In this document: positions 1 through 5,318 of the stretch, in pieces
Position numbering within the stretch: the stretch's first letter is position 1
How the letters are laid out: every line of letters begins with the position of its first letter
Origin: a bacterium
Lineage (GTDB): Bacteria > Blakebacterota > Blakebacteria > Blakebacterales > Blakebacteraceae
NCBI GenBank assembly: GCA_025774205.1
Contig: JALGWK010000253.1
Location: forward strand, 1 to 5,318
DNA: 5,318 nucleotides
Direction: 5' to 3'
Made by a program: the position numbers and the translations under genes
Notes under the pieces: generated by a model
Databases searched by the model: none
What the model was told of the DNA's origin: nothing
Seen by the model: only the letters and a program-made list of their open reading frames with translations

Positions 1-426
<426 letters not shown>

Positions 427-505
427 GGTAGGTCGGCCATAGTGTAAGAGAACGACCACGGTTTCGCCCGGACCGGGGTCGGGATGCGACCGCAATCCGA
501 TCATC

Positions 506-511
506 AGGAGG
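506..511 (+). promoter_or_regulatory. Ribosome binding site of the DPP-IV-like gene
   Basis: A perfect AGGAGG lies 8 bases before the ATG at 520, separated by an A/T-rich spacer. It fixes the start codon, which in turn gives a clear signal peptide. The rest of the 427-519 gap shows no convincing terminator or promoter to my eye. Confidence 0.85.
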
Positions 512-519
512 AATAAATA

Positions 520-1464
520 ATGCGAACAGGGTCACAGAAGCAGATCGAAGTCCTGGCGCGACCGGTGCTGCTCTTCTTCGCTGCTGCCCTCGTCATGACA
601 TTGACGACAGGCACGCTGCAGGCACAGGAGCATCACCCGGTCACGAAGGCGAATTATACCCTTGCCGCCCAGTGGACGGGGGCGAGGCTGAGTTCGAGGC
701 TTCACAGCACATCGGTGAATCCCGGCTGGCTGGAACACAGCAACCGGTTCTGGTACCGCTATGAAAGCCCGGCCGGGGCGAACTGGTTCATCGTCGATCC
801 GGCCCGGAAGTCGAAGGAACCGCTGTTCAATTCCGTGCGAATGGCCGCGGATCTTTCCCGCATGACACAGGATCCCTACGACCACCAGCACCTGCCGATC
901 GGTGGTTTCGAGTTCATCGACGAGGACGAGGCGATCCGCTTCTCAGTTCGGAGTACCCGGCCGGCGGCCGAAGATACCGCCAAAACCGCGGAGTCCGACA
1001 CCACCGAAAGTGAGGGCAGCAGCCGCAATCGGACCTACCGACCCACCGAAAAGACCCTCTGGTTCCGTTACGACCTCGGCTCTCAGCGGCTGACTCGTCT
1101 TGAGGATTACGAACCTGAAGAGCGGGAGCTGAGCTGGGCGACCTTCTCACCCGACTCCACCAAGGTCCTCTTTGCCCGCAACCATAACCTCTGGATGATG
1201 GAGCGGAGTGAGTACGACAGTCTCAAGGCCTTCGAGAAGGAGAAGGAAGAGAGCCGCGGGGACAGGGGCGGCCGTGGTCAGCGGGGTCGCAGCGGCCAGG
1301 AGGCTGAAGAAACCGAAGGGGAAGAAGAGCAGGAGGAAGAGGAAGAACTTGAGGTCGAGGAGGTCCAGCTCACCACCGACGGCGAGGAGTATTACAGCTA
1401 CGCCGGCAGCAGTTACGAGCGGATGAATACGGCCGAGTTCGACTCCACCGAGCGCGTACGGTGA
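520..1464 (+). CDS. DPP-IV-like S9B peptidase, N-terminal part (frame broken at its 3' end)
   Basis: This encodes the signal peptide and first beta-propeller blades of an exported dipeptidyl-peptidase IV-like protein. The start at 520 has a perfect AGGAGG. Residues 1-35 form a signal peptide: a basic start, a hydrophobic core VLLFFAAALVMTL, and likely cleavage after TLQA. Propeller character is shown by WFRYDLGSQRLTRL and by FSPDSTKVLFARNHNLWMM, the usual SPD...F.R.hNL blade motif, then LTTDGEEYYSYAG. Two low-complexity loops interrupt it: a Thr/Ser/Glu-rich one near residues 147-175 and a strongly charged Lys/Glu/Arg/Gly one at about 239-283. The frame stops at TGA 1462-1464, while clearly homologous sequence continues in the next frame (GEVYVFDL onward). 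On its own this piece has no catalytic residues. It is therefore half of one gene, either disrupted or mis-sequenced, rather than a separate gene. Confidence 0.85.
   Translation: MRTGSQKQIEVLARPVLLFFAAALVMTLTTGTLQAQEHHPVTKANYTLAAQWTGARLSSRLHSTSVNPGWLEHSNRFWYRYESPAGANWFIVDPARKSKEPLFNSVRMAADLSRMTQDPYDHQHLPIGGFEFIDEDEAIRFSVRSTRPAAEDTAKTAESDTTESEGSSRNRTYRPTEKTLWFRYDLGSQRLTRLEDYEPEERELSWATFSPDSTKVLFARNHNLWMMERSEYDSLKAFEKEKEESRGDRGGRGQRGRSGQEAEETEGEEEQEEEEELEVEEVQLTTDGEEYYSYAGSSYERMNTAEFDSTERVR
1427..1464 (+). other. Frameshift junction inside the DPP-IV-like gene
   Basis: The upstream frame is open until TGA 1462-1464. The downstream frame is open from just after TGA 1424-1426, so the switch must lie between these points. 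The upstream reading looks plausible up to ...FDSTERVR and the downstream reading from GEVYVFDL, which places the break near 1453-1462. Moving from one frame to the other is a +1 step, equal to one extra base or a deletion not divisible by three. I see no slippery heptamer and no prfB-like CTT-TGA signal. Relatives as I remember them have roughly 40-55 more residues here, including a second SPD blade motif and a YxYPMPGE-like segment, so a deletion is more likely than a single inserted base. Confidence 0.8.
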
Positions 1465-3064
1465 GGTCTACGTCTTCGATCTCGCCGCGGACAGTCAGAC
1501 ACGCATCAACGTTGAGCTGTACAAGGACCAGACTGTCTCGGTCTACACCAAGCGTCGGGATCCGACTGTGCGGACTCCCCAGCCGAGTATCTGGATGTCT
1601 GAGAACAACCGTGAACTGTGGTTCTCGCGGCAGAGTCGGGACATGCACAAGGTCGACGTATGCGTCGCCGATGTGGAGACCGGCGAAGTCCGGGTTGTCA
1701 TCGAGGAACGGCTGAACACCTACATCGAGATGCAGGGACTGGTGATGCTCAGGGACCGGAACGAACTGGTCTGGTGGTCGGAGCGTGACGGTTGGGGGCA
1801 CTACTACCTCTACGGCACCGACGGCAGGCTGAAGCGTCAGCTCACGTCGGGACCGTGGGCGTGCCGCGGCATCACCGGCATCGACGAGGATGATGGCGTG
1901 ATCTACTTCACCGCCAACGCGCGCGAGGCGGGTGAAGATCCCTACTTCAACCACTTCTACCGGATCGGCCTCGACGGTCGGGGAATGAAGCTGCTCAACC
2001 CGGGCGAGTTCGATCACCGGTCTTCGATCGATCCGAACAACCGGTACTTCGTGGACACCTTCTCCCGGGTGAACACGGCCCCGGTTTCAGCCCTCTTCAA
2101 CACCGATGGAGAGCAGCTGATGGAGCTGGAAACAGCCGATCTCTCCCAGCTCTTCGAAGCCGGCTACCAGTACCCGGAGCCGTTCGTGGCCAAGGCCGAT
2201 GACGGGATTACCGACCTCTACGGCGTCATGTACAAGCCGTTCGACTTCGACCCGGAGAAGCAGTACCCGATCATCGCCTACGTCTACCCCGGTCCGCAGA
2301 CCGAGAGTGTGGCCAAGGCGTTCTCGACCAACTCGACCACGACCTCCCTGGCTCAGTTCGGATTTGTGGTGATAACCCTGGGGAACCGGGGCGGGCACCC
2401 GAGCCGGTCGAAGTGGTACCACAACTACAGCTATGGCGATCTTCGTGACTACGGGCTGGCCGACAAGAAGACTGTGATCGAGCAGCTGGCGGTGCGGCAC
2501 TCCTACATCGACGTTGACCGGGTGGGCATCTTCGGTCACTCGGGAGGCGGCTTCATGTCTACCGCAGCCCTGCTGGTCTACCCCGATTTCTTCAAGGTCG
2601 CGGTTTCATCATCGGGTAACCACGAGAACAACATCTACAACAAGTGGTGGAGTGAAAAGCATCACGGTGTGACCGAGATCATCAATGCCGACGGGACGGT
2701 CTCCTTCGAGTACGACATCGACAAGAACTCGGAGCTGGCCGCGAACCTGAAGGGGCACCTGCTGCTGACGACCGGGGATATCGACAACAATGTTCACCCG
2801 GGCGGCACGATCAGGATGGCCAATGCCCTTATCCAGGCGGGGAAGAGGTTCGACCTCTTCATCTTCCCCGGCGCCCGTCACGGTTACGGGGGTATGGGTA
2901 ACTACTTCTCCTGGCTGCGGGCCGACTACTTCTGCAAACACCTGCTGGGGGATTATTCCACGAGTGTGGACATGATCGAACTGCTGCGTGAGCAGGATCA
3001 GAGCCCTGACGCCGGACGCCGGTCGGGTGGAGTCGTCAACCGTGGCGGCGGCAGAGGAGGTTGA
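1460..3064 (+). CDS. DPP-IV-like S9B peptidase, C-terminal propeller and catalytic domain
   Basis: This is the second part of the same peptidase, in the next frame. Family members cleave dipeptides from peptide N-termini. The first start-like codon in this frame is GTG 1568, with no ribosome site, so it is a continuation rather than a real start. Propeller markers include WMSENNRELWFSR and WWSERDGWGHYYLY, which is highly typical of DPP-IV relatives. The hydrolase domain begins near YGVMYKPFDFDPEKQYPI. The triad is complete: Ser in GHSGGGF (codon 2540-2542), Asp before NNVHP (2783-2785, aligned by eye with human DPP4 Asp708) and His in GARHGYG (2879-2881). Numbered along a repaired 847-residue protein these are about 674, 755 and 787. 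I do not find a clear DxxYEE dipeptide-anchoring motif, so strict DPP-IV specificity is unproven. The protein ends in a Gly/Arg-rich tail after HLLGDYS, and the stop is TGA. Confidence 0.88.
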   Translation, partial: GEVYVFDLAADSQTRINVELYKDQTVSVYTKRRDPTVRTPQPSIWMSENNRELWFSRQSRDMHKVDVCVADVETGEVRVVIEERLNTYIEMQGLVMLRDRNELVWWSERDGWGHYYLYGTDGRLKRQLTSGPWACRGITGIDEDDGVIYFTANAREAGEDPYFNHFYRIGLDGRGMKLLNPGEFDHRSSIDPNNRYFVDTFSRVNTAPVSALFNTDGEQLMELETADLSQLFEAGYQYPEPFVAKADDGITDLYGVMYKPFDFDPEKQYPIIAYVYPGPQTESVAKAFSTNSTTTSLAQFGFVVITLGNRGGHPSRSKWYHNYSYGDLRDYGLADKKTVIEQLAVRHSYIDVDRVGIFGHSGGGFMSTAALLVYPDFFKVAVSSSGNHENNIYNKWWSEKHHGVTEIINADGTVSFEYDIDKNSELAANLKGHLLLTTGDIDNNVHPGGTIRMANALIQAGKRFDLFIFPGARHGYGGMGNYFSWLRADYFCKHLLGDYSTSVDMIELLREQDQSPDAGRRSGGVVNRGGGRGG

Positions 3065-3075
3065 GGTCCGCTGGA

Positions 3076-3147
3076 ACGATGCTTTGGTGTACTGATGTAT
3101 TGATGGGCTGATGTACTGATATGTTGATGGACCGATGGACTGATGGA
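3076..3147. repeat. Tandem 8-bp repeat, consensus YTGATGNA
   Basis: Starting at 3092 there are seven consecutive 8-base units: CTGATGTA, TTGATGGG, CTGATGTA, CTGATATG, TTGATGGA, CCGATGGA and CTGATGGA. Two weaker units (ACGATGCT, TTGGTGTA) precede them from 3076. The core GATG is kept in nearly all. The repeat begins 12 bases after the peptidase stop codon and ends just before a hairpin. Because 8 is not a multiple of 3, it cannot be an in-frame peptide repeat, which argues against coding. Its function is unknown; slippage-driven expansion of an intergenic microsatellite is the simplest explanation. Confidence 0.8.
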
Positions 3148-3154
3148 TGGGTAG

Positions 3155-3175
3155 TCCCTGCCTGACTGGCAGGGA
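3155..3175. other. Short perfect inverted repeat (hairpin)
   Basis: TCCCTGCC at 3155-3162 pairs perfectly with GGCAGGGA at 3168-3175 around a 5-base loop TGACT. No T-run follows, so it is not a terminator by itself. It sits between the octamer repeat and the strong terminator, and may shield the 3' end of the peptidase mRNA or be a remnant of a mobile repeat. Confidence 0.6.
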
Positions 3176-3188
3176 ACGGTCGCATGTG

Positions 3189-3230
3189 AAGAGGGCACCG
3201 GGTTGTTTCTGCCTGGTGCCCTCTTTCTTT
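3189..3230 (+). terminator. Rho-independent terminator after the DPP-IV-like gene
   Basis: The left arm at 3189-3202 (AAGAGGGCACCGGG) pairs with the right arm at 3212-3225 (CCTGGTGCCCTCTT) in a 14-bp stem with one G-T pair. The loop has 9 bases, and T-rich sequence (TCTTTCTTT, 3222-3230) follows. There is no A-run on the left side, so it acts for the plus strand only. It ends the peptidase transcript and separates it from the cytochrome-porin gene. Confidence 0.88.
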
Positions 3231-3249
3231 GGCTGGAGATGGTCGCTCG

Positions 3250-3279
3250 TTTTTGGGGAGAATGAACAACTTATATTTC
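3250..3279 (+). promoter_or_regulatory. Possible promoter of the cytochrome-porin gene
   Basis: After the terminator the sequence becomes locally AT-rich. TATATTTC at 3272-3279 resembles both a sigma-70 -10 box (TATATT) and the Bacteroidota-type TAnnTTTG element. TTTTTG at 3250-3255 lies 16 bases upstream as a weak partner. The match is partial, so this is a guess supported mainly by position: just after a terminator and about 90 bases before the start codon. Nothing else recognisable was seen in 3280-3368. Confidence 0.25.
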
Positions 3280-3368
3280 GGACTACTAAGCAGTTTATTC
3301 CGACCACTCAAACCACTATCATTGCCCGCGTTCGCAGTACCCACCCACCCGTGACGGGATGTAATGAG

Positions 3369-4610
3369 ATGATGAAGCGAGGATTACCCGTACTCCTGCT
3401 GTTCACCTGCACACTGATCGTCGGAACCGTTCAGTCCGCGCAGGCTCAGCAGGGCGCGATGCTGTACGAGACGAAATGCAGCCGCTGCCACGCTGCCTTT
3501 GCTCCGTCAGATTACACCGCTGAAGAATGGCCGGGGATCGTCCGTTCGATGCGGGCACAATCGGCCCTGACCGCTGATGAAGAGCGGATCATCACCGACT
3601 TCCTGGTCTCTGAAAGTGAGCAGATGGAGGAGAGATCGGGGATCAGCTACAAGCCGGTGCTCGGCGGATACCTCTACACCGAGTACTTCGAGACACCCGC
3701 CGCGAAGAAGAACTTCGACATCCACTACCTGGCTCTCTACGCCTCGGGCTGGGTGAGTGAGGATATCTACTACTTTGCGGAGTTCGAACTGGAGCATGGA
3801 GGTACCGGCGGAAGCAATACCTTCGTGGAACAGGCCTATCTCGACTACTGGGTGAAGCCGAACATCGCCATTCGGGTAGGGGCCATGCTCGCGCCCTTCA
3901 ACCGGTTCGACGAATTCCACGATCCTATCTCGAATTTCATCGTCACGAGACCGCAGGTCTCACGGGAACTCGGCGTGAGCGCCTGGAAGGATGTCGGCGT
4001 CAATATCCACGGCTATTTCAATCTGAATGCTGACGCTTCCCTCGGTTTCGATCTCTACACCATCAATGGTCTCGGGGCCGGCAGCAATCTCAGGGGCAGC
4101 CGACAGTACCGGGACAACAACGAGGACATGGCCCTCGGCGCGCGGGTCAACCTGATGTATTCCGACATCCTCGAGGTGGGGGCGTCTCTCTATCAGGGCA
4201 AGTGGGACGACGCTGAACTCTACGATCTCCGGATGCTCGGGGTGCACAGCCTGATCCGCACTCCGCTTGCCGATCTGTATGGCGAGTACATCAGTGCGAC
4301 CTCTGAGAACGAAGCCCCCCTGGATGACGGCGAGATGTCGGGTTACTTCGTCCAGGGTACGCGACTCTTCGATCAGAAATATCGCGCCACCGTCCGCTAT
4401 GGGGCACTCGACTATCTCGATCCGGGCGATCAGTTCGGCCGTGATCCCGCCAAGGGAGATAAGGACCTGACCGAACTGGTGTTCGGATTCACCTACTACC
4501 CCGTGCCCCGGGCAGCGTTCAAGATCGAGTACAACATCTTCGGCGAGGGGGATCGGGCAACCGAAGAGGACAACAATCAGATCGGTATCCAGATAGCGGT
4601 GAAGTTCTAA
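3369..4610 (+). CDS. Single-heme c-type cytochrome fused to an outer-membrane beta-barrel porin
   Basis: A 413-residue exported protein. The ATG at 3369 is chosen because it begins a clear signal peptide (MMKRG, a hydrophobic core, then AQA with cleavage after residue 26); the frame is open further upstream, but that would bury the signal peptide and run through the terminator. The ribosome site is weak (ACGGGA, 9 bases before). A small cytochrome c module follows: heme motif CSRCH at residues 37-41 (3477-3491), then YTAEEWPGIVRSM, with Met61 a candidate distal heme ligand, and LTADEERIITDFL. These are the only cysteines in the mature chain. From about residue 78 the chain alternates aromatic and polar residues as in OprP/OprO-type barrels, with FVEQAYLDYW and RVGAMLAPFNRFDEFHDP, and ends IAVKF, the terminal Phe recognised by the barrel-assembly machinery. 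The architecture equals that of Cyc2-type cytochromes, so outer-membrane electron transfer is plausible; identity with Cyc2 is not shown. Confidence 0.85.
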   Translation: MMKRGLPVLLLFTCTLIVGTVQSAQAQQGAMLYETKCSRCHAAFAPSDYTAEEWPGIVRSMRAQSALTADEERIITDFLVSESEQMEERSGISYKPVLGGYLYTEYFETPAAKKNFDIHYLALYASGWVSEDIYYFAEFELEHGGTGGSNTFVEQAYLDYWVKPNIAIRVGAMLAPFNRFDEFHDPISNFIVTRPQVSRELGVSAWKDVGVNIHGYFNLNADASLGFDLYTINGLGAGSNLRGSRQYRDNNEDMALGARVNLMYSDILEVGASLYQGKWDDAELYDLRMLGVHSLIRTPLADLYGEYISATSENEAPLDDGEMSGYFVQGTRLFDQKYRATVRYGALDYLDPGDQFGRDPAKGDKDLTELVFGFTYYPVPRAAFKIEYNIFGEGDRATEEDNNQIGIQIAVKF

Positions 4611-4615
4611 AAAAA
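4607..4615. other. Overlapping convergent gene ends at a seven-A/T run
   Basis: The porin gene stops with TAA at 4608-4610. Seven A (4609-4615) follow on the plus strand, read as seven T by the DUF1080 gene. With six T the minus frame reads GTT TTT TAG and ends exactly here; with seven it reads GTT TTT TTA GAA and goes on. No hairpin terminator was seen between the two genes. Confidence 0.6.
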
Positions 4616-5318
4616 CTATGTTCCTGAATTCGACCCGGCTGCCGTGTCCCAGGAATCCGATGTGTCCACTCGCGCGGGCGAGTCCCGGGTGATCCCGGTG
4701 GTCCATGGTTTCAGGCGTACTCGCCTCGTCGATGTCGGCCTCAACGATTACATGACCGTTCAGGATGACGGTGATCTGTCGCCCGTCAGCGATCACCTCC
4801 TGGGTATTCCACTCACCGACCGGTGCCTGCCATCCGCGTTCCGCGGGTACTATCCCATAGATCGAGCCATGGTACTGGTAGGGCTGCAGTCCGGCGTACT
4901 GTTCCGATGAGTTGTCAAGGATCTGCAGTTCCATCCCCGCATAGGCGGCATCGCCCTCGAGGGGGGCTCTGATCCCGAGACCGTTGTTGGCTCCGGAAGT
5001 GAGCCGGAACTGGAAGCGGAGGACGAAGTTGTCATACTCCTCCGCGGTGTAGAGGTTTCCGCCGCCGCCGGTCCGCTCGGGATCGACCACGATCGCTCCC
5101 CCCTCAGCGACATACCCGATCGTATCTCCTGTCCAGCCATCAAGATCAGTACCGTTGAAGAGGGCGGTGAATCCCTCGTCAGTGAGGTCGACCTCATCAG
5201 TCGCAGCCCAGGCAGCTCTGGATATTTCTTCATCCCAGGCCGCGATCGCCTCTTCCAGCGCCGGCGTCGGCCAGGTCCGGGCCCTGATGCGCAGCATCTC
5301 GCGCAGATCGGTTCGCAG
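4607..5318 (-). CDS. DUF1080 (3-keto-disaccharide hydrolase family) domain protein, 5' end missing
   Basis: Reading from the right edge, about 236 residues of a jelly-roll PF06439 domain protein are visible. Its opening motif FTALFNGTDLDGW starts near 5171. NNGLGIRAP, MELQILDN, YHGSIYGIVPA, WNTQEVIADG and the closing SGHIGFLGHGSRVEFRNI follow in family order. Some members cleave 3-keto-glycosides in sugar breakdown, but many are uncharacterised. There is an ATG at 5295-5297, but the frame stays open to the edge and no signal peptide follows that ATG, so the true start, and perhaps another domain, lies outside. The domain ends at FRNI, yet no stop follows as read: the frame runs on antisense to the porin gene as far as TGA at 3960-3962. 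Removing one T from the run of seven (4609-4615) would place TAG at 4607-4609, overlapping the porin's TAA. I annotate that end as the likely true one. Confidence 0.8.

Follow-up and report, generated by a model that had tools for sequence, protein, structure and literature searches.

A conserved cytochrome–porin fusion with a TorC-type heme module and an acidic barrel, a candidate outer-membrane electron-exchange module separate from Cyc2

Cyc2 has been described as unique in fusing a cytochrome and a porin (Keffer et al. 2021, PMC8406198), and is defined by the motif AXPXFAR[Q/K][T/Y] just before CXXCH (PMC8406198). The protein analysed here is laid out like Cyc2, as a single chain of ~400 residues with a signal peptide, an N-terminal monoheme c-type cytochrome and a C-terminal OprP/O-type barrel. 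MtrAB and MtoAB conduits likewise join an outer-membrane barrel with a heme protein, but do so with a large barrel and a decaheme wire, a type of conduit that seems to be separately present in the genus considered here. The closest relatives of the heme module itself are the TorC C-terminal domain, TorB and DHC, which share its compact form and are soluble or sit on an inner-membrane quinol dehydrogenase, whereas the module of the fusion sits on an outer-membrane barrel. The fusion gene was found on contig C35 of the metagenome-assembled genome (MAG) G000, that of a bacterium from deep-sea sediment, which comprises 3.09 Mb in 527 contigs and is 86% complete; the window analysed is this entire contig of 5,318 bases. 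With a probability of about one half, we read the protein as a conserved, independently built cytochrome–porin fusion that serves as a small outer-membrane electron-exchange module by the mechanism detailed below.

The fusion gene lies on the plus strand at positions 3369–4610, starting at 3369 or at the next ATG, 3372, and encodes 413 residues; all features described below are on the same strand. Residues 1–26 (3369–3446) form a signal peptide with an SPase I-like end, SAQA followed by QQ, at a cleavage site placed by eye. The monoheme cytochrome c module of the TorC C-terminal/DHC type occupies residues 27–90 (3447–3638), as judged from family matches, alignment and an AlphaFold2 (AF2) model, and includes the CSRCH heme-attachment motif at residues 37–41 (3477–3491) and Met61 (3549–3551), which lies 20 residues past the heme His and is probably the sixth (axial) ligand of the heme. 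A short linker of residues 91–96 (3639–3656) leads to the Porin_O_P/OprP-type β-barrel, which takes up residues 97–413 (3657–4607), ~317 residues ending in a C-terminal Phe. This assignment comes from family and profile matches and alignment, with barrel homology beginning at about LGGY, residue 98, in the barrel alignment. Cysteines occur at positions 14, 37 and 40 and nowhere else, so the mature protein carries the two heme cysteines alone. The initial annotation had reported this absence of further cysteines, together with a signal peptide, a single CxxCH, a barrel and a terminal Phe in one chain, and all of these are present. Its description of a cytochrome–porin fusion in Cyc2-like order is likewise upheld by the reading frame and the domain matches.

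The heme module is probably a compact, Met-ligated cytochrome c of the TorC C-terminal/DHC type. Pfam places DHC on residues 33–89 with a score exactly at the cut-off, and NCBIfam matches the C-terminal monoheme part of TorC (E = 2e-7). The resemblance is confined to the last 63 positions of the TorC model, and the score of 30.4 bits stands far from the NCBIfam cut-off of 478.2 bits for whole, pentaheme TorC. An alignment of 15 modules, comprising the three fused ones and 12 that are free or otherwise placed in other genomes, shows CxxCH, Pro46, Trp54 and Met61 to be invariant, and the CxxCH, Trp and distal Met that mark the TorC C-terminal/DHC type recur at fixed spacing in all 15. Modelled alone with AF2, the module adopts a compact helical fold (pLDDT 79, pTM 0.68) with helices at H2–10, H12–17, H28–39 and H43–64. 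The leading structural matches of this model are cytochromes c, with modest Z values for the sulfite dehydrogenase cytochrome subunit (6.4), cytochrome cz (5.8) and DHC (5.1 and 4.8), while a Foldseek search with the domain gave zero matches at E ≤ 0.001. Assignment of a cytochrome fold accordingly leans mainly on motif and family matches, together with the modest Z values.

Both parts in the same order, with an OprP-type barrel as in Cyc2 (PMC8406198), would be expected of a divergent but true Cyc2 acting as an Fe(II) oxidase. The heme part argues strongly against such a relationship. AXPXFAR[Q/K][T/Y] is absent, the sequence upstream of CXXCH being QSAQAQQGAMLYETK, and in place of a PXL motif shortly past CXXCH the fusion has CSRCHAAFAPSDYTAEEW. 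The Cyc2 features of a single CXXCH and more than 365 residues are shared. Cyc2 also has a 16-stranded outer-membrane barrel, for which the fusion offers a match at the level of barrel family, to Porin_O_P and OprP. A Cyc2 HMM recognises its own founding members at 1e-190 or better and the fusion at E = 0.17, and profile–profile alignment with hhalign joins 53 columns, all within the barrel, at 35% probability. Both comparisons used a profile built from five plasmid-borne Cyc2-like proteins, two of them with the strict motif and three with a relaxed one. No c-type cytochrome gene directly follows the fusion gene, as one does at five of the six Cyc2 loci compared, and no heme-copper oxidase was found in the host genome. 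Membership of Cyc2 is rejected on the missing motif and PXL, the HMM value and the lack of any detectable profile relation between the heme domains, and the protein is very unlikely to be an Fe(II) oxidase of that descent. The suspicion that the cytochrome part does not resemble classic Cyc2 proves correct, and the suggestion of a separately evolved family gains support. As the layout is common to both and the heme part is not, the fusion may operate in a Cyc2-like manner although it is not a member of that family.

The same fusion was found, by a pattern scan of contigs from close relatives, in two further MAGs: L003 (Meg19_1012_Bin_119; 90% identical), whose genome and G001 are probably one and the same, and L004 (Meg19_46_Bin_182; 61%). 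The name Meg19 belongs to a sediment core from the Guaymas Basin (PMC10290634). dN/dS against the L003 counterpart is 0.087 overall, ~0.11 for the heme part and 0.07 for the barrel, and 0.16 overall against L004; the gene is under purifying selection and is more than a product of chance. That two genes were joined by faulty assembly or annotation might be supposed from a short MAG contig with a damaged neighbouring gene, yet the same junction lies on independent contigs of both other MAGs at these identities and under strong purifying selection, which leaves an artefact with almost no probability. Genome surveys, in which the relatives of G000 beyond its own family are related at domain level only, returned no additional single-chain fusion outside the genus. 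An intrinsic-terminator-like hairpin (3188–3226; −30.6 kcal/mol, z −6.6), with a counterpart in L003 at 5413–5443, separates the fusion gene from the peptidase gene upstream of it. With the peptidase unit ended by this hairpin and a convergent gene downstream, the fusion is probably transcribed as a unit of its own, which agrees with the initial remark that no partner genes are visible. For an electron-exchange module this is a point on the negative side, as the gene stands alone without a partner in its transcription unit.

The C-terminal part is a distant Porin_O_P/OprP-type barrel. Porin_O_P (PF07396) scores above its gathering cut-off (23.4 versus 20.9 bits), Porin_4 falls just below its own, and a barrel profile matches OprP (2o4v) at E = 1e-4, bearing out the OprP-like character first noticed by eye. 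A PDB sequence search with the single fusion protein gave nothing useful, a full-length AlphaFold2 model built from three sequences reached a pLDDT of 33, and a scan of viral contigs returned no related sequences. In an alignment of 25 sequences covering the whole barrel, an acidic ladder, E138-x-E140-x-E142-H143 (3780–3797), occupies one face of a predicted strand. Positions 138, 140 and 142 are each acidic in 24 of the 25 homologs and His143 is present in 20 of 24, and alternation of the residues suggests that the ladder faces the lumen. The barrel as a whole has a net charge of −21. OprP is a phosphate porin whose lumen is basic and anion-selective. It is credited with an arginine ladder in a title cited in PMC8406198, and by comparison the barrel chemistry appears reversed, as judged from strand and net charge. 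The acidic strand is common to the whole barrel family, including members that have no cytochrome, and hence is not specific to electron transfer. Compared with OprP, OprO and other Porin_O_P porins, the fusion barrel is of the same family but is acidic, lacks a preceding coiled coil and carries a cytochrome; most related barrels lack heme, and a coiled-coil-like stretch precedes many of them. Some related barrels lie beside FMN-binding and/or ApbE flavinylation genes (L058 and L056; genomes G214 and G345), which suggests a flavin-based partner in other lineages. The other Porin_O_P protein of G000 (L001:1135–2214) lies near an ORF assigned by eye as an ArsC-like low-molecular-weight phosphatase/arsenate reductase.

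The two domains of the fusion also occur as neighbouring genes. In nine genomes, drawn from several lineages (G026, G311, G173, G146, G192, G076, G217, G453 and G451), the same heme module is encoded as a lipoprotein directly downstream of, and on the same strand as, a related barrel gene, with gaps of −31 to +343 bp in the first seven; G026, G311 and G173 are all three surveyed members of one phylum. These pairs, known here from survey data, differ from the fusion in having two genes with the cytochrome downstream and lipid-anchored, as indicated by lipobox-like sequences in place of the SPase I-like signal peptide. In a barrel tree of 35 rows, which took in seven of the nine paired barrels, the paired barrels fall into two separate, well-supported lineages and the three fused barrels form one clade, so the association of porin and heme probably arose more than once. 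The fusion thus turns a recurrent partnership covalent, and the presence of the same module as the next gene in nine genomes strengthens the case for a functional link. A consistent lack of CxxCH among barrel homologs, which the initial annotation had named as a sign against its proposal, is found in part: most homologs have no fused module, but these nine genomes encode it next door. Within the open-licence literature neither the fusion nor the two-gene pair is reported. A further fusion of c-type cytochrome and barrel-like parts, WP_082654126.1, is present on a Legionella anisa plasmid, where the next gene has the same TorC-like module. It differs in having three CBB3-type heme domains and a C-terminal part with no Pfam porin match; the locus (L062:1617–5803) comprises this triheme–barrel-like fusion and, after it, two further genes for c-type cytochromes. 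A match (H15) on a Ca. Manganitrophus plasmid, at first sight extending into the heme region, proved to be a solitary, broken barrel and was discarded.

These arrangements also bear on what the heme module does. Were it mainly structural, as a plug, gate or periplasmic sensor of a nutrient porin whose channel is opened or closed by redox state, the short linker and a position at the mouth would permit plugging, and many related barrels do have a coiled coil in the place of the heme domain. Invariance of the key cytochrome residues in fused and free forms alike speaks against this, and a plug alone leaves unexplained why separate lipoprotein cytochromes accompany the barrels, making such a role improbable. 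A second possibility is a substrate-importing barrel whose heme module docks a periplasmic reductase at the pore and donates electrons to it, in the manner of the TorC C-terminal domain serving TorA, so that electrons never cross the outer membrane. The fifth, C-terminal heme of TorC hands electrons to TorA, and the Campylobacter monoheme TorB is a free homolog of that domain (PMC6195509). Among 11 heme-module-only matches at E ≤ 1e-6 in a first survey, six were porin-adjacent and three molybdoenzyme-adjacent; the free modules beside molybdoenzyme genes are those of G188, G250 and G043, the enzyme in the latter two being named by eye. G000 has molybdopterin-family oxidoreductases, and the Geobacter outer-membrane porin ExtI affects selenite and tellurite reduction (PMC5877670); unlike the fusion, ExtI is a chain without heme that has multiheme partners. 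Set against this, a reductase gene was recognised neither beside the fusion nor beside the nine porin–cytochrome pairs, and an acidic barrel appears unsuited to an oxyanion channel. We regard a docking heme of this kind as rather unlikely, though it is the leading alternative.

The host has the capacity for cytochrome maturation: G000, G001 and G386, representing the genus and the L004 genome, all carry cytochrome c maturation genes. A multiheme cluster in G001 (L095; G001:C34, 2294–12716), with counterparts on L093, L094 and L137, encodes tetraheme and nonaheme cytochromes, a decaheme of the DmsE family (DmsE/MtrA; 219.6 versus a cut-off of 192.2), two octaheme proteins and a cytochrome b, along with the maturation proteins CcmF, CcmC and CcmE. 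Beside the decaheme gene lies that of an orphan, barrel-like protein of 626 residues with no Pfam or NCBIfam match. Most genes of the cluster have counterparts in G000 (C81, C300 and C27), with 77% identity over most of the 626-residue protein, and no DmsE match above the cut-off was found in G000. The cluster is likely a separate electron conduit in the genus. COX1 (heme-copper oxidase) was found neither in G000–G003 nor in the L004 genome, an absence that is suggestive only, as these genomes are incomplete (86% for G000) or of unstated completeness. Taken together, these features suggest an anaerobe that carries out extracellular electron transfer. Separately, a 1140-residue ORF of G001 (L091:280–3702) encodes a molybdopterin oxidoreductase fused with a cysteine desulfurase of the NifS/IscS type, and G000:C166 carries its first part.

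For the electron-exchange module, we infer a function across the outer membrane. The barrel would sit in that membrane with both of its ends in the periplasm, and with a linker this short the ~65-residue Met-ligated heme domain would be held at, or in, the periplasmic mouth. A single heme cannot by itself bridge the membrane, so a partner must enter the pore. The acidic barrel may let in a redox partner that is small and soluble, more probably a metal species or other cation than phosphate, and the heme would then relay single electrons between this partner and a pool of periplasmic cytochromes to which, in this genus, the decaheme, large-barrel and multiheme cluster would contribute. Since no heme-copper oxidase was detected and the multiheme cluster is present, an outward, reducing direction is likelier than aerobic iron oxidation in the style of Cyc2. 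In its most specific form this reading makes the fusion an evolutionarily separate counterpart of Cyc2, one protein with one heme that combines a TorC-type heme domain with an acidic Porin_O_P barrel and serves reduction rather than oxidation in an anaerobe, with an undescribed two-gene version spread across several phyla; this fuller proposal is tentative and falls a little short of even odds. We rate the fusion as belonging with the porin–cytochrome outer-membrane electron modules. If so, a second fusion made from unrelated heme parts, together with the repeated pairs, would mean that one heme and a small outer-membrane barrel are a recurrent solution. The finding would also supply a new marker of extracellular redox activity among uncultured anaerobes, together with a warning that not every cytochrome–porin fusion is an iron oxidase, and the split pair could be studied in cultivable relatives.

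The remainder of the window holds several features in their own right. Neither Rfam families nor tRNA genes gave a match across the 5,318 bases. The upstream DPP-IV/S9 peptidase gene (520–3064), whose L003 counterpart encodes 949 residues, is broken up into two ORFs, with ~58 residues missing and the frame lost near 1464; the gene is either misassembled or a pseudogene. Ahead of the fusion gene the intergenic stretch 3088–3145 holds a degenerate tandem repeat of 8, 16 and 24 bases (TGTACTGA-like). The convergent 3-keto-disaccharide hydrolase ORF on the minus strand (3960–5318) lacks a stop codon around the point where it should end, and runs open for ~650 bases antisense into the fusion gene.
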